DNA from: Myxococcota bacterium
GTDB lineage: Bacteria; Myxococcota_A; Bradymonadia; UBA7976; UBA1532
Reading direction: 5' to 3'
Assembly (NCBI GenBank): GCA_963169045.1
Contig: CAUJDF010000093.1
Span: 1 to 64,000 of the forward strand
Length of the DNA: 64,000 nucleotides
Shown: piece by piece, positions 1-64,000 of the stretch
Layout: each line of letters opens with the position of its first letter
How positions within the stretch are numbered: the first letter of the stretch is position 1
Made by a program: the position numbers and the translations under genes
The notes under the pieces: generated by a model
Databases searched by the model: none
Told to the model about the DNA's origin: nothing
Seen by the model: only the letters and a program-made list of their open reading frames with translations

Positions 1-77
1 AGCTCGAGATGGAGCTCGGGCCGCTCACCGTGCCGCCGCCGCCCGAGGCGGCGACCGAGCAGCAGTCGTCGGGCTGA
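1..77 (+). CDS. C-terminal end of an unidentified protein (partial)
   Basis: An open frame enters from the left edge and ends at TGA 75-77. Only about 25 residues are visible: a Leu/Glu stretch, then a Pro-rich run of four prolines and a Gln-Gln-Ser-Ser-Gly tail. There is too little sequence to name a family. The assignment as coding rests on continuation of an open frame and on the terminator-like hairpin that follows. It converges with the lipoprotein gene at 212-2203. Confidence 0.45.
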   Translation, partial: LEMELGPLTVPPPPEAATEQQSSG

Positions 78-149
78 TCGCGCTGTGTCCATGCGCGTGA
101 TCGTGATTCAACGGTCACGCGGCGCGACCACCGGTTCGTGCAGCGGATA

Positions 150-187
150 CGATTGCCGAGTCCACCCGCCGCGGGACTCCGCAATCG
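150..187. terminator. Bidirectional stem-loop between convergent genes
   Basis: CGATTGC plus GAGTCC (150-163, one unpaired C at 157) pairs with GGACTC plus GCAATCG (174-187), closing a 10-base loop. A further 7-bp outer stem, GCGACCA 124-130 with TGGTCGC 192-198, encloses it. There is no T-tract. Its place between two converging stop codons suggests a two-way terminator. Confidence 0.5.
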
Positions 188-211
188 ACGTTGGTCGCAC
201 CGCACTCGGGG

Positions 212-2203
212 TCAGTCGATGACGGAGAGGTCGCAGCGGTCGAGGACGACGGCGGCGCGGGCGTCGTTGGGGAAGCCGAACCCGGACTTCTGCGGGGTGT
301 AGTAGAGGCAGAGATCGCCGGTGCCCGGACGGACGGGCTGCGTCCACCAGACGTTGAGGATGTCGAACAGGCCGCAGCCGAACAGCTCGCTCGCGACGGC
401 GATGGCGTCCTCATCGAAGCCGTTGGGCCCGAGCAGGGCGAGGTTGTCGCACACGAAGCTCTGCTCGGCGTCGATGTCGCCGCCGAAGCTGGCGACCGGG
501 GCGTCGTCCACGCGGAGCTCGTCCTCGACGAGCAGGATGTCGCAGGCCGAGGCCTCTCGGGCCTCGGCGAAGTGCTGCCAGCACTCGACCAGACGGCGGA
601 GGAACTGGAGGCGCGCGTCGAAGTCGGGTCCGCCGATGGCGGTCAGCTCGGCGCAGAAGCCACCGCCGGTGCATGTGTCCCGCGCGTCGCCCTCGCCGCC
701 GCAGTGGAAGTCGTCGAGGCACTCGACGCAGCGGCGGCTCTCGTCGTGGCAAAGGAAGATGTCGTTGCAGTCGCACGAGTCGTCGCACGGCCCGCCTTTC
801 GCCTGGTAGCAGCGCGGGGCGAGGTCGTCGCAGGCGTCGAGGAGCACGCACTCGGCGGTGGGGTTGCACTGCGCGTTGTCGTCGCAGGTCTCGCCATCGC
901 GGATGCGGCACTGGTTGACTTCGGTGTTGCAGTAGAGGCCGAGCTGGGCTGCGCACTCGCCGTCGGCGCGGCAGGGCGCGCCGGCCTCGCCGACGCAGGC
1001 TGCTCCGTCGCAGACCTGGTTGCGGCGCGGACACTCGTCCGTCTCGCCGTTGCAGTTGTCGTCCTGGCCGTTGCAGGTCTCGCGCGCGCCCGGGTTGACG
1101 TCGCGGTCGCGGTCGTCGCAGTCACGGTTGCCGCGGGGGCACGCGCCCTGGCCGAAGCCGTCACCGTCGGCGTCGATGCACTCGCCGGTGCCCATGCCCA
1201 CGCAGACGTCGTCCCGGTCGTCGCAGTCGTCGTCACGGCCATTCCCGCAGATCTCGCGGCGGCCGGCGTTCACGCGCGGATCGGCATCGTCGCAGTCGGC
1301 GCCGCGGCAGCCGTCGCCCTCGCCGTAGCCGTCGCGGTCCGCGTCTCTGCAGTCCTGGGGGAGGACGGCGTCGCTGCCGTCGCAGTCCTGGTCGATCGTG
1401 TCGCCGGGCAGATCGACCGCGCCGGGGTTCGTGTGAACGTCGGTGTCGTTGCAGTCCTCTGCGGGGCAGCCCTCGCCAGTCCCGAAGCCGTCCTTGTCGC
1501 GGTCCATGCAGTCGGCGGGGCAGGGGAGGTCACTGCCGTCGCAGTCCTGGTCGACGCCGTCGCCACAGGTCTCGCTGGCCCAGGGGTTCACTGCGGAGTC
1601 GGCGTCGTTGCAGTCCGCCCCGAAGCACCCGGAACCATTGCCGAATCCGTCGAGGTCGGCGTCCATGCAGTTCGGGAGGCAGGGCACGTCGCGACCGTCG
1701 CAGTTGTCGTCGCGGAAGTTGCCGCAGCGCTCGGCGGCGCTCGGGCTGATCGAGGCCTCCATGTCGTTGCAGTCGCCGCCGTTGCGACGGTCGGCGTTGC
1801 AGGCGGCGTCCTGGTGGCCGTCGTTGTCGAGGTCGGCGCAGTTCTGGTCGCAGCCCTCGTTCACTCGGCCGTCACAGTTGTCGTCGATGCGGTTCGCGCA
1901 CTTCTCGTCCTGGCCGGGGCGGACCAGGTTGTTCGTGTCGTCGCAGTCGACTTGCGTCGTCAGGCGGCAATCCTGGCCGCGGACCTGGTAGCCGTCGCGG
2001 TCGAGGTCGGGGCACGCGCGCGGTCCCGGAGCGCCGCCCATGCCGCCGGCGCCGCCCACGGCGCCGTCCGGCTCGCCCACGCCCCCACCCGCCCCGCCGG
2101 CGCCGCCCGCCGCCGCGTCGGGCGCACCACCGGCGGGGCTCGAGGCCGAGTCGGCGCACGCCGAGAAAACGAAGACCGCCGCCAGCGCGAGCAGCCGCTG
2201 CAT
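212..2203 (-). CDS. Lipoprotein with six MopE-type metal-binding repeats
   Basis: The 663-residue product starts at ATG 2203 behind a GGGGGGA ribosome site and has a lipoprotein signal peptide (MQRLL, cleavage before Cys16). After a Gly-Gly-Ala-rich linker come six repeats of about 50 residues of the form D-x-D-x-D-G, D-C-D/N-D, N-P-x-A-x-E, D-D/Q-N/D-C-D-G. This matches the putative metal-binding motif (Cu-binding MopE family) common in deltaproteobacterial surface proteins. A cysteine-rich stretch follows, then an unfamiliar C-terminal domain of about 150 residues. It is probably anchored in the outer membrane and binds calcium or copper. The six repeats also keep the opposite strand open, which explains a long spurious antisense frame. 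Confidence 0.85.
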   Translation of the reverse strand: MQRLLALAAVFVFSACADSASSPAGGAPDAAAGGAGGAGGGVGEPDGAVGGAGGMGGAPGPRACPDLDRDGYQVRGQDCRLTTQVDCDDTNNLVRPGQDEKCANRIDDNCDGRVNEGCDQNCADLDNDGHQDAACNADRRNGGDCNDMEASISPSAAERCGNFRDDNCDGRDVPCLPNCMDADLDGFGNGSGCFGADCNDADSAVNPWASETCGDGVDQDCDGSDLPCPADCMDRDKDGFGTGEGCPAEDCNDTDVHTNPGAVDLPGDTIDQDCDGSDAVLPQDCRDADRDGYGEGDGCRGADCDDADPRVNAGRREICGNGRDDDCDDRDDVCVGMGTGECIDADGDGFGQGACPRGNRDCDDRDRDVNPGARETCNGQDDNCNGETDECPRRNQVCDGAACVGEAGAPCRADGECAAQLGLYCNTEVNQCRIRDGETCDDNAQCNPTAECVLLDACDDLAPRCYQAKGGPCDDSCDCNDIFLCHDESRRCVECLDDFHCGGEGDARDTCTGGGFCAELTAIGGPDFDARLQFLRRLVECWQHFAEAREASACDILLVEDELRVDDAPVASFGGDIDAEQSFVCDNLALLGPNGFDEDAIAVASELFGCGLFDILNVWWTQPVRPGTGDLCLYYTPQKSGFGFPNDARAAVVLDRCDLSVID

Positions 2204-2271
2204 GAAGATCCCCCCGCTCGTCGGAAAACGGGCGGATCTTCCTTCAATCACCGCGGCGGGAGCAAGCGGCC

Positions 2272-2928
2272 TCAGCCCTTCAGGACGGCGAGGTCGGCCG
2301 CGAACCGGTAGCGGCCGGTGCAGCTCTCGGCGAACGCCTCGGGCGTGACGTCGGCGGCGAGCTCGCGCACGAGGAACCCCTCGGGGGTCACGTCGATGAC
2401 GGCCATGTCGGTGACGATGCGCTGGACGCAGCCGATGCCGGTGAGCGGCAGGGAACAACGGTCGACGAGCTTGGGTTTTCCATCCTTGGCGGACTGGATC
2501 ATCGTCACGATGACCTTCTTGGCGCCGCTGACGAGGTCCATGGCGCCGCCCATGCCCTTGACCATCTTGCCGGGGATCATCCAGTTGGCCAGGTCGCCGT
2601 TCTGGGCCACTTCCATCGCGCCGAGGATGGCCACGTCGATGTGGCCGCCACGGATCATGGCGAAGCTCTCGCTGCTGTCGAAGAAGCTCGACCCGGGGAC
2701 GGTCGTGACCGTCTCCTTGCCGGCGTTGATCAGGTCCGCGTCCTCGTCGCCCTCGTACGGGTACGGACCGATGCCCAGCAGGCCATTTTCGCTCTGAAGG
2801 ACGACCTCGATGCCCGCAGGAATGAAGTTCGCCACCAGTGTGGGCATGCCGATGCCCAGGTTCACGTAGTCGCCGTCTTTCAGCTCGCGGGCGACGCGCC
2901 GGCAGATCTGGTCGCGGGTCAGTGGCAT
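2272..2928 (-). CDS. scoB: 3-oxoacid CoA-transferase, subunit B
   Basis: The 218-residue product matches the beta subunit of the SCOT/AtoA family in length and motif. The catalytic glutamate lies in the Ser-Glu-Asn-Gly signature (Glu47), preceded by a conserved NLGIGMPT stretch. With subunit A it moves CoA between succinyl-CoA and acetoacetate (or a related oxoacid) in ketone-body and short-chain acid use. The gene follows scoA with one base between stop and start (TGA-C-ATG), and an AGGAG site lies inside the end of scoA, so the pair should be co-translated. Substrate preference cannot be read from the sequence. Confidence 0.93.
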
Positions 2929-2929
2929 G

Positions 2930-3634
2930 TCACTTCTCCTCGCGCGGGCGGATCGTCCGCTTTTCGATCCACTTCTCGTAGTGCTCGCCCTTCACCACAC
3001 GCTGCACGTAGATCCCCGGCAGGTGGATCCCGTCCGGATCGAGCTCGCCGGCGGGCACGATCTCCTCGGCCTCGGCGATGGTGACCCGCGCCGCCTTGGC
3101 CACGAGCGGATTGAAGTTGCGGGCGGTCTTGCGGAAGACGAGGTTGCCGTGGGTGTCGGCCTTCCAGGCCTTCACGAGCGCGAAGTCTCCGTGCAGGGCC
3201 TCTTCGAGCAGGTACGGCTTGCCGTGGAACGTGCGCGTCTCGCGGCCCTCCGCCCGGAGGGTGCCGACGCCCGTCGGCGTGTAGAACGCGGGGATGCCGG
3301 CCCCGGCGGCCCGCAGGCGTTCGGCCAGCGTGCCCTGGGGACACAGCTCGACCTCGAGCTCGCCCGACAGGAACTGGCGCTCGAACTCCTTGTTCTCGCC
3401 CACGTACGAGCCGACCATCCGGCGCACCTGGCGGCTCTTGAGGAGCACGCCGAGGCCCTTGTCGTCGACGCCAGCGTTGTTGCTCACCAGCGTGAGGTCG
3501 CGGACGCCCTTCTGGTGCACCGCGCGGATCAGGTTCTCGGGATTGCCGCTCAGTCCGAAGCCGCCGACGAGCAGGACGGTGCCGTCGGTCATGTCGGCGA
3601 TGGCGGCATCCGCCGAGGGATGGACCTTGTTCAT
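2930..3634 (-). CDS. scoA: 3-oxoacid CoA-transferase, subunit A
   Basis: The 234-residue alpha subunit of the CoA-transferase carries the N-terminal [12 protein letters not shown] segment typical of SCOT/AtoD/PcaI proteins. It pairs with scoB to form the active enzyme in the cytoplasm. The chosen ATG (3634) has AGGGGG about 8 bases upstream. An extended -10 box lies 22 bases before the start, so this operon has a normal leader, unlike many neighbours. The frame stays open far upstream only because of base composition: no domain is visible beyond Met1. Confidence 0.93.
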
Positions 3635-3656
3635 GCCTGTACCCCCTGACGCGCGG

Positions 3657-3662
3657 ACCTTA
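3657..3662 (-). promoter_or_regulatory. Extended -10 box for scoAB
   Basis: Read on the minus strand the site is CGTGTTAAGGT, that is TG-n-TAAGGT, 22 bases before the scoA ATG. The same CGTGT-TANNNT pattern precedes the genes at 26849, 42181 and 63667. There is no convincing -35. Confidence 0.45.
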
Positions 3663-3713
3663 ACACGGGGCCGCCGCCGCCGGAATCGGTTGGCGGCCGC
3701 GGGGCCCGAAAGG

Positions 3714-3719
3714 TACGGT
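3714..3719 (+). promoter_or_regulatory. TANNNT -10 box, leaderless spacing
   Basis: TACGGT ends 8 bases before ATG 3728. Transcription would then begin at or next to the start codon. Confidence 0.45.
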
Positions 3720-3727
3720 GCGAGGTC

Positions 3728-4333
3728 ATGCTGAACCTGTACATCGCCCCGAAGAGCGGCCGCGCCGTGCGGCCCGCCGACGCCGCGGTCGACGCGCTCG
3801 TGCGCCGGCTGCTCGAGGCGAACATCATCGGCGCCGAGGCTGACGGTGCGCACCCGCCGGGCACCGACGTGGCCGGGTTCTTCCACCCCGACGCCTCCGA
3901 CTCGCACCTGCCGGCGGAGCTGACCTTCGACGCGCTGCGGGTCCACCTCGAGACGAAGCCGCGATTTCTCCCGCCCGACAACGGCGCCGGCTTCCCCGAC
4001 GCGCGCTGCACGATGTGCGGCGACACGCTCGACCCCGACGTGCTCCAGGGCGCCGTCGAGCGGCTGCGCTACTTCCCGGTCGACCGGTTCGAGCTGCGCT
4101 GTCCCTCGTGCCGCTACGATCTGCGGATCGGGGACGTCGACTTCGGTCAGCCCACCATCGTTGCGCGCTTCTGGCTCTTCGTCGAGGGGGCGGCCACGAG
4201 CCGTCTCAGTCCCTCGCTGCTCGACGAGATGAGCCGCGTGCTCGGCGTGCCGCTGACGGTGGTCCCCGAGGTCCCCGAGGAGGACGTCGAGAGCTGGGTG
4301 CCCGCCCGCCGGCGCCCGAAGCGGTGGCGGTGA
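3728..4333 (+). CDS. Zinc-ribbon protein of unknown function
   Basis: This 201-residue soluble protein has two Cys-x-x-Cys knuckles (Cys94/97 and Cys125/128), which should bind one zinc. It has no signal peptide or membrane segment. I do not recognise the family. It is the first gene of a run continuing with a binding-protein-like lipoprotein and a two-component system; its TGA overlaps the GTG of the next gene (GTGA). Co-transcription hints at a link to that sensory system, but this is inference. The start is supported by a TACGGT box 8 bases upstream and by the divergent scoA promoter close by. Confidence 0.8.
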
Positions 4334-5160
4334 ACGGGCGGCGTCTCGGGTGCCGGCTCGCCGCGGGCCTTCTGTGGGCGCCGCTCGCCGCGTGCGGGCC
4401 CGACCCGGCGCCGCCGACGCTCGACGCGCCGCTGCAGCGCCCCTCCGAGGACGTGGTGCGCGTCGCGGCGACGGCGATGGCGACGCCGCTGATCCGGCAC
4501 CTGGCGGAGCACTTCGCGGCCCTCGACCCTCGTCAGGCGGTGCGGGTCGAGGAGCCGCTCGGCGCGGCGGGCGCCCTGCGCGCAGTCGACGACGGCGTGA
4601 TCGACGCGGCGGTGGTGGCGCTGCCCCTCGGCGAAGCGCCGCCGCCCGGGGCCGTCGCCATCGGCGCCACGCGGGTGATCCTCGCCGCCGGCCCGGGCGT
4701 CGCGGTGCGGCGGCTCTCGCTCGACGACCTCGTCGCGACGGTGAGCGGCGCCGTCGGCGCGTGGCCCGACGGCACGCCGCGGCGCTTCTTCCTGCGGCCT
4801 GAGCAGGACGTGGCCCAGGCCGCGTTGGGGGCCGCCTGGCCGCCGCTGGGGGCCGCCCTCGGCGAGGCGCTGGCGCGGGGCCCGGCGCGCCGCATCGCGC
4901 GCGACGACGGCCTCGCCGAGGTGCTGCGGCGCACGGCGGGATCGCTCGTCGTGGTCGACGAGGGGCAGTTGCGGCTGCGGGCGGCGCCGGTGTGGTTCGT
5001 GGCCCTCGAGGACGCCGCCGGTCGGCCGGTGGCGCCGCGGCTCGTCCTGTACGCGGTTCCCGGGGCGAACGCGAAGCCCAGGTTGCTCGAGTTCTTGAAG
5101 TTCCTCGCCGAGGACGGCCGTGGGCTCGCCCAGGACGTCGGCTACGAGGCGCCACCGTGA
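4330..5160 (+). CDS. PstS-like periplasmic-binding lipoprotein
   Basis: The 276-residue product begins at GTG 4330 inside the preceding stop and has a lipobox (Leu-Ala-Ala-Cys, Cys22). The rest resembles a phosphate/molybdate-type solute-binding fold: an opening beta strand [21 protein letters not shown], a D-A-A-V-V-A-L-P strand, and a late segment ending in [11 protein letters not shown] like PstS proteins. No permease or ATPase is adjacent. The gene instead overlaps the histidine kinase downstream (GTGA), so it may present a ligand to the kinase rather than feed a transporter. The ligand is unknown. Confidence 0.75.
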
Positions 5161-6398
5161 AGCCGCGTCCGCAAGCGGGACCGTTCGCGCGCCGCATGGC
5201 GCCGCTGGCGCTGATGGCGGGCCTCGTGGTCGGCGTCGTGCTGCCGCTGGTCTACCAGACGCTGTCGTTCCGCGAGCGGCGCGCGCAGGCCGACATCTGG
5301 GCGCGCCACGTGGGCGCACGGCTCGAGGAGCTGGCGCGAGAGCGGCCGGAGCTGTGGTCGTACGACGCGGACCGCCTCGGCGAGCTGGTCTATCCGCTGG
5401 TCGCGCCGCCGGTCGAAGCGCACGTGCGGGTCGACGTGAGCGGGCGCGAACGGGTGTACGAGTCCGGGCCGGCGGGGCGGCCGGACGAGGTGGCCGGCTG
5501 GTCGCTGGTGCGCGGCGGCGGGCGCGCGGTCGGGCGCGTCGAGGTGCGCATCGAGGCGGCCGATACGAGGCGCGCCGTGCGCCGGCTGTGGGTCGTGGCA
5601 TCGCTGTCGGGCCTGGGGCTGGCGCTGGCGCTGTTCTTCCTGCCGCTGTGGACGGTGCGGCGCGCGGACGCCCTCGACGTCCAGCTGTGGCGGGCGCTGG
5701 AGGAGGCGAACGCGACGCTCGAGGCGCGCGTCGAGGCGCGCACACTCGAGCTGCGGGCGCGGGAGCGGCAGCTGAGCGAGCTGAGCGCGCGGCTGGTGGC
5801 GGTCCAGGAAGAGGAGCGCGCGCGGTTGAGCCGCGACCTGCACGACGAGCTCGGGCAGGTGCTGACCGGCCTGCGGCTGCGCCTGACGAGCCTCGACGCG
5901 GTGGCGCGCACCGCGCCGAAGGCCGCCGCGGACCTCGACGCGGCGCTGGCGGCGGTGGATCACGCGGTCGAGGAGGTCCGGCGGCTCGCCCACCGGCTCC
6001 GGCCGCCGGCGCTCGACGCGCTGGGGCTGCCGGCGGCGCTGCGGGCACACGCCGAGCGGTGGGCCGAGGCTGCCCAGCTCCGGGTCGACCTCGCCGTCGG
6101 CGACGTGCAGCCCGAGCCGGCGTTGGGCGACGTGCTCTTCCGCGTGGCCCAGGAGGCGCTGACGAACGTGGCGCGCCACGCCTCGGCGCGGACCGTCCGC
6201 GTCGAGCTCGCGGACTTCGACGACGGCTGGCGCCTCGTGGTCGAGGACGACGGCCGCGGCCTGCCCGCGGACACGCCGAAGCGGGGGCTGGGCCTCATCG
6301 GGGCGCGCGAGCGCGTCGAGGCGGCGGGGGGCTACCTCGACGTCGAAGGCGGCGACGCGGGCGGCGTGCGGCTCGTGGCGTGGCTTCCGCGCGAGTAA
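5157..6398 (+). CDS. Membrane histidine kinase, NarX/DegS class
   Basis: The 413-residue sensor kinase starts at GTG 5157, overlapping the preceding TGA. Two membrane segments (about residues 16-36 and 142-163) bracket a periplasmic domain of about 105 residues. A coiled coil (170-215) leads to a HisKA_3 dimerisation domain with the phospho-acceptor in R-D-L-H-D-E-L-G-Q (His229). A HATPase_c domain follows, with Q-E-A-L-T-N-V-x-R-H-A and D-D-G-R-G boxes. It should phosphorylate the NarL-type regulator 61 bases downstream. The lipoprotein encoded immediately upstream is a plausible ligand receptor. Confidence 0.92.
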
Positions 6399-6459
6399 TC
6401 CTACGGATGGGCGGCGGCGCGGGGGTGCGCTACAAGAAGGGGAGCGCGAGGGATTCGGC

Positions 6460-7077
6460 ATGGAGAGCATCCGCGTCCTCCTCATCGAGGACCACACCAT
6501 CGTTCGCCAGGGCGTGATCGCGCTGCTCGGGACCGCCGAGGACATCGAGGTCGTCGGGGAGGCCGGCGACGGCCGCTCGGGTATCGACGAGTGCCGGCGG
6601 CTGCGGCCCGACGTCGTGGTGTGCGATCTGGCGCTGCCCGGCTTGAGCGGGCTCGAGGTGATCAAGCGCCTGGCGAGCGAAGAGCCGGCGCCCAAGGTCA
6701 TCGTGCTCAGCATGTACCACGACGACGTCTGGGTGCAGCGCGCGCTCGAGGCCGGCGCCGCGGGCTACCTGCTCAAGGGCGTCGGCGTGAAGGACCTGGT
6801 CAAGGTCATCCGCAAGGTGGCCGGCGGGGAGCGCCACCTGTCGCCGGGGGCGGCGCGCTCCGCCGAGAACGACCCGCTCTCGGAGCGCGAGCGCGAGGTG
6901 CTGACGCTGCTGGCGGAGGGCCACACGAGCAAGGAGATCGGCAGCATCCTCGGCATCAGCCGCCGCACGGCGGAGCACCACCGCGCGCGCCTCATGCAGA
7001 AGCTCAGCATCCACGACGTGCCGGGCCTCACGCGCTACGCCATCCGCTGCGGGCTCGTCGATCAGAACCTCAAGTAG
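6460..7077 (+). CDS. NarL/FixJ-family response regulator
   Basis: The 205-residue protein has an N-terminal receiver with an acidic pair, the phospho-acceptor Asp56 in V-C-D-L-A-L-P-G, and the conserved Lys in G-Y-L-L-K-G. The C-terminal LuxR-type helix-turn-helix contains L-S-E-R-E-R-E-V-L and S-K-E-I-G-S-I-L-G-I-S. It should bind DNA when phosphorylated by the kinase upstream. Its targets are not evident. The gene is followed by a 242-bp inverted-terminus element. Confidence 0.93.
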   Translation: MESIRVLLIEDHTIVRQGVIALLGTAEDIEVVGEAGDGRSGIDECRRLRPDVVVCDLALPGLSGLEVIKRLASEEPAPKVIVLSMYHDDVWVQRALEAGAAGYLLKGVGVKDLVKVIRKVAGGERHLSPGAARSAENDPLSEREREVLTLLAEGHTSKEIGSILGISRRTAEHHRARLMQKLSIHDVPGLTRYAIRCGLVDQNLK

Positions 7078-7088
7078 TTCCCGCGTCA

Positions 7089-7330
7089 GACTCGAGTTTC
7101 GCCATTTCGGCGTCGACCGAGCAACGACCGAGTCGCAGCAAGGAGCAAGGCGAATCTCGGTCGAAGGCGTGCTTGATGCACGTCGAGACCGAAATGCGCC
7201 GCGCGCAGGGAAGCGACCGACCCCTTCGGGCAGACTCGCCACCGCAAGAGGGCGGCTTCGCCTGTGGGAGCAAGCTGCGGCGGCCGGTCGGGGCCGGCCG
7301 CAGGCAGCCGGAAATGGCGAAACTCGAGTC
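7089..7330. repeat. 242-bp element with 20-bp perfect inverted termini
   Basis: GACTCGAGTTTCGCCATTTC at 7089-7108 recurs as its exact reverse complement at 7311-7330. The interior has further dyads: CGACCGAG copies near 7115-7132 face CTCGGTCG near 7158, and GTGC-TTGAT-GCAC lies near 7170. It encodes nothing recognisable and fills the space between two convergent genes; its right arm covers the stop codon of the gene at 7329. No clear target-site duplication is seen. It could be a MITE- or REP-like element, or a long structured bidirectional terminator. Confidence 0.65.
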
Positions 7331-8522
7331 AGAGCATGAAGACGAGGTAGAAGAGGACGCGCTCGATCTCGGCGGAGAGGTTCGCCTCCTGGTGGAAGGA
7401 GGTGAACACGACGACGCCGGACGCGCCCTCGGGCTCGTAGCTGACGAGCAGCGGCGCGCGCTCGACGCGGCCGCCGGGCGCGCAGCTCCGGGGGCCGACG
7501 CAGAGCTGGACGTCGCCCTCGAGCAGCACGGTCACCGCCGGCCCCGCGGACTCGGCGACGACCCAGTGGGCGGTGCGGACCTGCTCGTCCTCGGGGAAGT
7601 CCACGTCGACGGCCTCGGCCTGCATGAAGGCACGCAGCTCGTCGGAGACGATGCGCGCGTGCACCCGCTGCGGCGCGGCGCCCATGCGCGCCTCGCCCTG
7701 CCACTCGGCGTCGTCGCCGTGGAAGTCGAGCGCCTCGGGGAAGGCGTCTTCGAAGAAGAAGAAGCCGTAGTCGCTGACGTAGACCGAGCCGCCGTCGGCG
7801 ACGAAACGCCGGAGGCCGGCGACGACGTCGTCGTAGCGCGTGAAGGCGTCCTTGCGGATGCCGCAGTTCAGAAAGAGCACGTCGTACTGTGCGAGGCGCT
7901 CGGCGTCGGCCAGGAACGCCTCCGTCCCGGCCACGTCGTCGACGCCGTCGAAGAGGTCGAACTCGCTCAGGCCGAGGTCGACGAGCAGCTCCTGGACGCG
8001 GTCGTAGCGGCCGCCGACGACGGCGAGGCGCGTGGCGTCGGCGGAGAGGCACGTCTTGCGGTCGCCGGCGGAGAGGTCGATCTCGGCGCCGGCGCGCACC
8101 GTCACCACGCGCTCGCCGCGGAAGCTGCCGCGCTCGATGCGCAGCAGGTGGGCGCCGGCGGGCAGATCCTCGAGGCGGAACGCGCCACTCTCGTCGGTGA
8201 CGGCGGTCGCGGCGCGTGACTCGCCCGTGCAGGCGTCCGTCCACTCGACGGTCACCGAGGCGCCGACCAGCCAGAGGCGGCCGTTGGGCGCGCAGACCTG
8301 CCCGACGACCGCGCCGGCGCCGGGTGGGACACAGCCGGCGTCGGGCGGCGGCGCCGCATCGGGGGGCTGGAAGTCCCAGAGGACGAGGGCGTCGACGGGC
8401 CCGGCGTCGGGCGCCGAGACCCGCGCGTCGGCGATGCTGCGGACGTCGGCGTCGGGAGGCTCGCCCTCCGCGTCGTCGCAGCCCGGCGCCAGGAGCATGC
8501 ACAGGAGGAGCAGACGCCGCAT
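7329..8522 (-). CDS. Lipoprotein with carboxypeptidase-regulatory-like and amidotransferase-like domains
   Basis: The 397-residue product has a lipoprotein signal (Cys15 in APGC), an Asp/Ala/Pro-rich linker, and a beta-sandwich resembling CarboxypepD_reg (residues about 70-140, with A-V-T-D-E-S-G-A-F-R-L-E-D-L-P-A-G). From about 160 a domain like the class I glutamine-amidotransferase or ThuA fold follows (V-L-F-L-N-C-G-I-R, then G-G-S-V-Y-V-S-D-Y), possibly without activity. The start has TAGGCT 6 bases upstream and no Shine-Dalgarno. The role is unknown, probably at the cell surface. Confidence 0.78.
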   Translation of the reverse strand: MRRLLLLCMLLAPGCDDAEGEPPDADVRSIADARVSAPDAGPVDALVLWDFQPPDAAPPPDAGCVPPGAGAVVGQVCAPNGRLWLVGASVTVEWTDACTGESRAATAVTDESGAFRLEDLPAGAHLLRIERGSFRGERVVTVRAGAEIDLSAGDRKTCLSADATRLAVVGGRYDRVQELLVDLGLSEFDLFDGVDDVAGTEAFLADAERLAQYDVLFLNCGIRKDAFTRYDDVVAGLRRFVADGGSVYVSDYGFFFFEDAFPEALDFHGDDAEWQGEARMGAAPQRVHARIVSDELRAFMQAEAVDVDFPEDEQVRTAHWVVAESAGPAVTVLLEGDVQLCVGPRSCAPGGRVERAPLLVSYEPEGASGVVVFTSFHQEANLSAEIERVLFYLVFML

Positions 8523-8528
8523 GTGTCC

Positions 8529-8534
8529 AGCCTA
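8529..8534 (-). promoter_or_regulatory. TANNNT -10 box, leaderless spacing
   Basis: TAGGCT (minus strand) lies 6 bases before ATG 8522, inside the 17-base gap behind the trmH-like gene. The lipoprotein can therefore be transcribed on its own. Confidence 0.4.
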
Positions 8535-8539
8535 CCAGC

Positions 8540-9328
8540 TCAAACGCCGAGCTTGCGACGCAGGATGGCGTCGGCGCCGCGCACGTCGGAGGCGATCCAG
8601 AGGGCCTCGAGCGCGGCCAGGCGCTCGGGCGAGAGGTCGCCGGTGCGGCCCGCTTCGGCGAGCCGGGCGCGCACCCGGGAGAGCAGGGCGTGCAGCGTGA
8701 TGCCCACGGCCACCGACACGTTGAGGCTCTCGGAGAAGCCGGTCATCGGGATGCGGAACGCCCCGTCACAGAGCGCCATCGTCGCGGGGGCGACGCCCTC
8801 GAGCTCGTTGCCGAAGAGCAGCAGGAGCGGACGATCGACCGGCAGCGTGTCGACGGTCTCCGTCGCGCGGGGGCCGGTGGCGTAGAGCGCCATGCCGCGG
8901 GCGTCGGCCCAGGCGCGCAGCGCGCGCGCGTCGGGGACCGGTTGGAGATCGAGCCAGCGCTGGGCCGCCTTCGAGATCTTGCGAGGGATGCCCGCCAGGC
9001 CCTCGGCCTCCTCGGTGGTGAAGGCCTCGGCGGAGCCCACGGCGAGCACGTCCTGGAGGCCGAGCGCCTCGGCGGTGCGCAGGCAGGCGGCGGCGTTGTG
9101 GGCGTGGTGCAGGTCCTCGAGCGCGAGCGCGACCGACCCGACGCGGGCGGCGAGGACGTCTCGCATGCGCGCGAGGCGGGCGTCGCTGAGGTGGGGCGCC
9201 AGCGCGGAGACCACCGCCGGCACCGGGTAGCGCGCCTCGCCGACGCGGAGGTGCGCGGCGTCGTCGAGCGCGAGTGGGGCGCCCGTTCCGGAGACGCGCG
9301 GGCGAGGAAGCGGGGAGGGGTTCGTCAT
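8540..9328 (-). CDS. TrmH/SpoU-family RNA 2'-O-methyltransferase
   Basis: The 262-residue SPOUT methyltransferase has the three family motifs: N-A-A-A-C-L-R-T-A-E-A-L-G, L-L-L-L-F-G-N-E-L-E-G-V, and I-P-M-T-G-F-S-E-S-L-N-V-S-V-A. The trefoil-knot C-terminal half binds S-adenosylmethionine. Length and motif order fit tRNA (Gm18) methylation by TrmH, but other RNA targets are possible. ATG 9328 was chosen because AAGGTGAG stands about 8 bases upstream; an in-frame start 45 bases further up lacks this. The gene is divergent from pckA. Confidence 0.88.
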   Translation of the reverse strand: MTNPSPLPRPRVSGTGAPLALDDAAHLRVGEARYPVPAVVSALAPHLSDARLARMRDVLAARVGSVALALEDLHHAHNAAACLRTAEALGLQDVLAVGSAEAFTTEEAEGLAGIPRKISKAAQRWLDLQPVPDARALRAWADARGMALYATGPRATETVDTLPVDRPLLLLFGNELEGVAPATMALCDGAFRIPMTGFSESLNVSVAVGITLHALLSRVRARLAEAGRTGDLSPERLAALEALWIASDVRGADAILRRKLGV

Positions 9329-9466
9329 CGATCGTCTCACCTTGACACGAGGGGGGACGAGGGCGCGTGCCATCCGGTTGCGACCTTCTCCGGCCGCCGG
9401 GCGTCGGTGCTTTCAGTCCCTCGATTCGGACCCTTCGTCCGCGCGATTCGCATGCAGGAGCGGTTC

Positions 9467-11131
9467 ATGGGCGCCTGGGATTCTCGAGTGTTCGTCGACG
9501 GTCGTGCCCTCGTCGCGGAGTACGGCATCCGGCCGAGCGGCGTCGTGTACCGCAACCCGGACGCGGATGTCCTCTACCAGGCCGCCGTCCAGCGCGGGCA
9601 GGCCACGGTGCCGGCGAACGGGGTGCTGCACCAGCGCACGGACCCCTATTACGGACGAGCGGCCAAGTCCTCGTTCTATGTACGGGATCCGGACGACCGG
9701 CACGAAGGCCGGCGCCTCGACGACCTGATCGCGTGGGGTGATCCGGCGGCGGGCGAGCTCAACAACCTGCCGATCGGCAAAGCGACGTTCCGCCGGCTGC
9801 GGGACCGCGTGGTCGGCCACCTGTCGCGGTCGGGCGATCTGTACGTCGTCGACGGGTTCAGCGGTCGGACGCCGGCGACGCGGCTCCCCGTGCGCGTCGT
9901 CACCGATCGCGCGCCGAGCGCGCTGTTCGCCCGCAACATCTTCTTGCGCGCCGGCCTGGACGAGCTCGTCGGATTCCGGCCGGGGTGGAGCATCCTGCAC
10001 GCGCCCGACGTCGAGGCCGAGCCCGACGACGCCACCAACGGCGTGGCGTTCATCGTCACCGACATCGCCAGCCGCACCACGATCATCGGCGGCACGCGCT
10101 ATCACGGGCAGATCAAGAAGGCGATCTTCTCGGTCCAGAACTTCCTGTTGCCGCTGAAGGGCATCCTGACGATGCACGCCGGCTGCAGCGAGGGCGACGG
10201 CGGTCTGTCGGCCATCCACGCCGGCCTGTCGGGCACCGGCAAGACCACGCTGTCGAACACCGGGCACCCCGTGGCCGACGACCAGATCTGCATCGAGATC
10301 GAGGGCCCGGCGGACCGCGTCATCAGCAACATGGAGGGCGGGCAGTACGCCAAGACCGAGAGGCTGCGCGCAGAGAAGGAGCCCGAGACCTGGAACGCCA
10401 TCCGCTACGGCACGGCAGCGGAGAACCTGGCGATCGACGAGCGCGGCGGCGTGGACTACGACGACACGAGCGTGACCGCCAACGGGCGCGTGGGCTACCC
10501 GCTCGAGTTCGTGCCCACGGCGAAGGCGTCGGGCACGGCGCGGGCGCCGGCGAACATCACGTTCCTGACGGCCGACGGCTACGGCGTGTTGCCGCCCGTG
10601 GCGCGCCTGTCGGTCGAAGGCGGCATGTTCCACTTTGCGTGCGGCTTCACCAGCAAGATGCCGGGCACGGAGAAGGGCGTCATCGAGCCGGTGCCCACGT
10701 TCTCGGCCTTCTTCGGGAAGCCGTTCATGCCGCTCAAGCCCGTCTTCTACATGGACCTGCTCGCCAAGCTCATCGAGAAGCACGGGACGCAGGTCTGGCT
10801 CGTCAACACCGGGTGGCTGGGACCGAATCACCCCGGGCGGAGGCGGGTCGACATCCTCGTGAGCAAGGCGATCATCAACGCGGTGCGCGACAACCGCGTG
10901 GACCTCTCGGAGGGCAACTTCTGGTTCGATCCGGTGTTCAAGCTGCACGTGCCGAAGGTCGTGCCGGGCGTCCCGGACGAGATGCTGAACCCCCGCAACG
11001 CGTGGCCGGACGAGGCTTCGTTCCGCCAGGCGTCCAACCGGCTCGCGGAGATCTTCCAGGAGGCGATCCGCAAGCTCCCGCAGGTGCCGGCGCATGTGCT
11101 CGCCGCCGGCCCCGCCCCCGTCGACGCCTGA
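9467..11131 (+). CDS. pckA: Phosphoenolpyruvate carboxykinase (ATP)
   Basis: The 554-residue protein is close to the 540 of E. coli PckA. It contains the kinase-1a loop G-L-S-G-T-G-K-T-T-L-S (about residues 252-262), the D-D-Q-I-C-I-E-I-E kinase-2 segment, and a substrate-binding region G-G-T-R-Y-H-G-Q-I-K-K. It converts oxaloacetate and ATP to PEP and CO2 and so opens gluconeogenesis. That fits the nearby CoA-transferase, since acetoacetate-derived carbon needs this step. ATG 9467 has AGGAG 6 bases upstream; the in-frame ATG at 9452 does not. Confidence 0.95.
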   Translation: MGAWDSRVFVDGRALVAEYGIRPSGVVYRNPDADVLYQAAVQRGQATVPANGVLHQRTDPYYGRAAKSSFYVRDPDDRHEGRRLDDLIAWGDPAAGELNNLPIGKATFRRLRDRVVGHLSRSGDLYVVDGFSGRTPATRLPVRVVTDRAPSALFARNIFLRAGLDELVGFRPGWSILHAPDVEAEPDDATNGVAFIVTDIASRTTIIGGTRYHGQIKKAIFSVQNFLLPLKGILTMHAGCSEGDGGLSAIHAGLSGTGKTTLSNTGHPVADDQICIEIEGPADRVISNMEGGQYAKTERLRAEKEPETWNAIRYGTAAENLAIDERGGVDYDDTSVTANGRVGYPLEFVPTAKASGTARAPANITFLTADGYGVLPPVARLSVEGGMFHFACGFTSKMPGTEKGVIEPVPTFSAFFGKPFMPLKPVFYMDLLAKLIEKHGTQVWLVNTGWLGPNHPGRRRVDILVSKAIINAVRDNRVDLSEGNFWFDPVFKLHVPKVVPGVPDEMLNPRNAWPDEASFRQASNRLAEIFQEAIRKLPQVPAHVLAAGPAPVDA

Positions 11132-11149
11132 CGGCGCTCCGTCCGTCCC

Positions 11150-11668
11150 TCAGCGACGCGTCGGGCCGCGTCGGCAGATCCAGCCGGCGTCCTCGTTCAG
11201 ATCCAGGCGGGCCTCGATCGCCAGCCCCTCGCGGGTGAAAGCCGCCTCGAGCGCGCCGACGTCCTCGCGTTTGAGAACGCTGACGGCCGCGAGACCGCCG
11301 GGCCGGAGGATGCGCGCGATCTCGGAGACTTCGGGCAGCGCCGGGCCGAAGTCGATCAGCGAGGTCACCGCGAAGGCGAGCCCGAAGGCGGCGTCGCGGA
11401 AGGGGAGGCGGGCCATGTCGGCCTGTACGCGGACCGGCGCCGGGCAGCGCGCGAGCATGCCGCCCGACGCGTCGACGCACAGCAGGTCGAGGCCGGAGAG
11501 GCGGGCGACGAGGCCGGTGCCGCAGCCGAGGTCGACGGCGGGCGCGGGCAGGGGGCGGGACAGCGCGGCGAGCAACCCCTGGATCTTCGGCGTCTGCTGC
11601 CCCGTGAAGACCTCGTCGTACTCGGCGGCGAACCGGTCGTAGCTGCGCCGGAGGAGCTCGACGTCCAT
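11150..11668 (-). CDS. Class I SAM-dependent methyltransferase
   Basis: The 172-residue protein has the SAM-binding glycine motif V-D-L-G-C-G-T-G-L, an acidic post-I strand (L-L-C-V-D-A-S-G-G-M-L), and I-A-R-I-L-R-P-G-G-L, typical of Methyltransf_11. The substrate is unknown. The start overlaps the stop of the upstream gene by one base (TGATG), so the two are translationally coupled. It converges with pckA, leaving an 18-base gap. Confidence 0.85.
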   Translation of the reverse strand: MDVELLRRSYDRFAAEYDEVFTGQQTPKIQGLLAALSRPLPAPAVDLGCGTGLVARLSGLDLLCVDASGGMLARCPAPVRVQADMARLPFRDAAFGLAFAVTSLIDFGPALPEVSEIARILRPGGLAAVSVLKREDVGALEAAFTREGLAIEARLDLNEDAGWICRRGPTRR

Positions 11669-12504
11669 CAGCGCGCCGCGGCGCGCTCGGCGATGCGCCG
11701 GAAGGCCTCGGCCTCGGGACCGGCGGCGCGCTCGAAGCGGCGGGCGGCTTCGTCGTAGAGGCCCGCCTGGAAGAGCGCCACGCCGGCATTGAGGTCCGCC
11801 GGATAGTCGGGCAGGACGCGCAGCGCCTCGGCGGAGGCCAGGCGCTCCTCGAGCGGCGCGGCGGCGTGCCACTCGAGGCGCCAGCGGTGCAGCCACTCGA
11901 GCTCGTCGGAACGCAGGTAGCCGGTCACGGGCGCCCGCTGCCGGACGTGCCGCGTCCAGTGGTCGAGGAAGACGCCCTGCAGGAGGGCGGGCGCGCCGGT
12001 CTCGAGCAGCCCCGACGCCTCGGCGTGCAGGGCGAACGCGCCGCCGGCGTCGACGAGCGCCTGCCCCTCTGCCGAGCCGAGCACGTCGCGCAGCGGCCGC
12101 CCGCGGGGCCGCGCCGCGAGCGCTTCGACGAGGGTCAGGCCCCGGTGCCGACCGTGGTCCACGTAGGCGGCGCCGCCGCGCATCTGCACGAGGTGCAGGG
12201 CCGCCGCCCGCAGCTCGGCCGCCGCGCGGACGAAGCGCGGGTTCGTCGTCGGATCGCCGTTCGGCGCGAGCGTGGCGGCGACCTCGGCGCGGTTCGCCTC
12301 GACGAAGGCGAGGGAGAGGCGCGCGTCCTCGGGGCCGGGCGCGGTGGGCGTGACCTCGACGGCCTGACGGTAGGCCGTCCAGCGCGCCTCGGGGATCGGC
12401 GCGCGCGCCGGCGCGAGGGTCGGCGCGTGGCCGGTCCGCAGCGCGAAGAGGGCCGCGGCGGCGACGGCGAGGCCCAGGACGGCGAGCAGGAGGGGACGGC
12501 GCAT
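11668..12504 (-). CDS. Exported or membrane-anchored protein with TPR-like C terminus
   Basis: The 278-residue product has a hydrophobic N-terminal segment (about residues 4-22) without a lipobox, so it is exported or anchored by one helix. The C-terminal 70 residues (A-E-A-L-R-V-L-P-D-Y-P-A-D-L-N-A-G-V-A-L-F-Q-A-G-L-Y-D-E-A-A-x-R) look like one or two TPR repeats. I do not recognise the middle. TATCGT lies 8 bases before the ATG with no Shine-Dalgarno, marking a separate promoter just after the terminator of the upstream operon. Confidence 0.78.
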   Translation of the reverse strand: MRRPLLLAVLGLAVAAAALFALRTGHAPTLAPARAPIPEARWTAYRQAVEVTPTAPGPEDARLSLAFVEANRAEVAATLAPNGDPTTNPRFVRAAAELRAAALHLVQMRGGAAYVDHGRHRGLTLVEALAARPRGRPLRDVLGSAEGQALVDAGGAFALHAEASGLLETGAPALLQGVFLDHWTRHVRQRAPVTGYLRSDELEWLHRWRLEWHAAAPLEERLASAEALRVLPDYPADLNAGVALFQAGLYDEAARRFERAAGPEAEAFRRIAERAAAR

Positions 12505-12512
12505 CGGCGGCT

Positions 12513-12518
12513 ACGATA
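12513..12518 (-). promoter_or_regulatory. TANNNT -10 box, leaderless spacing
   Basis: TATCGT (minus strand) lies 8 bases before ATG 12504. Confidence 0.45.
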
Positions 12519-12541
12519 GCGGAAGACGACGCCGGGCGCGG

Positions 12542-12557
12542 GGCGAGGCGCCTCGCC
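12542..12557 (-). terminator. GC-rich hairpin ending the nucleotidase operon
   Basis: GGCGAGGCGCCTCGCC is a perfect 16-base palindrome starting 10 bases after the stop of the gene at 12567. There is no T-tract. Confidence 0.5.
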
Positions 12558-12566
12558 GCGGGGCGT

Positions 12567-14102
12567 TCAGAAGCGCGCCTGCGCCAGCAGGCCCACGCCG
12601 AGGATGTACGGGTTCTCGAAGGCGCGCTTGCCCTCGTCCGGGTTGTTGGCGACGAGGTTGCGGTCCATCGTCAGCTGGACCTCGGCCACGAGCGTGATCA
12701 GATCGCTGATGTCGCTGCGCAGCGTGAACTGGCTGCTGAAGACCGGGAGGACCTCTTCGCCGGAGGGCAGGGGGTACTGGTCGAGCGTGCTGTCGCCCGT
12801 GACGTCCTTCGACTTGCGGACGACGCTCTGGATCTCGATCTCGCGCCCCTCGGGATCGAGGCCACGGCCGCGCACCGACGCCGGCAGCTGGACGCCGAGC
12901 GTCACGCCCGGCTGCAGCCGCAGGCTCTGGATGTAGTAGTCGGCCCCGACCGCCGCGAAGAGCTCGGGCGTGGTGTCGAGCGACTCGGGCGTCGTGCTGA
13001 ACGGGAACAGGCCCGGCGTGCCCTGAACGAGGAACTCGAGGCTGCGCATCACGAGGTCGCCGTTGAACGACCACGCGCCGTCGCGCGCCTGGAAGTTCAC
13101 GTCGCCGGCGAAACCGCTGTCGCGGGTCGAGGTGCCGACGTTCTCGTAATCTTCGAGCACCTGCGAGACCACCGCGCCCTCGACGGACACGAGCCAGCCG
13201 GCGGAGCCCGCCTTGTAGCGGGGCCCGACCCTCCCCGCGCCGGTGTTGCGCAGCAGCTTCGTGTCGATGGGCGTCTGCGGGGCGATGCCGTCGCTCCACG
13301 TGACCTGCGCGCTGGCGCCGTACAGGTGGATCGGCGTGCCCTGGAGCTCGCCGCGGTCGATGGGGATCGTGCCCTTCTTGAACCAGCCGCCGGCGGCCTC
13401 GACCGACAGGTGCGGGCCGAAGAAGAGACCGGCGCCGGCGAGCGCGGCGTAGAGCGGCTCCTCCTCGTCGCGCTGCGGATCGTCCTCTTCGAGCGTGAAC
13501 GTGTGCGCCCGGCCCGTCTTGCCGCCGACGAAGGCGTAGCCGCCGTCCCACTGGTAGCTGAGGCGGGCGCCGGGCACGCGCCGCGCGAGGATGAAGCTCT
13601 CGTTGCCGCCCCAGGACAGCTCCCAGGAGTAGCCGATGCGCATGCGATCGCTGTCGAAGGGGAACAACACCAGCGAGAGGCGCTGCTTCTCGTCGAACTG
13701 CCAGTTGACGCCGAGGTAGCTGCCCTTGTCCCTGATGCCGCCGACGGTCGCCCGGTTCGTCGTCTCGGCGTAACGCTCGATGGTGCGCGCGTTGCGGTTG
13801 GCGTCCCACTCGAGGACCATCGCCGCCTCGGGCGACACGCCCTCGAAATAACCGTCGAACGCCTTGTAGAGGACGAGCTGGGTGCGCGTCTCCTCGCCGG
13901 TGTCGCGCCGGTTGTAGTTCTCGAAGAAGAGCGCGTTGCCGCGGCGCGGGCGGAAGTCGAAGCGCGGGCTCGGCTGCAGCGTCTCGCCCAGGCCGGCGAG
14001 CACGTTGTCGTCGCTGGCGACGAACGTGACCGTCGTGTCGATGAAGTCGCCGGCCGACGCCACCGCGGGCGCCAGTGCGAGGAGGGCGGCGAGGGCGCGC
14101 AT
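12567..14102 (-). CDS. Outer-membrane beta-barrel-like protein, paralogue 2
   Basis: The 511-residue product has a cleavable signal (MRALAALLALAPAVASA-G). The mature protein opens G-D-F-I-D-T-T-V-T-F-V-A-S-D-D-N-V and ends in aromatic phenylalanine (L-L-A-Q-A-R-F), as Bam-inserted barrels do. Alternating hydrophobic strands run throughout. It is clearly paralogous to the product of the gene just upstream: shared opening, the P-S-P-R block, an F-x-S-D-R-x-R-I/L-G-Y-x-W-x-L/I-S-W-G-G block, and the barrel end. Start and upstream stop overlap (TGATG). It is the last gene of a four-gene operon with a nucleotidase. Function is unknown; a porin or scaffold is inferred. Confidence 0.82.
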   Translation of the reverse strand: MRALAALLALAPAVASAGDFIDTTVTFVASDDNVLAGLGETLQPSPRFDFRPRRGNALFFENYNRRDTGEETRTQLVLYKAFDGYFEGVSPEAAMVLEWDANRNARTIERYAETTNRATVGGIRDKGSYLGVNWQFDEKQRLSLVLFPFDSDRMRIGYSWELSWGGNESFILARRVPGARLSYQWDGGYAFVGGKTGRAHTFTLEEDDPQRDEEEPLYAALAGAGLFFGPHLSVEAAGGWFKKGTIPIDRGELQGTPIHLYGASAQVTWSDGIAPQTPIDTKLLRNTGAGRVGPRYKAGSAGWLVSVEGAVVSQVLEDYENVGTSTRDSGFAGDVNFQARDGAWSFNGDLVMRSLEFLVQGTPGLFPFSTTPESLDTTPELFAAVGADYYIQSLRLQPGVTLGVQLPASVRGRGLDPEGREIEIQSVVRKSKDVTGDSTLDQYPLPSGEEVLPVFSSQFTLRSDISDLITLVAEVQLTMDRNLVANNPDEGKRAFENPYILGVGLLAQARF

Positions 14103-15631
14103 CAGAACTCGGCGCGCGCCATCATGGCGGCCCCGACGGTGAGCGGCTCGTCGAACTCGCGGAGCGTGTTCACCTGCAGCGTGTCCTGCACGAGCTTCGA
14201 CCGGTTGGCGTCGTAGAGCAGCGTCACCTCGCCGATGAGCGCGAAGCCCGCCGCCAGGTCGAGCTGCAGCGAGCCGCGCGCCCCATACACCGGCAGGACG
14301 TCCTCGCCGTCGGGGATGATGAACCCGGTCAGCAGGCCGGTGTCGTCGAACATGTCGGCGCGTCGGTAGACGATCGTGCGGCGGCCCTTCAGCGCGTCGG
14401 GCGCGTAGATGCCGGCCCGCGGCACCGTGTTGCTCGTCGACGCCGGCAGCTGCGCGCCGAGCGTCAGGCCCGGCGTGAGGTGCGACGCGGGCAGGTGGTG
14501 CTCGAGCGACACCGTGGCCACCATCTCGGCGGTCGTGTCGACCTCCTCGCTCAGCGCCTGGAACCGCTGGTTCACGCCGGCGTGGTCGAAGAACAGGAAG
14601 CCGAGGTCGCGGTAGAGGCCGAGCGCCGAGACGCGCGTATTGCCCGTCTGCAGCTTCAGGTGCGCGGCGGCGGCGAGGCCCGGCTCGATCTTGGTGCCAC
14701 CGGTCTTCTCGACGTCCTCGAGCACCTGGCCGACGTAGGTCGCCTCGACGGCGGCGCGCCAGCCGTCCTTGCCCCAGGGCTCGACGTTCCACGGCAGGAT
14801 GGGGTCGCTCGAGTAGATGCGCGTGTCGGTCGTCGGCACGAAGGGCAGGCCGTCGACGTAGCTCAGGCGAGCGCTGACGCCGCCGGCGTCGACGCGCTCG
14901 CCGCGCACCGCGCCGTTCGGGTTGCGGCCCTTCTCGAAGAAGCCGCCGTTCGCGTCGAGCCGCAGCCCCTCCTGCTTGCGGCCGATCCCGAAGCCGCCGA
15001 ACAGGCCGTAGAACGCCTCGATCTGGCCGCTGCGCTCGTCGAGGTCGCGGGTGACGAACTGCATGCGCGCCGTCTTGGCGCCGGCCTCGACCGAGTAGAA
15101 GGGCGCGTCGAAGGTGACCTTGAAGCCGGGCACGACCGTGGCGCCGGGGAAGACGTCGTCGCCGCCCCATGAGATGTCCCACAGGTAGCCGAGCCGCAGG
15201 CGGTCGCTGCTGAAGGGCATCAGCACCACCTCGAGCTCGGGGTCGCCGAGGTCGCTGGTGATGCGCAGGAACGAGCCGTCGTCGGCCACGGCGCGCGGGT
15301 CGCCCGTCAGGATGCGGTCGTGGTCGAACTCGAGGACCATCGCCGCGTCGGTGGTGACGCCCTCGAAGTAGCCGTCGGCCTTGGCGTGCAGGACGAGGTG
15401 GGTGCGGCTCTCGATGCCGCGCTCGCTGCTCTCGCGGTTGTCGTAGAACGCGTCGTAGCCGGCGCGGTCGCCGATGTCGGGCCGCGGCGACGGCGGGACG
15501 GTGAGCCCCGCATCGTGCATGAAGTCGTCGTCGCCGACGATGAAGACCAGCCGCGTGTCCATGAACTCGCCGGCGGCGGCGGGTCCGGCCGCGGCACAGA
15601 GCGCCGCGGCGACGAGCAGGGGTTTCCTCAC
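14102..15631 (-). CDS. Outer-membrane beta-barrel-like protein, paralogue 1
   Basis: The 509-residue product starts at GTG 15631, overlapping the upstream TGA by four bases (GTGA). It has a signal peptide ending in A-G-P-A-A-A-G, then G-E-F-M-D-T-R-L-V-F-I-V-G-D-D-D, and ends M-M-A-R-A-E-F with a barrel-type terminal Phe. It shares layout and sequence blocks with the downstream 511-residue protein, so the two probably arose by tandem duplication and may form a hetero-oligomer or act on related substrates. I know no characterised family for either. Confidence 0.82.
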   Translation of the reverse strand: MRKPLLVAAALCAAAGPAAAGEFMDTRLVFIVGDDDFMHDAGLTVPPSPRPDIGDRAGYDAFYDNRESSERGIESRTHLVLHAKADGYFEGVTTDAAMVLEFDHDRILTGDPRAVADDGSFLRITSDLGDPELEVVLMPFSSDRLRLGYLWDISWGGDDVFPGATVVPGFKVTFDAPFYSVEAGAKTARMQFVTRDLDERSGQIEAFYGLFGGFGIGRKQEGLRLDANGGFFEKGRNPNGAVRGERVDAGGVSARLSYVDGLPFVPTTDTRIYSSDPILPWNVEPWGKDGWRAAVEATYVGQVLEDVEKTGGTKIEPGLAAAAHLKLQTGNTRVSALGLYRDLGFLFFDHAGVNQRFQALSEEVDTTAEMVATVSLEHHLPASHLTPGLTLGAQLPASTSNTVPRAGIYAPDALKGRRTIVYRRADMFDDTGLLTGFIIPDGEDVLPVYGARGSLQLDLAAGFALIGEVTLLYDANRSKLVQDTLQVNTLREFDEPLTVGAAMMARAEF

Positions 15632-17187
15632 GGCTGGGGTGCTCCGGAGATGAAGTCCGCCGCGTCGCGCGGCTCGACGATCCAGATCGTCTCGACGCCG
15701 GGCCCCGGCTGGGTCTGGCGCAGGTGCCCGACGACGCGCGTGAGGCGCTCGCCGGCGTGGGCCTTGGGGTCGTAGCCGGCCCCGCCGAGCGTGTCGCGGG
15801 TGGAGACGTAGAACTTGGCCCGACAGCTGTCGCCCTGGCAGCCGACGCCGACGCCGAATTGGCCGAACTGCTTCAGCGAGCCCTCGATCGTGCAGAGGGC
15901 GTCCTCGTTGCACGCCTTCTCGCACTCGCCCTCGTTGCAGATCATGGCGCAGCCCGCCGACGTGCAGACCTCGCCGCACAGCGCCTGCTCGCCGCGGGTG
16001 CGGTCGATGCGCTCGTCGCCGTTGTAGTCGCACTCGACGTAGTGCTTGCTGATCGTGACGTCGTCGAACGCCACGAGCGCGTGCTCCCACGGCTCCATCG
16101 CGAAGTTGTCGCGCCGGCAGTCGATGGGGCTCTGCCGCGCCGCCATGCCGAGCGCGATGCGGGCCGCGTTGCAGTCGGTCGCGTCCTCGAGGCCGGGGAT
16201 CTCGGCGTCGCCCGGCGCGCAGAACCGATAGAAGTCGGCGGGGACCTCGCCGCCCATGCCCAGCAGGTGCTCGGCCGCGAGCGTCACCGGCGGCGGCAGC
16301 GCGGCCACGTCGATGTCGCCGGGATCGACCAGCCGGCACGGGACGATGTCGCCGTCGTCGATCTTGCGGTTGCGGTTCGTGTCGGCCAGCTCGAACGACG
16401 GGAAGTTGAGCTGCGTATTGCCGATGAATTCTGCGGCGTTGCCCGAGATGCTGCACAGGCGGTCGCCGCGGCGCACGTCGCCGGGGCTCGAGTGCGTGAA
16501 CAAGAAGACGCTGTTGTGGCCGCCCGCCGGACCGTCGAGGTCGGTGACGTAGAGGCCCGCCTGGGTCGTGCCGGTCACGATGAACTTGCCGTTCGCGATC
16601 GTGACCGTCTCGCCGCCGAGCGGCGTGTCGGTCGTGCAGCGCGGCGCCAGCTGGAGCTCACGGATGCGTGGCTCGGCGAACCGCAGCGAGGGCGAGATGC
16701 CCGTCGCCTGGGTGGCGTGGGCCGGGGCGGGCTCGCGCGCCCGGCCGCAATCGGGATCGGCGGCGTCGACGAGGTCGTCCTCGTCGTCGTCCTTCTCGTT
16801 GGCGCAGTCGAGCTCGGGGTCCTCGCCGGCGTCCTCGACCCAGATCCGCGTCGGACCGAACGCGTACCGGATCTCGGCGGTGGCGTCGGCGACGCCGTCC
16901 TTCACGCGCACGCGGTTGGCCGTCCGCGGGATCTCGCCGGGCTCGACGTCGAGGCGCACGGTGCCGTTGAACTGGCGGAACGGCTGGCCGTCGGCGCCGC
17001 GGGCGACGATGCGGATCGGCACGCGGGCCGGCACCGCGCTCGGGAACGGCAGCGGCGTCTCGGCCGTGCCCACCTCGTAGCCCCGCGGGAACAGGATCTC
17101 GAAATCGACGATCTGCGGGAGCGGCTCCTCGTACGACTTCTCGCCGCACGCGGCCAGCAGCAGCGCGATGGGCAGGAGGCGCCGCAT
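15628..17187 (-). CDS. Cysteine-rich lipoprotein with nuclease-type OB-fold
   Basis: The 519-residue product has a short lipoprotein signal (Cys15 in LAAC). After an immunoglobulin-like segment comes a Myxococcota-style C-x-N-x-x-D-D-D-x-D-x-x-x-D-x-x-D-P-D-C motif. A domain at about residues 175-275 follows: G-E-T-V-T-I, V-T-G-T-T-Q-A-G-L-Y-V-T-D-L-D, G-D-V-R-R-G-D-R, G-N-A-A-E-F-I-G-N-T-Q-L. It resembles the OB-fold found beside extracellular nuclease and phosphatase domains. The last half has about 15 cysteines. It overlaps both neighbours (TGATG and GTGA). I infer a surface nucleic-acid or nucleotide binder serving the upstream nucleotidase. Confidence 0.75.
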   Translation of the reverse strand: MRRLLPIALLLAACGEKSYEEPLPQIVDFEILFPRGYEVGTAETPLPFPSAVPARVPIRIVARGADGQPFRQFNGTVRLDVEPGEIPRTANRVRVKDGVADATAEIRYAFGPTRIWVEDAGEDPELDCANEKDDDEDDLVDAADPDCGRAREPAPAHATQATGISPSLRFAEPRIRELQLAPRCTTDTPLGGETVTIANGKFIVTGTTQAGLYVTDLDGPAGGHNSVFLFTHSSPGDVRRGDRLCSISGNAAEFIGNTQLNFPSFELADTNRNRKIDDGDIVPCRLVDPGDIDVAALPPPVTLAAEHLLGMGGEVPADFYRFCAPGDAEIPGLEDATDCNAARIALGMAARQSPIDCRRDNFAMEPWEHALVAFDDVTISKHYVECDYNGDERIDRTRGEQALCGEVCTSAGCAMICNEGECEKACNEDALCTIEGSLKQFGQFGVGVGCQGDSCRAKFYVSTRDTLGGAGYDPKAHAGERLTRVVGHLRQTQPGPGVETIWIVEPRDAADFISGAPQP

Positions 17188-19595
17188 CAGTTGGGCTCCT
17201 CGTCCTGGCCGATGCCCGCGAGGTCCTTCGGCTCGCACGGCGACGAGAGCGCGAGCTCCGCGCACAGGTCCGCCCCCGTGCCGCCGGCGAAGGCGTCGCG
17301 GGCCGCCCGGATGTTCTCGAAGTTGCGCGCCTCGAGGCGATCGTCGGCCTCGCCGATCACGCAGGCCAGCTCGCGGCACAGCGCGTCGCTGCGCTCGTAC
17401 GCGTGCAGCTTGCAGCCGCAACGGTCGCTGGGCCCCGGGATGCCGAGCTGCCGCAGGGCGATGTCGGCGCCCTTGCGGACGTCCTCGATCGGCAGGCCCA
17501 GCGTGACGGCGTACTGCAGGATCTGCTCGGTCAGGAAGCAGTCGTCCTCCATGACCTCGCCGGGCTCGAGGGCGGCGCCCGCGCTGCGGATGGCGCGGCA
17601 GTAAGGCTTGAGGATGGCCAGCACGGCGCGTGGATCGTCGATCTCCGCCGTCGGCGTGCCGGTGAGCTCGGGCGCGCGGTCGACGAAGTCGCACCAGTCG
17701 CGGGGATCGCGCGTCTCGAGGCCGTCGCAGAAGCGGTCCTGGTAGGCGGCGACGTCGGTGAAGCAGTTCGTCGCCTCCTCGCAGCCGCTGCCGGCCAGCG
17801 GCTCCTTGTCGAGCTGCTCGCGGCACTCGCCCGGCTTCTCGGTGGCGTCGCACCGCTGGCCGCAGATGTCGACGCAGCGAGGGAACGCCTGGAAGCGGTC
17901 GGAGACGGCGTCGCGGATCGAGATGTCGCTCGGCACGCGCGAGCGGTTGAACTTGAGCACGCGGAAGCCCGAGCCGCCCTGCGCGATGTAGTCGTTGACC
18001 GCCACCTCATAGATGCGGTCGCCGGAGATGGGCTCGCGCGACGCCACGTCGCAGGTGGCCTCGTCGTCGCCGCGCTCGAGGCAGGCCTGGTAGACCTCCT
18101 GGTTGCGCACGGCGACCTCGCTGGCGAAGGAGCACTCGGGCTCGTTCGACACGCAGTTCATCTTGAGGTGGACGCGATCGGAGAACTGGGCCTGCGGCTG
18201 GCACCCGCGGCCGGCGCTGCGCCGGGCCACGAACGACATCAGCTCGCAGACGTCGCGGCCGCCCATGCGCATCTTCACGATCAGGTTGTCGAAGGGGAAC
18301 ACGTTGTACATCTGGTCCTGGGTGATCGGCCCCCGGATGATGTCGGTGCGGATGCCCAGCGTGTTCGTCAGCGCGAAGTCGGCCTGGATGCCTCGGCGAT
18401 CGGCCATCGACTCGGCGGCGATGTTGCCGAGCTCGGAGTTGGCCTTCTCGCGGCCGAAGCGCGGCACGAGCCGCGGCGCGTACGCGATGATGCGCGTCAG
18501 ATCGAACTGACGGTTCAGCTCGAGGATGTACGGCTCGAGGAACCGCACGGCGTCCGGATCTTCGGAGACGCTCGCGTCGATCGGGAAGAGGCTGTAGCGG
18601 TGGGTCTTGACCTCCCAGCGGTAGTACGGGTCGCCCGAGTCCTCGGCGACCACGTCGAGCCGCCCGAGGTACTTCATGAAGGCGCCCGAGTGCGTGAGCA
18701 CCACCGGCCGGCCGGTCTTGTCGTAGCGCACCTGCGGTGGATCGAGCACCACGTGCAGGTGGCCGCCGAACACGAAGTCGAGGCCGGTCGTGCGCTCGAT
18801 GACCTCGTAGTCCTCGTGGCGCTCGCCGTGCCCCGTCAGGCCGAGGTGGCTCGTGATGCCGATGAGGTCGACGCCCTGGGCCGTCAGCTCGTCGATGTAG
18901 AACTGGACGGTCTGGACCTCGTCGACGGGCGTGATGCCGAGCGAGTTGTTGCCCTCGCCGATGCTGTTGAGCGACGAGAGGTTGGCCATGCCGATGACGC
19001 CGACCTTCAGCCCGCCCGCCCACATGATGGCGTAGGGCTTGGTGATGCGGGCCATCGTCTCGGCGCCCTTGGTGTCGCGCTCCCAGATGTAGTTGGCGGC
19101 GAGCAGCGGGTAGGTCGCCCACTTGTCCATCTGGATCGCGAGGTTGTCGAGGCCCTTGTCGAACTCGTGGTTGCCGATCACCACGGCGTCGGGGCCCAGC
19201 AGCGACAGTGCGCGCGTCTCGACCTCGCCGCTGAAGGCGTTGAAGATCGGCGCGCCCTGGAAGCAGTCGCCGCTGTCGACCCACAGCACGTTGCCCGGCG
19301 ACCGCGCCCGTTCGCGCTTGATGAGCGTGGCGATGCGCGACAGGCCGCCGATCTGCACGAGCGTCTGCCCCGGCGCGAGGATCGGCGAGTCGGGCGCGTA
19401 GTTGCGGATCAGGCGCTCGTCGGTCGCCGCCAGCTGCAGGTCGTACGGCAGGAGGCGCGAGTGCCAGTCCGACGTGTGCAGGAACGTGATCTGGACGGTG
19501 CGTCCCGCGGGCACGGACGGCGCGCCCTCGCGGGTCTCGCAGCCGGCGCCGAGCACGAAGAACGCGAGGAGCGGAAGAGGCAGAAGGCGTCGCAA
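17187..19595 (-). CDS. 5'-nucleotidase/UDP-sugar-hydrolase-like lipoprotein
   Basis: The 802-residue product carries a calcineurin-like metallophosphatase domain with the metal motifs T-S-D-W-H-S, D-S-G-D, G-N-H-E-F-D-K-G, S-H-L-G and G-G-H-L-H. The 5'-nucleotidase substrate domain (L-G-I-R-T-D, N-V-F-P-F-D-N, D-Y-I-A-Q-G-G-S-G-F) follows, then an unusual 250-residue Cys-rich extension. It should dephosphorylate nucleotides outside the inner membrane. I place the start at TTG 19595: the lipobox Cys then sits at 19, and TATGAT lies 9 bases upstream. A longer TTG start at 19628 would run up to the edge of the palindrome. It leads an operon with an OB-fold lipoprotein and two outer-membrane proteins. 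Confidence 0.87.
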   Translation of the reverse strand: MRRLLPLPLLAFFVLGAGCETREGAPSVPAGRTVQITFLHTSDWHSRLLPYDLQLAATDERLIRNYAPDSPILAPGQTLVQIGGLSRIATLIKRERARSPGNVLWVDSGDCFQGAPIFNAFSGEVETRALSLLGPDAVVIGNHEFDKGLDNLAIQMDKWATYPLLAANYIWERDTKGAETMARITKPYAIMWAGGLKVGVIGMANLSSLNSIGEGNNSLGITPVDEVQTVQFYIDELTAQGVDLIGITSHLGLTGHGERHEDYEVIERTTGLDFVFGGHLHVVLDPPQVRYDKTGRPVVLTHSGAFMKYLGRLDVVAEDSGDPYYRWEVKTHRYSLFPIDASVSEDPDAVRFLEPYILELNRQFDLTRIIAYAPRLVPRFGREKANSELGNIAAESMADRRGIQADFALTNTLGIRTDIIRGPITQDQMYNVFPFDNLIVKMRMGGRDVCELMSFVARRSAGRGCQPQAQFSDRVHLKMNCVSNEPECSFASEVAVRNQEVYQACLERGDDEATCDVASREPISGDRIYEVAVNDYIAQGGSGFRVLKFNRSRVPSDISIRDAVSDRFQAFPRCVDICGQRCDATEKPGECREQLDKEPLAGSGCEEATNCFTDVAAYQDRFCDGLETRDPRDWCDFVDRAPELTGTPTAEIDDPRAVLAILKPYCRAIRSAGAALEPGEVMEDDCFLTEQILQYAVTLGLPIEDVRKGADIALRQLGIPGPSDRCGCKLHAYERSDALCRELACVIGEADDRLEARNFENIRAARDAFAGGTGADLCAELALSSPCEPKDLAGIGQDEEPN

Positions 19596-19604
19596 AGCGC
19601 CGGC

Positions 19605-19610
19605 ATCATA
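19605..19610 (-). promoter_or_regulatory. -10 box of the nucleotidase operon
   Basis: TATGAT (minus strand) is 9 bases before TTG 19595. The -35 area falls on the palindrome at 19628-19644. Confidence 0.45.
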
Positions 19611-19627
19611 CGTCTTTCGGTTTTCCA

Positions 19628-19644
19628 AACAAGTGTCACTTGTT
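19628..19644. promoter_or_regulatory. 17-bp perfect palindrome between divergent genes (putative operator)
   Basis: AACAAGTG-T-CACTTGTT has perfect 8-base arms around one central base. It sits between the nucleotidase operon (start 19595) and the homocysteine methyltransferase/MTHFR gene (start 19661), overlapping the expected -35 of the first and covering about -17 to -33 of the second. This A/T-rich dyad stands out in GC-rich DNA and looks like the site of a dimeric regulator. The regulator is not identified. Confidence 0.6.
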
Positions 19645-19660
19645 GCACCATGCGCACCCC

Positions 19661-21571
19661 ATGAAGCCCTTCCTCGAGTCGGCCGCGCGCGGCGGCGTCC
19701 TCTTCGACGGCGCGATGGGCACCGTGCTCTACGAGCGCGGCGTCTTCCTCACGCACTGCTTCGAAGCGGTGAACCTGTCGCAGCCCGAGCTCGTCCGGCA
19801 GATCCACCAGGAGTACCTGCAGGCGGGCGCGCAGGTGCTGACGACGAACACGTTCGGCGCCAACCGCCTCAAGCTCGACCGGCACGGCCTCGCCGACAAG
19901 GTGCACGAGATCAACGTCGCCGGGGTGAAGCTCGCGCTCGAGGTGGCCGCCGGGCGGGCCTGGGTCGCCGGCAGCGTCGGGCCGACGGGGCTCTCGCTCG
20001 AGGCGCTGGCGGGGCCCGAAGGCGTCACCGCGCGCGAGGCGCTCGAGGAGCACGTGCGCGTGCTGGCCGAGGCCGGCGTCGACATCGTCTGTCTCGAGAC
20101 GTTCACCGTCCTGCAGGAGCTCGAGATCGCCATCCGCATCGCGCGCGAGGTCACCGGGCTGCCGATCGTCGCCCAGTACACGTTCCAGGAGAACGGGCTG
20201 GGGCTCGCCGGGCACACGCCGCAGCTCGTCGCGCGGCGTCTGGTCGAGGCGGGCGCCCACGTCGTCGGCGCCAACTGCGGCGGCGGCCCCGACCTGCTCT
20301 TCCGCGTGACGTCGGCCATGGTCGAGGCGGGCGCGCCGGTCCTCGCGCAGGCCAACGCCGGCCGCCCGGAGTCGGTCGACGGCCGCACGATCTACGTGGC
20401 GAATCCCGAGTATTTCGGGGTGTTTGCGCGCCGGTTGCTCAAGGCCGGCGTCAAGCTGGTCGGCGGCTGCTGCGGGACGAACCCCGGCCATGTCAAGCGC
20501 ATGGTCAACGCGGTGCGCATGTTGTCCGTCGAGTCGGGCGGATCGCCGTCGCCGCGCTTCGGGGGCGGCGCGCCGGCGCTCGAGGGACAGCCGATCCCGC
20601 TGGCCGAGCGCAGCGACTTCGCGGCGCGCCTCGCCGCCGGCGACTTCGTGACCAGCGTCGAGCTCAACCCGCCGTCGGGCCTCGACCTGGCGAAGCAGGT
20701 CGCGGCGGCGAACGAGCTGCGCGATGCGGGCGTGACGACGATCAACATCGCCGACGGCCCGCGCGCCTCGCTGCGCATGGGCAACCTGGCGATGGCGGTG
20801 AGCGTGCAGCAGGCCACGGGGCTCTCTCCGCTGCTCCACGTGTGCTGCCGCGACCGCAACTTCCTCGGCCTGCAGTCGCACCTGCTCGGCGCGCACGTGC
20901 TCGGCCTCCGCAACCTGGTCGTGATCACCGGCGATCCGCCGAAGATGGGGCCGTACCCGCACGCGACGGGCGTCTACGACGTCGACAGCATCGGCCTGCT
21001 CAACATCATCAACGGCTACAACCACGGCATCGATCCGTCGGGCAAGCCGATGCCGGAGAAGACGGCGTTCGTCTGCGCGACGGGCGCCGAGCCGGCGGCG
21101 CTCGACTACGACCGCGAGCTGCGGCGCCTCGAGATGAAGCGCGACGCGGGCGCCGTGGTGGTGATGACGCAGCCGGTCTACGACCCGCTGAAGGCGGAGC
21201 GCTTCCTCGACGACGCGCAGGGCCTCGGGCTGCCGATCATGCTCGGCCTCTGCCCGCTGGCGAGCCACCGCAACGCCGTGTTCCTGCACGAGAACGTCCC
21301 GGGCATGCAGGTGCCCGGCTACATCCTCGACCGCATGAAGCAGGCCGACGCGCAGGGCCGCGGCCAGGAGGAGGGCGTCGCCATCGCGCGCGAGGCGCTC
21401 GAGGCGGTGCGCGACCGCATCCAGGGCGCGTACGTCATGCCGCCCTTCGGTCGCTACCGGGTGGCGATGCAGGTGCTCGAGGGCTACGTGCCGGCGCGCC
21501 GGGCCCCCCCCGGCGACGGCGCGCCCGAGAGCGGCGGCCTACCACGCGCCGCTGCGGAAAACGCGCCATAG
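19661..21571 (+). CDS. Bifunctional homocysteine S-methyltransferase / methylenetetrahydrofolate reductase
   Basis: The 636-residue fusion has an N-terminal homocysteine methyltransferase barrel with all three zinc cysteines (Cys206 in G-A-N-C-G-G-G, Cys270 and Cys271 in G-G-C-C-G-T-N). The C-terminal MTHFR domain (about residues 330-600) has N-I-A-D-G-P-R, V-I-T-G-D-P-P-K, and M-T-Q-P-V-Y-D. It lacks the B12-binding half of MetH, as in the BhmT/YitJ-like fusions. The product would reduce methylene-THF to methyl-THF, and would methylate homocysteine to methionine. No Shine-Dalgarno stands before ATG 19661; a weak CACCAT lies 9 bases upstream. Its 3' end overlaps the convergent ubiB-type gene by 33 bases. 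Confidence 0.92.
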   Translation: MKPFLESAARGGVLFDGAMGTVLYERGVFLTHCFEAVNLSQPELVRQIHQEYLQAGAQVLTTNTFGANRLKLDRHGLADKVHEINVAGVKLALEVAAGRAWVAGSVGPTGLSLEALAGPEGVTAREALEEHVRVLAEAGVDIVCLETFTVLQELEIAIRIAREVTGLPIVAQYTFQENGLGLAGHTPQLVARRLVEAGAHVVGANCGGGPDLLFRVTSAMVEAGAPVLAQANAGRPESVDGRTIYVANPEYFGVFARRLLKAGVKLVGGCCGTNPGHVKRMVNAVRMLSVESGGSPSPRFGGGAPALEGQPIPLAERSDFAARLAAGDFVTSVELNPPSGLDLAKQVAAANELRDAGVTTINIADGPRASLRMGNLAMAVSVQQATGLSPLLHVCCRDRNFLGLQSHLLGAHVLGLRNLVVITGDPPKMGPYPHATGVYDVDSIGLLNIINGYNHGIDPSGKPMPEKTAFVCATGAEPAALDYDRELRRLEMKRDAGAVVVMTQPVYDPLKAERFLDDAQGLGLPIMLGLCPLASHRNAVFLHENVPGMQVPGYILDRMKQADAQGRGQEEGVAIAREALEAVRDRIQGAYVMPPFGRYRVAMQVLEGYVPARRAPPGDGAPESGGLPRAAAENAP

Positions 21572-23236
21572 CAGGCGCAGGCCGAGCCAGCCGCCGAGCG
21601 TCCACGTGATCGTCGTCACGCCGGGCAGCCCGAAGATGGTGAAGCCCACGTCGTGACGCTCGATGGCGCCCACCAGCAGCAGCGCCGCCACGAGCCCGCC
21701 GAGCACCGCCCGGTTGGTGCGCAGCTCGCGCCCGCGCTCGAGCGCCGCGAGCTGCGCGTACTCGATGCCGAGGGTCAGCTTCCCGTCCTCGAGCTGCTGC
21801 AGCACCTTCTCGAGCGTGAAGGGGAGCAGCTTCCCGATGCGGGCGAACGCCTGCACGCTGTCGGCGGCGGCGCGCAGCACGCGCTCGGGGCCGTACCGCT
21901 CGGCCACGAGCTTCTCGACGTAGGGCCGGCACTCGCGGACGAGGTCGAGGTCCGGCGAGATCGTCTTGCCGATGCCCTCGACCGTCATGATGGCCTTGAA
22001 GAACATCGTGTAGTCGGGCGGGACGCTCACCTCGTGCCGGATGGCGCCCTCGACCAGGTCGCGCAGGAAGGCCCCGAAGTCGACCTCGGCCAGCGTGCGG
22101 TTGAGGAAGTACCGCTCCATCAGGTCGATGGTGTCGGCCTCGAACGCGGCGTAGTCGACCTTCCCGCGGCGGATGCTGATGGCGTAGAAGCTGCGCGCCA
22201 CCCCCTCGAAGTCGTGCATGACGACCGCGAGGAGCAGGTCGGCCATCGCGTCCTTCATCGCCGGCGTCATGCGCCCGACGAGGCCGAAGTCGATGAGGCC
22301 GATGCGCGTGCCCTCGAGGATGAAGATGTTCCCGGGGTGCAGGTCCCCGTGGAAGAAGCCGTCCTCGAAGACCATCTTGAAGAGCATGCGCACGCACTCG
22401 CGCGCGACGGCGCTCATGTCGTGGCCGCCGAGGGAGGCCTCGGTGATCTTGTGGCCGCGCAGGCGCTCCATCGTCAGGACGCGGTCGCTGCTGGCCTGCT
22501 TGTAAAGGCGCGGGATGTGGACCGACGTCCAGCTCGCGAAGTTGCGGTCGAAGCGCTCGAGGTGGCTCGCCTCGTGGTGGAAGTCGAGCTCGAGGCGGAT
22601 GGCCTTCTCGAACTCCTTGGCGATGGCGACGGGATCGAACGCGCGCAACTCGGGGATGGTCGCCTCGAGCTGCCGGGCCACGAAGTAGAGGATCGACAGG
22701 TCGCTCTCGATCATGCGCTTGATGCCGGGGCGCTGGATCTTGACGACCACCTCCTCGCCGGTGAGCAGCGTGGCGGCGTGGACCTGGGCGATCGAGGCGC
22801 TGGCGAGCGGCTCCGGGTCGAGGAACGAGAACACCTCGTCGACCGGGCGGCCGAGGCTGCTCTCGAGCACGCCGCGCGCTTCGTCGAACGTGATGGGCGA
22901 GACGCGGTCCTGCAGGCGCTTGAGGCGCTCGCACAGCACGGGCGGGATGAGGTCGGGGCGCGTCGACAGGATCTGGCCGAGCTTCACGAACGTCGGCCCG
23001 AGCTCCTGGAGGGCGTCGACGACGCGCTCCTCGAGCGTCTTCTTCTCGGCCGCCGCGTCGGCCCGCTTCTTCGCCAGCAGACGCAGGACGAAGGTGTCCT
23101 GCAGGTTCCAGCGCTCGACGAGGTGGCCGAAGCCGTGCCGCACGAGCACGGCCACGATCTCGCGGAAGCGGCCGACGTCCTGGATCGCGGAGCGGGCGGC
23201 GCGGAAGTTCGTGTAGACGGCGCGCAGGGTCGACAT
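21539..23236 (-). CDS. ABC1/UbiB-family atypical kinase
   Basis: The 565-residue protein has the UbiB hallmarks: the K-x-G-Q loop (T-F-V-K-L-G-Q-I-L-S), A-S-I-A-Q-V-H-A-A, E-L-D-F-x-x-E-A, H-G-D-L-H-P-G-N-I-F and D-F-G-L-V-G-R-M. Two membrane helices lie at the C terminus (about 500-550). In other bacteria UbiB supports ubiquinone biosynthesis or lipid handling. No other quinone genes are nearby, so the exact role is open. TACCAT stands 8 bases before the ATG and no ribosome site is seen. Confidence 0.92.
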   Translation of the reverse strand: MSTLRAVYTNFRAARSAIQDVGRFREIVAVLVRHGFGHLVERWNLQDTFVLRLLAKKRADAAAEKKTLEERVVDALQELGPTFVKLGQILSTRPDLIPPVLCERLKRLQDRVSPITFDEARGVLESSLGRPVDEVFSFLDPEPLASASIAQVHAATLLTGEEVVVKIQRPGIKRMIESDLSILYFVARQLEATIPELRAFDPVAIAKEFEKAIRLELDFHHEASHLERFDRNFASWTSVHIPRLYKQASSDRVLTMERLRGHKITEASLGGHDMSAVARECVRMLFKMVFEDGFFHGDLHPGNIFILEGTRIGLIDFGLVGRMTPAMKDAMADLLLAVVMHDFEGVARSFYAISIRRGKVDYAAFEADTIDLMERYFLNRTLAEVDFGAFLRDLVEGAIRHEVSVPPDYTMFFKAIMTVEGIGKTISPDLDLVRECRPYVEKLVAERYGPERVLRAAADSVQAFARIGKLLPFTLEKVLQQLEDGKLTLGIEYAQLAALERGRELRTNRAVLGGLVAALLLVGAIERHDVGFTIFGLPGVTTITWTLGGWLGLRLLWRVFRSGAW

Positions 23237-23244
23237 GGGCGGTG

Positions 23245-23250
23245 ATGGTA
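23245..23250 (-). promoter_or_regulatory. TANNNT -10 box, leaderless spacing
   Basis: TACCAT (minus strand) lies 8 bases before ATG 23236. Confidence 0.45.
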
Positions 23251-23284
23251 GACCGGCGGAGGCGGGGTTGAAAGCTCGCGCCGG

Positions 23285-24133
23285 TTGCCCGATCATGCGC
23301 GTCCCTTCGCCGAGAGCCGTCCGCCGTTGAAGCTCGACCTCCTCCTGTGGGCGCTGGTGCTGCCGTTCGCGTGGGCCGCCCTGGCGCTCCTGCCGCTCAT
23401 GGTCGTGGGGCCGGTGGCGCCGCACGGCCTGCTGTGCATCGGCATGGCCGGCGCGACGTGTCTGGCGTTCGTGTTCGAGCGGCGCACGCCGCTGGGGCAG
23501 GTGCTGCCCCTGAGCTGGGCGGTGCGGTCGCCCGCGCAGATCGCGGCGGCCTTCCTCGCCGGCGCCGGCGCGAACATCCTCGGCAGCGAGCTGGTGAACG
23601 TGGCGCTGACGGTCGCGCCGGTGATCGTGTCGAGCGACGCGGCGCAGGCGCCGGGCGTCGGCGCCAATGATCCCGCGTGGATGCGCGTGATGCTGCGCGG
23701 CGTGGTCATGCCCGCTTCGACGGCGCTACTCTTCGGCGTGCTCATCGCGCGGCCGATGCTGGTGCTGCTCGGGCGGCGCCGCGCCCTGCTGGCGGTCGCG
23801 GCGTGGGGCAGCCTGCTCGTCGTGCAGGGCGTCGACGTGCCGCAGGCCCTCCCGCGCCACGCCCTGCTCATCGGCCTCGCGACGTGGGCCCACACCGGCT
23901 CGGGCTCGGTGTGGCTGCCGCTGGCGGTGTTCGCGCCGTCGGGGCTCGTCGACGGCCTGATGCAGGTGGGGATCGCGCCCGGCATCGTCGGCTTCGACGA
24001 CATGCCCGCCGGCGAGGTCGCCTTCCAGCCGATCTGGTTCGACCTGCTCGGCGCCGCGCTGCTGGCGGTCGGCGCCGGCCTGCTCATCCGCGCGTTCGAG
24101 TCGGCGGTCGCGCCGACGATCCAGGACGAATGA
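23285..24133 (+). CDS. Polytopic membrane protein resembling a CPBP (CAAX-protease-like) protein without catalytic residues
   Basis: The 282-residue protein has about seven or eight hydrophobic helices. The layout of the central region (M-P-A-S-T-A-L-L-F-G-V-L then L-A-T-W-A-H-T-G-S-G-S-V-W-L-P-L-A-V-F-A-P-S-G-L) mirrors CPBP intramembrane proteases. However, the E-E-x-x-x-R motif is replaced and the last His/Asn position is Pro/Ser, so it is probably not a protease. The start is uncertain: TTG 23285 or TTG 23327, since no ATG is in frame. It overlaps murJ by ATGA and may act with it in envelope assembly. Confidence 0.7.
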   Translation: MPDHARPFAESRPPLKLDLLLWALVLPFAWAALALLPLMVVGPVAPHGLLCIGMAGATCLAFVFERRTPLGQVLPLSWAVRSPAQIAAAFLAGAGANILGSELVNVALTVAPVIVSSDAAQAPGVGANDPAWMRVMLRGVVMPASTALLFGVLIARPMLVLLGRRRALLAVAAWGSLLVVQGVDVPQALPRHALLIGLATWAHTGSGSVWLPLAVFAPSGLVDGLMQVGIAPGIVGFDDMPAGEVAFQPIWFDLLGAALLAVGAGLLIRAFESAVAPTIQDE

Positions 24134-25689
24134 CGCGCAGCGCCGGCCGGACGATCGCCATCGCCTCGGCCCTGTACGGCGCGAGCATGCTCGTCTCCCG
24201 CGTGCTCGGCGTCGTGCGCGAGTCGGTCATCGGCCGCACGCTCGGCGCCGGCCGCCAGGCCGACGTCTACTTCAGCGCCTTCGTCATCCCCGACTACGTC
24301 GGCTACCTGCTGGCGAGCGGCGCGCTCTCGCTCGTGTTCATCCCCATGTTCCAGCGGCACCTCATCGCCGGCCGCGAGGACGAGGGGTGGCGCTCGTTCT
24401 CCAACATCGCGAACTTCCTGCTGATCACGGGGCTGCTCGCCACGGCCGCGTTCTGGTGGGCGGCGCCGTCGCTCGCGCCGCTCGTGGCGCCCGGCTTCGA
24501 CGACGCGGAGCGCGCGCGCTGGGTGTACCTGACGCGCATCATCCTGCCCGGCCAGATCTTCCACCTCGTCGGCGGCCTGCTCACCGCGACGCTCCAGGCC
24601 CGCGACAAACACACGCTGCCGGCGCTGGCGCCCCTCGTCTACACGGCGGGCATCATCGCCGGCGGCCTGGCGCTCGGCGCGCGCCTGGGCGCCGAGGGCT
24701 TCGCCTGGGGCGTGCTCGTGGGGTCGGCGCTGGGGCCGTTCCTGCTGCCGCTCGTCGGCTGCGTGCGCGCCGGCATGCGCTGGCACCTCGCCCTCGACCT
24801 GCGCCACGCGGACTTCCGGCGCTACCTCAAACTCTCGATCCCCATCATGCTCGGCTTCTCGGTGGTCTTCATGGACGAGACCATCGTCAAGCGCTACGCC
24901 AGCGAGGTCGGGGAGGGCGTGATCGCGCAGCTGCAGTACGCGCGGACGCTCATGCGCGTCCCCATGGGCATGTTCGGGCTGGCGGCGGGCATCGCGGCGT
25001 TCCCGACGCTGTCGCGCCTCGTGGCCGAGGGGCGCCATCAAGAGGCCTACGACATGCTGGTGAAGGCCACGCGCACGACGCTGCTGCTGGCGTTCGCGGC
25101 GCAGGCGGCGCTGACGGCGGCGGGCACCGAGGTGGCCACGGTGATCTGGGGCCGCGCGCGCTTCTCGGCGGCGGATCTCGAGGCCATCGGCGCGTACACG
25201 GGGCTGCTGTGCGTCGGGCTGTGGGCGTGGTCGGCGCAGGGCCTCGTGGCGCGCGGCTTCTACGCGCGGCAGAACACGTGGGCGCCGACGGTGCTCGGCA
25301 GCGTGGTGGTGCTGGCGATGCTGCCGCTGTACGCGTGGGGCGCGCGGGCCGGCGGCGGGACGGGCCTCGCGCTGGCCTCGTCGGCGGCGATCTCGGTGTA
25401 CGTCGTCGCGCTGACGGTGCTGCTGCGGCGCGGCGTCGCGCGCGGACCAGGGCCGGGCCTCGTCGACGCGGTGCTCAAGCAGGGGGCGTGCGCGGCGGCG
25501 GGCGTCGGCCTGGGCCTGGCGCTGGATCGCGTGCTGCCGGCCTGGCCGGCGCTGCTGCGCGGCGGGATGACCGGCGGCGTCGCGCTCGCGGCGACGTTCG
25601 CGGCGGCGCGACTGCTGCGGGTGCCGGAGGCGGTGACGCTGCAGGCGATGGTGCTGCGGCGGGTGCGGCGGCGGCGCGCGGCGAACTGA
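24130..25689 (+). CDS. murJ: Lipid II flippase MurJ (MviN)
   Basis: The 519-residue polytopic protein is the usual size for MurJ. It has the family N terminus (A-S-A-L-Y-G-A-S-M-L-V-S-R-V-L-G-V-V-R-E-S), D-V-Y-F-S-A-F-V-I-P-D, and about 14 membrane segments. MurJ moves lipid II from the cytoplasmic to the periplasmic face of the inner membrane for peptidoglycan synthesis. The ATG overlaps the upstream stop (ATGA), which indicates co-translation with the CPBP-like protein. It ends 5 bases before a convergent stop codon. Confidence 0.93.
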   Translation: MTRSAGRTIAIASALYGASMLVSRVLGVVRESVIGRTLGAGRQADVYFSAFVIPDYVGYLLASGALSLVFIPMFQRHLIAGREDEGWRSFSNIANFLLITGLLATAAFWWAAPSLAPLVAPGFDDAERARWVYLTRIILPGQIFHLVGGLLTATLQARDKHTLPALAPLVYTAGIIAGGLALGARLGAEGFAWGVLVGSALGPFLLPLVGCVRAGMRWHLALDLRHADFRRYLKLSIPIMLGFSVVFMDETIVKRYASEVGEGVIAQLQYARTLMRVPMGMFGLAAGIAAFPTLSRLVAEGRHQEAYDMLVKATRTTLLLAFAAQAALTAAGTEVATVIWGRARFSAADLEAIGAYTGLLCVGLWAWSAQGLVARGFYARQNTWAPTVLGSVVVLAMLPLYAWGARAGGGTGLALASSAAISVYVVALTVLLRRGVARGPGPGLVDAVLKQGACAAAGVGLGLALDRVLPAWPALLRGGMTGGVALAATFAAARLLRVPEAVTLQAMVLRRVRRRRAAN

Positions 25690-25694
25690 CCGCC

Positions 25695-26357
25695 TCAACG
25701 GAAGGCGAAGATCCAGCTCACCGAGACGCCGAATGACCAGAAGGCCTCGGCGGGGTCCGTCGTCTCGAAGAGCACGTTGTCGGCCGAGTGCCCGACCTCG
25801 ACCCGCAACGGCTCGTGCCACCGCACGTCGCCGCGCAGCTGCAGCTCGCCGTCGAACGCCTCGCCGTCGGTGAGGCGCCAGCGCAGGCCGGCCTCGGGCC
25901 CGACGGCGAGGCTGTCGAGGTGCGCGTGGCCGATGCCCGACGACGCGGCCATGCGCTGCCACGAGGCCGCGCCGCCGGCGAAGAGCCGCAGGTCCGGCGA
26001 CAGGACGGGCACCCAGCGCACCGCGCCGCCCGCCTCGAAGGTGGACGAGCCGCCGACGTTGTCCTGCTGGCCGAAGTAGCGCTCCTCGACGTCGCCGATG
26101 GCGAGGCCGCCGACGGCGATCGACGCGTCGGCGCCGATCTCGAGCGCGGGGACCGGCTGGATCCCGCCGCTGATCTGCCAGCCGAGCTGGCCCGGCGACG
26201 TGTCGCTCTGCGCGCCGTACCCATCGGCGTCGGCCAGTGCCGCGAGGTCCACCTCGCCGGCGTGCCGGAACTGCACGCCCGTGCCCAGCTGCCACTCGAA
26301 CGCGTGCGCGCTCCCGGCGCACAGCAGCATGGCGACCACCCACCCCGACCGACCCAT
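25695..26357 (-). CDS. Predicted outer-membrane beta-barrel protein
   Basis: The 220-residue product starts at ATG 26357 (GGGAG upstream) with a signal peptide ending in S-A-H-A. The mature part is a series of short amphipathic strands (W-Q-L-G-T-G-V-Q-F-R, A-L-E-I-G-A-D-A-S-I-A-V, L-R-W-R-L-T-D) ending W-S-F-G-V-S-V-S-W-I-F-A-F-R, consistent with a small 8- to 10-strand barrel. No family is recognised. Its promoter region includes the 43-bp repeat array about 180 bp upstream. Confidence 0.75.
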   Translation of the reverse strand: MGRSGWVVAMLLCAGSAHAFEWQLGTGVQFRHAGEVDLAALADADGYGAQSDTSPGQLGWQISGGIQPVPALEIGADASIAVGGLAIGDVEERYFGQQDNVGGSSTFEAGGAVRWVPVLSPDLRLFAGGAASWQRMAASSGIGHAHLDSLAVGPEAGLRWRLTDGEAFDGELQLRGDVRWHEPLRVEVGHSADNVLFETTDPAEAFWSFGVSVSWIFAFR

Positions 26358-26383
26358 GGCTCGTTCTCCCGGAAGACGCCGCG

Positions 26384-26389
26384 ACGATA
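26384..26389 (-). promoter_or_regulatory. -10 box for the gene starting at 26357
   Basis: TATCGT (minus strand) lies 26 bases before the ATG, which leaves a short leader carrying GGGAG. Confidence 0.4.
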
Positions 26390-26563
26390 CCGCGATTGCG
26401 GCGCGCTTGTGCAGCCGGCGTGCCGCGCCGCCGGACGCGGCGCATTGCGGCCCCGTCGCCCCGGCGTTCACGCCGGCGTGGCCGCCCGTTCACGCGTCGG
26501 CGGCGAGCGGCGACGCAAGGGCGCGCCGCCCGCATCGGAGACGGCGGCGGGCGACGAAGGGAT

Positions 26564-26778
26564 GGGCGTCGCCAGCGTCGGACACTGGCGCGACGGTGCA
26601 GTCGGTGGACGTCGCCCGTGTCGGACACTGGCGCGACGGTGCAGTCGATGGGCGTCACCAGTGTCGGACACTGGTGGGAGGAAACAATCCAAGGGCGTCG
26701 CCCGTGTCGGACACTGGTGGCAGGAAACAATCGAAGGGCGTCGCCAGTGTCGGACACTGGCGCGAGGAAAGACGGCCG
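26564..26778. repeat. Five tandem 43-bp repeats, each with a palindromic core
   Basis: Units start at 26564, 26607, 26650, 26693 and 26736, exactly 43 bp apart. Each contains a core of the form CCAGTGTCGGACACTGG (8-base arms, one central G) at 26572, 26615, 26658, 26701 and 26744. Cores 3 and 5 are perfect, and their dyad extends to 10-base arms. Cores 1, 2 and 4 have one arm mismatch. The 26 bases between cores are of two kinds: one with CGCGACGGTGCAGTCG (units 1-2) and one with AGGAAACAAT (units 3-4). Because these segments repeat, this is not a CRISPR. It lies upstream of both divergent promoters. Confidence 0.92.
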
Positions 26779-26835
26779 ACCGGCTGCTCGAGTTCCGAGG
26801 CCGGCGCGCGCGCTCGTCGAGGCGCCCGCCCGTGT

Positions 26836-26841
26836 TACGCT
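26836..26841 (+). promoter_or_regulatory. Extended -10 box, leaderless spacing
   Basis: CGTGT-TACGCT ends 7 bases before ATG 26849. The nearest array core is centred about 97 bases upstream of that start. Confidence 0.45.
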
Positions 26842-26848
26842 CGCGCCC

Positions 26849-27583
26849 ATGCTCCGCCGCACCGTGTTCGTCCTTGCGCTGGCGCCTGCCGCGGCCGCCG
26901 CCGACATGCGCTTCGAGCTGGGCCTCCGCCTCGAGCTGCTCGACATCGACCAGCCCATCGCGTTCAGCTGCGACGAACCGTGCGACACCGAGGTCGACCC
27001 GGAGTGCGCCCTGGTGCCGCCCGAGCAGCTCTGCCGGGACGCGAGCCTCGACGTCCCGCACGACGGCTGGCTCTTCGGCGGCCTCGTCGGCCTGCACGTC
27101 GGACCGTCCTGGGCATCGGTCGGCGGGCGCCTCGTCGGCGCGTTCGGGCCGTTCGAGCCAAAGCGCGACCCCAACGCGCCCGAGGGCGCCACCGTCGACG
27201 GCGACGAGGGCGTCACGCTGGGGCACGTCACGCTCGAGCTGCCGATCGAGGTGCGCGCCGGCGTCGACGACACGCACGTCTACCTGCAGGCGGTCCCGCG
27301 CATCGGCGTCCTGAACTACCTCGACGGCCGCGACGAGGAGGCCGACACGTTCACCGCGGGGATCCTGTTCCTCGCCGGCTTCCGCTTCGGCCTCGACGAC
27401 GGCGCGGTCGGCGTCGGCGTCGGCCGCGTGAAGCACGCGTCGTTCGGCGGCTGGTACGGCGACGTCACGTGGCGCGGATCTCTCGAGGAGGCGCCCGAGT
27501 CAGGGGAGGTCGGTGGCGACGTCGTCGACGAAGACGGGGCCGCCGATGGCGTGCACCTCGGCGCGCACCGCGGCGGCGGGTAG
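26849..27583 (+). CDS. Exported protein, probable outer-membrane barrel
   Basis: The 244-residue product has a signal peptide (MLRRTVFVLALAPAAAAA) and a mature domain of amphipathic strands (M-R-F-E-L-G-L-R-L-E-L-L-D, W-A-S-V-G-G-R-L-V-G-A-F-G, V-T-L-E-L-P-I-E-V-R). Two cysteine pairs lie near residues 43-60. No known family is evident. The last 28 codons overlap the convergent gene at 27500, so the acidic C terminus may be a run-on of an eroded stop. Confidence 0.72.
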   Translation: MLRRTVFVLALAPAAAAADMRFELGLRLELLDIDQPIAFSCDEPCDTEVDPECALVPPEQLCRDASLDVPHDGWLFGGLVGLHVGPSWASVGGRLVGAFGPFEPKRDPNAPEGATVDGDEGVTLGHVTLELPIEVRAGVDDTHVYLQAVPRIGVLNYLDGRDEEADTFTAGILFLAGFRFGLDDGAVGVGVGRVKHASFGGWYGDVTWRGSLEEAPESGEVGGDVVDEDGAADGVHLGAHRGGG

Positions 27584-28090
27584 CCGCACCGTCACCGGGC
27601 CGGGCGCCGCCTGGTCGCAGTTGCTGATGGTGTTGAAGGCGAGGATCTCCTCGTCGTCCTCGTCGAAGAAGCGGATGACGCCCCGCGACTGCCCCATGTG
27701 CGCGAAGTAGAGCGACGCGCTCGTCACCGGGCGCGTGAAGTCGAGCACGGTGGGGTAGATGCCGGGCAGCACCGCGAGCGCGCCGTCGCCGAAGAAGCGG
27801 CACCGGACCTGCCCGCGGCCGATGCAGATCCCGCCCGACATCAGCACGCCGCACTGTGGCGCGTCCGCGGGGCAATACGCCTCGAAGTCGACCAGGCATC
27901 GGGGGTCGGTGAGACGCTGACCGTTCTCGATGTTGCAGGCGGTGTCGCAGCCGTCGCCGGCCCGCCCGTTGCCGTCGTCGCACGCCTCGCCGACCTCGAG
28001 ACGCCCGTTGCCGCAGAACGGCACCTCGCCCTCGCACGCGAAGAGCGCCAGTCCCATCACGCCCCACACGACACGCCCGATGATGTGCAT
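27500..28090 (-). CDS. Lipoprotein with DUF4215-type cysteine-rich repeat
   Basis: The 196-residue product starts at ATG 28090 (GGGAG 5 bases upstream) with a lipoprotein signal (L-F-A-C, Cys19). The mature end has one Myxococcus cysteine-rich repeat: F-C-G-N-G-R-L-E-V-G-E-A-C-D-D-G-N-x6-D-G-C-D-T-A-C. A beta-sandwich-like domain follows (V-L-D-F-T-R-P-V-T-S-A-S-L-Y-F). An in-frame GTG at 28117 would add nine residues but has no better site. The role is probably at the surface and is otherwise unknown. Confidence 0.8.
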   Translation of the reverse strand: MHIIGRVVWGVMGLALFACEGEVPFCGNGRLEVGEACDDGNGRAGDGCDTACNIENGQRLTDPRCLVDFEAYCPADAPQCGVLMSGGICIGRGQVRCRFFGDGALAVLPGIYPTVLDFTRPVTSASLYFAHMGQSRGVIRFFDEDDEEILAFNTISNCDQAAPGPVTVRLPAAAVRAEVHAIGGPVFVDDVATDLP

Positions 28091-28121
28091 TCCCCACTCC
28101 CAGGCGACGAAGTTCACGTCG

Positions 28122-28136
28122 GCGACCTCCGGTCGC
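28122..28136 (-). terminator. Hairpin after prfC
   Basis: GCGACC-TCC-GGTCGC (6-base stem, 3-base loop) begins about 28 bases past the prfC stop. There is no T-tract, so this may instead be a leader structure of the next gene. Confidence 0.35.
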
Positions 28137-28163
28137 GGGCGAGACGGAACGCAACGGGTGTGC

Positions 28164-29747
28164 CTAACGAATCTCCATGTGTTTGTGGAAGCGCAGCTTC
28201 GGGTTCTGCTCGGCGGCGTAGTTCACCGCCCACTCGGACTGCACGATGAAGGTGAGGTTGCCCGCGATGTCGCGGAAGAGGCGGGCCTTGTTCTGCTCGA
28301 TGAACTTCTCGAGCGCGGCGGGATCGTCGCTCGTCACCCAGCGCGCGGCGCCGAGCGCCACCTGCTCGAAGCGGGCGCGCACGTTGTACTCGTCCTCGAG
28401 CCGCGACTTGATCACGTCGAACTGCAGCGAGCCGAGCGCGCCGAGGATGTAGTCGTTGCCCTCGAGCGGCCGGTAGAGCTGGGCGGCGCCCTCTTCGGAG
28501 AGCTCGTGCAGCCCTTTGACCAGCGACTTGGACTTCAGCGGGTCGAGCAGGTACGCGCGGCGGAAGAGCTCCGGCGCGAACATCGGGATGCCGGTGAACT
28601 GCAGCGCCTCGCCCTCGGTGAAGGTGTCGCCGATGCGGATGGCGCCGTGGTTGTGCAGGCCGATGATGTCGCCCGGCCAGGCCTCCTCGGTGACGGCGCG
28701 CTCGCGGGCGAGGAACGTCGTCGCGTTGTTGATCGCCATGTCGCGCCCCGAGCGCACGTGCCGCAGCTTCATGCCGCGCTGGTAGCGTCCCGAGGTGATG
28801 CGCACGAAGGCCATGCGATCGCGGTGGGCCGGGTCGAGGTTCGCCTGGATCTTGAAGACGAACCCCGTGAACTTCTCCTCGTCGGGCTCGACGGGGCGCG
28901 TGGTCGTCGCGCGCGTCTGCGGCGGCGGCGCGAACTCGGCGAAGCGGTCGAGCAGCTCCTTCACGCCGAAGTTGTTGATCGCGCTGCCGAAGAAGACGGG
29001 CGTCTGCTTGCCGGCCCGGTAGGCCTCGAGGTCGAAGGGGTCGGCGGCCCCCTGGAGCAGCTCCGCCTCGGCGCGCAGCTTGTCGGCGAGCTTCCCGCCG
29101 ACCGCCTCGTCGAGCGCCGGCGAGCTCAGGTCCTCGAGCATGATCTGCTCGTTGCGCCGACCGCGCGCGGTGGCCTCGTAGAAGATGATGCGCTTCTTGT
29201 GCAGGTCGTAGACGCCGGCGAAGTCCTTGCCCATGCCGATGGGCCAGGTGACCGGCGTGCACTTCATGCGCAGCTGCTTCTCGACGTCGTCCATCAGGTC
29301 GAAGGGGTCGAGCGCCTCGCGGTCCATCTTGTTGGCGAACGACATGATGGGCGTGTCGCGCAGGCGGCAGACGTCCATGAGCGCCTTGGTGCGGCTCTCC
29401 ACGCCCTTGGCGGCGTCGAGCACCATCAGCGCGCTGTCGACGGCGGTGAGGACGCGGTAGGTGTCCTCGCCGAAGTCCTCGTGGCCGGGCGTGTCGAGCA
29501 GGTTGATCGCGCAGCCCGAGTACTCGAACGACATGACCGCCGTGCTGACGGAGATGCCGCGCTCGCGCTCCATCGCCAGGAAGTCGCTGGTGGTGGCCTT
29601 GCCGCCGCGCTTGGCGCGCACCGCGCCCGCCACCTGGATGGCGCCGCCGAACAGCAGCAGCTTCTCGGTGATGGTGGTCTTGCCCGCGTCTGGGTGGCTG
29701 ATGATGGCGAACGTGCGCCGCCGCTCGATCTCGGAGTGCATGGACAT
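28164..29747 (-). CDS. prfC: Peptide chain release factor 3
   Basis: The 527-residue translational GTPase matches E. coli RF3 (529). G motifs are S-H-P-D-A-G-K-T-T, R-G-I-S, D-T-P-G-H-E-D-F and N-K-M-D, and the C terminus is of RF3 type (W-A-V-N-Y-A-A-E-Q-N-P). RF3 releases RF1/RF2 from the ribosome after termination. The start Met-Ser-Met-His is at ATG 29747 with TAGTAT 8 bases upstream and no Shine-Dalgarno. It has its own promoter just behind the fadL-like gene. Confidence 0.95.
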   Translation of the reverse strand: MSMHSEIERRRTFAIISHPDAGKTTITEKLLLFGGAIQVAGAVRAKRGGKATTSDFLAMERERGISVSTAVMSFEYSGCAINLLDTPGHEDFGEDTYRVLTAVDSALMVLDAAKGVESRTKALMDVCRLRDTPIMSFANKMDREALDPFDLMDDVEKQLRMKCTPVTWPIGMGKDFAGVYDLHKKRIIFYEATARGRRNEQIMLEDLSSPALDEAVGGKLADKLRAEAELLQGAADPFDLEAYRAGKQTPVFFGSAINNFGVKELLDRFAEFAPPPQTRATTTRPVEPDEEKFTGFVFKIQANLDPAHRDRMAFVRITSGRYQRGMKLRHVRSGRDMAINNATTFLARERAVTEEAWPGDIIGLHNHGAIRIGDTFTEGEALQFTGIPMFAPELFRRAYLLDPLKSKSLVKGLHELSEEGAAQLYRPLEGNDYILGALGSLQFDVIKSRLEDEYNVRARFEQVALGAARWVTSDDPAALEKFIEQNKARLFRDIAGNLTFIVQSEWAVNYAAEQNPKLRFHKHMEIR

Positions 29748-29755
29748 GGCGGCGG

Positions 29756-29761
29756 ATACTA
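29756..29761 (-). promoter_or_regulatory. TANNNT -10 box, leaderless spacing
   Basis: TAGTAT (minus strand) lies 8 bases before prfC ATG 29747, within the 19-base gap after the upstream stop. Confidence 0.5.
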
Positions 29762-29766
29762 GCGGA

Positions 29767-31083
29767 TCAGAGATCGTGGCGCAGGGAGATCCCGAAGCTG
29801 TGGATGGTGCCGCCGGCGCTGTAGTCGCCGACCGGGTCGGCCGCGCCGCGCGACTTGGCCACCTGTTGCTCGACGAGCAGCGTGGCCTGGTAGACGACGT
29901 CGACGTGGAGCGGCTGCTGCTGGATCTCGAGCGGGTCGGCGAACGAGATGCCGGCGCCCGCCGCCAGGATGTGGGCGTCGTTGTCGATGTAGTTGAAGGC
30001 GCCCGTCGGCACCGGGGAGGGCGTCGGGCGCCAGGTGTAGCCGGCACGCACGCTGAACCGTCCGCCGCCGGGATGGTGCTCCACGCCCGCCTTGAAGACC
30101 GGCACGTCGCGGAAGTTGAGCACCACCGGCGCGCCGTTGCCGATGTCGAGCGCCTCGCCGATGCCCAGGCCCTCGGGGATCTCGCCGGCGATGTCGACGG
30201 TGAAGCGTGGTGACGGGTCCGGCGCGCGCGACCACAGCTCGTACGAGACCTCGGCGGACACCAGCAGGTGCCACGGCGCCACGTCGTAGGCGGCGCCGAA
30301 GTTGAACGTGTGCGGGCTGAACAGGACGGTGCCGCCGATGTCCAGGTTCAGGTCGAGCAGGTCGTCGATGCGGATGGCGGAGGGCAGCGAGTAGTCGAGC
30401 TGCAGCTCCGAGCGCCAGCTCGCCCCGAGGCGCAGCGGCGGGATCGGCCGCGAGAACAGACCGGCCACCGGCGCCGCCGTCGGGAACACGTTCACCTGGA
30501 CGGCGCGCTCCCGCACCCGGCGGTTGGCCACCTCGAGGTCGAGCTCCACCCCGCCGTCGAGGCCGGCGAGCGTCTGCACCCCCGCGCCGAGGCTCAGCCA
30601 GGGCCCGATCTCGAACGCGAGGCTCGCCAGGAGGACGTACTTGTCGGGCAGGTTCTGGTACCGATAGAACTGCGGCACGCGCGAGTCGACGCCCTCGCCG
30701 CGCAGCAGGTTCAGCGTCGGCAGGTACATCGCCAGACCGACGGCGACCCGGTGGTCGAACTTGCCGCCGAGCGGGAAGAGCGCGCCGAGGTTGACGCCGC
30801 TGAAGTCGGGCGGCAGCTCGGCGGCGATGCCGCGCTGCGCCGGCGTCGGGTGGTCGCGGTCGACGTGGAGCCGCGGCGAGGTGAGCACGAAGCCGGCGCC
30901 GACGTTCACCTGCTTGCGCTGGGTCATCGCCGCCGGGTTGTAGAAGGTGGCGGTGTAGTCGTCGGCCGCCGCCGCCTGGGCGTTGCCCATGGCCGTGCCG
31001 CGCGGGTTGAAGCCGTACAGGTCGAGGACGCTGGCACGGGCGGGCGTCGCCGCGAGGCACAGCAGGACGGCGAGCCGCTTCAC
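29767..31083 (-). CDS. FadL/TodX-family outer-membrane transporter
   Basis: The 438-residue product starts at GTG 31083 inside the upstream stop (GTGA). After the signal peptide comes the family opening S-V-L-D-L-Y-G-F-N-P-R-G-T-A-M-G-N-A and T-A-T-F-Y-N-P-A-A-M-T, the N-terminal hatch of OMPP1/FadL proteins. The rest reads as barrel strands. These proteins take up long-chain fatty acids or other hydrophobic compounds across the outer membrane. The substrate is not evident. The upstream lipoprotein gene is co-translated and may be an accessory. Confidence 0.85.
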   Translation of the reverse strand: MKRLAVLLCLAATPARASVLDLYGFNPRGTAMGNAQAAAADDYTATFYNPAAMTQRKQVNVGAGFVLTSPRLHVDRDHPTPAQRGIAAELPPDFSGVNLGALFPLGGKFDHRVAVGLAMYLPTLNLLRGEGVDSRVPQFYRYQNLPDKYVLLASLAFEIGPWLSLGAGVQTLAGLDGGVELDLEVANRRVRERAVQVNVFPTAAPVAGLFSRPIPPLRLGASWRSELQLDYSLPSAIRIDDLLDLNLDIGGTVLFSPHTFNFGAAYDVAPWHLLVSAEVSYELWSRAPDPSPRFTVDIAGEIPEGLGIGEALDIGNGAPVVLNFRDVPVFKAGVEHHPGGGRFSVRAGYTWRPTPSPVPTGAFNYIDNDAHILAAGAGISFADPLEIQQQPLHVDVVYQATLLVEQQVAKSRGAADPVGDYSAGGTIHSFGISLRHDL

Positions 31084-32234
31084 TCGGCCTCCCGGGGGTC
31101 GCAGCCTTCGAGGATCGCGCCGGCGATCGCCAGCAGCTCGTTCGTGGCGCCGGAGTCGAGCAGCAGGACCAGCTCCGGGAGCACCTCGCGCGCGTGGTCC
31201 GGCTCGAGCAGCAGCTCGAGCAGGCGCACCAGCTTGCCGCGGATGTCGTCGCTCGCCGCCAGCTGCCGCAGCACGAGGCGGAGGGGATCGAGCGTGCGCT
31301 CGATCGTCGGGTCGCCGGCGAGGTCGGCCACCGAGTCGAGCAACGCGTCGAGGTTCGCCGCCTGGTCGACGAACAGGTCGTACATCATCAGGAGCGCCGC
31401 CGGCTGCTGGCTCACGAGCGTCGCCCCGCCGGCCGCCGCCGCGCACGTCGGCCGGTCGTAGAGGTAGCAGCAGGTCAGGTCCTGCAGCGGCGGGAACAGC
31501 TCGGGATCGGACAGCATGCGCTCGAGCGACGCCAGCATCCCCACGAGCGGCGGCTCCTCGGAGCGCAGCGCCGGCACGCCGGCGAGCACCGCGCGGAAGG
31601 CCGAGAAGTCGAAGTCCGGCGCCGCCATGCGCTCGAGTACCAGCATCACGATGCGCACGAAGCCCTCGGGGCCGAGCGCGCCCGAGGCGTCGCTGCGCAG
31701 CAGCTCCTGCACGAACGGCGTGCGCAGCACCTCGGCCAGGCGCGTCAGCATCTCCGGCAGCTCGGGCGAGCCCAACAGGTGGTCGACCGCCGAGAACATC
31801 CGGTCGAAGTCGCAGCGGTGCACCACGCGGGCGAGCTCGGCGACGACGTCGGCGCGGAAGGAGCCGGGGTTCGCCGGATCGCCGCCGATGGCGCGCAGTA
31901 GGTCGACGACGAGCGGCAGCAGCGCCTGCAACTTCTCGTGTTCGCCGAGCTCCAGCAGGGCGAGCAGCTCCCGCTGCTCGAGCCCCTTCACGAGGCGCAA
32001 CACGCCGTCGAGGAGCACCGCGATCTCGTCCGGATCGAGCGACTCGACGACGCGGCGCAGCCCGGCGACGTGTCCCGCGCGCACGTGGCCGAGCAGCGAC
32101 GGCGCCAGCTGCTCGAGCGGCGGGCACGTCGCGGCGGGCAGCGGGTTGGCCGGGGCCGGGTCGTCCTCGCCGGCGCCGCAGGCGCCGAGCGTCAGCGCGA
32201 AAAGCGCCGCGGTGAGCCGTCGTGGGGTGCGCAT
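31080..32234 (-). CDS. Alpha-helical lipoprotein of unknown function
   Basis: The 384-residue product has a lipobox (L-T-L-G-A-C, Cys19). The mature protein is almost wholly alpha-helical and rich in Leu, with repeated L-x-x-L-L-x-L-x-x-x-x-x-x-x-L-P-x-L-V-x-L-L blocks suggestive of a HEAT-like solenoid. Four cysteines cluster at C-C-Y-L-Y-D-R-P-T-C. No family is recognised. It precedes the FadL-type gene with a GTGA overlap, so a role in hydrophobic-substrate handling at the outer membrane is a reasonable guess. Confidence 0.75.
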   Translation of the reverse strand: MRTPRRLTAALFALTLGACGAGEDDPAPANPLPAATCPPLEQLAPSLLGHVRAGHVAGLRRVVESLDPDEIAVLLDGVLRLVKGLEQRELLALLELGEHEKLQALLPLVVDLLRAIGGDPANPGSFRADVVAELARVVHRCDFDRMFSAVDHLLGSPELPEMLTRLAEVLRTPFVQELLRSDASGALGPEGFVRIVMLVLERMAAPDFDFSAFRAVLAGVPALRSEEPPLVGMLASLERMLSDPELFPPLQDLTCCYLYDRPTCAAAAGGATLVSQQPAALLMMYDLFVDQAANLDALLDSVADLAGDPTIERTLDPLRLVLRQLAASDDIRGKLVRLLELLLEPDHAREVLPELVLLLDSGATNELLAIAGAILEGCDPREAE

Positions 32235-32388
32235 CGCCGAAGACCTAACCCGAGGCGGGTCGCCGGGACAACCACGGATCATCCAGACCGGCGCCGCGTC
32301 CCCGTGCTCGGGCTCGAATCGCCGTTCGAGGCGGGCGACGACCGCCGGGCGCGTGCATGCGCATGGGGGCGCAACCTCGCGGCGTCCG

Positions 32389-33450
32389 TCAGCGGCACAC
32401 GCGGTCCAGATCGTCGCGGCTCCCGTGGCACTTCAGGCACCCGCGCTCGTTTGCCGCCCGCGCCCGCCCGCAGTGCCGCCGGAACCCGGGCGGATGCGGG
32501 CTCGCGCGCAGCGCCGCCGTCGCGCCGGGCGAGTGGCACGTCACGCACGTCGACTCCTCGTGGCAGCCGACGCAGGCGCGCAGGTTGCGCCGCGCCTCGA
32601 AGCGGTGGTGCTGCGCGCCGGGCGCGCCGCCCTCGAAGTCCACCCAGCCGGGCGGGTGGAAGCGCGTCGAGACCGCGCCGCGGTCGCGATAGAAGCCGGG
32701 CTCCCCGGGGACGGTGCCGAGGCCGCTGCGCTGGTGGCAGTCGACGCAGAACGTCGCGGCGCGGTGACAGGTGCCGCAGCGCGGGTCGTCGCGCCGGGCC
32801 TCGGGCGGGTGGGTGAGCACGTAGTCGGCGGCGTGGACCTCGACGGGGCGCAGCGTGCTCGCGTGGCAGCGGGCGCAGGTCGCCTCGGCGTGGCACTCGG
32901 CGCAACCGGCGCGGTCGGCGCGGGCGGCCGGGCCGTGCGTGCGCACCACGTCGCCGCGGTGGTCGAGCAGGCCGCCCACGCGCCCGGTGGGCAGCAGCGG
33001 ACCGCCGGGGAGGGCGGTGCGCAGTCGGCTGTCGGGCAGGGCGGGGTGGCAGGTGTCGCAGCGCGCGGGGGCGGCGCGACCGTCGTGGCACGCGGTGCAC
33101 GTGTCCATCGTCGGGAGCGTCGGCTCGTCGCCGGGGTGGCAGCGCGCGCACGGGATGCCACGGGCCACGTGCGGGCGGTGGCCGAACACGATCGCCGGCG
33201 CCGGCGCCAACGATGCCGGGGCGCCCGACGCGGGGCCGGGGGGGCCCGGGGGCGTGGGGTGGCAGCCGGCGCACACGCTCTCCGGCGGCCGGTCGCGCTC
33301 CCCGGCGCGGACCGACGCCGCGGCGCCGGCGTGGCACGCGACGCAGTCCTGTCCGGCGTGCGCCGTGTGGTTGAAGCGCGCCGTCGGCGCGTACACGGGC
33401 GACGCCGCCCACGCGACGCCGACGAGCGCCAGCGCGAGCAGCGCCCTCAA
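32389..33450 (-). CDS. Dodecaheme periplasmic c-type cytochrome
   Basis: The 353-residue product starts at TTG 33450, overlapping the upstream TGA (TTGA), with a signal peptide L-R-A-L-L-A-L-A-L-V-G-V-A-W-A-A. It contains twelve C-x-x-C-H haem sites: CVACH, CAGCH, CARCH, CTACH, CDTCH, CAECH, CARCH, CGTCH, CVDCH, CVGCH, CVTCH and CLKCH. Many free histidines could give bis-His ligation. Such dense multihaem proteins shuttle electrons through the periplasm. It is translated with an outer-membrane barrel, an arrangement like porin-cytochrome conduits. Confidence 0.9.
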   Translation of the reverse strand: MRALLALALVGVAWAASPVYAPTARFNHTAHAGQDCVACHAGAAASVRAGERDRPPESVCAGCHPTPPGPPGPASGAPASLAPAPAIVFGHRPHVARGIPCARCHPGDEPTLPTMDTCTACHDGRAAPARCDTCHPALPDSRLRTALPGGPLLPTGRVGGLLDHRGDVVRTHGPAARADRAGCAECHAEATCARCHASTLRPVEVHAADYVLTHPPEARRDDPRCGTCHRAATFCVDCHQRSGLGTVPGEPGFYRDRGAVSTRFHPPGWVDFEGGAPGAQHHRFEARRNLRACVGCHEESTCVTCHSPGATAALRASPHPPGFRRHCGRARAANERGCLKCHGSRDDLDRVCR

Positions 33451-34790
33451 AGCCAGTCCTCCACGACGAGGCGCCCCATGACGCGCAGCCGGCTCGGCGT
33501 CACGCGCGAGGCGTGCTCCTCGGCGACGGCCTCGAGCGCGATGGTGTCGGTGACGGGCCAGCGCGCGCCGACGAGCAGCCAGCCGCTCACGCCGTCGCGG
33601 TCGAAGGCCGCCGACGGATCGTCCAAGTGGACGGCGCCGGCGCGGACGCGCAGCCGGAGGGGCTCCGCGCCCGGCTCCGGCGTCACGGGCACCTCGGCGA
33701 ACACGTCGCCGTAGTGGCGCTCGCCGCCGTAGCCCGTCCCGAGGCGCGCCTCCGCGCCCGCCGTGCCGGTGCCGGGCCCGGCGTCGAACGCGCGCTCGAA
33801 GCGCACCCCCGCCTCCCACGCGCGGCGCCCGCCGCCGTCCTCGCCGGCGTCGAAGAAGCGCACCGAGCCGTCGGCCAGGACGCGCCACGGTCCGTCCGCC
33901 CACCACGTCGAGGCGTGAACGTCGTCCCAGGGCTCGGCGCCGAACGCGTTCCAGATGCTGTCGGCGCTGAAGGTGGGCACGTCGCGCTGCCAGCCGCCGG
34001 CGACGCTCACCGCCTCGGACGCGCGCACGGTCGCGTCGGCGCGCAGCCCCGACATGCGCCGCCACACCGTGTCGTAGCGCAGGCCGGCGTCGAGGCGCAG
34101 CCAGTCGGCGGGGCGCGACTCGGCGGCGAGCCCCGCCTCCTCGCGCTGGACGGCGTCGTCGAAGAGGCGCCGCCACGAGGCGCGCGCCTGCAAAGGCGCG
34201 AAGCCGCGACTGAAGACGGCGGCGCCGAGCACATGCCCGCGGCGATCGGGCAGGTCGCCACCGTCGGGGGTGTAGACGTCGGGGCCAAAGCCGGACCAGG
34301 GCCGCCGCACCGCCAGGCCGCCGCTGGCCTCGAGGCCCAGGGACGGCCCCACCGCGAGCCGCGCCGTCACGCCGTCGAGCGCGTCGTAGCCCACCTCGTC
34401 GACGAGCACGTGCCGCCCGACCACGGCCGAGAACGGGCCGACGGCGAGGTCGAACGCGGCGCGATGCAGGTCGAAACGCGCGCGCCGGTCGACGGGCAGG
34501 GCGGCCTGGGTCTCGGGCGAGGGGCCGAGATCGGCGCCGATCTCGAGGTCCGCGTCGAAGTCCACGCGCACGTCGCGATCGGCGTCGTCGCCCTCGAGCC
34601 CGAACACCCCGAGCGCCAGCCGCTGCCGCACGTCCGCGCGCTGGACGGCGTCGGGCGTCGCGCCGCGCCAGCGGTCGAGGCCCAGGCGGCTCTCGGCCCC
34701 GACAAAGTACGTCGGCGCCGCCGCGGCGCGCCCGAGCGGCACCCCCGCGGCCACCGCCCACAGCAGCGCGCCCGACCTGCGACCCGACAT
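33447..34790 (-). CDS. Outer-membrane beta-barrel paired with the multihaem cytochrome
   Basis: The 447-residue product has a signal peptide (A-G-V-P-L-G-R-A-A-A-A) and a mature protein of alternating strands with charged turns, ending V-M-G-R-L-V-V-E-D-W-L. Length fits a barrel of roughly 20 strands. ATG 34790 is preferred to ATG 34799, because the -10 box TAGGAT overlaps the latter. It lies directly upstream of the 12-haem cytochrome and overlaps it by four bases. I infer a conduit in which the cytochrome docks into or under the barrel. A surface cytochrome, usual in such systems, is not seen in the window. Confidence 0.78.
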   Translation of the reverse strand: MSGRRSGALLWAVAAGVPLGRAAAAPTYFVGAESRLGLDRWRGATPDAVQRADVRQRLALGVFGLEGDDADRDVRVDFDADLEIGADLGPSPETQAALPVDRRARFDLHRAAFDLAVGPFSAVVGRHVLVDEVGYDALDGVTARLAVGPSLGLEASGGLAVRRPWSGFGPDVYTPDGGDLPDRRGHVLGAAVFSRGFAPLQARASWRRLFDDAVQREEAGLAAESRPADWLRLDAGLRYDTVWRRMSGLRADATVRASEAVSVAGGWQRDVPTFSADSIWNAFGAEPWDDVHASTWWADGPWRVLADGSVRFFDAGEDGGGRRAWEAGVRFERAFDAGPGTGTAGAEARLGTGYGGERHYGDVFAEVPVTPEPGAEPLRLRVRAGAVHLDDPSAAFDRDGVSGWLLVGARWPVTDTIALEAVAEEHASRVTPSRLRVMGRLVVEDWL

Positions 34791-34797
34791 GCGGCGC

Positions 34798-34803
34798 ATC
34801 CTA
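34798..34803 (-). promoter_or_regulatory. TANNNT -10 box for the barrel/cytochrome operon
   Basis: TAGGAT (minus strand) lies 7 bases before ATG 34790. Confidence 0.45.
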
Positions 34804-34909
34804 GCAGCATGCGGCCAGCCGCCGTCACCGTGCGCAACGAGTAGCGCACTGTGAAAAGATTGCGGAGCCGCCGTGCGGCCGCCGGGCGTGGGGGGCCCGT
34901 CATCCTCGG

Positions 34910-34925
34910 CGGCATGACCGTTGCT
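34910..34925 (+). promoter_or_regulatory. Sigma-54-like -24/-12 promoter for the pilin cluster
   Basis: CGGCATGACCGTTGCT has GG (34911-34912) and GC (34923-34924) exactly 10 bases apart. Within those ten positions it keeps five of the six consensus bases (CA-G at the left, TT at the right). It lies 31 bases before ATG 34956. Type IV pilin genes are often sigma-54-dependent. Confidence 0.5.
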
Positions 34926-34955
34926 TTGTCTCACGTCCGAAGGGGGGAACCTTCG

Positions 34956-35612
34956 ATGCGGCAGCCACCCGACACTCGCCACCCGGCGGGCTTCACCCTC
35001 GTGGAGCTCCTGATGGTGATCGTGATCGTCATGGTGCTCACGTTCATCGCCTTCCCGTCGCTGCGGTCGTTCACGGCGCGCGACGCGGCGCTCGACTCGG
35101 CCAGCTCCACGGCCCGTCTCATCAACAAGGTCAAGAGCCAGGCCCGACAGCACAACCGCGCGTACCTGATGGTGTTCTCGGCGTTCGCCGCCGACCGGCC
35201 GCAGGGCTGGGTCGAGGTGCGCGAGGCCCGGTTCGGCCCGTCGTGCGTGCGGGCCGCCAGCGACGTCGTCGCCAATACGGTGCTGGTGCGCCGCTTCCTC
35301 TACGGCGGACAGGTGCCGCCCGGCGGCAACCTGCAGGTGAACGACACCAGCGAGACCATCGAAGACGTCGGCCTGAGCGGCTGGTTGCCGCCCGACGGCG
35401 ACCTCGCCAACCTGCGCCGCAACGACCTCGTGATCTGCATCAAGACCGATGGCGCGGTGGTCGACGCGGCAACGCTCCTGCCGCTGACCGGGCGCGTGCG
35501 CCTGATGGTGCAGCGCTTCGAGGGCGCCGGCGACGGGGGCTGGCGGCCGGCCGAGCCGGGCCGCGCGGTCGCCCTCACGTTCGGTGGCCAGGCCCACCTG
35601 GAGCTGAACTGA
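34956..35612 (+). CDS. GspH/FimT-type minor pilin
   Basis: The 218-residue product starts at ATG 34956 behind AGGGGGGAA. A prepilin signal R-H-P-A-G|F-T-L-V-E-L is followed by the hydrophobic helix L-M-V-I-V-I-V-M-V-L-T-F-I-A-F-P, with the usual Glu at +5. The globular domain has FimT/GspH character. It should be cleaved by prepilin peptidase and enter a type IV pilus or type II-like pseudopilus tip. It is the first of six coupled genes leading to a PilY1-like protein. Confidence 0.87.
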   Translation: MRQPPDTRHPAGFTLVELLMVIVIVMVLTFIAFPSLRSFTARDAALDSASSTARLINKVKSQARQHNRAYLMVFSAFAADRPQGWVEVREARFGPSCVRAASDVVANTVLVRRFLYGGQVPPGGNLQVNDTSETIEDVGLSGWLPPDGDLANLRRNDLVICIKTDGAVVDAATLLPLTGRVRLMVQRFEGAGDGGWRPAEPGRAVALTFGGQAHLELN

Positions 35613-36184
35613 TGGCGGCCCTCCGCAGGCGACGCCCCGCCCGGGGATTCACGGTGCTCGAGATCCTCATCGCGGTGGTCATCACGGCGGTGGGGTTCGC
35701 GGCGATCTTCGCCCTGCAGATCGGCGTCGTGCAGGGCAACAGCGCCAACCGCGACATCACCGGCGCCGTCTCGGTGGGGGAGCGGTTCGTCGAGTCGCTG
35801 CGCCGCGCCGGCCAGACCTGGACGTCCGGCCCGCCCCCGGCAGCGCTCGACCCCGGCGACGGCTGGCACACGCTGACGGCGCTGCCCGTCGACCACAACG
35901 GCCTGCCGATCGCCGGCGACGGCGTCCGCGGCAGCAACCTGCGGCGGCAGCGGTACTGCGTGCACTACTGGGTCGAGCCCATGCCGGCGGCGACGATCTA
36001 CGACGGCATCCTCAACGCCCGCGTGCGCGTGGTGTGGCCGCGGGCCACGCTCGACGACGGGGTCGATCTGACGACGGTGTGCTCCGAGGCGGGCGCCGCC
36101 GACTTCGAGGGCGACGTGGGCCAGTGGTTCACGCTGACGCTGCCGGCGACCATCCGCCGGCATCCCGCGGGAGGTGGCGCGTGA
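35612..36184 (+). CDS. PilV-type minor pilin
   Basis: The 190-residue product has the prepilin motif A-R-G|F-T-V-L-E-I-L-I-A-V-V-I-T-A-V-G-F-A, typical of PilV/PulI-like proteins. A short globular domain follows with cysteines near Y-C-V-H-Y and T-V-C-S-E. It overlaps the upstream stop by one base (TGATG) and the next gene by four. It is probably part of the priming complex at the pilus tip. Confidence 0.85.
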   Translation: MAALRRRRPARGFTVLEILIAVVITAVGFAAIFALQIGVVQGNSANRDITGAVSVGERFVESLRRAGQTWTSGPPPAALDPGDGWHTLTALPVDHNGLPIAGDGVRGSNLRRQRYCVHYWVEPMPAATIYDGILNARVRVVWPRATLDDGVDLTTVCSEAGAADFEGDVGQWFTLTLPATIRRHPAGGGA

Positions 36185-37359
36185 GGCGGTCCCTTCGCCG
36201 CCGCGGCTTCACCATGGTGGAGCTGCTCGTCGCGGTGCTGCTGTCGTCGATCGTGATGATCACCGTGTACTTCGTCTTCCAGGCGAACACGCGGCAGTTC
36301 TACACGCAGGAGCAGGTCGTGCAGATGCAGGAGGCGATGCGCTTCGCCCTCGAGTATCTGAAGACCGATCTGCGCAACGCCGGGCGGCACTCGCTGGTGA
36401 GCGGCGCCGCGGTGCCTGACGGCGGCGATCCCGGCTACTGCCGGGCCGCCGACGCGCGCCGCGGCGTCCAGCTGTTCGAGAACGACGCCAACCAGCCCAC
36501 GGTGCTCACCGCCAACAACAACGGCCTGCGCCCCGACCGCCTGCGCCTCTTGGCGGACGCCTCCGGCGACGTGCGCCTCACCGCGCGCCAGGTGCTCGGC
36601 GACCGCGTGACGATCTCGCCGGCGAGCGGCCAGCGCACGACGGACGCCGCCGCGGTCGTCGGCGCGGAGGCGCGCTTCAACCGCACCTATCGCATCGGCT
36701 ACCTGCTGCGCATCGAGAACGTGCCCAAGGGCCGGTTCGATCTGGTGCCGATCGCGGCGGCGGCCTTCAACGGCGGGATGCCGCAGATCCAGCTCTCCCT
36801 GCCGGTCTGCGGCGACGTGGCCCTGTGCGCGGCGGGCGAGTGCCTCGTCAACCCGGTGCAGGTGGTCGAGTACGTCGTGCGACCCGACCCCCCGCTGGAC
36901 CGCGACTCGCCGAAGACCGACCTCGTGCGCCGTGTCGTCGACGCCCGCAACATGGCCGGAGAGCTCACCGACGTGACGGTGACCGTCGCCGAGCACGTCG
37001 TCGACTTCCAGGTGTGGGGTCAGTACGACACGCGCCCCGCGGGCGGGCCGCTGCCGCAGATGGCCGCCGACACCAACCCCGCGGACACGCGCGGCAACTG
37101 GCCCGCTGCCGACCCGGAGGGCGCCATCATGGCGGCGAACCCGCACCGGCTGCGCGCCCTGAACCTGCTGCTCGCGGTGCGCACGCCCCGCGAGGATCCG
37201 GAGTACCGCCTCGCCATCGACCTCGCGGTGGCGCCGGCGGACCGCCTCCCGGCCGACCGCACGTGGTTCGACCTGACCAACCTCGGCGATCCCGCGTACG
37301 CCCGGGTGGCGACGCTCGGCACCGAGGTCGAGACGCCGAACATGAAGAAGGTGTTCTGA
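36181..37359 (+). CDS. PilW-type minor pilin
   Basis: The 392-residue product starts at GTG 36181 inside the previous stop (GTGA). The prepilin segment is R-R-G|F-T-M-V-E-L-L-V-A-V-L-L-S-S-I-V-M-I-T-V-Y. The early Q-M-Q-E-A-M-R-F-A-L-E-Y-L-K-T-D-L-R-N-A-G stretch is a hallmark of PilW. The rest is a large globular head with a cysteine pair at C-G-D-V-A-L-C. It is coupled to the next gene (TGATG). Confidence 0.86.
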   Translation: MRRSLRRRGFTMVELLVAVLLSSIVMITVYFVFQANTRQFYTQEQVVQMQEAMRFALEYLKTDLRNAGRHSLVSGAAVPDGGDPGYCRAADARRGVQLFENDANQPTVLTANNNGLRPDRLRLLADASGDVRLTARQVLGDRVTISPASGQRTTDAAAVVGAEARFNRTYRIGYLLRIENVPKGRFDLVPIAAAAFNGGMPQIQLSLPVCGDVALCAAGECLVNPVQVVEYVVRPDPPLDRDSPKTDLVRRVVDARNMAGELTDVTVTVAEHVVDFQVWGQYDTRPAGGPLPQMAADTNPADTRGNWPAADPEGAIMAANPHRLRALNLLLAVRTPREDPEYRLAIDLAVAPADRLPADRTWFDLTNLGDPAYARVATLGTEVETPNMKKVF

Positions 37360-38030
37360 TGACGCTTCCTTCACGGCACCGGCGGGGTGAGCGCGGCAGC
37401 GCGCTGGTCCTGTCGATCCTGATCATGCTCGCCATGCTCGGGCTCGGCCTCATCGCGATGAAGACGACGAAGGACAACGCGGCGGGCACGGGCAACCTGC
37501 GGCTGTCCAAGCAGGCGCGGTACATCGCCGAGATGGGCCTGTACCACGCCGTCACGCTGATGCAGCACAAGTCCGAGGAGGTGCTGGCGCTGCGCGCCGG
37601 CGATCCGACGACGCGCATCGAGGTGCTGAGCGACGGTCGCGTGCGCGCGCTCGACGGCGACGGCACCGTCCGCGCCGGCGGGGCGACGTTCGCCGTCCCT
37701 TCGTACTACGAGGCGCGGGCCGGGGGGCCGGCGCCCCCGGCGCCCCTGGGCCAGTTCGGCGAGGGCGCGCGGCTCGTGCCGAGCTACGTGGTGACGATCG
37801 ACGGCTTCACGCCCTCGGCGCCGCGCCCGGGCACCGGCGCCGAGCGGCTCGAGGACCAGACGTTCTGTCTCATGCACTTCACGGCGCGCGGCTTCATCGC
37901 CGACCGGCCGCTGCCCGACACCGCGAACCCGGTGGCGGAGGCCGCGCGCAACCTGTTCGCCGAGTCGAGCGTGACGGCCGAGGTGGTGGTGGGGCGGCCG
38001 ATCCCGAAGCACTACTGCACCCGGCTCTGA
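37359..38030 (+). CDS. PilX-type minor pilin
   Basis: The 223-residue product has the PilX-like N terminus R-G-S-A-L-V-L-S-I-L-I-M-L-A-M-L-G-L-G-L-I-A-M-K-T-T, in which the processing-site motif G-S-A-L replaces G-F-T-L, as is usual for PilX. A globular domain of about 170 residues follows. The stop lies 10 bases before pilY1, with AGGGGGG between. PilX, PilV, PilW and FimT proteins initiate the pilus together with PilY1. Confidence 0.85.
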   Translation: MTLPSRHRRGERGSALVLSILIMLAMLGLGLIAMKTTKDNAAGTGNLRLSKQARYIAEMGLYHAVTLMQHKSEEVLALRAGDPTTRIEVLSDGRVRALDGDGTVRAGGATFAVPSYYEARAGGPAPPAPLGQFGEGARLVPSYVVTIDGFTPSAPRPGTGAERLEDQTFCLMHFTARGFIADRPLPDTANPVAEAARNLFAESSVTAEVVVGRPIPKHYCTRL

Positions 38031-38040
38031 GGGGGGACCG

Positions 38041-41000
38041 ATGCGGACGACGAACCTGGCAGCTCTGTTGGCCGTCGGCCTGCTCGCCGCCCCCGACGTG
38101 GCCGGCGCACAGGACGCGGTGAAGCCCGAGATCATGCTGCTCGTCGACACCTCGCAGTCGATGGAGTGGCTCGAGGGCGCCGACAACCCCCCGGCCTGCG
38201 CGCTGCCGCCGGCGAATCTGCCCGCGGCGCGCCCCGGCAACCTCGGCCGCATGGTGCGCAGCCGCATCATGACCGCCAAGGAGGTGCTCGCCGGCACGTT
38301 CCTGCACGAGCCCTGGTGCACCATCGACGATCGCCAGAGCCACATGTTCGGGCCCGGAGTTCGCATCCGCGGCACCAACATGACGGCGATTCCGCACTAC
38401 CGGACGATGTGCTGCGTCGGCGGGGCGCCCGCCGATCCGAACGCGCCGTGCGCCCAGTACCGCCCCTGCGGCAACGACCACGGCAAAGCGCCCCCCGCGC
38501 CGAACGACGCCACCGATCTCGGCATCGGCACGGCGTTCGGCGACGACGGCCTCATCTATCAGCACCGGCGCGACATCAAGTTCGGCCTCATGACGTTCGA
38601 CACGCACCCGTCGCCGGACGCCGTCATCGCCGGTCACTTCTCGTTCCCGACCGGCGGCGACAACGCGGTCGTGGCCGCCAATGTCGCCAACGCGGCGGGC
38701 GCGGTCTCGGTCGAGGCGGTGGCCTCGAGCGATCGCATCAACGCCGACGCCAAGGGCGTGGCCAACCCGAACCTGGGCATCCGCAACATCGACGCGCCGT
38801 TCGGCCCGCTCATCCCCAGCGCGCGCGGCATGCTCGGGCTGCCGCGCCGCCTCGTCGCCGAGGACATGGGCTCCGTCGAGGCCCACAACCTCTACGTCAT
38901 GGACCAGATCCGCCGCCTCGTGCCCGTCGGCTTCACGCCGATCGCGCCGATGCTCAACGACGCGGTGACCTACTACTCGATGGTGCGCGACCCGGCCAAC
39001 GTCGAGTACGACCCGGCGGTGGATTGCCGGCGCCGCGTCGCCGTGCTCGTGACCGACGGCAAGCCCACCGACTACTACGGCGGGCAGGCGTGCGGCGCCG
39101 GCGGCGTGTGCGCCGACGGCGGGCGGTGCGTCAACCGCAACGGCGCGAACATCTGCGTCTATCCCGAGGGCTTTCCGTACCGGACGAGCGAGGAGTACGC
39201 CGCGCAGCTGCACGATCGCGGCGTCCCGCTGTTCGTGATCGGCTTCAACATCGACGCGGAGGGGCGCGATAAGGCGCGCGCGATCGCCGCCGCCGGCTCG
39301 CCCGGCCTCGGCCCCGACAACGGTCCGGGCTTCTTCCTCGCCAACGACCGCATCGCGCTGCGCGACGCGCTCGTGCGCGTCACCAACGCCGCGCTCGCCG
39401 GGACGCGCACGCGCACGCCACCGCTGGTGATCACGCCGGCGGCCGGCGATCTCGTGCCCGGCCAGAACGTCAAGCAGTACCGGCTGTCGGCGTTCACCGA
39501 GGTGCCCGGCGCCCGCGACGCGTTCAAGTACGGCCGCATCGAGCGCCGAACGCTCGGCTGCCCGGCGCAGCTCGATCCCCAGGCCCAGGGCGCCCTCGAG
39601 GACCTCGGCAGCGTGCGCTTCGAGGAGGCGCTCGCCGCGCTCGCGCCCGACGCCGAGCGCCGCGTCGTGTCGCGCAAGCTCGACCGCTCGTCCAACTTCG
39701 TCGTCGCCGGCGGCGACCAGCCGATGTTCGACGAGGACGGCGATCTGGGCGGTGGCGTGGCCGAGAACCTGGCGCGGCTGATGACCAGCGCGAACCTCAA
39801 CGATCCGCTGGCCGGCCCCGCCCCCGAGGATCCGCTCCTGCGCGTCGGCAAGCTCTTCAACGGCTTCTTCGGCACGCGCGGCCTGCCCGACGGCGTCGAG
39901 GGGGCCGTCGGTGATCGGCAGCTCGGCGCGATCATGGACGGGCAGATGGTGGCCATCCAGCCGCCGGCGCTCGGCATCGAGGACCCCGCCTACGTCGCCT
40001 ATGAGCAGCGGCTGCGCCAGCGGCCCACGCTGGTGGCCGTGGGCGCCAACGACGGCATGGTGCACTTCTTCCGCGCCCGCGACGGCCGCGAGGTCTTCAA
40101 CTTCGTGCCGCGCACCGCGTGGGCGCAGATGCGCGACGCCGCCACGACGGGCGACGACTCGATCGTCGACGGGCCGCTGGACGCGGGGGACGTGATCGAG
40201 TGCCGCAACGTGGTCGGCGGGCCACGCGCCTGCCGGGCGGGGCTCGAAGACCTGCAGTTCCGCTCCCTGCTCGTCGGCGGCACGGGCCGGGGCGGGCGCA
40301 ACCTCTTCGGCATCGACATCACGAACCTCGACCAGATCGTCGGCGTCGGCAACGACGACGTGCCGGTGCGGCTGAACACGCTCTTCGATCAGGCGAGCGC
40401 CGATCGGCCGTACACCTGGGACGTGACCCACGAGGACGTGCCGAAGCTCGGCATGACCGTCTCGCGGCCGCTGCTGACCCACGTGCGCGTGAACGGCGAG
40501 ATCCGCGCGACCGTGATCGCCGGCTGCGGCGACGACGGCGATCCCGCCCCCGTGGCCGACGTCAACGCGGTGGGCCGCTGCGTGCTCGTGCTCGACGCGG
40601 TGACCGGCCACGTGATCCGCCGCCTCGAGACGGCGGGCGGCAACGGCGCGACGGCGATGGACCGGCCGATGACCGGCTGGCCGGTGGCCTTCCCGTTCGG
40701 CGATCTGACGCCGGCCGAGCGCGCGTACATCGGCGACAAGGATGGCCGGCTCTGGCGCGTCGACCTGCGCGACCCGAACCCGCTGAACTGGCAGGTGGCG
40801 GCCATCTGGCCGACGGCGGACCTCGCCGCCAACCTCGGCTACGCGGCGGGCCGGCCGATCGTCGGGCGCCCGTCGGTCTCGCTGCGCGACGACGGCCGGG
40901 TGGTGGTGGTGTTCGCCACCGGCGGCAGCGAGGTGACCGGCAACGACGCGGACCGCAGCCATGTCGTCAGCCTCACCGACGACGCGGTCATCGACGCGTT

Positions 41001-41640
41001 CGGGAACGTGACCTTCCGGCCGGTGGCGAACTGGGTCCTGCCGCTGCGCCCCTCCGAGATCGGCACGGGCTCGCCGATCGTCGCCGACGGCGTGGCGTAC
41101 TTCACGACGGTGCAGCCGTTCCAGGACGTCTGCGCGTCGGCGCAGGGCCGCCTGTACGGCGTCGACTACGTCCGCACCTTCCAGAACGCGGAGGGCGCGG
41201 CGGCGACGTTCGAGCTGGGCGGACGGCAGGTGAACGTGAAGCCGATGCTGCCGCGCTACGAGAACGGCGTCCGCAGCCAGACCGGCGCGCTGTCGCTGCT
41301 GCTGCCCCCGGGCCGGGTGGCGTACGGCGCGGCGCTCATCACGACGCCCTCGTGCGACGGCGACGACGCGGCGCGGACCGAGGTGGTGCTCAACCTCGCC
41401 GACGAGTCGCGCGGCGCCACCGGCCGGCTCAACACGAACAAGATGAAGATCGAGACGGTCGACCAGGGCCAGGTCCAGCCGCGGGACATCCAGGGCCGCA
41501 TGGCGCCTCCCGGCGTGAACGGGCAGGATCTCTCGATCTGCCTCGACTGCGCGCTCAACGGCGACGCCGCGCCGCGCACCGACACTCTCGGACCCTTCCC
41601 TTCGGTGGTCACGTCTTGGGGCAGCACCTTCATCGACTGA
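38041..41640 (+). CDS. pilY1: PilY1-like pilus-tip adhesin with VWA domain
   Basis: The 1199-residue exported protein has a signal peptide and, near the N terminus, a von Willebrand A strand with the MIDAS motif D-T-S-Q-S (about residues 40-44). A small Cys-rich insertion like an EGF module (C-G-A-G-G-V-C-A-D-G-G-R-C-V-N-R-N-G-A-N-I-C) lies near residues 355-380. The C-terminal half is a PilY1 beta-propeller with N-D-G-M-V-H-F-F-R, G-K/D-G-R-L-W-R-V-D-L blocks and putative calcium loops. It should sit at the pilus tip, assist pilus initiation and bind surfaces. Confidence 0.9.
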   Translation: MRTTNLAALLAVGLLAAPDVAGAQDAVKPEIMLLVDTSQSMEWLEGADNPPACALPPANLPAARPGNLGRMVRSRIMTAKEVLAGTFLHEPWCTIDDRQSHMFGPGVRIRGTNMTAIPHYRTMCCVGGAPADPNAPCAQYRPCGNDHGKAPPAPNDATDLGIGTAFGDDGLIYQHRRDIKFGLMTFDTHPSPDAVIAGHFSFPTGGDNAVVAANVANAAGAVSVEAVASSDRINADAKGVANPNLGIRNIDAPFGPLIPSARGMLGLPRRLVAEDMGSVEAHNLYVMDQIRRLVPVGFTPIAPMLNDAVTYYSMVRDPANVEYDPAVDCRRRVAVLVTDGKPTDYYGGQACGAGGVCADGGRCVNRNGANICVYPEGFPYRTSEEYAAQLHDRGVPLFVIGFNIDAEGRDKARAIAAAGSPGLGPDNGPGFFLANDRIALRDALVRVTNAALAGTRTRTPPLVITPAAGDLVPGQNVKQYRLSAFTEVPGARDAFKYGRIERRTLGCPAQLDPQAQGALEDLGSVRFEEALAALAPDAERRVVSRKLDRSSNFVVAGGDQPMFDEDGDLGGGVAENLARLMTSANLNDPLAGPAPEDPLLRVGKLFNGFFGTRGLPDGVEGAVGDRQLGAIMDGQMVAIQPPALGIEDPAYVAYEQRLRQRPTLVAVGANDGMVHFFRARDGREVFNFVPRTAWAQMRDAATTGDDSIVDGPLDAGDVIECRNVVGGPRACRAGLEDLQFRSLLVGGTGRGGRNLFGIDITNLDQIVGVGNDDVPVRLNTLFDQASADRPYTWDVTHEDVPKLGMTVSRPLLTHVRVNGEIRATVIAGCGDDGDPAPVADVNAVGRCVLVLDAVTGHVIRRLETAGGNGATAMDRPMTGWPVAFPFGDLTPAERAYIGDKDGRLWRVDLRDPNPLNWQVAAIWPTADLAANLGYAAGRPIVGRPSVSLRDDGRVVVVFATGGSEVTGNDADRSHVVSLTDDAVIDAFGNVTFRPVANWVLPLRPSEIGTGSPIVADGVAYFTTVQPFQDVCASAQGRLYGVDYVRTFQNAEGAAATFELGGRQVNVKPMLPRYENGVRSQTGALSLLLPPGRVAYGAALITTPSCDGDDAARTEVVLNLADESRGATGRLNTNKMKIETVDQGQVQPRDIQGRMAPPGVNGQDLSICLDCALNGDAAPRTDTLGPFPSVVTSWGSTFID

Positions 41641-42152
41641 TCCTGGCCGGCGCGGCGCTCGCCGCGTGCGATCGCGCGCCCGAGCCGCCCGTGGACGCCG
41701 CGCCGCAGCCGCCGCCGTCCGTCGACGCCGCAGCGCGCCCGTCGGCGCCCGATCCCGCCACGCGGCTCGCGCAGGAGGAGGGCGACCTGCCGCTGCCGTC
41801 CGGCGATGTCGTCTGGGGCATCTCGGTCCCGACCGGCTGCACGGCGAACGAGGCCTACGAGTCGTGGATCGGCTTCGCGTGCCGGCCGAGCGTCGACGTG
41901 CTCGGCCGCTACTACCGCTTCCGCTTCCCCGCGCTGCGCGTCGAGCCCGACGGCGAGGCGCTCGTCGTCCGCCCCGACGATGCGCGCGGGTATGCGCGCC
42001 TGCAGCGCGTCCTGCGGGGCGGGAGCCGCGCGCGCCTGATCATCTTCCGCGATCGCTTCCCCGGCGACGACGAGGGCGCGCGCCGCCTCCGCGACCGCCT
42101 GCGACCCGCCGACGCGCCCGCGCGCTCCGGTCGGTCCGAGACGTCGCCCTGA
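41616..42152 (+). CDS. Small lipoprotein at the end of the pilin cluster
   Basis: The frame overlaps the end of pilY1 by 25 bases. The best start is TTG 41616, giving M-G-Q-H-L-H-R-L-I-L-A-G-A-A-L-A-A-C with a lipobox at Cys18 and a 178-residue product. A Pro/Ala/Asp-rich linker leads to a compact domain (W-G-I-S-V-P-T-G-C, G-F-A-C-R-P-S, Y-Y-R-F-R-F-P). No family is recognised. TTG as start is inferred: the frame has no ATG near the lipobox. Confidence 0.68.
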   Translation: MGQHLHRLILAGAALAACDRAPEPPVDAAPQPPPSVDAAARPSAPDPATRLAQEEGDLPLPSGDVVWGISVPTGCTANEAYESWIGFACRPSVDVLGRYYRFRFPALRVEPDGEALVVRPDDARGYARLQRVLRGGSRARLIIFRDRFPGDDEGARRLRDRLRPADAPARSGRSETSP

Positions 42153-42166
42153 AGCAGCGGCCGTGT

Positions 42167-42172
42167 TATCGT
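42167..42172 (+). promoter_or_regulatory. Extended -10 box, leaderless spacing
   Basis: CGTGT-TATCGT ends 8 bases before ATG 42181. It separates the PEGA gene from the pilin operon. Confidence 0.5.
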
Positions 42173-42180
42173 CCCGCCCC

Positions 42181-43197
42181 ATGAGGCGGATGCTGTCGAT
42201 CGTCGCGGTCCTCGCGCTGGTGGGTGCCTCCCGGGCCGCGCCGGCCGCGCCCGGTGACGTGGGCCTGTTGCCGGTGGAGGCCCCGGGGCAGGAGGCCGAG
42301 GGCGAGCGCGTCCAGGCGGCGCTCGAGTCGGCGCTCGGCGAGCTCACCGGCAAGGGCGCGCACGCGCCTGCCGAGATGCGCCTCGAGGAGGCGCGCCTGA
42401 CGTTCTCGTGCTTCGACGAGAGCGAGGCGTGCATGGCGCAGGTGGGCGAGCTGTTGCAGGTCGGGCGGCTGATCTGGGGCACGCTCGAGCGCAAGGGCGA
42501 CGTCCAGGTGCTCCGGCTGTCGCTGCTCGACGTGACGCGCGCGACGTTCGTCCGGCGCGAGCGTTACGAGCACGCCGGGCCCGACGCCGTGCGGCGCCTC
42601 GAGGCCGACGCGCGCGCGTTCGTCCTCGGACGCCCGGCGGTCGCCTTCCCGCGGGTCGACTTCCGCAGCGTGCCGTCGGGGGCCGCGGTGATGGTCGCCG
42701 GCGAGCCGCGCGGCGCGACGCCGCTCACGCTCGAGCTCGCCCCGGGCACCTACGCCGTCGAGCTGCGCCTCCCCGGGCACCAGACCGTCGCCCGCGACCT
42801 CGAGGTGCCCGTCACCGGCCGCATCGTCGTCGATGAGCGCCTCGCGCCGATCGTCTCCGCGCAGGCGTCGCCGGAGGGCGACGGCGCCGACGCCGGCTTC
42901 TGGCTCGGCATCGGCGCCGGCGGCGTGGCCGTCGTGTCGGCGGGGTTCGCGACCGCGCTCGGCGTGCGCACGCTCGAGCTGCGCGACGACGCGGAGCGCG
43001 CCGACACGCAGCGCGCCAACGACCGCGCCGTCTCCGACGGCGAGGACAAGCGCCTCCTGACCAACGTGGCCTGGGGCGTCGCCGCGGCGGCGGCGGCGAC
43101 CTCCGCCTACTTCTTCTTCTTCTACGAGGACGACGACGGCGCGTCCGCCGGCGTGAACGTCTCGCCGAGCGGGTTCGCCGTCGGCGGCAGCTTCTGA
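42181..43197 (+). CDS. Exported PEGA-domain protein
   Basis: The 338-residue product has a signal peptide (A-S-R-A-A-P-A-A-P). An N-terminal domain (about 20-150) resembles those that sum curli- or TolB-like functions, and a PEGA domain follows at about 158-225 (V-D-F-R-S-V-P-S-G-A-A-V-M-V-A-G-E-P-R-G-A-T-P-L-T-L-E-L-A-P-G-T-Y-A-V-E-L). There are two hydrophobic stretches near the C terminus (about 240-262 and 295-312). It is probably an envelope protein. Its 3' end overlaps the convergent PilZ gene by 76 bases. Confidence 0.78.
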   Translation: MRRMLSIVAVLALVGASRAAPAAPGDVGLLPVEAPGQEAEGERVQAALESALGELTGKGAHAPAEMRLEEARLTFSCFDESEACMAQVGELLQVGRLIWGTLERKGDVQVLRLSLLDVTRATFVRRERYEHAGPDAVRRLEADARAFVLGRPAVAFPRVDFRSVPSGAAVMVAGEPRGATPLTLELAPGTYAVELRLPGHQTVARDLEVPVTGRIVVDERLAPIVSAQASPEGDGADAGFWLGIGAGGVAVVSAGFATALGVRTLELRDDAERADTQRANDRAVSDGEDKRLLTNVAWGVAAAAAATSAYFFFFYEDDDGASAGVNVSPSGFAVGGSF

Positions 43198-43535
43198 ACG
43201 ACGGCGGCGAACTCCGCCTCGACCGCCTGAAGGAAGCCGTCGACCGCGCCGGCCATCGACGCGGGCACCGGGTCGAACTGCACGCCGAAGCCGATGCCCT
43301 CGAGCCGGTGCACCACCGTGCCCGACAGCCGCAGGGATCGCCCCGGCCCGCGCAGGTGCAGGTCGAGCGGTGCGTCCACCGGCGGCGGGCTCGCGTGATA
43401 GAGGAAGACGCCGCCGCGCCCGACGTCCCGCGAGCTCAACGTCAACGGCCGGGGCAGGCCCTCGACGTCCACCTCGAGGTTGCAGGGCAGGCGGGGCGCA
43501 GCGCGCCGTTCGAGCTCGATGCGGGCGAGGATCAT
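43122..43535 (-). CDS. PilZ-domain protein (putative c-di-GMP receptor)
   Basis: The 137-residue single-domain PilZ protein starts at ATG 43535 (GGGAG upstream). The c-di-GMP motifs are recognisable: R-R-A-A-P-R for R-x-x-x-R and S-R-D-V-G-R-G-G for D/N-x-S-x-x-G, followed by H-R-L-E-G-I-G-F-G-V-Q-F. The Asp-x-Ser position reads Arg-Asp-Val, so binding may be altered. It may regulate motility or pili, in keeping with the adjacent pilin cluster. Confidence 0.82.
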   Translation of the reverse strand: MILARIELERRAAPRLPCNLEVDVEGLPRPLTLSSRDVGRGGVFLYHASPPPVDAPLDLHLRGPGRSLRLSGTVVHRLEGIGFGVQFDPVPASMAGAVDGFLQAVEAEFAAVVQKLPPTANPLGETFTPADAPSSSS

Positions 43536-43600
43536 GACCGTGCTCCCGTGGGCTCCGTCGATCCTCGGAACGTCACTTCGACGCACGAAGCTGAGGGCGC

Positions 43601-43615
43601 GGGTCCCGCGGACCC
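43601..43615 (-). terminator. Hairpin after the solenoid-protein operon
   Basis: GGGTCC-CGC-GGACCC (6-base stem, 3-base loop) begins about 10 bases past the stop at 43625. Confidence 0.5.
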
Positions 43616-43624
43616 TCGGGGGCG

Positions 43625-46156
43625 CTACCGGGGCCAGAACAGGCGCGCATCGCCGGCCGACGCCGTCGTCGGGCGAGGCGGGACGGTGGGCTCGAGGGCG
43701 CGCAGTCGCTCGGCGAGGGCGGGCAGACGCTCGGGGTGCAACAGGACCAGCTCGCGCAGCCGGTCGGTGCGCTCGCCCTCGAGGTCGAGGACGGCGGCGA
43801 TGGCCTCCTCGTCGGCGGCCTCCGGGAAGCGCACGAGCAGCGCGTGCCAGGCGGCGGCCGCGGCGGGACGGTCACCCGCCGCGTTCAGGAGCCGCGCGAG
43901 GTGGCGCATCGCGTCGGGTGTCAGCGGATGGGCCGGCGCGGCCTCGAGGAAGGCCTCCCAGGCTGCCCGCGCCTCCGGCACGTGGAGGGCGAGGGTCCAC
44001 GCCACGGCCGCCGCCAGCCGCGCCTGGACGGCCACCTCGCCCGCCGCCTGGGCCGCGAACCCGTCGTAGGTCTGCGCCGCGCGGGCGAACAGTCGCTGGT
44101 TCATCAGCGTCGCGGCCTGGTCGCCGGAGCGCTCGCCGTACGCGGCGCGCCACGTCGCCTTCAGCGACGCCTCCCAGGCCGCGGGCGCCGTGTTGGCCCG
44201 CGTGAGGCGGAGGGCCTCCGCCGGGCGGTAGCTCGCCTTCGTCGTCGCCAGCAGCTGGAGCGCCGCGCGCAGGCCGAGCGCGCTGCCGGCGCGCCGCGTC
44301 GCCACCTCCCGCAGCGCCTCGGCGGCACTGGCGGTGTCGCCGTACGCGGCGCGGATCGTCGCCCGGTCCACGAGCAGTCCGTCCCGCTCGGGGCTGCCCG
44401 ACGGCAGCACCGCGAGGAGGTCCGTCTGCGCGTCGACGAGCGCCCGCACCGCCGGCGGGACCGGTGGGCGCACGGGCGTCCCGTCGAGCCAGGGCCCGAC
44501 CGGCGCCCCCTCCGCACCGAGTCGCCGTGCCGCCGCGAGCGCCGAATCCACCGTCGCCGTGCCCGCCGCGATGGCGAGCTCCCGGGAGTCGGCCTCCCGC
44601 CGGAGCCGCTTGAAGATCGCGAGCGCCCGATCGGGAAATCCCGAGGCGGCGAGCGCCTTTGCGCGTATCAGGGCGCCGTCGGGCGGCAGCGGCTCGGCGG
44701 CGAGCCGCGCGTCGACGAGCGGACCGAGGCGCTCGCGCAGCTCCGGCGGCAGCGGGATCGACGATTGGAACGCCGGCGCCACGCGGGCGTGAAGCCGCGT
44801 GCGAACCGGCGCCCCGGCCTCGCCGTGCGCCTGCTTCCACGGGCCCGGCGCCAGGAGCCGCGTGGCGAGGCGGGCCAGCAGCGCGTCGGCGGCCTCGTCG
44901 TCGCCCTGGGCGCGCAACGCGTCGATCAGGGCCGCACCGATGAACGCCAGGTCCGGGGCTTCGGGCTCGTCGCTCGCCAGGCCCTCGAAGAGCGCCTCGG
45001 CCAGGGCGGGCCGGCCGCGCCCCAACAGGTGCACCAGCGCCGGCCGCCGCAGATCGGCGGGGACCGACGACGGCACCGCACCGCCCGCCACCGCGTCGGC
45101 CCAGGCCGCCGCCGCTCGGAGCCGCGCCCGTCCGCTGGCGGGCGCCTTCGGATCGAGGAGGTCGACGAGCGTGCCCCAGGTGGCCGCCGCCGCTGCGGGC
45201 TCGGTCACCTCCTGGACGACGGCGCGGAGCGCGAGCCGCTGCGCCTGGAGGTCCGGGCGGTCGTCGCCCGCCGGCTCTGCGGCCGCCGTGCCGGCCTGCC
45301 AGGCGAGGATCGCCTTCAACAGCTCCGCCAGCGCGGCGTCGGCGGACGCGCCGATCGCCACGAGCCGCTGTGCCAGGCGGACGTCCCCGGCGTCCACGGC
45401 GTGCACCGCGAGCCACAGCGTCGCGATCCGCCCCTCGGGCGCCGCCGGGTGCGCGTCGGAAAACGCGGCGAGGGCGCGCTGCGCCCGCGCGGGATCGGCA
45501 TCGAAGCGCGCCGCGGCCAGGTGCAGGTGCTCGGCCAGCGGCCGCTTGGGATCGCGGGTGACGCGGTCGTCGAGGGCGGCGACGAGCGCCTCGCGCAGCC
45601 GAGCCGCCTCGGCCACGTGCCGGGCCTCCGCGGCCCGCAGTGCCTCGTTGCCGCCGGAAGCGAGGCGGCGTCGGAGGTCGAGCAGGCGCGCTTCGCTGCG
45701 CGAGAGCGCCTCGGCCTGGGCGCGCACCTCGGGATCGGTGAGCGGCGGCAGGGCGGGGCGGGGGAGCGCCAGGCCGGGCAGCGGCCAGCGCGCGGCGGGC
45801 GGCAGCGCGTCCTTGCGTGGGGCGGCGCGTGCCGCGCGCGCCAGGTGCGCGGCGTAGGCGACGGCGGTGACGTCGTCCGGCCGCGCACGCACCGCCTCCT
45901 CGGCGGCGGCGAGCGCCGCGTCCGTGCGGGCCGCCGCCTCCTTCGGCAGGCGCAGCGCCTCCGCCTCGGCCACCGGGGCGCGCTCCAGCGCGTCGAGGCC
46001 TGCGTCGCGGCCGGCGCGTGCACAGGGCTCGCGCGCGCCCGCCAGGTCGCCCACGGCCACCCGGCGGTCACACTCGAAGGCATCGGGGGCATACGGCGCG
46101 GCGCCCGCCAGGCCGAGCGCCAGGGCGGACAACGTCCAGCGGTGCAAGGCGGTCAC
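43625..46156 (-). CDS. Large exported TPR-like solenoid protein
   Basis: The 843-residue product starts at GTG 46156 within the upstream stop (GTGA). A weak signal peptide (T-L-S-A-L-A-L-G-L-A-G-A) is followed by an almost entirely alpha-helical, Ala/Leu/Arg-rich chain of TPR-like pairs; for example L-F-A-R-A-A-Q-T-Y-D-G-F-A, A-R-A-A-W-E-A-F-L-E-A-A-P-A-H-P-L and G-D-R-P-A-A-A-A-A-W-H-A-L-L-V-R-F-P. It is probably a periplasmic scaffold. Pairing with a Gly-rich lipoprotein upstream suggests a shared complex. Base composition keeps other frames open, but only this one gives coherent repeats. Confidence 0.75.
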   Translation of the reverse strand: MTALHRWTLSALALGLAGAAPYAPDAFECDRRVAVGDLAGAREPCARAGRDAGLDALERAPVAEAEALRLPKEAAARTDAALAAAEEAVRARPDDVTAVAYAAHLARAARAAPRKDALPPAARWPLPGLALPRPALPPLTDPEVRAQAEALSRSEARLLDLRRRLASGGNEALRAAEARHVAEAARLREALVAALDDRVTRDPKRPLAEHLHLAAARFDADPARAQRALAAFSDAHPAAPEGRIATLWLAVHAVDAGDVRLAQRLVAIGASADAALAELLKAILAWQAGTAAAEPAGDDRPDLQAQRLALRAVVQEVTEPAAAAATWGTLVDLLDPKAPASGRARLRAAAAWADAVAGGAVPSSVPADLRRPALVHLLGRGRPALAEALFEGLASDEPEAPDLAFIGAALIDALRAQGDDEAADALLARLATRLLAPGPWKQAHGEAGAPVRTRLHARVAPAFQSSIPLPPELRERLGPLVDARLAAEPLPPDGALIRAKALAASGFPDRALAIFKRLRREADSRELAIAAGTATVDSALAAARRLGAEGAPVGPWLDGTPVRPPVPPAVRALVDAQTDLLAVLPSGSPERDGLLVDRATIRAAYGDTASAAEALREVATRRAGSALGLRAALQLLATTKASYRPAEALRLTRANTAPAAWEASLKATWRAAYGERSGDQAATLMNQRLFARAAQTYDGFAAQAAGEVAVQARLAAAVAWTLALHVPEARAAWEAFLEAAPAHPLTPDAMRHLARLLNAAGDRPAAAAAWHALLVRFPEAADEEAIAAVLDLEGERTDRLRELVLLHPERLPALAERLRALEPTVPPRPTTASAGDARLFWPR

Positions 46157-47400
46157 TCCTCGAGCGGGATCCGCTGTTCGACGTGGATGCGCTCGAGCAC
46201 GAGCTCGGCCCGGCCCACCGGCGCGTCCGAGTCGATGTGCTGCGTGCGGATGCGGCGGACCTCGAGCGTGAGCTCGTCGATGTCGGCGGGCAGCCACGCG
46301 AACGCCGCGGCGGGGATGTCGACGCTGCCGTCGTCGTCGGACACGCACACGACGATCTCGGGCATCTGGCTGTTGCGCAGCGCCACCTCGACGCGCGGCG
46401 CGTCGCCGGGCGCCCAGGAGACGGTGGTGCCCTGACGCTGGAAGGGCGCCTCGGCGTTCGGGGCGATCTCGGCGAGGTCGGCCGGGGCGGCGACGTTCGC
46501 CGCGAAGGCGCCCATGGTCGGACCGCCCTCGGCGGCGATGGCGATCATCTCGCCGCCGTTCCAGATGTCGAAGATCTCGTTCGGCGCGAAGGTGTATGCG
46601 CCGGCCTGGGCGTTGAACGTCAGGTCGATATCGGTGAGGCCGCCGCGCACCGTGATGTCGCCCGCGTCGGCGTCGGTGAACATGCCGGGATTGCCGGAGT
46701 CGTCGGCGTGATAGAGCGCGCAGTCGCCGGTCACGTCGCGGGGCATGGCGTCCGAAGGCTCGCTGCGGTAGTTGCGGAAGACGGCGCGCACCTCGGCGGT
46801 GACGTCGTCGAAGAAGCGACCGACCGTGAGCTTCTCGCTGAGGCGCACCTCGCCGCGCGTGTCGGGGGGTGGCTCGCCACCGCCGGCGCCGCCGTCACCG
46901 CCGGCGCCGCCGTCACCGCCGGCGCCGCCGGTTCCGCCACCGGCGCCACCCATCTCGCCGCCGAAGCCGCCGAAGCCGCCGCCCTGACCGCCGCCGCCTT
47001 CGCCACCGGCGCCACCGGCCGAGCCGCCGTTGCCACCCGAGCCGCCCGAGCCGCCCGAGCCGCCGTCGCCGCCCGAGCCGCCGGCGCCACCCTGACCGCC
47101 GGCGCCACCCTGACCGCCGGCGCCACCGGCCGAGCCGCCTTCGCCGCCAGCGCCGCCGGCCGAGCCGCCTTCGCCTCCAGCGCCGCCGGCCGAGCCGCCT
47201 TCGCCGCCAGCGCCGCCGGCCGAGCCGCCTTCGCCTCCAGCGCCGCCCTGCGAACCGCCACCGCCGCCGGCGCCGCCCTCACCACCCGAGCCGCCCTGCG
47301 ACCCGCCGCTGCCCCCGTTGAGGCCGTCCCCGCTGCTGCCCGTATCGTCACAGGCCGCGAACAGGACGACGGCGCCCGCGACCACCAGAAGCCGCTGCAT
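46153..47400 (-). CDS. Lipoprotein with long Gly-rich repeat linker
   Basis: The 415-residue product starts at ATG 47400 with a lipoprotein signal (M-Q-R-L-L-V-V-A-G-A-V-V-L-F-A-A-C, Cys17). Residues about 25-180 are a low-complexity G-G-x-G-G-x linker built partly from 10-residue units such as G-G-E-G-G-S-A-G-G-A. A unique C-terminal domain of about 225 residues follows, possibly a beta-sandwich (V-R-L-S-E-K-L-T-V-G-R-F-F-D-D-V). Such glycine linkers are typical of Myxococcota lipoproteins and let the domain reach away from the membrane. It is coupled to the solenoid protein downstream. Confidence 0.8.
   Translation of the reverse strand: MQRLLVVAGAVVLFAACDDTGSSGDGLNGGSGGSQGGSGGEGGAGGGGGSQGGAGGEGGSAGGAGGEGGSAGGAGGEGGSAGGAGGEGGSAGGAGGQGGAGGQGGAGGSGGDGGSGGSGGSGGNGGSAGGAGGEGGGGQGGGFGGFGGEMGGAGGGTGGAGGDGGAGGDGGAGGGEPPPDTRGEVRLSEKLTVGRFFDDVTAEVRAVFRNYRSEPSDAMPRDVTGDCALYHADDSGNPGMFTDADAGDITVRGGLTDIDLTFNAQAGAYTFAPNEIFDIWNGGEMIAIAAEGGPTMGAFAANVAAPADLAEIAPNAEAPFQRQGTTVSWAPGDAPRVEVALRNSQMPEIVVCVSDDDGSVDIPAAAFAWLPADIDELTLEVRRIRTQHIDSDAPVGRAELVLERIHVEQRIPLEE
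46878..46931. repeat. Three tandem 18-bp repeats in the Gly-rich linker
   Basis: The unit CACCGCCGGCGCCGCCGT occurs three times in a row, the last with one change. It encodes G-G-A-G-G-D/N-type hexapeptides on the minus strand. Confidence 0.75.
47131..47250. repeat. Four tandem 30-bp repeats in A-B-A-B order
   Basis: Units begin at 47131, 47161, 47191 and 47221. They alternate TCGCCGCC and TCGCCTCC at one position, so the real repeat is a 60-bp pair duplicated once. Each unit encodes ten residues of the Gly-rich linker (G-G-A-G-G-E-G-G-S-A). The end of the last unit diverges. Confidence 0.85.
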
Positions 47401-47462
47401 CACGCGCACTGTCTCTCCCCCCATGCCATTGCTGGTGTCACGCGGACGCGACACTCGGGGCG

Positions 47463-47468
47463 AGGATA
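47463..47468 (-). promoter_or_regulatory. TANNNT -10 box for the Gly-rich lipoprotein operon
   Basis: TATCCT (minus strand) lies 62 bases before ATG 47400. The leader contains GGGGGGAGAG but not at ideal spacing. Confidence 0.35.
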
Positions 47469-47554
47469 ACGCGAGCGGGCCAGCTGCAGAAAGCGGTTGT
47501 CGGACGGAGGCGCCGGAAACTTGCAGGCGGGATGGAACGCGACGGGCGCGAAGG

Positions 47555-48391
47555 TCAGATGTTGAGCTCTTCGGCGCGCTCGCGCAGCTTCTTGACGAGG
47601 TCGATCAGGACCTTGCGGCGGTTGTCGCTCGAGGTGCGCGCGAGCTCGCGGCCCTGCCAGTGGAGCTCGATGATGCCGCCGTTGTTGCGGGTGATCGTCT
47701 CGGCGTCGGTCACCTTGAGGAAGCGCTCCATGTCGCGCGGGGTGAGGTTCACGCGATCGAGGAGCTTGTCGCTGCTGAGCGACGCCGCGTCGAGGGTGTC
47801 GAGGAGCCGGTTGATGCGCTGCGACGTGAAGAGCTGGTCGACCGGCGTGGCGGCGCGCTCCACCGGCGCCGACGGCGTGGGGGCCGGCTCGGCCGCCGGG
47901 GTGCGGCGGCGCGGCTCGGCCTTCGCCTTGCCGGCGCTGGCCTTGGCCGCCTTGGGCGCGCGCTTGCGGGCGGCCTCCTTGGCGGCCTTCTCGCGCTCGA
48001 CGCGCTCCTCCTGGTGACGCAGCACGTCCTCGAGCGTCACGCCGGGCGTCGGCTCCACCCGGGAGCGGCCCCCGACCTCCTGGGCGACGACGTCCTGGAG
48101 CTTCGTCGCGAACTTGGGATCGAGCCCGATGCGGTCGCCGGGCTCCTGGCGGAGCACCTCGCGCCGCTGCAGATCCTTGAAGGTCTGCGGGAAGCTCATC
48201 TCCCAGAACTTCGCCGCGCCGGGCGCGAGGGACGACGCCACCTGCGCGCGCACGGAGAGGGCGGGCCCCGGCGCGGTGGCGACGGCGGTGACGAGCAGTC
48301 TCTCGAAGGTCTGCGCGACGCCCAGGCGCCGCCAGTGCTGATCGTTCAGGCTCTGCAGGTGGGTGGGGTCGAAGACGACCGGTTCGGACAC
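47555..48391 (-). CDS. Two-domain protein with histone-like K/A-rich linker
   Basis: The 278-residue product starts at GTG 48391, with AAGGAG 8 bases upstream. An N-terminal domain (1-120) and a C-terminal domain (195-278, containing L-S-S-D-K-L-L-D-R-V-N-L-T-P-R-D-M-E-R-F-L-K-V) flank a basic linker rich in Lys, Ala, Arg and Pro (K-A-A-K-E-A-A-R-K-R-A-P-K-A-A-K-A), like histone H1 tails. It has no signal peptide, so it is cytoplasmic and may bind nucleic acid. No family is recognised. Confidence 0.72.
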   Translation of the reverse strand: MSEPVVFDPTHLQSLNDQHWRRLGVAQTFERLLVTAVATAPGPALSVRAQVASSLAPGAAKFWEMSFPQTFKDLQRREVLRQEPGDRIGLDPKFATKLQDVVAQEVGGRSRVEPTPGVTLEDVLRHQEERVEREKAAKEAARKRAPKAAKASAGKAKAEPRRRTPAAEPAPTPSAPVERAATPVDQLFTSQRINRLLDTLDAASLSSDKLLDRVNLTPRDMERFLKVTDAETITRNNGGIIELHWQGRELARTSSDNRRKVLIDLVKKLRERAEELNI

Positions 48392-48544
48392 GGGATGCTC
48401 TCCTTGCCGCCGCCGGAGCAGTCCGGCCGCCGGGGGCCGGTGCACGGGGAGCGCATCCTGCCAGACCCGCTCCGGCTTCTCAACCGCTCCGGGCCCACAG
48501 ACGCCGATGTCGACGAATCTGCTGTGATTCAAGCCGCTTGCGCA

Positions 48545-51079
48545 TCAGTGCTCCGCGTCGCGCGCCAGGCGGAACCCCAGATCGGGCGCGGTCCGGTCGG
48601 CGGGAAGGATCTCGCGGACCCACAGCGGACGCCCGCCGTGCACCGCGTCGAGGAAGGAGCCGCCGCGGACGACCATGCGCGGGACGGCGCCCGGCTCGAG
48701 CGTCGACGTCCACTCGCGCACGCCGCCGGCGAGGTCGCGCACCCCGAACGGCGAGACGTCCTCGGGGACGTGCCCGATCGGCGGCGGGCGCGTGCTGGGC
48801 CACGACTCGGCGCAGGCGGCATACCGCGACTCCCAGCGGTGGCCCCACGGGAACGTGCGCCCCTCGGTGCCACGCGCGGCCTTCTCCCACTCCTCTTCGG
48901 TCGGCAGGCGCGCGGGGACGCCGCTCTCGCGGCCGAACCACTGGCAGTAGGCGGTGGCGTCGCCCGCCGTCACGCCGATCACGGGCAGGTCGTCGGGCCA
49001 TCCCTCGGGCAGGCGCACGCCCGGCTCGTGCGGCCAGGCGGGCGTGACGCCGTCGGCGGCGCGGGGCGTCCGGCGCAGGGCCTCCCCGGGATCGCGCCGC
49101 GAGAGCGCCCGCAGAAAGCGCAGGTACTCGCCGGCGGTGACCGGCGTCCTCGCGATGAGGAAGTCCGGCAGCGCCTGCTCGCTCGGCACGGCGAACGCGC
49201 CGCGGGCCACGCCGTACCGGAAGGGTCCGCCCGGGACGTACACGAACCCATCGGGCACCGACCCGGCGCCCGCCATGCGCATCCGCAGACGAACGCTGCC
49301 GCCGGGCGGGACGAGGAAGGTGACCGACAGGAGCTCGTGGTCGCGCGACTGCGCCTCGAGGCGATACACGCCCGCCGCCAGCTGGTCGAGCTGCAACGGC
49401 GCCGGCCCGAGCTCGTGCGGTGGCGCCTCCACGAGGCGGCGCTGCCGCTCGACGAGCCGCGACAGCCAGATCGTCGCGCCCCGCGGGTGGACGTCGACGT
49501 GGAGCGACCCGTTGCCCGCGACGAGCCGCGCGAAGGTGCCGTCGTCGATCTCGGCGATCAGGCGGCGGTAGTAGGCCGCTGAGGGCTCGTCTCCGCGGGC
49601 CTGGGCGCGCTCGTGCCGGGCGGCGTACAGCTCGCCGAGCAGACGCCGCGCCTCGACCTCCTCCGGCGCGAGCGCGATGGCCCGCGACAGCGCGCTCACC
49701 GCGCGACCATAGGCGTCGGCGGTCTCGATCTCCACGGCGCGCAGCCTCGACTCCGCCTCCCAGACGGCGCGCCGCACGGCCTCCGGATCCGTCGCCGGCT
49801 GGAGCGTCGCCGTCTGGATCGTGTCGCGGACCACGGCGGCGTCCTCGAGCAGGCTCTGCTGGCGGGCGATCGCGGCCACGCCCTGCTGGACGAAGCGCCG
49901 GACCTCGCCGCCGCGATCGGCGCCCGGCGCTTCGAGGTACTCGGCGATCGCGTCGGCGAGCGCGCGCGCATCGGGGTAGCGGTCCTCCGGGCGCCTCGCG
50001 AGGCAGCGCATGCAGATGGCCTCGAGCCGCGCCGGCACGTCCTGGTCCGGCGCGCGAGTCCGCAGCGGCACCACCTCGTCCCGCAGCACGCGCTGCACGA
50101 TCTCGCGGTTCGTCCGGCCGATGAACGGCGGCCGCAGGGTCACCAGGTGGTACAGGATGGCGCCGAGGCCGTACACGTCCGTGCGCGCGTCGACCTGGTC
50201 GATCAGGCCCATCGCCTGCTCCGGCGCCATGTAGGCGGGCGTGCCGATGATCTGGCCGTGCACCGTCCGCCAGCGGTCGCTGGTGCTCCGCGTGGAGCGC
50301 GTCCCGTCGCCGACGATCTTGCACAGACCCCAGTCCAGCAGGAGCACCTCGCCGAAGTCCCCGATCATGACGTTCGAGGGCTTGAGGTCGCGGTGGACGA
50401 CGCCGCGGGTGTGGGAGAAGGCGACCGCGAGGCAGACCTGGTGGAACACGCTGAGCAGGCGCACCCGGCCGAACTGGCGCACGGCCTCGGGGCGGCCGCG
50501 GCGCAAGAGGCCGATCACCTGCTTCAGGCTGCGGCCCTCGACGCGTCGCATCACGAACGCGACCTGGTCGTGCAGCCGGCCGAGCTCGTACACCGGCACG
50601 ATGTTCGGGTGCTGCAGCTGCCCGGTGACCTGCGCCTCCTCGAGAAAGCGCACGCGGTCGAGGTCGCGCAGCGTCGAGCGCTTCAGCACCTTGATCGCGA
50701 CCGGACGGCCGAGGTGAAGGTCCCACGCGGCGAGGATGCGACCCATCGCGCCCTGCGCGATCTCGCCTTGCACCTCGAAGCGCGCCGTGACGTCGAGCAG
50801 CCGGCCGACGAGGTCGTCGACCGTGGGCTCGTCGATGCGGACGACCGTGGTGACGCGCGGCGCGGGCTCGTCGATGACCGTCTGGTCGGGGCCCTCGTCC
50901 TCGTCGTCGTCGCCCTGGAGCAGCCGCGCGATGTCGCCGCTCTCCAGGCCGACGTCGCGCAGGACGTCCTCGACGGAGCGCTCGTCGGCGCCGAGCGCCT
51001 CGCCGATCTCGTCGAGCACCCGCTCCGGGAGGCCGGTGCGCGTCCGCAGGCGCTGCAGAAGTTCGGCCCTGTCGGACAT
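48545..51079 (-). CDS. Ser/Thr protein kinase fused to PEGA and FGE-sulfatase-like domains
   Basis: The 844-residue cytoplasmic protein starts at ATG 51079. The Hanks-type kinase domain (about 100-390) has a glycine loop [11 protein letters not shown], catalytic Lys130, H-R-D-L-K-P-S-N (229-236) and D-W-G instead of D-F-G (249-251). A helical region (about 440-520), a PEGA-like segment (545-635) and a formylglycine-generating-enzyme fold (640-844) with [14 protein letters not shown] and R-G-G-S-F follow. The two copper-binding cysteines of true FGE after R-G-G-S are missing, so this half is probably a ligand-binding module. TATCGT lies 6 bases upstream. Confidence 0.93.
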
Positions 51080-51085
51080 GGGCCC

Positions 51086-51091
51086 ACGATA
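51086..51091 (-). promoter_or_regulatory. TANNNT -10 box, leaderless spacing
   Basis: TATCGT (minus strand) lies 6 bases before ATG 51079, in the 42-base gap after the FecR-like gene. Confidence 0.45.
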
Positions 51092-51121
51092 GCCGACGGC
51101 CGGTGTTTCAGGAAGTTGCGA

Positions 51122-52075
51122 TCAGGGGGCGTAGGCGCTGCGGGGGAACGCCTCGCGGAAGCGACGCTCGGCCTCGGCGGCCTCGGCGACGCGGCCCGCG
51201 TCGCGGAGGGCTTCGACGGCCCGGAAGGCGGCCTCCTCGTGGTGCACACCGCCGCGGGCTTCGGCGGCGAGCGCGCGCCAGTGGTCGACGGCGGCCGCCA
51301 CGTCGTGATGCGACAGCAGGCGCCCGGCGGCGACGAGCGCGTTCTGTCGCTCGAGGGCGTCGTCGCTCCGCTCGGCGACGGCCCGCCACAGCCGCACCGC
51401 CCCGGCCCAGTCGCCGCGCGCCTCGGCGGCGCGGGCCGCTTCGGCGGACGCGCGGGGCGTCGGACCGACCACCAGCGAGCCGCCGGCGCGGACCGTCTCG
51501 GCGGCGCGCCCGTCGCGCGGCGTCACCTCGACCACGCCCTCGGTGACGTGGACCTTCGTGGCGCCCGAGGCCAGCAGCTCCACCGTGAAGCGCGTGCCGC
51601 GGACGGACACCCGCGCGTGCGGCGTCTCGACGACGTAGTGCTCGCCGGGCCGGAGCTTCGGCACGCGGCTCGTGACCGCGCCCCCCTCGAGCACGAGGCG
51701 CGTGCCCGCCGCGGTGGCCTCGGCGACGCGCACCGCGCCGGCGACCTCCACCTCGGCCCCCGAGGGCAGCATGCGCGCCGCCGTCAGGCGGTCGCCGGGC
51801 GAGACGGGCGTCGGCGAGGCGGCCACCGGCGCCGCGACGTCGCCGGCGTCGTCGACGGGCGCCACGGGCCACAGCGTCCACGCGACGGCGGCCGCCGCGG
51901 CGGCGGCGAATGCCCACGCGCGCCACGAGGTCGAGCGCCGCCGGCGCGCGAAGACGGCTTCGCGGACTCGCGCGGCGCGCGCCGGCGTCCACTCCGGGCC
52001 GGGCGCCTCGCGCAGCGGCGCCAGCAGTCGGTCGACCTCCCGGCGCGCGCCCTCGTCGTCGAACGGCGCGGCCAT
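51122..52075 (-). CDS. FecR-domain membrane protein, probable anti-sigma partner
   Basis: The 317-residue protein has a short cytoplasmic N terminus and one membrane helix (about residues 51-68, W-A-F-A-A-A-A-A-A-A-V-A-W-T-L-W). A periplasmic FecR domain follows (L-E-G-G-A-V-T-S-R-V-P-K, V-E-T-P-H-A-R-V-S-V-R-G-T-R-F-T-V), then a TPR-like tail (about 215-317). It starts 2 bases after the ECF sigma factor gene, behind GGAGGAGGG in that gene's last codons. Proteins of this class hold a sigma factor at the membrane until a signal arrives. Confidence 0.87.
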   Translation of the reverse strand: MAAPFDDEGARREVDRLLAPLREAPGPEWTPARAARVREAVFARRRRSTSWRAWAFAAAAAAAVAWTLWPVAPVDDAGDVAAPVAASPTPVSPGDRLTAARMLPSGAEVEVAGAVRVAEATAAGTRLVLEGGAVTSRVPKLRPGEHYVVETPHARVSVRGTRFTVELLASGATKVHVTEGVVEVTPRDGRAAETVRAGGSLVVGPTPRASAEAARAAEARGDWAGAVRLWRAVAERSDDALERQNALVAAGRLLSHHDVAAAVDHWRALAAEARGGVHHEEAAFRAVEALRDAGRVAEAAEAERRFREAFPRSAYAP

Positions 52076-52077
52076 GT

Positions 52078-52710
52078 TCAGCCCTCCTCCAGGGCGACGC
52101 CCGCAGCGCGCGCGCGGTCGATCAGCTCGTGACGAGCGCGCGACAGCCGCGTCAGGACGGTGGACCTGGGACACTCGAGGATGTCCGCGATCTCCTTGGT
52201 GTCGAGCCCCTCGAGCTCGTGCAGGACGAGCACCGCGCGCTTGCGGGCGTCGAGACCGTCGAGCAGGCCCCGCACGATGCCCAGACGCTGGCGATCGGCG
52301 ATGCGCACGTCGGGCCCGGGCAGCGGCAGCGCGCCCTCCGGCAACAGGTCGGCGCCCACCTCGCGGCGGCGCCGCCACCAACGGCGCCGCTTGAGGGCCC
52401 GGTTGACCGTGATGCGGTAGAGCCAGGTCTTCAGCCGCGACTGGCCGCGGAACTGTCCGACGTAGCGGAACGCGGCGATGAAGACCTCCTGGACGACCTC
52501 TTCGGCCTCCGTCTCGCTGTAGACGAAGCGGCACGCGAGGCGGAAGACGTCCCCGGCGTGGCGGCGGTAGAGCTCCTGGAAGGCGGCGTCCTCTCCGGCC
52601 ATGAGCCGGCCGACGAAGGCGGCCTCGGCGTCGGCCGGCGCGGTCTCGACGTCGGTCATGGGCAGTGCCTGCGCGTTCACCTGGGGCTCCTGCGGCGCAT
52701 CTGTGGTCAT
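52078..52710 (-). CDS. ECF-type RNA polymerase sigma factor
   Basis: The 210-residue protein has sigma-2 (A-F-Q-E-L-Y-R-R-H-A-G-D-V-F-R-L-A, E-V-V-Q-E-V-F-I-A-A-F-R, L-K-T-W-L-Y-R-I-T-V-N) and sigma-4 (V-L-V-L-H-E-L-E-G-L-D-T-K-E-I-A-D-I-L-E-C-P-R-S-T-V-L-T-R-L-S-R-A-R) and no sigma-3, as in ECF factors. A 25-residue N-terminal extension precedes; an alternative start is ATG 52659. It is paired with the FecR-like protein. Its target promoters are not evident, and may or may not be the TANNNT boxes seen elsewhere. Confidence 0.93.
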   Translation of the reverse strand: MTTDAPQEPQVNAQALPMTDVETAPADAEAAFVGRLMAGEDAAFQELYRRHAGDVFRLACRFVYSETEAEEVVQEVFIAAFRYVGQFRGQSRLKTWLYRITVNRALKRRRWWRRRREVGADLLPEGALPLPGPDVRIADRQRLGIVRGLLDGLDARKRAVLVLHELEGLDTKEIADILECPRSTVLTRLSRARHELIDRARAAGVALEEG

Positions 52711-52757
52711 CGACCCCCGCGCGGCGGAGCCTGACTCAGTGGGCGCCGATTTCGACC

Positions 52758-53843
52758 TCAGGGCAGCACCCGCACGCCCAGCGAGAGGTGGGCGGCCAGC
52801 GCCACGCGGCCCAGCCGCTGGCCGGCGGCCTCGAGGTCGGCGGGCGAGCCGGCGAGGTCGAGCCCCACGGCGAGCTCGAGCGGCCCCGAAACGGAGAGCG
52901 CAGCGGCGGCGCCGATCTCGCAGGCGGCGCGCCAGGCGCTGGCGTCCGCGGTCGAGAGGCGCTCGGCCAACGGGCCGGCGAAGACGGCGAAGCGCGCGTC
53001 GGCCGCGGTCGACGACCAGCCGGCGGCGGCGCCGAGGCGCAGCGTGGTGACGCGGACGTCGTCCTCGGCGCGCAGGGGGAAGGCGCCGACGCCGACGCGC
53101 CCGCCCCAGCCGGCGCCGCCGATGCGCGAGACGCCGGCGGCGAGGCCGGGCTCGACGTGGTCCCCGTCCGCGAGCAGCGCCGGCCCGACGAACGCCCGCA
53201 GGCCGCGGGCGGGCTGGGCCGGCGGCGTCGACGCAGCGTCGCCCTCGCGCACGGTGACCTGCACCTCGGGGGCGGTCGCCGGCGCCTCGACGGGCAACGG
53301 CGGCGGCGGGTCGGGCAGGCCCGGAGGCGGCAGCGGCGGCGGCGCTGGCCCCGCCGGCGTCGCCAGCTCCCGATGTCGCTCCGGCGGGATCGGCGGCAGC
53401 GCGCGTCCTGGCGGCGGGCCGGCGGGGCGTCCCATCCCCGCCGGTGCCTCGAGCAGGAAGGCGGCCCGGAGGCGGACGGCCTCGCGGGCCGCGGCCGCGT
53501 CCGCGTCGGCGGGGAGGGGGAGCGCGACGTCGAGCGTCCGGTCGTCGATGCGCCGGTACAGGTGCAGGACCGGCCCGTCCGGGCCCGCCGTCGCCCACAG
53601 GACGCCGGCCACGTCGAGGGTGCGCGCCAGCGCCGCGGGGTCCCCCTGCGTCGCGTCGACCGGCATGGGCTCCCAACCGCCGCCCGGCCCGAGCGCGCGC
53701 AGGGCGGGTCCGACGACGTCGCGCAGGACCGGCGGCGCGTCCGGCGGCGGCGCGGGCACCGCGAGGCGTCCGCCCGCGACCGCCGGCGCCGGGCAGAGCC
53801 ACGCCGCGGCGAAGAGGACGATCCGACGCATGGGCCGACGCAT
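52758..53843 (-). CDS. Exported protein with Pro-rich linker and barrel-like C terminus
   Basis: The 361-residue product starts at ATG 53843 (or 53831) with a signal peptide (F-A-A-A-W-L-C-P-A-P-A-V-A). The N-terminal domain (about 25-135) is followed by a long Pro-rich stretch (about 140-195) and a C-terminal region of amphipathic strands (V-G-P-A-L-L-A-D, W-G-G-R-V-G-V-G-A-F-P-L, L-A-A-H-L-S-L-G-V-R-V-L-P). The last part resembles a small outer-membrane barrel. No family is recognised. It lies downstream of a divergent lipoprotein gene. Confidence 0.7.
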   Translation of the reverse strand: MRRPMRRIVLFAAAWLCPAPAVAGGRLAVPAPPPDAPPVLRDVVGPALRALGPGGGWEPMPVDATQGDPAALARTLDVAGVLWATAGPDGPVLHLYRRIDDRTLDVALPLPADADAAAAREAVRLRAAFLLEAPAGMGRPAGPPPGRALPPIPPERHRELATPAGPAPPPLPPPGLPDPPPPLPVEAPATAPEVQVTVREGDAASTPPAQPARGLRAFVGPALLADGDHVEPGLAAGVSRIGGAGWGGRVGVGAFPLRAEDDVRVTTLRLGAAAGWSSTAADARFAVFAGPLAERLSTADASAWRAACEIGAAAALSVSGPLELAVGLDLAGSPADLEAAGQRLGRVALAAHLSLGVRVLP

Positions 53844-53915
53844 GCGCGGGAGCCTGCACCAACGACGCGCGCCCGGCCACTTCCGCCGCGCTTGCGCCGC
53901 GGGGTCCCGCGGCCG

Positions 53916-53921
53916 TAGGGT
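53916..53921 (+). promoter_or_regulatory. TANNNT -10 box, leaderless spacing
   Basis: TAGGGT ends 8 bases before ATG 53930. Confidence 0.4.
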
Positions 53922-53929
53922 CCGGCCCG

Positions 53930-55933
53930 ATGTCGATCCGGATGTCGATCCGTCTGATCCCGGCGCTGCTGGCGACGTGCCTTTCGGCGTGCGGAGGGGC
54001 AGCGCCGACGCCGCCGCCGCCGCCGCCGCCCGCCGACGTCTTCCACGACGTGTTCCTGCGCGGCCCCGCCTCGCCACCGGGCACGCCGGGGCGCGTCGCG
54101 CTGACGTTCGACGCCGTCACGCCGTGCACGGCCGCCCTGCTCGGGCGGCTGCGCGAGCCGGGCCCCGACGCTGCGCCCCTGCGGGCCACCTTCTTCCTCG
54201 AGCGGCGGGCACTCGAGCGCGTTGCCGGCGAGGATCCCGAAGGATTGCGGGCAGTTCTGCAGCGCATCGTCGCCGAGGGGCACGCGATCGGGCTGCGTGT
54301 CGAGGCACTGCCGGGCGACTGGCGCGACGACACCGCGGCGCTGCGCAACGCCGTCGCCGCCGAGGAGAGGGCCGTCCGCGCCCTGCTGGCCGAGCACGGC
54401 GCCGGCGATCCGGGGCCGCTGCGCGTCTGGCGTCCGCCCGCCGAGCTCGACCGCCTGAGCGACGTCTCCCGGGCAGCGGCGGCGGGCCGCGCGCTCGTCC
54501 TCTGGAGCCGGCGCGTCGACGCGCCCGAGGCGGCCCTGCTGGCGGAGCGGTTCGCCGGCGCGGTGGGCGACGGCGACATCGTCGCGCTCCCGGGCGGCGG
54601 CGCCGGCTGTCCGGCGGTCGGCGCGGTGCCCGAGATGGCGGCGACCCTGGTCGCGGCGCAGCTGCACGCGGTCACGGTGCCGGACCTGCTGGGCCCGGTG
54701 CTCGAACGCTACGCGCCGGTCCGCGTGGTGCGGTACCACGGCCCGGGCCTGCCGCCGGCCTGCGCCGAGCCGCTGGGCCTCGCCGCCGAGAGCGACGCCG
54801 AGGCGGCGACGTCGCGCTGGGGTCTGGTCGACGCGGACGCGGCCGACGGGGCCCTGCGCGTCCTGCCGCTCCCGGGGACGGCCGGCGCGACCGGGACCTT
54901 CGTGGGGGCGCCCCTCGCCGCGGCGCGGTCGCTCTGGGCCGGGCGGGACCGCTGGCGGGCGCTGCCGGCGTGCCTGCGGCAGGTGCCCGCGCACCGCGTG
55001 GAGTCGCCGATCACGGCGCGCCGGGCCGCCGGCGAACGCGCCCGCTGGTGGGTGGCGGGACCGGGCGGCGTCGCCGAGCGCGATCCGCGAGCCCTCGCGC
55101 CGCCGGGACGGCCCGTGCTCCTGCCGACGCGGGCGGATCTGCTGCGCCTCGAGGCGCGCCTGCGCCTGCCCGAACGCCTGCGCGGCGTCGTCGCCGACGC
55201 GCTCGAGCGGCTGGGCCTCGAGACGCCCCTCCTCGTCGAGGCGCGCGCCACCACCGGCGTCGTCGTCGGCGCGCCGCTGCGGGCCGACGTGCTGGCCGCC
55301 GCGCCGGCGGAGCGGCGGCGGGCGCTCGCGGGCGCGGTCGCGGGCTACGTCCAGCTTCTCGAGGTCTCGCTGGGTGAGTACCTCTTCCTCGCGGCGTGGT
55401 CCCCGGGCGACGCCGCCGCCCTGGCGCGGGCCGCGCGCGGGGCCGACGGCGTGGCGCCCGCCGGGCCGTTCCTGACGCTGCCGTCGGTGGCCGGCGGCGC
55501 ACCGCGCCACGAGGCGGTGGGGACGGACGGCGTGCCGGCGTTCGCCGAGCCCCCCGAACGGCTCCTGGCGCGCGTGTTGCGGGCGGGCGTCGAGCTCCAT
55601 CCTGGCGACGTGGTCGCCGCGGAGCCGCCGCCGGTCGTCGGCCCGCCCGCGCCCGCCGCCGGCGCGCGCAGCGAACCGGCGGCGGGCACGTCGGCGCCGG
55701 GCGTGCGCGACCTGCTGGCGATGGCGCTGGTGCGCGGCTTCGCGAACGCGGCGTACCTGCGCCCTGGCCACGTCTGGCGCGCCGAGGGCGACCTGCTGGG
55801 ACACCAGACGCTGCGCATCGCCCTGGCGCCCGGCGTGGCAGTGCCCAGCGCTGATCTCCGGCCGCTGGCCGAGCCGCCGGCGACGCCCGAGGCGGCGCCG
55901 TCCGACGCTGCGTCGCCATCGGTGAAACCCTGA
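53930..55933 (+). CDS. Lipoprotein with degenerate NodB (polysaccharide deacetylase) domain
   Basis: The 667-residue product opens with a duplicated 12-base segment (M-S-I-R-M-S-I-R) and a lipobox at Cys21 (L-S-A-C). Residues about 50-235 follow the NodB fold: V-A-L-T-F-D-A, A-T-F-F-L-E-R, G-H-A-I-G, R-P-P-A and W-S-R-R-V-D. The second metal Asp and the His pair of active deacetylases are replaced, so catalysis is doubtful. Residues 240-667 are unfamiliar and rich in Ala, Arg and Pro, and the last part may be a separate domain. It is probably an envelope protein binding a carbohydrate. Confidence 0.72.
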   Translation: MSIRMSIRLIPALLATCLSACGGAAPTPPPPPPPADVFHDVFLRGPASPPGTPGRVALTFDAVTPCTAALLGRLREPGPDAAPLRATFFLERRALERVAGEDPEGLRAVLQRIVAEGHAIGLRVEALPGDWRDDTAALRNAVAAEERAVRALLAEHGAGDPGPLRVWRPPAELDRLSDVSRAAAAGRALVLWSRRVDAPEAALLAERFAGAVGDGDIVALPGGGAGCPAVGAVPEMAATLVAAQLHAVTVPDLLGPVLERYAPVRVVRYHGPGLPPACAEPLGLAAESDAEAATSRWGLVDADAADGALRVLPLPGTAGATGTFVGAPLAAARSLWAGRDRWRALPACLRQVPAHRVESPITARRAAGERARWWVAGPGGVAERDPRALAPPGRPVLLPTRADLLRLEARLRLPERLRGVVADALERLGLETPLLVEARATTGVVVGAPLRADVLAAAPAERRRALAGAVAGYVQLLEVSLGEYLFLAAWSPGDAAALARAARGADGVAPAGPFLTLPSVAGGAPRHEAVGTDGVPAFAEPPERLLARVLRAGVELHPGDVVAAEPPPVVGPPAPAAGARSEPAAGTSAPGVRDLLAMALVRGFANAAYLRPGHVWRAEGDLLGHQTLRIALAPGVAVPSADLRPLAEPPATPEAAPSDAASPSVKP

Positions 55934-55957
55934 ATTGAGCCGGCACGCGGTGGCCTC

Positions 55958-55963
55958 TACACT
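55958..55963 (+). promoter_or_regulatory. TANNNT -10 box for the TPR/AgmX/hydrolase operon
   Basis: TACACT lies 45 bases before ATG 56009. Confidence 0.35.
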
Positions 55964-56008
55964 GCCGGGTCGGACTCTCGCCCACCACGGGGCGGACGCG
56001 GGCGGACG

Positions 56009-57169
56009 ATGGCCGAAGGCGTCATCGACGGAATGAAGGAGCGACTGGCGCGCCGCCACTTCGAGCGCGGACGCCAGTTCGAGATCCAGAACCGCGCCGA
56101 CGAGGCCCTGGTCGCCTATCGGCAGGCCTGCGCGCTCGAGCCGTCGGGTGCCGAGCCCTTCTTCGCCCTCGGGCGCCTCGAGGCGCTGCAGGGCCGCTGC
56201 GAGGCAGCCCTGGGCGTGCTCGAGAAGGCGCTCGACCGCGACGGCGATCCCGAGATCGTCGAGTGGCGCGCGTACGTGCTCGGCCGGCTTCGGCGCTACG
56301 AGGAGGCGCTCGCCGACTACCGGCGCATCCTCGACGACGGCCCGCCGGTCGTCCGCGTCAACGCCGGCCGCATGCTGCTGGCGCTCGGCCGCTACGACGA
56401 GGCCGGAGAGATGCTCGCCGGCTGCGACGACGCCGCGGCGGCGACGCTGCTCGACGCGCTGGCCCGCTACCGCGAGTTCGCCGCCGGCGAGCGCACCGAC
56501 GACGTGCGCGCGGCGCGCTACCTGTACGGCCGCACGCTCCTGCTCGGCACCCTCGGCGACGGTGGCCTCCGCGTCGGGACGTTCCGTTACCTGCTGCTGA
56601 CGCCGGCCCACTTCGCGACCACGGCGCAGCGCCTCGTGCGCCTCGTGCGGCGCCGCGGGTGGCGCTTCGACGCCGTCGGGGGGCAGGGGCCGCACCACGC
56701 GCCGGTGGCGCGGGCCCTGTCGGAGATCCTCGACGTCCCCTTCGCCGATCAGCCGCGCGGCGGCCGCGTCCTCCTCGCGGCCGCCGTGCTGCGCGACGCG
56801 GGCGAGGCGGCGGCCCTCCGGCGCCCCTGGATCGAGGCGGGCGCGCACGTGCTCGACTTCGCGCTCGGGCTGAGCGCGGGCGATCCGGACCTCGAAGAGC
56901 CCGCGCTGCTCGGCTTCGCCGGCACGTCCGCCGTGCCCTGGTACCGCGTCGAAGCCAGCGCGCGCCGGGTGTCCGATCCCGGCGTGACCGACGGCGACTG
57001 GCCGGGTCTTCGGGTCGGCGCGCCGTTCATCGATCCGAACGCGCCCCGGGTCGCAGCGGCGCTCCTCGAGGCCTTCCGCGCGCGGTCCGAAGATCCCCTG
57101 GCCGACGAGGTGCTGGCGTGGTACCTCGATCGCCATGCCCAGGTGCGCGCCCTGCGCTGGGACGACTGA
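56009..57169 (+). CDS. Cytoplasmic TPR protein
   Basis: The 386-residue protein has TPR repeats in its first 150 residues (R-H-F-E-R-G-R-Q-F-E-I-Q-N-R-A-D-E-A-L-V-A-Y-R-Q-A-C-A-L-E-P and further pairs such as L-R-R-Y-E-E-A-L-A-D-Y-R-R-I-L). A globular C-terminal domain of about 200 residues that I do not recognise follows. There is no signal peptide. The stop is directly followed by the ATG of the AgmX/PglI-type gene (no gap), so the two are in one operon. Confidence 0.8.
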   Translation: MAEGVIDGMKERLARRHFERGRQFEIQNRADEALVAYRQACALEPSGAEPFFALGRLEALQGRCEAALGVLEKALDRDGDPEIVEWRAYVLGRLRRYEEALADYRRILDDGPPVVRVNAGRMLLALGRYDEAGEMLAGCDDAAAATLLDALARYREFAAGERTDDVRAARYLYGRTLLLGTLGDGGLRVGTFRYLLLTPAHFATTAQRLVRLVRRRGWRFDAVGGQGPHHAPVARALSEILDVPFADQPRGGRVLLAAAVLRDAGEAAALRRPWIEAGAHVLDFALGLSAGDPDLEEPALLGFAGTSAVPWYRVEASARRVSDPGVTDGDWPGLRVGAPFIDPNAPRVAAALLEAFRARSEDPLADEVLAWYLDRHAQVRALRWDD

Positions 57170-57784
57170 ATGACGTTCATCCGCCGGGCGGCGTGCGCGC
57201 TGCTCCTCGTGTCGGCCGCCTGCTCCGATCCGGAACCGTCGCCGGTCCGGTCCGATGCGGGCGAAGGCGCGGCCCATGTGCCGACGAGCCTGCCCGACGC
57301 GGCGCCGCCGAGCCCGCCCGACGCGGCACCGCCGGCCGCCGCCGACGCGGCGCCCGAGCCCGAGCTCAAGATCGTCGCCGGCGAGGCCACGATCGTGGCC
57401 GAGGCGCCCGACGCCGCGGCGGCGCCGCCGGTGGTGGCGAAGCGGCCCGCGCCGACGGCGCCGGCAGGGGCACGTCCGGTCGCGCCGAGACCGCCACGCG
57501 GCCGCGAAGCCAACGCGCTGGCGGCGATCCGCGCCCACCACGCCGAGGTCGAGGGCTGCTACGCCCCGGTCGCGCTCAAGGATCCGACCATCGCGGGCCG
57601 CATCGTCCTCAGCTGGACGCTCGGCCGCGACGGGATGCCCACCGCGGTCTCCGTCACGCAGAACACGGTCCGCGATCCCTCCGTCGCCGCGTGCCTCCGC
57701 GACCGCGCGCGCAAGTGGCGTTTTCCGCCGCCGGCGGGCGGCATCGGCGTCGTCACCTACCCATTCGACCTTCGGGTGCAGTAA
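57170..57784 (+). CDS. Lipoprotein with AgmX/PglI-type C-terminal domain
   Basis: The 204-residue product has a lipobox (V-S-A-A-C, Cys18), a linker of repeated P-D-A-A-P-P units, and a C-terminal domain of about 90 residues (A-I-R-A-H-H-A-E-V-E-G-C-Y, G-R-I-V-L-S-W-T-L-G-R-D-G, A-C-L-R-D-R-A-R-K-W-R-F-P-P-P). This is the TonB-like domain shared by myxobacterial gliding-motility proteins AgmX and PglI. Here it is on a lipoprotein rather than a fork-head protein, so a role in motility is possible but not shown. Confidence 0.85.
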   Translation: MTFIRRAACALLLVSAACSDPEPSPVRSDAGEGAAHVPTSLPDAAPPSPPDAAPPAAADAAPEPELKIVAGEATIVAEAPDAAAAPPVVAKRPAPTAPAGARPVAPRPPRGREANALAAIRAHHAEVEGCYAPVALKDPTIAGRIVLSWTLGRDGMPTAVSVTQNTVRDPSVAACLRDRARKWRFPPPAGGIGVVTYPFDLRVQ

Positions 57785-57797
57785 AAGCACCCCACCG

Positions 57798-60011
57798 ATG
57801 CGCCCGATCACTCGTTACCTGCTCGCCCCGGCGCTGGCCGCGGGGGTCGTCGTCCTCTTCGAGGTGGTGCGGACGCTCGCCTTCGGGGCCACGCACCTGG
57901 GCGGCGCCGGCGCGGCGCTGGCGTTCGCGCTGGCGGTGGCCGGGCTCCTCGGCTGCCCGCTGTGGGTGGGCGGCGGCTTCGCGATCGGGATCTTCGACGC
58001 GGTGCGGGCCGGCTGGCGCTGGGGGCGGGCCGCCGCGCCGCCGCCCACGGGCGCCCGCCGCGTCGCCTGGGTGATCTACGGGTCGCTCGCGCTCACGGTC
58101 GTCACCTTCGGCGTGCAGGCGGCGACCATCCAGTTCGTTCGCGCCTTCAACAAGCCCATCTATCAGGGCCTCGGCGCCGGGCTCGTCGCCGCCGGCCTCG
58201 TCGTCGTGCTCGGCGCGCTGGCGGGACCGGCGGTCGGCGCGCTGGACCGCGGATTCGCCGCGGCGTCGCGCCGCCTGCCGGCTGCGATCGACCCGACGCG
58301 GCCCCTCGGCGCCGCGATCTGGGCGGCCCTGGTGCTCGTGGGCGGCGCGTTCCTGGCGCCGGTGCTGCGGCCGGAGCTGCACACCATCGACCTGCGTCCG
58401 CCGCGGCTCGCGCTCCTTTGGATGCTGCTGCTCGCGGCCCTGGCGTGGGTGTCCTCGCGCCGGCGCGCGGGCCGCGTCGCGCTGGCCGGCGCCGGCCTGC
58501 TGGCGGCGCTATACGCCGGCGGCCTCGGGTGGTCGGCGATCGATCTCGGCGGCAGCCAGTCGCGGCTCCTGGCGCTCGATCGCGACACGCTGCTCGCCGG
58601 CCCCGCCGCGGCGCGGCTGCGCCGCTTCGGCGATCGCGACGGCGACGGCGTGTCGCGCCTGTTCGGCGGCGGCGACTGCGACGACGGCGATCCCCGCGTC
58701 CGACCGGGCGTCTACGACGCGCCCGGCGACGGCGTCGATCAGAACTGCACCGGCGCCGACCTCGTGCTGGCCGGCGATCCGCTCAAGGCGGCGGCCCGCG
58801 CCGCGCCGCCCGCGGCGGGCCCGAAGTGGAACGTGCTGCTGCTGACGATCGACGCGCTGCGCCACGACGTGCTGCGCACGCAGATGCCGAACCTGGCGAA
58901 GGTGGCCGACGCGGCCGTCGAGTACCGCCACGCCTACAGCCATTCGGCGGCCACCTACTGGTCCATCCCCGCGCTGATGCTCTCGACGATGCCGAGCCGG
59001 CTCGAGATGGCCGACGACCAGACGCCCGTGCCCTCGGCCCGCCTGCTCACCGAGGTGCTGCGCGACGCGGGGTTCCACACCGCGCTGTTCGCGAACGTCA
59101 CGGTGTTCTTCGTGCGCGGCCTGCGGCAGGGGACCGACGTCGCCAACTACGACACCAGCCATCACACGAAGCACGGCGAGACGCCGGGGTCGGAGCACCT
59201 GACGAACGGGCTCCTGAACCACGTCCGGCAGTTCAAGGCCGGCCAGCTCACGCCGCAGCGCGAGCGTTTCTTTCTGTGGGCGCACTACTACGACCCGCAC
59301 GATCCCTACCGCGACGTGCCCGGCCATCCGCCGGCCGACGGCTCCGACCGCGCGCGCTACGAGGCCAACGTTCGTTACCTCGACGAGCACCTGGGGCGGC
59401 TGTTCGACGGCTTGAAGGCCGAGGGGCTATGGGAGAACACCCTGGTCATCGTCACCGCCGATCACGGCGACGAGTTCCTCGACCACGGACATCGGTTCCA
59501 CGGGAACACGGTGTACGAGGAGATGACCCACGTGCCGTTGATCCTGCATGTGCCGGGTGTGGGTCCCCGGGCGCTCGAGACGCCGATCGGGCACATGGAG
59601 GTGGCCCCGACGGTGCTCGATCTGCTCGGTCTCGAGATCCCGAAGACGTACCTCGGACGCAGCCGCGCCGACGAGATCCGCACGGGGAAGCCGGCCGCCG
59701 TGCAGCCGGTGTTCTTCGAGACGCTGAACGACCGGAACTACGACGTGCACCAGGTCGGCGTGCGCGAGGGCGACCTGAAGCTCATCTACCGCCTCGGCGA
59801 GAACTACTTCGAGCTCTACGACCTCGCGGCGGACCCGGCCGAGCGCCACAACGTCTTCGACGCGCACCCGCGCGCGGGCGCCCTGCGCGAGGCGCTCGGC
59901 GTCTACCTCGATCACCACCTGTACTGGCTGGCGAAGGGCAAGAGCGGCGCGGAGCCGCCCCCCGGCGCGCCGCCGAAGGCGCCGCCCGGCAAGCCGGTCT
60001 CGAAGCGCTGA
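57798..60011 (+). CDS. Membrane-anchored sulfatase-fold hydrolase with MopE-type insert
   Basis: The 737-residue protein has about seven membrane helices (1-250), a single D-x-D-x-D-G / D-C-D-D-G-D metal motif with D-Q-N-C-T-G (about 278-320), and an alkaline-phosphatase-superfamily domain (345-690). Metal residues are visible in L-T-I-D-A-L-R and T-A-D-H-G-D-E-F-L-D-H-G-H. The sulfatase C/S-x-P-x-R motif is absent; the segment reads A-T-Y-W-S-I-P-A-L-M, so a Ser or Thr nucleophile as in EptA/LtaS transferases is more likely. A phospho-transfer role at the envelope is inferred. It follows the AgmX/PglI-type gene by 13 bases. Confidence 0.85.
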   Translation: MRPITRYLLAPALAAGVVVLFEVVRTLAFGATHLGGAGAALAFALAVAGLLGCPLWVGGGFAIGIFDAVRAGWRWGRAAAPPPTGARRVAWVIYGSLALTVVTFGVQAATIQFVRAFNKPIYQGLGAGLVAAGLVVVLGALAGPAVGALDRGFAAASRRLPAAIDPTRPLGAAIWAALVLVGGAFLAPVLRPELHTIDLRPPRLALLWMLLLAALAWVSSRRRAGRVALAGAGLLAALYAGGLGWSAIDLGGSQSRLLALDRDTLLAGPAAARLRRFGDRDGDGVSRLFGGGDCDDGDPRVRPGVYDAPGDGVDQNCTGADLVLAGDPLKAAARAAPPAAGPKWNVLLLTIDALRHDVLRTQMPNLAKVADAAVEYRHAYSHSAATYWSIPALMLSTMPSRLEMADDQTPVPSARLLTEVLRDAGFHTALFANVTVFFVRGLRQGTDVANYDTSHHTKHGETPGSEHLTNGLLNHVRQFKAGQLTPQRERFFLWAHYYDPHDPYRDVPGHPPADGSDRARYEANVRYLDEHLGRLFDGLKAEGLWENTLVIVTADHGDEFLDHGHRFHGNTVYEEMTHVPLILHVPGVGPRALETPIGHMEVAPTVLDLLGLEIPKTYLGRSRADEIRTGKPAAVQPVFFETLNDRNYDVHQVGVREGDLKLIYRLGENYFELYDLAADPAERHNVFDAHPRAGALREALGVYLDHHLYWLAKGKSGAEPPPGAPPKAPPGKPVSKR

Positions 60012-60040
60012 CGCCCCCGGCGGCGCGGCGCGGGCGTCAG
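60008..60040. terminator. Bidirectional terminator spanning both stop codons
   Basis: CTGACGCCC (60008-60016) pairs perfectly with GGGCGTCAG (60032-60040) around a 15-base GC-rich loop. One arm contains the TGA of the hydrolase gene and the other contains the TGA of the convergent gene at 60037. Confidence 0.6.
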
Positions 60041-60447
60041 TCGGCGGCGGCCTCGACGGGGAGGGGCGGCGGCTCGGACCGGCGCGGAGCCTCGGCGACT
60101 TCGGGGGGGCTCTCGCGGCGGGCGCGAAAGAGCTTCGCGCTGCCCTCGTCGCTGGCGAGATAGTGGACGAGCGCGCGGCGCAGCACCCACGTCAGCGGTA
60201 CGCCCTCGTGCTGCGCCACCTTCTCGAAGGTCTCGACGAGCTCCGGCGTGACCTTCAGCGTGAGCGTGCGGATGACGGCGAGCGTCGACTCGAGCTGCTC
60301 GAGCGCCATCGAGAGGCGGGCGACCTTGTAGTCGCCGGCCTCGATCTTGTCCTTGATGCGGCTCATCAGGTCGGCGACGGAGAGCCACTCGTCGTCCAAC
60401 CGGATGCGCTCGCGGTCGATGTCCAGCTCGAACGTGCCTTCGGCCAT
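60037..60447 (-). CDS. Small protein with ribbon-helix-helix-like domain
   Basis: The 136-residue protein starts at ATG 60447 behind a strong GGAGGAG site. The central and C-terminal part (L-T-L-K-V-T-P-E-L-V-E-T-F-E-K-V-A-Q-H-E-G-V-P-L-T-W-V-L-R-R-A-L-V-H-Y-L) has the strand-helix-helix pattern of CopG/MetJ regulators. The tail is acidic and Pro-rich. The N-terminal 60 residues are helical. It is probably a dimeric DNA-binding regulator; its target is not evident. Confidence 0.75.
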   Translation of the reverse strand: MAEGTFELDIDRERIRLDDEWLSVADLMSRIKDKIEAGDYKVARLSMALEQLESTLAVIRTLTLKVTPELVETFEKVAQHEGVPLTWVLRRALVHYLASDEGSAKLFRARRESPPEVAEAPRRSEPPPLPVEAAAD

Positions 60448-60503
60448 GGCGCTCCTCCGCGGCGGCTCGTCGCAGCATGGCCCGCCGGGGCGAGGAACTG
60501 CAA

Positions 60504-61967
60504 CTACTCGATGCTCACGCCGTGGGCGCCGGGCAGCGCGCCGGTGAGCCCGGCGAGGCGCGTCACGGCGACGAGGTGGTCCGCGCGCGCCCGCTCGATG
60601 GTCAGCAGGGCCTCGGCGTAGGCCTGCTGCAGGCGCAGCACGTCGAGGGACGTCGAGCGGCCGGCCTCGAACTTCTCTCGCTCTGCGGCGACCGACCGCT
60701 CGGCGAGCGCGGCGATGGTGCGCGCCAACTGCACATTGCGCTCGCTGGTGCGCACGGCGCGCCACGCCTCGCCGGCCTCGCGCCGGACTTCGATGCGGCG
60801 GGCTTCGCGGTCGAGCCGCGCCCGCTCGAGGGCGAGCCGCGCCTGCCGGAGCTGACCCTCGGCGGCGCCGTTCGCGGGCGGCCACTCGAACGACAACCCC
60901 AGGGCGTACAGGGTGATGCGGCCCGGCGGCAGGCCCTCGACCGCGCCGCCGAACGACCCTCCGGTGCCGCCGCGGTGGGCGGTGGCCGTCAGATCGAGAC
61001 GCGGCAGCGCGGCGTCCTCGAACGCGGGCAGCGCCTGGCGCAGGCGCTCCACGTCGGCGTCGATGGCGGCCAGGGCGGGGTGGCGCGCCTCGGCCGCCGC
61101 CTCGACTGCCGCCAGGGGCTCCGGCGGCGTGGCAGCCTCGGGCAGCGCCACGTCGGGCGCGGCGTCGACGTGGAGCGCGCTGGCGAGCGCGGCGGCGCGG
61201 TCCTCGACGAGGCGCTCGGCGTTGAAGACCTCGCGCTGGCGCTCGGCGATGGCCGTCTCCACCACCGGCAGATCAGCCGGCGCGAGGCGCCCGAGCTCCA
61301 CCCGCGCCTGCGTCGTCGCGAGCTGCTCCTCGGCCAGCTTCAGGGCCTGCGCCCGGATGCGCCGGTCCGCCTGCGCGAACGCCAGCTCCACGTAGGTGCC
61401 GACGACACGCTCGATGCGCGCGGTGACCGCCTCGTCCCGCTGCCGCGCGGCCACCGTGGTCAGCGCCCGCGCCTCGACCACCGGCGCCTCGCTCGCGTCG
61501 CGGCCGAAGCCGCGCAGCAACGGCTGCGCCAGCTGCAGCTCGAGGCGCGACTCCCAGCAGGTCTCGGTCTGCAACCCCTGGATGCAGCTCAGGAAGGGGC
61601 TGTTCGTCTCGATCAGGTCGTTGACCCACCGCACCTCGATGCGCGTGCCCCAGGCGAGCGGCTGGACGACGCCCGCGGAGAGCTGCTTCTGCCGGCGTTC
61701 GATGGTGTCGATGCCGAAGAGGTTCGTCTGGCCCGGGCGAGCCTCGAACGCCTCCTCGACGCGGTTCATCTGGAGGTCAGCGACGAGGCGCAGGTCGAAA
61801 GCGCCGAGCGCCGCGTCCGCCGCCGCCTCCGTCTCGCGCACGCGCACCCCGGCGGCCTCCAGCGCCGGATCGGCGGCCACGGCGCGGCGCACCGCCTCGG
61901 AGAGCGACATCGGCTCGGCGGCGATCGACGGGGTGGCGAGCAGCAGCCCCGCGAGCGCCCGCCTCAC
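60504..61967 (-). CDS. TolC-family outer-membrane efflux protein
   Basis: The 487-residue product starts at GTG 61967 inside the upstream stop (GTGA). After a signal peptide come the duplicated long helices of the OEP family (L-S-E-A-V-R-R-A-V-A-A-D-P-A-L-E-A-A, R-L-A-P-A-D-L-P-V-V-E-T-A-I-A-E-R-Q-R-E-V, F-E-A-G-R-S-T-S-L-D-V-L-R-L-Q-Q-A-Y). It should form a trimeric tunnel for export. No inner-membrane pump or adaptor is in the window. The coupling to a SpoIID-type protein is unusual. Confidence 0.88.
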   Translation of the reverse strand: MRRALAGLLLATPSIAAEPMSLSEAVRRAVAADPALEAAGVRVRETEAAADAALGAFDLRLVADLQMNRVEEAFEARPGQTNLFGIDTIERRQKQLSAGVVQPLAWGTRIEVRWVNDLIETNSPFLSCIQGLQTETCWESRLELQLAQPLLRGFGRDASEAPVVEARALTTVAARQRDEAVTARIERVVGTYVELAFAQADRRIRAQALKLAEEQLATTQARVELGRLAPADLPVVETAIAERQREVFNAERLVEDRAAALASALHVDAAPDVALPEAATPPEPLAAVEAAAEARHPALAAIDADVERLRQALPAFEDAALPRLDLTATAHRGGTGGSFGGAVEGLPPGRITLYALGLSFEWPPANGAAEGQLRQARLALERARLDREARRIEVRREAGEAWRAVRTSERNVQLARTIAALAERSVAAEREKFEAGRSTSLDVLRLQQAYAEALLTIERARADHLVAVTRLAGLTGALPGAHGVSIE

Positions 61968-63613
61968 TTCGTGGACCACACCCGCTCCCGCCGGCTGCCG
62001 GGGTAGTAGTGCTCGAGGATGCGCCCGTAGTCGTGGCCCTTGGTCGCCATGCCCATCGCCCCGTGCTGGCACATGCCGACACCGTGGCCGAAGCCGCCGC
62101 CGGTGAACGTCCAGGCGTCGGCGGGACCGCCCGCCGGACCGCGGCGCTCCACCGTCCACAGGCCGCTCTTGAGGTTCCCGAGCAGGACCCGGTTCGGGTA
62201 TTCGCCCTCGTGGACGTACGTGCCCTTCGTGCCGACGTACTCGATGGCCAGGACGCGCCCGCTGCGCCCGCGCCGCAGGGGACGCAGGTCGACGACAGCG
62301 CCGATGTCCTTGATCTTGCTGACGGATCGGGTCACGTCGGCGCCGCTGCGCGTCGTCGTCCACCGGAAGACGCCGGCGCCCTGGCCGGTGACCTTGCAGA
62401 ACGCCTCGGACGACGAGCGCAGGAAGGTGCCCACCGCGTCCTCGGTGATTGGGGACATGCCGGCCTCGCCGGGGGTGTCGGGCCGGCCCTGCAGGGCGGG
62501 GTGCGGGCCACCGCCCCACGTGAGGTCGAACGCCTCGCCGTGGCCGCCGCACGCGGAGCTGTACACGGTGTCCACGAGGCCATGCCCGTCGAAGAGAAGC
62601 TCGCCGCGGGTGTCGGCGACCGCCCGCGTGGTGCGGGCGGCGCGCCGGCCCACACCGGCGTAGACCTGGCAGTGGGTCTCCGCGCAGAGCACATAGGGGT
62701 CGGCGCGGTGACGCGAGCCGACCTTGGCGAGCAGCTGGCCCCGGGCGGCGACCGCCTGCGCCCGCAGCGCGTCGAGCGGCGCGTTCGGAAAGAGCTCCGA
62801 CGGCACCACTGCTTCGAGCAGGCGCTCGGCGCTGAGCACGTTGACGACGGCGAGGCGCCCGCCCTGGCCGATCGTGAAGTACACATCCCCCTCGTAGCTG
62901 CGGCTCTCGCGGGTGATGCGCGGCGTGCCGTGGCCCACCTCGAGATCCGGCAGGTCGACGGCGGCGCCGCCTTCGGCGGACAGCCAGAGCACGTCGCGGG
63001 CGCGCACCTCGATGCCGCTGCGGGCCTCGCGGGCGACGATCCAGCCTTGCGGCCACTCGAGCGGCTCGGCGACGACCTCGCCGGGCAGGGGACGGCCGAC
63101 GGAGAGCGCCTGCGCGCGGGCGCGGGCCTCGGCCTCGGTGGGGCGCGGATCGACGGCCACCGTGAGCAGGCGGGTGTCGAGCGTGCGGCCCGCCAGGCCG
63201 ATCAGCGCGCCGGACTCGAACAGGCTCACGTCGTGGCCGTCCTTGCGCCAGCGCTCGCGGGCGGCGGCGGCGCGACCGACGTCGGCGGCGGGGACGCTCT
63301 CGACGGCGACCCAGTAGCGGCGCCTGCCGTCGGTCGGCGCCTCGACGGCGATCGTCCAGCGGGCGCCGGCCGGCGCCTTGACGCGGTGCCCCTCGTCGCC
63401 GCCGGGCAACAGCACGAGCGCCGAGCGGCTCGTCGCCACCACCGGACCCGCGCCCTCGCTGACGCGCACGCTGACGAGCGGCTCGCCCTTGCGATCGAAG
63501 ACGACTGCCTTGGTGTAGAGCGCCGCCAGTCGGTCCTTTCGCGTCATCTCGAACGCGGGCGCGACCGATGGAAGCAGGCAGGCGGCGATGCAGGCGAGCA
63601 AGCGTCGAGTCAA
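61964..63613 (-). CDS. SpoIID/LytB-domain peptidoglycan-acting protein
   Basis: The 549-residue product starts at TTG 63613 (GAGG 6 bases upstream) with a signal peptide ending in V-A-P-A. The SpoIID domain lies at about 240-540: V-N-V-L-S-A-E-R-L-L-E-A-V-V-P-S-E-L-F-P-N-A-P-L-D-A-L-R-A-Q-A-V-A-A-R, with the glutamate of P-S-E at the position of the SpoIID catalytic Glu, and G-G-G-F-G-H-G-V-G-M-C-Q-H-G-A near the end. It is expected to cleave denuded or modified glycan strands in the periplasm. It is co-translated with a TolC-like protein. Confidence 0.88.
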   Translation of the reverse strand: MTRRLLACIAACLLPSVAPAFEMTRKDRLAALYTKAVVFDRKGEPLVSVRVSEGAGPVVATSRSALVLLPGGDEGHRVKAPAGARWTIAVEAPTDGRRRYWVAVESVPAADVGRAAAARERWRKDGHDVSLFESGALIGLAGRTLDTRLLTVAVDPRPTEAEARARAQALSVGRPLPGEVVAEPLEWPQGWIVAREARSGIEVRARDVLWLSAEGGAAVDLPDLEVGHGTPRITRESRSYEGDVYFTIGQGGRLAVVNVLSAERLLEAVVPSELFPNAPLDALRAQAVAARGQLLAKVGSRHRADPYVLCAETHCQVYAGVGRRAARTTRAVADTRGELLFDGHGLVDTVYSSACGGHGEAFDLTWGGGPHPALQGRPDTPGEAGMSPITEDAVGTFLRSSSEAFCKVTGQGAGVFRWTTTRSGADVTRSVSKIKDIGAVVDLRPLRRGRSGRVLAIEYVGTKGTYVHEGEYPNRVLLGNLKSGLWTVERRGPAGGPADAWTFTGGGFGHGVGMCQHGAMGMATKGHDYGRILEHYYPGSRRERVWSTK

Positions 63614-63632
63614 CGGCGGCCTCGCGGCGTGT

Positions 63633-63638
63633 TAAGCT
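63633..63638 (+). promoter_or_regulatory. Extended -10 box for the gene at 63667
   Basis: CGTGT-TAAGCT lies 28 bases before GTG 63667. The leader carries AAGGA 6 bases before the start. Confidence 0.45.
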
Positions 63639-63666
63639 CGGCCGTCGACGTTTTGCAAGGATTTCC

Positions 63667-64000
63667 GTGAGGAACGGGCCCCACGACGACGCAGCCGAAG
63701 GCGAGGGACTGCCGCTGGACCTGACGGGCATGCTCGAGCCCGGCATCCCCAGCGATCCGAAGCGCGGCATCTACGTCAACCGCAACCTCAACATGGCGAA
63801 GATCGCCGCCGTCGGCTTCGACATGGACTACACCGTCGCGCCGTACGACCAGCCGGCGATGAACGAGCTCTCGGTGCGCGCCACGCTCGAGAAGCTCATC
63901 CGCGACCGCGGCTACCCCGAGGAGCTGCGCAGCGTGCGGCTCGATCCGGCGTTCATCATCCGCGGCCTCGCGGTCGACAAGGAGGAGGGCAACATCTTCA
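63667..64000 (+). CDS. HAD-type 5'-nucleotidase (cN-II-like), N-terminal part
   Basis: The gene runs off the right edge; 111 codons are visible. It starts at GTG 63667 (AAGGA 6 bases upstream). The segment G-I-Y-V-N-R-N-L-N-M-A-K-I-A-A-V-G-F-D-M-D-Y-T-V-A has the HAD nucleophile motif D-M-D-Y-T, as in the HAD-IG cytosolic IMP/GMP-type 5'-nucleotidases. It probably dephosphorylates purine monophosphates in the cytoplasm. Confidence 0.85.
   Translation, partial: MRNGPHDDAAEGEGLPLDLTGMLEPGIPSDPKRGIYVNRNLNMAKIAAVGFDMDYTVAPYDQPAMNELSVRATLEKLIRDRGYPEELRSVRLDPAFIIRGLAVDKEEGNIF

What the first reader, a model, noticed from the sequence alone, without database searches (positions are those of the whole stretch)
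26564..26778. Five exact-period 43-bp repeats with palindromic cores and arm covariation
The sequence shows five units exactly 43 bp apart, each with a CCAGTGTCGGACACTGG-type dyad. In copies 3 and 5 the dyad extends to 10-base arms, and the outer bases differ in concert: CACC pairs with GGTG in copy 3, CGCC with GGCG in copy 5. This change keeps symmetry and suggests selection on the palindrome. A 43-bp step is close to four helical turns, so dimers bound at each site would lie on nearly the same face. The array sits upstream of two divergent envelope-protein genes. It could be a multi-site activator or silencer platform, a nucleoid-protein site, or a dispersed minisatellite.
Basis: partly seen in the sequence, partly recalled or inferred. 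Interest (0 to 1): 0.75.

Follow-up and report, generated by a model that had tools for sequence, protein, structure and literature searches.

The report
Intergenic 42-bp palindrome arrays in myxobacteria
The window holds one member of an apparently undescribed class of short intergenic DNA arrays: a palindrome repeated every ~42 bp (four turns of the helix), found in at least three lineages of one bacterial phylum, whose palindromes are conserved while the DNA between them drifts, which suggests rows of docking sites for a DNA-binding protein.

Summary
In detail: five 43-bp units at 26561-26770 plus a degenerate sixth at 26527, each centred on a 17-21-bp dyad (CGCCAGTGTCGGACACTGGCG). Within this array the 'arm covariation' is one compensatory pair change against several uncompensated ones. 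The same core forms two more intergenic arrays in the genome and is absent from 378 other phylum genomes. Relaxing the search to the GTCSGAC centre shows a larger class: two more arrays here (TGCAGGGTCGGACCCTGCA type), at least ten in one genome of the family and at least one in another (CGGGTCSGACCCG), and four in two single-contig genomes of a different class, probably Sandaracinus (GATGGGTCSGACCCATC). Spacing is 41-43 bp, arms differ between lineages but stay complementary, dyad arms vary about 2.5-fold less than spacers, and one array sits at the same locus in two species with different unit numbers. All arrays look intergenic but lie between convergent, tandem and divergent genes, so a promoter platform for the window's two genes is not supported. 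RAYT transposases are absent from the three carriers tested; spacers do not fold. Best explanation: a helically phased array of sites for a dimeric protein (centre fits the FadR/GntR consensus), architectural or insulating. The protein is unidentified.

The parts
26561..26770 (.). Array of five 43-bp units
   Evidence: period 43, 85% matches, no indels
26527..26547 (.). Degenerate sixth unit in register (CGCCCGCATCGGAGACGGCGG)
   Evidence: self-match 26516-26593
26570..26590 (.). Dyad 1 CGCCAGCGTCGGACACTGGCG, one broken pair
26613..26633 (.). Dyad 2 CGCCCGTGTCGGACACTGGCG, one broken pair
26656..26676 (.). Dyad 3 CACCAGTGTCGGACACTGGTG, perfect, with a compensated pair relative to dyad 5
26699..26719 (.). 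Dyad 4 CGCCCGTGTCGGACACTGGTG, two broken pairs
26742..26762 (.). Dyad 5 CGCCAGTGTCGGACACTGGCG, perfect; equals the consensus of the C74 and C75 arrays
26683..26731 (.). Spacers carrying GGAAACAATC(C/G)AA; the GGAAACAATCGAA form is shared in the same register (opposite strand) with the C75 array, marking common descent of the two arrays
25695..26360 (-). Left divergent gene, 221 aa, signal-peptide-like start, no Pfam family; homologues only in G209 and G058 (37% identity)
26849..27583 (+). Right divergent gene, 244 aa, no Pfam family; paralogue at C41:191976 without an array upstream

Best explanation
The array is a row of binding sites for a dimeric DNA-binding protein. Each 13-21-bp dyad centred on GTC-S-GAC binds one dimer (inferred). 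The 41-43-bp step, four helical turns, puts neighbouring dimers on nearly the same face so that they can assemble cooperatively into a nucleoprotein patch (inferred). The class is intergenic, interspersed and varies in unit number (shown), with the dyads conserved while spacers drift (shown). Because arrays lie between convergent, tandem and divergent genes alike, the patch more likely organises or insulates DNA (nucleoid-protein or topological-barrier role, like E. coli BIMEs) than activates a specific promoter (inferred). The centre fits the FadR/GntR operator consensus GTM-N(0-1)-KAC, so a GntR-type HTH dimer is the first candidate (a lead, not a test).
For: (1) Period: in own-family arrays the nearest GTCSGAC distances are 42 (47 times) and 43 (12 times), then near-multiples 84-86 and 126, and 21 (4 times). 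In the Sandaracinus-like genomes 42 of 43 steps are 40-43 bp. (2) Constraint: dyad-arm positions 4-6, outside the motif used for finding sites, vary less than spacers within arrays (about 0.11 against 0.27; Wilcoxon p=0.007, 14 arrays), most strongly in G178. (3) Compensated arm changes between arrays: at arm position 6 A-T, C-G and T-A types, 20 of 23 arrays paired against 8.8 after shuffling; position 4 22 of 23 against 17.0. (4) An orthologous array between two species with about 91% identical left flank, 14 against 8 units, dyads kept. (5) All arrays intergenic by codon-GC calls. (6) FadR-subfamily consensus NyGTM-N0-1-KACNy with conserved centre and variable periphery (PMC4494728); LldR box AAnTGGTCnGACCAnTT (PMC10272880). 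(7) Spacers fold no better than shuffles in most units, so RNA structure beyond the dyad is not selected.
Against: No binding protein was identified and no regulator gene was found among the flanking proteins scanned. Two arm types coexist in one genome (TGTC.GACA and GGTC.GACC), which needs two proteins or a tolerant one. Four C75 units carry a broken dyad. Only 8 of 379 phylum genomes have a GGTCSGACC triple, and some of those are unrelated repeats. Tandem duplication alone preserves a period. The GntR match is short: a palindromic centre fits it by chance about 1 time in 32. The control does not remove relatedness among arrays.
Confidence: 0.5

Rival explanations
1. A non-functional minisatellite: a palindrome-containing unit amplified by slippage or recombination, spread to a few sites, with period and palindrome simply inherited from an ancestral unit.
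For: Arrays are locally homogenised; unit number differs between orthologues; newer C75 units have broken dyads; a 13-bp spacer stretch is shared between C93 and C75; G058 arrays share composite units.
Against: Dyad arms are less variable than spacers; arms changed compensatorily between lineages; all arrays lie between genes; the same step recurs in two classes with different unit sequences.
Confidence: 0.27
2. A REP/BIME-like element acting as single-stranded DNA or RNA hairpin (transcript-end protection, Rho-linked termination, or substrate of a REP-type transposase).
For: Intergenic, often just 3' of stop codons or between convergent genes; opposed half-arrays in G058 C103 and C107; the window array folds better as ssDNA than shuffles, z -4.3; covarying arms also fit a hairpin.
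Against: No Y1_Tnp (PF01797) in G000, G058 or G209; no intrinsic-terminator signature; spacer pairing mostly not above shuffles; G-T pairs are rare among array consensuses; a fixed helical step is not needed by hairpins.
Confidence: 0.15
3. A promoter-proximal regulator platform controlling the two divergent genes of the window.
For: The array lies in the ~490-bp gap between two divergent genes.
Against: Other arrays are mostly not between divergent genes; flanking functions are unrelated; the right-hand gene's paralogue has no array; no sigma-70-like site found, although that scan covers only one promoter type.
Confidence: 0.08

Closest known systems
BIMEs / REP palindromic units (E. coli and other Gammaproteobacteria)
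   Same: Intergenic, interspersed, palindromic units in regular arrays, several next to gene ends; BIMEs bind IHF, DNA gyrase and Pol I (PMC2817692)
   Different: Mostly head-to-tail with a fixed ~42-bp step, not alternating doublets; no GTAG-type tetranucleotide signature; the three array-bearing family genomes tested lack a Y1 transposase; a handful to about a dozen arrays found per genome rather than >100 REPs
FadR-subfamily GntR operators (FadR, LldR)
   Same: Centre GTC-N-GAC fits GTM-N0-1-KAC; conserved centre with variable symmetric periphery (PMC4494728, PMC10272880)
   Different: 3-18 sites in strict phase, not promoter-restricted, no regulator gene found nearby
Chromosomal VNTRs / minisatellites
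   Same: Head-to-tail copies, unit number differs between orthologues
   Different: Dyad more conserved than the rest of the unit; class shared across genera and classes with compensated arm changes

Membership tests
REP/BIME with RAYT | REP-associated Y1 tyrosine transposase in the genome | tested here: not met
   PF01797 absent from G000, G058 and G209; the positive family genomes (G161, G242, G261) are not the array-rich ones
REP/BIME with RAYT | Intergenic regularly spaced palindromic units | tested here: met
REP/BIME with RAYT | Units in alternating orientation | tested here: inconclusive
   Mostly head-to-tail; some G058 arrays have two opposed halves
FadR/GntR operator | Palindrome matching GTM-N0-1-KAC | tested here: met
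   All 23 array consensuses contain GTCSGAC, but they were collected by that motif
FadR/GntR operator | Located at the promoter of regulated genes | tested here: not met
   3 of 17 divergent, 6 of 17 convergent
FadR/GntR operator | Bound by a GntR protein | not testable with these tools
   Needs a binding assay
CRISPR | Unique spacers between identical repeats | tested here: not met
   Spacers recur within arrays and the conserved part is only 13-21 bp; cas genes not searched
Intrinsic terminator | GC-rich stem followed by a T run | tested here: not met
   None found
Minisatellite/VNTR | Tandem units with variable copy number | tested here: met
   14 against 8 units at orthologous sites

The most novel reading that the evidence does not exclude
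These arrays are docking platforms of an undescribed chromosome-architecture or insulator system of the phylum: a dimeric HTH protein that has co-evolved with its site arms lineage by lineage and polymerises along sites phased every four helical turns.
Probability: 0.3. Interest if true: 0.78.

Novelty: new variant of a known kind. Interest (0 to 1): 0.55.

Why it matters
Large myxobacterial genomes have few described interspersed intergenic elements, and I found none matching this. A class with constant helical phase, conserved dyads and concerted arm changes gives a directly testable target for finding a DNA-organising or regulatory protein, and the probable Sandaracinus carriers are single-contig genomes of culturable species.

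Tried and rejected
Extended hairpin hypothesis (arm-spacer-arm folding of each 42-bp unit): attractive in C44 and C74, but spacer z-scores over about 50 unit types scatter around zero. Rfam: only weak chance matches far below the curated thresholds. Plasmids, phages and viral contigs: only weak chance matches or none. The exact 17-mer in genome contigs: 11 isolated single hits in unrelated taxa, no arrays. Coding repeats of 42 or 45 bp (multiples of 3) found by TRF were set aside as protein repeats. No positional orthology was evident between arrays of the window genome and those of G058/G209. Literature searches for the core sequences or for myxobacterial intergenic palindromic arrays gave nothing relevant.

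Full report
1. The observation. The array exists as described: five units 43 bp apart at 26561-26770, with ten core matches against 0.73 expected by chance. A degenerate sixth unit lies in register at 26527. Dyads 3 and 5 are perfect 21-bp palindromes; 1, 2 and 4 carry one, one and two broken pairs. The 'covariation' inside the array is therefore one compensatory pair change (dyad 3), of which dyad 4 shows only half. Taken alone it is weak evidence.

2. The same core elsewhere. GTGTCGGACACTGG occurs in the 9.0-Mb genome only in three clusters: the window, C74:93319-93418 and C75:89072-89338. With two mismatches allowed, 37 other hits are scattered singly, against 20 for the reversed-pattern control. 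C74 has three units of 43 bp. C75 has nine to ten units of 42 bp (one step of 43), partly degenerate. C93 and C75 share the spacer stretch GGAAACAATCGAA in the same register on opposite strands, so they are related by descent. The 17-mer is absent from 378 other phylum genomes, from IMG/VR, and appears elsewhere only as isolated hits. Distant BLAST searches of plasmids and phages gave only weak matches.

3. A wider class. Searching for three GTCNGAC centres 37-47 bp apart in 57 genomes of the class brought up further arrays: two more in this genome, C44:555317 (TGCAGGGTCGGACCCTGCA) and C58:125622, a degenerate one at C41:138858, at least ten in G058 and one in G209, both of the same family, with core CGGGTCSGACCCG. 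Several G058 arrays lie at contig ends, as expected of repeats that break assemblies, so the count is a lower bound. In 379 phylum genomes, triples of GGTCSGACC at 41-44 bp occur in 8; the clearest outside the family are G178 and G356, with GATGGGTCSGACCCATC at 40-43 bp. These are single contigs of 10,327,335 and 10,754,065 bases; from memory this fits Sandaracinus amylolyticus and a sister strain, which would make the phylum Myxococcota. That naming is recall, not a test.

4. What is conserved. The step is 42 (47 times) or 43 (12 times) in the family arrays, with near-multiples (84-86, 126) where an intermediate dyad is lost and four steps of 21. In G178/G356 42 of 43 steps are 40-43 bp, although spacers there contain one-base insertions and deletions. 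Within arrays, arm positions 4-6, which were not part of the search motif, differ between units at 0.11 on average against 0.27 for spacer positions (Wilcoxon p=0.007 over 14 arrays; in G178 about 0.03-0.07 against 0.40-0.45). Between arrays, arm position 6 is A-T in most arrays of this genome, C-G in most G058/G209 arrays and T-A in Sandaracinus-like genomes, and position 4 is T-A or G-C; 20 of 23 and 22 of 23 array consensuses pair there, against 8.8 and 17.0 when partners are shuffled between arrays. Relatedness among arrays is not removed by that control, but the three lineages are separate double changes. Spacers do not fold better than shuffled spacers in most units.

5. Persistence and place. 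An array 3' of a pyridine-nucleotide-disulphide oxidoreductase gene is at the same site in G178 and G356 (left flank about 91% identical) with 14 and 8 units and intact dyads. By a codon-GC gene caller written for this purpose no array overlaps a confident gene (one weak ORF in L182); of 17 with both neighbours called, 8 are between tandem, 6 convergent and 3 divergent genes. Neighbours are unrelated: kinases, topoisomerase I, CoA-transferase, ABC ATPase, MatE, SpoIID and others, with no transcription regulator among the flanking proteins scanned.

6. Interpretation. The combination of conserved dyad, free spacer, fixed four-turn step and concerted arm change is what a phased row of sites for a dimeric protein would show. 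The centre fits the FadR-subfamily consensus GTM-N0-1-KAC, for which a conserved centre and variable periphery are reported (PMC4494728); the LldR box is AAnTGGTCnGACCAnTT (PMC10272880). The match is short and only a lead. Lack of promoter bias argues for an architectural or insulating role rather than control of the two window genes. The main rival is a minisatellite with no function. A REP-type mobile palindrome is disfavoured by the absence of RAYT transposases in the three carriers tested, and an intrinsic terminator by the absence of T runs.

7. What is shown and what is inferred. Shown: the arrays, their period, intergenic position by gene calls, dyad constraint, compensated arms and one orthologous pair. 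Inferred: protein binding, cooperativity, GntR type and architectural role. Ascertainment: relatives were found with a GTCSGAC motif, so the constancy of the centre is partly by construction. A motif-free TRF scan of 1.65 Mb (own genome and G209) found 10-base dyad arms only in the C74 and C93 arrays; it did not flag the C75 dyads, so it is not exhaustive.

Noticed in passing
L011:3107-3143: Near the C74 array lies TACACGTACGTGTACTCGTTCTACACGTACGTGTACG, two copies of a palindromic, comparatively AT-rich element; not analysed.
   Followed up: no
L188:4900-5910: In G058 the largest array follows the topA gene directly, whose product ends in a lysine-rich histone-like tail; possibly coincidence.
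   Followed up: no
L131:17093-17418: Another tandem array in the window's genome with 34-, 54- and 112-bp periods (GCGCGTCAGCGCGC motif), periods not all multiples of 3; coding status not checked.
   Followed up: no
window 47104-47307: Coding-like minisatellite of 30/60/90-bp periods, all multiples of 3, presumably a Pro/Ala-rich protein repeat.
   Followed up: no
L188:5030-5910 and L189:5080-6030: G058 arrays built of two opposed halves (GTCCGAC units then GTCGGAC units with inverted spacers), a mosaic arrangement recalling BIMEs.
   Followed up: partly
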